A stretch of 6,679 nt of DNA, taken from Desulfobacteraceae bacterium. GTDB lineage: Bacteria > Desulfobacterota > Desulfobacteria > Desulfobacterales > UBA11574. Numbering within the stretch: position 1 is the first letter of the stretch; each line of letters opens with the position of its first letter. The position numbers were made by a program, and so were the translations under genes. The stretch is from NCBI GenBank assembly GCA_030671225.1, contig DAOVAE010000069.1, forward strand, positions 1-6,679, given 5' to 3'. This document shows, piece after piece, positions 1 through 6,679 of the stretch. Below the pieces are notes generated by a model. It made no database searches. It had not been told where the DNA came from and saw only the letters and a list, made by a program, of their open reading frames with translations.

Positions 1-273
1 CTCGCTGTTGCCGGCAAGTTTTACTATGGGACCGGCGACTTTATTCATTATCCCCGTTTTATCAAGGCCTGCGCCAATAATAATGACAGCCATGATAGAG
101 ACTACCGCGTTACTGCTTAATCCTACAAAAGCTTCTTTAGGTGATACCAGACCGATGGTAGGGAGCAAAACCATCATGATAATTCCCACAACATCGACTC
201 TTACCCATTCAAAAACAAATAAAACAACTGCAAAAGTCAGCACAATCATTGTCAAGATCATCTCAGGTGTCAT
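1..273 (-). CDS. SLC13/DASS-family permease, N-terminal part (cut by window edge)
   Basis: Ninety-one N-terminal residues of an integral membrane transporter that continues past the left edge. The start ATG is at 273-271, preceded by an AAAGGGA ribosome binding site nine bases upstream. The protein opens with a hydrophobic helix (about residues 5-21), then a short charged turn (E-W-V-R-V-D), a second helix (about 28-43), the segment G-L-V-S-P-K-E-A-F-V-G-L-S-S-N-A-V and a third helix ending I-I-G-A-G-L-D-K-T-G-I. This order matches the start of SLC13 / divalent anion-sodium symporter proteins (CitT/ArsB superfamily), in which the motif 'GLvSpeEAfsGFsnpAV' is typical. Family members import sulfate, dicarboxylates or other anions with sodium; the substrate cannot be read from this piece. 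It lies 161 bases downstream of a 29-aa membrane protein on the same strand and may share its transcript. An SLC13 permease with internal TrkA-C domains is possible but lies outside the window. Confidence 0.82.
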   Translation of the reverse strand, partial: MTPEMILTMIVLTFAVVLFVFEWVRVDVVGIIMMVLLPTIGLVSPKEAFVGLSSNAVVSIMAVIIIGAGLDKTGIMNKVAGPIVKLAGNSE

Positions 274-306
274 ATCCGGACATCCCTTTCTGATTCTTTT
301 AAAAAG

Positions 307-338
307 TTAATTCTTTGAAATAGTTTAGTTCTTTGAAA
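307..338. repeat. Short tandem direct repeat, 18-bp period
   Basis: TTAATTCTTTGAAA (307-320) is repeated as TTAGTTCTTTGAAA (325-338), 13 of 14 bases identical, with starts 18 bp apart. It lies in the leader between the 29-aa ORF and the permease gene. It could be a pair of protein-binding half-sites or simply AT-rich duplication; nothing else supports a function. Confidence 0.4.
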
Positions 339-434
339 CAAGTCGATTTCAATAAAACTGAAGCGGTAATATTTTCAAAAAGCTACAGTGTTACAATTCT
401 TTATTATTAAGTCCTTTGGTTATCATTAGTATAG

Positions 435-524
435 TCATTTCTTTTTATTCTCTTTTCTGAACTTGAAGCATAGCCATAAAGTAAAGCCAACCATTACCAG
501 CCCAAAAATGAAACGTGTATCCAT
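435..524 (-). CDS. 29-aa single-span membrane microprotein
   Basis: A short ORF of 29 codons plus TGA. It is preceded by an almost perfect ribosome binding site, AAGGAGG, five bases from the ATG (524-522). The product has a short polar start (M-D-T-R), one hydrophobic stretch of about 17 residues (F-I-F-G-L-V-M-V-G-F-T-L-W-L-C-F) and a strongly basic tail (K-F-R-K-E-N-K-K-K). By the positive-inside rule this predicts one inner-membrane helix with a cytoplasmic C terminus. It sits directly upstream of the SLC13-type permease on the same strand, so a role as an accessory subunit is reasonable by analogy with small proteins encoded beside other sodium symporters. No family was recognised. The ribosome binding site, the amphipathic layout and the gene order all argue against a chance ORF. 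Confidence 0.68.
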   Translation of the reverse strand: MDTRFIFGLVMVGFTLWLCFKFRKENKKK

Positions 525-581
525 TTTTTCCTCCTTATTAATTTTCTATAAACAGTTATTCAATGCATAAAATTAAATTTT

Positions 582-594
582 TTGCAATATGAAA
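582..594. promoter_or_regulatory. Half-conserved TTGCA-N3-TGcaa dyad upstream of microprotein gene
   Basis: TTGCAATATGAAA matches the left arm and spacer of the dyad at 2205-2217 (TTGCAATATGCAA) but has a weak right arm. It lies 58-70 bases ahead of the start of the 29-aa ORF, where a regulator of that gene could bind. A single half-conserved copy in AT-rich DNA is weak evidence on its own. Confidence 0.25.
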
Positions 595-605
595 AAGATT
601 TTTAC

Positions 606-656
606 AAAAAAAAAGCAGAAGATCGAAATTTTTAATAAAACCCGAATCTTCTGCTT
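606..656 (-). terminator. Rho-independent terminator of the stress-protein operon
   Basis: Read on the minus strand, AAGCAGAAGAT (656-646) and its exact complement ATCTTCTGCTT (623-613) form an 11-bp stem with a 22-base loop. The stem runs directly into a tract of nine T residues (614-606). It begins 73 bases after the stop codon of the 185-aa gene. It should separate that operon from the microprotein and permease genes further left, fully or as a partial stop. The loop is longer than typical, which lowers predicted efficiency. Confidence 0.8.
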
Positions 657-728
657 CGTCAGTTGCTTGTGATGTTTCAGATTTGCACAATGGAGTAATG
701 ACGGATGACAAATGGCCAATGACTTTTT

Positions 729-1286
729 TTATACCATTGAATAAACGTATAGATTTTGACGCAATCTTTCGCCTTCCTCAATTCTGCTTTCAACACGATC
801 TTCTACTGATTCAGAAACCACAAAAGCTATGTCTCTATACTCTTTTGTGATGACATCCAGGGCTTGATCCTGTTCACTGAACATTATGACGTGATCAAAA
901 GGAATCCCCTTTTCAGCAGCGGCTTCCTGAAATAGGCCGGCATTTTTTTCAGACATGCTCTTAAATTCTTCACAAACCTGATTTCGTGAAGATGAAAACA
1001 GTTTGAATGTTTCGCAGGACAAAGGAGCGGTATTTAAGGCCAGAATTTCATAAGACATCCGCTGCGCCATATCCAGAGCATAGTCTATTATTTCTTTGGA
1101 AAAAGTGCTTTCCCTTCCCAAAACCAGCAGCTTTGTGGGTACTTGTTCTTCCCTTTGCTCTGCCATTGTCTCCATTGCATATTCGGTCTCGCCTGCTTCA
1201 GCAAAGGTAATCGCCTCCTGATACTTGTCCATTTTTTCGCCTGTTCTGCTCAATTTTTGCTTTATTCTTCCAAAAATGCCTGCCAT
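729..1286 (-). CDS. Degenerate universal-stress-like protein with N-terminal TFAEAGE motif
   Basis: The product has 185 residues, with an AGGAGGG ribosome binding site (1300-1294) ahead of the ATG. Residues 1-20 are basic. Residues 25-43 carry the motif A-I-T-F-A-E-A-G-E-T-E-Y-A-M-E-T-M-A-E, shared with the two genes upstream. From residue 52 a UspA-type alpha/beta pattern follows: strand K-L-L-V-L-G, helix I-I-D-Y-A-L-D-M-A-Q-R, strand E-I-L-A-L-N, a long linker with two cysteines, then G-I-P-F-D-H-V-I-M-F and the strand D-I-A-F-V-V-S-E-S. The ATP-binding signature of classical UspA proteins (G-x2-G-x9-G-S/T) is missing and the C terminus ends in a short strand N-L-Y-V-Y, so nucleotide binding is unlikely. 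It is the last gene before a terminator and lies 45 bases after the 168-aa gene, probably in one transcript. The role is unknown beyond a probable cytosolic stress or regulatory protein. Confidence 0.72.
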   Translation of the reverse strand: MAGIFGRIKQKLSRTGEKMDKYQEAITFAEAGETEYAMETMAEQREEQVPTKLLVLGRESTFSKEIIDYALDMAQRMSYEILALNTAPLSCETFKLFSSSRNQVCEEFKSMSEKNAGLFQEAAAEKGIPFDHVIMFSEQDQALDVITKEYRDIAFVVSESVEDRVESRIEEGERLRQNLYVYSMV

Positions 1287-1331
1287 TGTTTTACCCTCCT
1301 ATTATAAATTATAATTTGTTTTTTTCTGTTA

Positions 1332-1838
1332 TTATGATGCGTTAACAACTACCAGCGGGACAGAAAGTTTTTGCTTTATTTTTGCAGGTACTGTATTTTT
1401 CTTTTTAATCCCCGCTATACTTGCACTTTGAGCCGCAAAATCATAAATTGTCAGCACAACATCCCGATTGTAATTGACATAATCAATAATCTCTTTTTCA
1501 GGATTGCCCGATTTAATTGAAAAGTGGCATTGAACGCCTGCTTTTTCCGATTCCGGCAAAAGGCGGTTGATATTCTCTGAGGCCTCAGCCATTATATCTA
1601 TTGCGGTTTCATGTTCGCCGGCTTCGGCAAATGTAGCTGCCACCATGGATCCTTCGATGTATGTCCTGGCAAGATCGGCCTGTTGTCGAATTTTTTTGAT
1701 GTATTTGCTGTAATTTCCCGGCCTGATAATCTGAAAAACATTTAACTCTGCCTTGATCCTTTTGCAAAGCTCCACTGCATAGCTGAATACATTTCGGTCA
1801 GGATTAATACCATCAATGGCTAATAAAACTTTTTTCAT
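1332..1838 (-). CDS. Universal stress protein family protein with internal TFAEAGE motif
   Basis: A protein of 168 residues; the ATG at 1838 follows the ribosome binding site AAAGGGG. The start M-K-K-V-L-L-A-I-D-G is the canonical first strand of UspA-fold proteins with its conserved Asp, followed by helix V-F-S-Y-A-V-E-L-C-K-R-I and strand E-L-N-V-F-Q-I-I. Residues 68-86, A-T-F-A-E-A-G-E-H-E-T-A-I-D-I-M-A-E-A, form the motif shared with the flanking genes and fall in the linker between strand 2 and strand 3. The second half continues as in UspA: C-H-F-S-I-K-S-G-N-P-E-K-E-I-I-D-Y, strand D-V-V-L-T-I-Y and final strand S-V-P-L-V-V-V. The glycine-rich ATP loop is degenerate (A-G-I-K-K-K-N-T-V-P), so this is probably not an ATP-binding member. 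It is the middle gene of a three-gene set, 36 bases after the small ORF. Confidence 0.8.
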   Translation of the reverse strand: MKKVLLAIDGINPDRNVFSYAVELCKRIKAELNVFQIIRPGNYSKYIKKIRQQADLARTYIEGSMVAATFAEAGEHETAIDIMAEASENINRLLPESEKAGVQCHFSIKSGNPEKEIIDYVNYNRDVVLTIYDFAAQSASIAGIKKKNTVPAKIKQKLSVPLVVVNAS

Positions 1839-1874
1839 TTTTATCCCCTTTTGCAGTCGAATAGACCAACGCTG

Positions 1875-2051
1875 CTAAATGCGCATATCCTGTCGGGTTT
1901 CTTCCCTGCGCTGGATACGAACATCTGTGCGTTTCCGGCTTCTTTTTTCCGGTTTATCATGCAGTATCTCCAGAGCGGTATCATGCTCTCCGGCTTCCGC
2001 AAAAGTTATAGCCGCCATCAATCTGTCGAATGTCTCTTTAAATTTAAACAT
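1875..2051 (-). CDS. 58-aa small protein carrying the TFAEAGE motif, first gene of the stress operon
   Basis: The ATG at 2051 is preceded by a strong AAAGGAGG ribosome binding site nine bases upstream, and the ORF ends in TAG at 1877-1875. The 58-residue product begins M-F-K-F-K-E-T-F-D-R-L-M-A-A and contains A-I-T-F-A-E-A-G-E-H-D-T-A-L-E-I-L at residues 14-30. That segment is nearly the same as the motifs in the 168-aa and 185-aa proteins downstream. The rest (31-58) is highly basic and polar, rich in K, R, E and D, without a hydrophobic segment, so it is soluble and perhaps partly disordered or nucleic-acid binding. It is the first gene after the sigma-54 promoter and 36 bases before the next gene. 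No known family was recognised. The conserved motif shared with neighbours, the ribosome binding site and the operon position make it a real gene. Confidence 0.78.
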   Translation of the reverse strand: MFKFKETFDRLMAAITFAEAGEHDTALEILHDKPEKRSRKRTDVRIQRREETRQDMRI

Positions 2052-2106
2052 GTCTGAATTCCTCCTTTAAGCGATATATTTTTTCTTGTCTTTGACTATG
2101 TAACAT

Positions 2107-2122
2107 AGCAACTCCCGTGCCA
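2107..2122 (-). promoter_or_regulatory. Sigma-54 (RpoN) -24/-12 promoter for the stress-protein operon
   Basis: On the minus strand the sequence TGGCACGGGAGTTGCT (2122-2107) matches the sigma-54 consensus TGGCACG-N4-TTGCW at every specified base, with the required ten bases between GG and GC. Initiation about 12 bases further on would fall near 2096 and give a leader of about 45 bases ending in the AAAGGAGG site of the 58-aa gene. Sigma-54 promoters need an AAA+ enhancer-binding activator bound upstream. The dyads at 2204-2305 lie about 110-210 bases upstream of this start, the usual distance for such sites. Confidence 0.85.
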
Positions 2123-2203
2123 AAGATATTAAAATAGGGATATCATATTAATATCATTAATATTGTTATGAAGTTGGAGATGATGATGAAGCTAGAGGCA
2201 ATC

Positions 2204-2305
2204 GTTGCAATATGCAATGCTTTCTAAGGCTATGGCAATATTCAAAATAATATAGACATGTTATGCCATATTGCAAAAAAGAATCGCGATGTTGCATATT
2301 GTAAT
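2204..2305. promoter_or_regulatory. Array of three TTGCA-N3-TGCAA dyads between the stress operon and lon
   Basis: Three related imperfect dyads occur: TTGCA-ATA-TGCAA (2205-2217, perfect arms), TGCCA-TAT-TGCAA (2264-2276) and TTGCA-TAT-TGTAA (2292-2304). Their starts are 59 and 28 bp apart. They lie about 110-210 bp upstream of the predicted sigma-54 start on the minus strand and within 190 bp of the lon start on the plus strand. A second array of the same design stands at 4523-4623. They are candidate binding sites of one transcriptional regulator, possibly the enhancer-binding activator of the sigma-54 promoter; the regulator is not encoded in this window. Confidence 0.55.
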
Positions 2306-2333
2306 AGCAGGTGGCTTGCTTGATAAAAAACCA

Positions 2334-2362
2334 TTGCGTGCCTGATCTTAATCTGTTTTATA
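2334..2362 (+). promoter_or_regulatory. Possible sigma-70-type promoter of lon
   Basis: TTGCGT (2334-2339) and TTTATA (2357-2362) are spaced 17 bases apart, giving a start near 2370 and a leader of about 20 bases before the lon ATG. Both boxes are imperfect and the region is AT-rich, so this is only the best local candidate. Confidence 0.35.
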
Positions 2363-2390
2363 AAGGTAAAAATCTGAATGAGGACAAATT

Positions 2391-4394
2391 ATGCGCATAT
2401 TTAAAAAAGAAAAAGGACAAATTAAGGAACTGTCATCGGAAATAGATGAATTAAAAGAAAATGTTATTAAATCTAAGATGCCGGAACAGGTGGAAAAAGT
2501 AGCCTTTAAGGAAATAGAACGGCTCACGAAAACCAGCCCATCCAGTGCGGAATATACAATCGGCATTAACTATATCGATTATCTGGTGAGTCTTCCCTGG
2601 AATAAAATGACCGATGACAACCTTGATATTAAGAGGGCTGAATCAATTTTGAATGAAGAGCATTACGGGCTGGCTCAGATTAAAGATCGGATTCTCGAGC
2701 ATCTTGCAGTCAGAGTATTAAAGATGTCCCGCCAGCATAAAATATTGGTTGTGGATGATGAAAAAATAACACGTCAGAACCTGGAGCATGTTTTTCAAAA
2801 AGACGGCTATCAAGTCAATACCGCTCAAAACGGAACAGAAGCTTTGACTTTTCTTGAAGAAAGCGCCTTTGATGTCATTGTAACCGATCTTAAAATGGGG
2901 AAAGTCGACGGTATGGCTGTCCTGGAAAAAGCAAAGGCCATTAATCCGGCTACGGAAGTGATTATCATCACCGGATACGCCACGGTGTCAACGGCCATTG
3001 AGGCCATGAAAAAGGGGTCATACCACTACCTGACAAAACCGTTGAAGCTTGATGAAATCAGATCGACTATCCGGAAAGCATTGTTCAAGAAAATGGTCCG
3101 GCTGGAACCCAAAGGCCCTGTTCTTTGTTTTGCCGGACCACCCGGTACCGGGAAAACTTCTCTGGGGATGTCGGTAGCCCGGAGTCTTGAGCGAAAATTC
3201 GTACGCATGTCTTTGGCCGGGATGAAGGATGAATCTGAAATAAGGGGACATCGTAAAAGCTATGTTGGTGCTTTACCCGGCAGAATAATCCAGGAAATTC
3301 GCCGTGCTGAAACGAAGAACCCTGTTATTATGCTCGATGAGATCGACAAAATCGGTCGTGATTTCAAAGGAGACCCTGCCGCTGCGTTACTGGAAGTTCT
3401 TGATCCTGAACAGAATGCCAATTTTGTTGATCATTATCTGGATGTTCCCTTTGATTTGTCACGTGTTATGTTTATCGCCACAGCAAACGCTCTTGATCTG
3501 ATTCCCGGCCCGCTTCTGGACCGGCTGGAGGTTATTACCCTTTTGGGGTATACTGAAGAAGAAAAAGAAAAAATTGCCTCTGACTATCTAATACCGAAAG
3601 AAATAGAGGAAGCCGGGCTTTCGGACAATGCGCCTGTTTTTACTTCAGAGGCAATCCATAAAATCATCAGAGAATACACAAGAGAAGCAGGACTGAGAAA
3701 TCTTAAACGCCAAATATCTTCCATTTGCCGCAAAATTGTCCGGGAACTATTACGCGATAAAAATAAAAATGAGCCGCAAATGATAACTCCCGAAATGGTG
3801 GAGAGCCTGCTGGGTCCCAGGAAATTTTATTTTGAAGTGTCTGAAGCCAAAGAAAGAGTAGGTGTGACAACCGGTTTGGCATGGACTGAAGCGGGCGGGC
3901 AGATTATTTTCATCGAAGCTGCTAAGATGCGAGGAAAAGGGAATCTTATCTTAACAGGTTCTTTGGGTGATGTGATGAAAGAATCTGCTCAGGCGGCAAT
4001 GAGCTATATCCGCAGTCATGCAAGTTCATTAAATATTTCTGACAATATGTTCGAAGAGCATGATATCCATATTCATGTACCGGCAGGCGCAATTCCAAAG
4101 GATGGCCCTTCAGCCGGCCTGACCATTGCTGTTGCTCTTATCTCTTTGTTAACAAACCGTTCATGCAAAAGAAACGTGGCTCTCACAGGAGAATTGACTT
4201 TAAGCGGCAGAATTCTTCCTGTGGGGGGAGTAAAGGAAAAAGTTCTGGCAGCTCACAGAGCCGGTGTAAAATCGGTAGTATTTCCAGCCAAAAACGAGGC
4301 CGACATCAAAGATATTTCTGAAGATATTAAAAAGGATCTTGATATCATCAAAATAGATGAATTAGAGGAGATAGTTGATCTGGTTTTGAATTAG
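2391..4394 (+). CDS. lon: Lon-family ATP-dependent protease with inserted response-regulator receiver domain
   Basis: A protein of 667 residues; the start ATG follows GAGGA by six bases, and an in-frame TGA at 2379-2381 rules out a longer N terminus. Residues 1-115 match the helical neck of Lon (K-M-P-E-Q, P-S-S-A-E-Y, S-L-P-W, H-Y-G-L, L-A-V-R). The roughly 200-residue N-terminal substrate-binding domain of normal Lon (about 780 aa) is absent. Residues 117-234 are an intact NtrC-type receiver: acidic pair D122-D123, phospho-acceptor D166, T194 and K216. Lon then resumes: Walker A G-P-P-G-T-G-K-T (K255), Walker B L-D-E-I-D (D316, E317), sensor-1 N366, Arg finger R378, sensor-2 R436, and the protease domain with catalytic S574 (K-D-G-P-S-A-G) and K617. 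It should be an active cytosolic ATP-dependent serine-lysine protease whose ATPase or gating could respond to phosphorylation. No histidine kinase lies nearby. It is flanked on both sides by the dyad arrays. The Lon identity is certain; receiver control is inference. Confidence 0.95.
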   Translation: MRIFKKEKGQIKELSSEIDELKENVIKSKMPEQVEKVAFKEIERLTKTSPSSAEYTIGINYIDYLVSLPWNKMTDDNLDIKRAESILNEEHYGLAQIKDRILEHLAVRVLKMSRQHKILVVDDEKITRQNLEHVFQKDGYQVNTAQNGTEALTFLEESAFDVIVTDLKMGKVDGMAVLEKAKAINPATEVIIITGYATVSTAIEAMKKGSYHYLTKPLKLDEIRSTIRKALFKKMVRLEPKGPVLCFAGPPGTGKTSLGMSVARSLERKFVRMSLAGMKDESEIRGHRKSYVGALPGRIIQEIRRAETKNPVIMLDEIDKIGRDFKGDPAAALLEVLDPEQNANFVDHYLDVPFDLSRVMFIATANALDLIPGPLLDRLEVITLLGYTEEEKEKIASDYLIPKEIEEAGLSDNAPVFTSEAIHKIIREYTREAGLRNLKRQISSICRKIVRELLRDKNKNEPQMITPEMVESLLGPRKFYFEVSEAKERVGVTTGLAWTEAGGQIIFIEAAKMRGKGNLILTGSLGDVMKESAQAAMSYIRSHASSLNISDNMFEEHDIHIHVPAGAIPKDGPSAGLTIAVALISLLTNRSCKRNVALTGELTLSGRILPVGGVKEKVLAAHRAGVKSVVFPAKNEADIKDISEDIKKDLDIIKIDELEEIVDLVLN

Positions 4395-4522
4395 AAAAAC
4401 AGAAATCTCCGTAATAATTGTGCCCTTGTTGCTTTGCATTTTCTGCAAATTCGATGCTTGAAAGATTCAGGTAGAAAAATTATTTTTTTGAATACCAAGT
4501 AAAAGTAACCATGAATGGAAAC

Positions 4523-4623
4523 GTTGCATTATACAACACAGCAAAGGGGGTAATAAAAGGTCCAACAATATATAACTGTTATAACTTATTACAAAAAAGA
4601 ATACCGGTGTTGCATATTATAAC
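4523..4623. promoter_or_regulatory. Second array of three TTGCA-N3-TGCAA-type dyads
   Basis: GTTGCA-TTA-TACAAC (4523-4537), a weak TAACT-TAT-TACAA (4582-4594) and GTTGCA-TAT-TATAAC (4609-4623) repeat the layout of the array at 2204-2305, with starts 58 and 28 bp apart. From 4578 to 4623 the sequence matches 2260-2305 at about 37 of 46 positions, including an identical ACAAAAAAGAAT-like core apart from one base. The array lies 365-465 bp upstream of the permease start, in a position to serve as distant activator sites for that operon. Confidence 0.55.
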
Positions 4624-4810
4624 GAAACGTTTATAAAATTCGTATTATCAGCCTATGCCAAGGCTTCTTGTTGAGGAAGAAAACACCTAATATTCTTAGA
4701 CAAATTATATGATTGCCCTTTGATAATTCATGCATGTTTTTTATTGACATTATACTGGATGTTCTATAGCTTGCGATCTTTACTTTAATGGCATATGAAT
4801 TTCTTTTTTG

Positions 4811-4890
4811 GACACAGATGAACACAGATTATCAAAATACCTGCCCGCTCGTGCTTCGTATGGCAGGCGGATCTGCGAAAATCTGTGGTC
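4811..4890. repeat. Palindromic dispersed-type repeat (nested stem)
   Basis: An 80-bp unit with twofold structure: the left outer arm ACACAGATGAACACAGAT (4812-4829) pairs imperfectly with ATCTGCGAAAATCTGTGG (4871-4888), and an inner perfect CCTGCC (4840-4845) / GGCAGG (4862-4867) pair closes a GC-rich loop. Base composition of the core is clearly richer in G+C than the surrounding DNA. The ACACAGATxAACACAGAT / ATCTGxGxAAATCTGTG pattern is, from memory, a repetitive intergenic motif in many bacterial genomes. It lies within 100-180 bases of the permease start and could fold in its leader RNA if transcription begins upstream. Confidence 0.6.
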
Positions 4891-4987
4891 TATTTAAATT
4901 AAAGTCGGTTAATTTTGCATAAATTATCATTTACATCAGGCTTCTGCCATGAGAACAAAATACAAAGTCTGATTTTAGGAGGAAGAA

Positions 4988-5938
4988 ATGCGGATTAATG
5001 GTAAGCTGTGGGCCATTATTTTAATCAGCTTGTTCTTGTTGATTTTATTGGCGTTGCCTGCTTTTGCAGAGGTATCAGCCGAGGCGGCTGTAGAAGGCCA
5101 TGCCTGGTGGTTCTGGCCGATTGTACTTTTTGTTGTAACTTTTATTATGGGAATACTTGCCGTACTTGGCGGCGTAGGCGGTGGAGTCCTCTATGTACCG
5201 ATCATCAGCGGGTTTTTCCCTTTTCACCTCGATTTTGTTCGCGGCACCGGCCTTCTTGTGGCTCTTTCCGGCGCACTGGCTGCAGGACCGGGATTGCTGA
5301 AAATGAATCTTGCCAGCTTAAGGTTGGCCATTCCGGTGGCTCTTATTGCCTCCACATTTGCCATCATCGGTGCCATGATCGGACTTGCGCTGCCCACCAA
5401 CATCGTTCAGATCAGCCTTGGAGCCACCATCCTCGGTATTTGTGTTCTTATGCTAACTGCCAAAAAATCCGAAGTCCCGGATGTTCCCAAGGCAGACAGA
5501 CTCTCTTCGGCTCTTAATATATGCGGCGTTTATCAGGAAGCCAGCACCGGCGAGATTATCGACTGGAAAATACACAGAACACCTTTAGGATTGGCTATGT
5601 TCATCCTAATCGGCATTATGGCCGGTATGTTCGGACTGGGGGCCGGTTGGGCCAATGTTCCGGCTCTCAATCTTCTAATGGGAGCACCCCTGAAAATCAG
5701 TGTGGCAACCAGCAAGTTCCTCCTTTCCATCACAGATACTTCTGCAGCCTGGATATATATGAACAAAGGCTGTGTGATTCCCATGATGGTAGTGCCCTCT
5801 CTTGTGGGAATCATGTTAGGTTCTTTCGTGGGTGTCCGTTTGCTCAAAATCGCCAAGCCTACATTTATCCGATGGATGGTGATCGCAATCCTGGCTTTTG
5901 CCGGTATAAAAGCCCTGTCCAAAGGTCTTGGATTTTAA
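4988..5938 (+). CDS. Sulfite exporter TauE/SafE-family permease
   Basis: An integral membrane protein of 316 residues; the ATG follows a perfect AGGAGG (4977-4982) by five bases. Residues 1-27 form a hydrophobic leader ending P-A-F-A before E28, a plausible signal-peptide cleavage site or first membrane helix. About seven or eight further helices follow. The two-fold repeat of the TauE/SafE family (PF01925) shows in G-G-V-G-G-G-V-L-Y-V-P-I at 61-72 and its partner G-L-G-A-G-W-A-N-V-P-A-L at 216-227, each followed by the usual G-T-G / S-V-A-T-S segments. A soluble loop of about 40 residues (159-198) separates the halves. Family members move sulfite, sulfoacetate or other organosulfur anions; the substrate here is not readable. 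It heads a set with a small three-span protein 54 bases downstream and a CBS-domain protein, suggesting a regulated transporter complex. Confidence 0.88.
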   Translation: MRINGKLWAIILISLFLLILLALPAFAEVSAEAAVEGHAWWFWPIVLFVVTFIMGILAVLGGVGGGVLYVPIISGFFPFHLDFVRGTGLLVALSGALAAGPGLLKMNLASLRLAIPVALIASTFAIIGAMIGLALPTNIVQISLGATILGICVLMLTAKKSEVPDVPKADRLSSALNICGVYQEASTGEIIDWKIHRTPLGLAMFILIGIMAGMFGLGAGWANVPALNLLMGAPLKISVATSKFLLSITDTSAAWIYMNKGCVIPMMVVPSLVGIMLGSFVGVRLLKIAKPTFIRWMVIAILAFAGIKALSKGLGF

Positions 5939-5992
5939 TTCAAAATTTAATCGCATGTAAGATAAATAGAATATTTCATCAGGAGAAAACAT

Positions 5993-6421
5993 ATGCAAGA
6001 AAAGACCAATGACCTGTTAAAAGCAACACCCGAACAGATGCTGTATGCTAGAATACTTGAAAAGGGTATGTATTTCGGTCTGCTTATCCTTTTGATAACT
6101 TATGCTCTCTATGTATTTGGCATTATGGATCCCTATATTCCGCTAAACGAACTTTCCAATTACTGGTCAATGAACGTTCATGACTATCTTGAACACACAG
6201 GGATCAAAGCAGGATGGGCCTGGTTGGGAATGCTCAAATATGGAGATTTTATTAATTTTATTGGAGTTGCTATCCTGGCGGGTATTACTATCTTGTGTTA
6301 TGCCGCCATCGTACCGACGTTACTGAAAAACAAGGATAAGGTGTATGCGGTATTGGCCCTTTTAGAAGCCATTATTTTGACCGTTGCCGCCAGCGGAATC
6401 CTTGGCGCGGGCGGTCACTGA
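5993..6421 (+). CDS. 142-aa three-span membrane protein, permease partner (DUF1634-like?)
   Basis: The ATG at 5993 follows AGGAG (5981-5985) by seven bases. The 142-residue product has a polar cytosolic start, a first helix at about 25-44, a roughly 40-residue loop rich in aromatic and acidic residues (Y-W-S-M-N-V-H-D-Y-L-E-H and G-W-A-W-L-G), then helices at about 87-110 and 117-137, with a short glycine-rich tail ending G-A-G-G-H. The size, three spans and position beside a TauE/SafE permease recall DUF1634 proteins, which often accompany such permeases, but this was judged by eye and may be a different small family. The two histidines in the loop (H63, H68) could face the transport path. 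It is probably translated from the permease transcript and acts as a small subunit. Function is unknown. Confidence 0.75.
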   Translation: MQEKTNDLLKATPEQMLYARILEKGMYFGLLILLITYALYVFGIMDPYIPLNELSNYWSMNVHDYLEHTGIKAGWAWLGMLKYGDFINFIGVAILAGITILCYAAIVPTLLKNKDKVYAVLALLEAIILTVAASGILGAGGH

Positions 6422-6496
6422 TATTATATTTCGAAAGTTCAAATCAGGCCGAGCGAGGCAACAAGCTATAAGCTTCAAAGAAAAGGACGATTGTAA

Positions 6497-6519
6497 CCCG
6501 GGGAGTAAAAATTCCCGGG
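6497..6519 (+). other. Stable RNA hairpin between the membrane protein and CBS genes
   Basis: CCCGGGGA (6497-6504) pairs with TTCCCGGG (6512-6519), eight pairs including one G-U, around a seven-base loop GTAAAAA. No T-run follows, so it is not a standard terminator. It stands 29 bases ahead of the CBS gene start and 15 bases ahead of its ribosome binding site, where it may protect or process the mRNA or tune expression between the genes. Confidence 0.55.
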
Positions 6520-6548
6520 AATACAGGTATAAATAAGGAGAATATGTC

Positions 6549-6679
6549 ATGCTGTTAAAAATGAAAATAAAAGACAGGATGATCCCCATAGAGAACTATC
6601 CTACGGTTTCACCGGATGCGACCTTGAGGGAAGCTGCGTTGTCACTGAGAACATCTTTCTGTGAACTTGACAGCGGTAT
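6549..6679 (+). CDS. CBS-domain protein, N-terminal part (cut by window edge)
   Basis: Forty-three codons are visible before the right edge. AAGGAG (6535-6540) lies eight bases ahead of the ATG at 6549. An earlier ATG at 6544 hits a stop after four codons, which fixes the choice between these two; M5 at 6561 is a possible alternative start. The sequence M-K-I-K-D-R-M-I-P-I-E-N-Y-P-T-V-S-P-D-A-T-L-R-E-A-A-L-S-L is the typical opening of a CBS domain (D-x-M-x-P, then a V-x-P-D-A-T-L-x-E-A helix). CBS pairs bind adenosyl ligands and regulate transporters and enzymes. Placed third after a TauE/SafE permease, it may sense nucleotide state for that transporter. Whether it has one, two or more CBS repeats or an extra domain cannot be seen. 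Confidence 0.8.
   Translation, partial: MLLKMKIKDRMIPIENYPTVSPDATLREAALSLRTSFCELDSG

What the first reader, a model, noticed from the sequence alone, without database searches (positions are those of the whole stretch)
2391..4394. Lon protease with a receiver domain spliced between neck and Walker A, and no substrate-binding domain
Residues 117-234 are a complete NtrC-like receiver (D122, D123, D166, T194, K216) placed exactly where normal Lon passes from L-A-V-R-x-L to G-P-x-L-C-F-x-G-P-P-G. Known LonB-type insertions sit between Walker A and Walker B instead, so this position differs. The N-terminal substrate-selection domain is missing while all ATPase and Ser-Lys protease residues are intact (K255, D316/E317, R378, R436, S574, K617). 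This suggests a two-component-controlled protease in which phosphorylation of D166 could set the ATPase ring or gate substrate entry. I do not know of a characterised example of this architecture.
Basis: partly seen in the sequence, partly recalled or inferred. Interest (0 to 1): 0.93.

Follow-up and report, generated by a model that had tools for sequence, protein, structure and literature searches.

The report
Kinase-switched Lon protease with receiver insert
This gene, from a relative of sulfate-reducing bacteria, encodes a Lon protein-degrading machine that lacks the usual substrate-grabbing front end and carries, built in just before its motor, an intact two-component signal receiver, so a sensor kinase would likely switch protein destruction on or off during stress; a related protein has been noted in print, but I found no study of how the switch works.

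Summary
ORF 2391-4394 is a Lon AAA+/Ser-Lys protease with an intact receiver (residues 117-236) between helical neck and Walker A, and without the N-terminal substrate domain. It is no assembly artefact: 32 of 111 Lon proteins compared carry the insert at the same junction (129-130 residues in all 32), on one side of one supported branch (SH-aLRT 97), with receiver and catalytic residues conserved. Relatives occur in Thermodesulfobacteriota and Nitrospirota; 37 of 297 genomes sampled from the phylum have it.

The architecture is not new. A 2011 study described DVU3303 of Desulfovibrio vulgaris as a response regulator with a Lon protease beside a histidine kinase and another response regulator; a 2023 mutant screen found the three genes co-fit. 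The window holds the stress/transporter half of such a system: divergent genes including a Usp and the start of an anion transporter, a perfect sigma-54 promoter and conserved palindromes. Kinase and regulator genes are not in the window; its contig ends inside the transporter gene, and relatives carry them beyond it.

Most likely one kinase feeds two sister receivers, one on a transcription activator and one on this protease, and phosphorylation switches the AAA+ ring. The switch is inferred and untested.

The parts
2391..4394 (+). receiver-Lon protease gene (667 aa plus stop)
2418..2729 (+). N-terminal helical neck (residues 10-113); Lon substrate domain absent
2739..3098 (+). inserted receiver domain (residues 117-236; D122 D123 D166 T194 K216)
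3111..3548 (+). AAA+ large subdomain (residues 241-386; K255, D316/E317, R378)
3606..3767 (+). Lon lid (residues 406-459; R436)
3783..4388 (+). Lon protease domain (residues 465-666; S574, K617)
2107..2122 (-). sigma-54-type promoter TGGCACGGGAGTTGCT facing the divergent genes, 0 mismatches
2205..2217 (.). palindrome TTGCAATATGCAA, likely activator site 1
2292..2304 (.). palindrome-like TTGCATATTGTAA, likely activator site 2, 87 bp from site 1
1875..2051 (-). 58-aa ORF with FAEAGE segment, first of the divergent genes
1332..1838 (-). universal stress protein (Usp) with FAEAGE segment
729..1286 (-). 185-aa conserved neighbour with FAEAGE segment, no Pfam match
1..273 (-). start of anion transporter (CitMHS; 604 aa in relative L119, with TrkA_C domains), cut by contig end
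4988..5938 (+). TauE/SafE-family exporter

Best explanation
The gene encodes a Lon AAA+ protease without the N-terminal substrate domain and with an intact two-component receiver between neck and ATPase; a histidine kinase, of the kind encoded near it in relatives, would likely phosphorylate D166 and thereby switch the ATPase-protease ring. Shown by sequence: the architecture, its single insertion point and its conservation, intact catalytic and phospho-acceptor residues, and linkage in relatives to a kinase/sigma-54-regulator pair and to stress and anion-transporter genes. Inferred: the same kinase feeds both the regulator and the protease, because their receivers are close relatives; phosphorylation acts through receiver helix 220-236, which ends eight residues before the first ATPase strand, by promoting ring assembly or activity rather than through a floppy tether, since the insert length is fixed. 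Inferred too: without the substrate domain, clients are few and specific, and the protease works on the same side as the activator, probably by removing an inhibitor or a stress-damaged target, while the activator switches on the Usp and transporter genes.
Against: No phosphorylation or protease assay exists in anything I read. The window holds no kinase: the contig ends inside the transporter gene, and the best kinase hit in the 69%-complete genome is only 36% identical. 14 of 32 loci show no kinase/regulator pair, 3 of them with ample flank (L036, L058, L124). In the receiver tree the Lon receivers do not form one clade; the group that joins them with partner receivers has support 92, below the star, and also holds a few other receivers. 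Cofitness could come from polar insertions if the three genes form one operon. A monomer model cannot show ring contacts, and residues 237-239 of the linker have pLDDT under 50.
Confidence: 0.58

Rival explanations
1. The receiver is mainly a recruiting hand: in place of the missing substrate domain it pairs with the sister receiver of the sigma-54 regulator (or with the kinase) and feeds that partner, or proteins held by it, into the ring, giving feedback on the signalling system.
For: The N-terminal substrate domain is absent. A partner-type receiver 47-58% identical to the Lon receiver lies within 10 kb in 25 of 37 genomes (listing); related receivers can pair (established knowledge of receiver dimers).
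Against: If the protease destroyed the activator, loss of the two genes should give opposite phenotypes, but all three D. vulgaris genes are detrimental in chlorate with cofitness above 0.9, unless polarity explains it.
Confidence: 0.2
2. The receiver is structural or acts unphosphorylated: the kinase controls only transcription, and the protease is an extra stress Lon whose receiver merely steadies the ring.
For: Co-regulation with the stress genes is enough to explain synteny and promoter sites.
Against: D166, the acidic pair and K216 are kept in 32 of 32 and T or S at 194 in 32 of 32, which a purely structural domain would not need.
Confidence: 0.15
3. The receiver is a phosphate sink that drains the kinase so that the regulator responds only to strong signals; proteolysis is incidental.
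For: Related receivers with a linked kinase.
Against: ATPase and Ser-Lys residues are conserved in every row that covers them; a sink should oppose, not mirror, regulator output.
Confidence: 0.07

Closest known systems
DVU3303 of Desulfovibrio vulgaris Hildenborough (PMC3333781, 2011; PMC10102598, 2023; PMC4641369, 2015; passages read)
   Same: Described as a response regulator containing a Lon protease, beside a histidine kinase (DVU3304) and a sigma-54-type response regulator (DVU3305), which controls genes for UspA-type and membrane proteins including an anion transporter.
   Different: Its sequence was not fetched, so insertion site and N-domain loss were not compared directly; the Desulfovibrionaceae loci L040 and L045 have the same insert. 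In the window's family the kinase and regulator genes lie at the far end of the divergent genes.
Canonical bacterial LonA (E. coli; B. subtilis 3m6a)
   Same: Helical neck, AAA+ module, lid and Ser-Lys protease; 60 residues between Walker A Lys and Walker B Asp.
   Different: No N-terminal substrate domain; 130-residue receiver inserted before Walker A.
Archaeal LonB and bacterial LonBA (PMC9569914, passages read)
   Same: AAA+ plus Lon protease without the LonA N-terminal region.
   Different: LonB carries an insert with a membrane segment inside the AAA+ module, LonBA has 82 residues between Walker A and B; no receiver is mentioned in the passages read.
NtrC-type response regulators (1ny5, 4l4u)
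   Same: A receiver directly ahead of an AAA+ ring ATPase; the Lon receiver's best solved relatives are of this type.
   Different: Here the ATPase is a Lon unfoldase with a protease, not a sigma-54 activator.
'A Phosphorylation Switch on Lon Protease' in Xanthomonas citri (PMC5784255; title and start of abstract only)
   Same: Phosphorylation as a switch on Lon.
   Different: There, as I recall, an ordinary Lon is modified; here a dedicated receiver domain is built in.

Membership tests
Lon (S16) AAA+ proteases, LonA type | Lon AAA+ module, lid and protease domain above curated cut-offs | tested here: met
   TIGR00763 763.7 bits against cut-off 608.05; AAA, Lon_lid, Lon_C
Lon (S16) AAA+ proteases, LonA type | Ser-Lys dyad and Walker A/B residues | tested here: met
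   S574, K617 in 31 of 31; K255, D316, E317 in 32 of 32
Lon (S16) AAA+ proteases, LonA type | N-terminal substrate-binding domain | tested here: not met
   No such Pfam match; 240-294 open-frame residues before the ATPase start in 32 receiver-Lons, receiver included, against 350 or more in 75 of 79 canonical rows
LonB / LonBA | Insert or extra length between Walker A and Walker B | tested here: not met
   K255 and D316 have 60 residues between them, as in LonA (sequence; criterion from PMC9569914)
Two-component response regulators | Receiver with acidic pair, phospho-acceptor Asp, Thr/Ser and Lys | tested here: met
Two-component response regulators | Phosphotransfer from a histidine kinase | not testable with these tools
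   needs biochemistry
DVU3303-type three-component system | Receiver and Lon in one chain, next to kinase and sigma-54 regulator | tested here: inconclusive
   Chain met. Pair met in relatives: 18 of 32 loci, 12 of 15 with enough flank. In the window not seen: the contig ends first
DVU3303-type three-component system | Linked Usp and anion-transporter genes with a sigma-54 promoter | tested here: met
   promoter by consensus only
DVU3303-type three-component system | Sequence orthology to DVU3303 itself | not tested
   No listed hit was named as D. vulgaris Hildenborough; Desulfovibrionaceae relatives are on the same side of the branch
DVU3303-type three-component system | Stress induction | not testable with these tools
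   reported for D. vulgaris only

The most novel reading that the evidence does not exclude
A histidine kinase splits its phosphoryl signal between two sister receivers, one on a transcription activator and one built into a Lon ring in place of its substrate domain, so that one signal both makes stress proteins and destroys chosen ones: the first protease directly switched by two-component phosphotransfer, with the receiver both opening the ring and choosing the client.
Probability: 0.3. Interest if true: 0.85.

Novelty: new member of a known kind. Interest (0 to 1): 0.56.

Why it matters
Bacterial proteolysis is mostly known to be steered through adaptors and substrate tags (general knowledge). 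A receiver wired into the ring would let an outside signal switch a degradation machine directly. The kind has been in print since 2011, but I found no biochemical study of it in ten searches of the open library. The fixed junction, conserved residues, linked kinase and published mutant phenotypes make it directly testable, and the modular design could be borrowed for signal-controlled degradation.

Tried and rejected
Assembly chimera: rejected, same junction in 32 proteins from many assemblies and in 240 of 240 listed database homologues. Chance motif match: rejected. In a loose tblastn nine loci beyond L036-L046 seemed to hold a receiver; one, L058, was real, the other eight were canonical on full alignment. 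My first gene caller lost the Lon of L040; tblastn recovered it. In the receiver tree my motif rule labelled partner regulators with a DAFTGA loop as 'other', so that tree's group counts are not used.

My first count of carriers was too low: in the listing eight genomes of the window's family seemed to lack receiver-Lon, but one search shows it in pieces in three of them (G014, G015, G020); the five left are G016, G017, G019, G021, G023, all incomplete drafts.

FAEAGE segment as a client tag for this protease: considered, because three successive products of the divergent genes carry it. Weakened: the pattern is found in 19 of 25 genomes with and 8 of 35 without receiver-Lon, at least three of those eight (G023, G044, G047) with true segments, mostly tails of single-domain receivers; such receiver tails occur in carrier genomes too. 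The backward-read control gave 3 hits in the 60 genomes. Profile search of the 185-aa neighbour against solved structures gave nothing below E 0.2. Sigma-54 promoter for the Lon gene itself: only a weak 2-mismatch site at 2305-2320, not claimed. Counted over the whole window at up to 3 mismatches the palindrome is not exceptional (9 against 5.2 expected), nor is the sigma-54 pattern (35 against 29.8); the evidence is the exact matches and their conservation across loci.

Full report

It is a family. Of 111 Lon proteins that I aligned (window, own-genome and relatives' Lons, and loci; L037 left out because it is nearly the same genome as L119), 32 have an insert of 129-130 residues there and 79 have 4-23. 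The 32 lie on one side of a branch with SH-aLRT 97, quick tree, unrooted. Their labels are Thermodesulfobacteriota (Desulfovibrionaceae, Desulfomicrobium, Desulfohalobiaceae), Nitrospirota, unplaced bins, one bin that NCBI ranks under Myxococcota (L036), and the unnamed relatives. In the 60 relatives (own genome included), 22 have full or near-full copies (16 of 24 in the window's family, 6 of 36 elsewhere in the order; my count) and three more of the family have pieces (G014, G015, G020); ordinary Lon matches are listed for all 60. In 297 phylum genomes, 37 have the full neck-receiver-ATPase span (my count). Phospho-acceptor and catalytic residues are kept in every row that covers them, with T or S at 194.

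Its surroundings. The window's own genome bin (1.06 Mb, 69% complete) has three further Lons and a fragment. Leftward on the minus strand lie a 58-aa ORF, a Usp, a 185-aa gene and the start of an anion transporter that the contig end cuts. In eight relatives of the family with longer contigs (L118, L119, L120, L122, L123, L126, L127, L128) this row runs on into a kinase and a regulator; in L119 these are a HAMP/HisKA histidine kinase and a receiver/sigma-54/Fis regulator. In L039-L045 (Nitrospirota, Desulfovibrionaceae, Desulfomicrobium and unplaced bins) the pair lies downstream of Lon instead, and in L038 upstream. The pair is near in 18 of 32 loci, and in 12 of 15 with at least 8 kb up and 4.5 kb down; the three misses there are L036, L058 and L124. 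A partner-type receiver is the next match to the Lon receiver: within 10 kb in 25 of 37 genomes, on another contig in 8, none at E 1e-35 in 4 (counted by hand); eight further genomes have such a receiver without receiver-Lon.

Control DNA. Between the divergent genes and Lon are palindromes at 2205 and 2292 and a perfect TGGCAC-N5-TTGC promoter at 2122-2107 facing the divergent genes. Across 29 upstream regions (of the 32, L040 and L058 were not in the script's set and L135 was too short): TTGCAN3TGCAA with at most one mismatch in 23, a pair spaced 84-92 bp in 18, the promoter in 10; 100 dinucleotide shuffles gave means of 1.23, 0.08 and 0.01. The motif was taken from the window and about half of these loci are of its own family, so the loci are not independent. 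The partner regulators keep an A(F/Y)TGA loop (one SFTGA), with D or E for the first G in nine of 13. That the regulator binds these sites is inferred.

How it likely works. One kinase, two sister receivers, two outputs: transcription of the stress/transporter genes and activity of a dedicated Lon. Constant insert length down to 50% identity argues for mechanical coupling. Absence of the substrate domain argues for few clients or for recruitment by the receiver. The published cofitness of all three D. vulgaris genes (above 0.9, all detrimental in chlorate) argues that the protease acts in the same direction as the activator, with polarity as a caveat.

What is known. PMC3333781 (passages) named DVU3303's unusual domain structure, proposed that it may need phosphorylation to be active, and reported DVU3305 orthologues in Desulfomicrobium, Thermodesulfovibrio, Thioalkalivibrio, Dechloromonas and others, in most of them associated with a DVU3303 orthologue. 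PMC10102598 (passages) gave the fitness data; PMC4641369 (passages) lists DVU3305 among sigma-54-dependent regulators. In the passages I saw no description of the insertion point, of the N-domain loss or of any biochemistry; the ten searches covered the open library only. Hence: a new member of a known but uncharacterised kind.

Noticed in passing
window 1986-2003, 1614-1631, 1188-1205 (minus); L169, L173-L175 and others: A segment around FAEAGE recurs in a 58-aa ORF (a similar small ORF in 11 of 30 loci), a Usp, a 185-aa protein, tails of single-domain receivers and small proteins with two copies, often in two-component gene clusters; no Pfam or NCBIfam match covers it in the proteins tried. 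It looks like a shared docking or localisation module.
   Followed up: partly
window 729-1286 (minus): 185-aa protein without family match is a frequent neighbour of receiver-Lon (22 of 32 loci).
   Followed up: partly
window 4524-4536 and 4610-4622: Two more palindrome-like sites (2 mismatches) lie between the Lon gene and the TauE exporter, which may put the exporter under the same regulator.
   Followed up: no
G013 and G018 (L126/L135, L121/L122): Two genomes carry two receiver-Lon copies each.
   Followed up: no
G020 contig C233; G014, G015: Receiver-Lon present in pieces only: three pieces on one contig in G020, fragments in the others; draft errors or real decay, not decided.
   Followed up: no
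L119:12545-14356: Transporter of the divergent genes is CitMHS/DASS-like with two TrkA_C stretches, which hints at ligand-gated anion transport.
   Followed up: no
window 5993-6421 and 6549-6677 (plus): A 142-aa protein after TauE, also after TauE in L129, and a truncated ORF at the contig end resembling a CBS protein by eye (no Pfam match).
   Followed up: no
one canonical row: One canonical Lon row has 644 open-frame residues before the ATPase, so possibly another N-terminal fusion.
   Followed up: no
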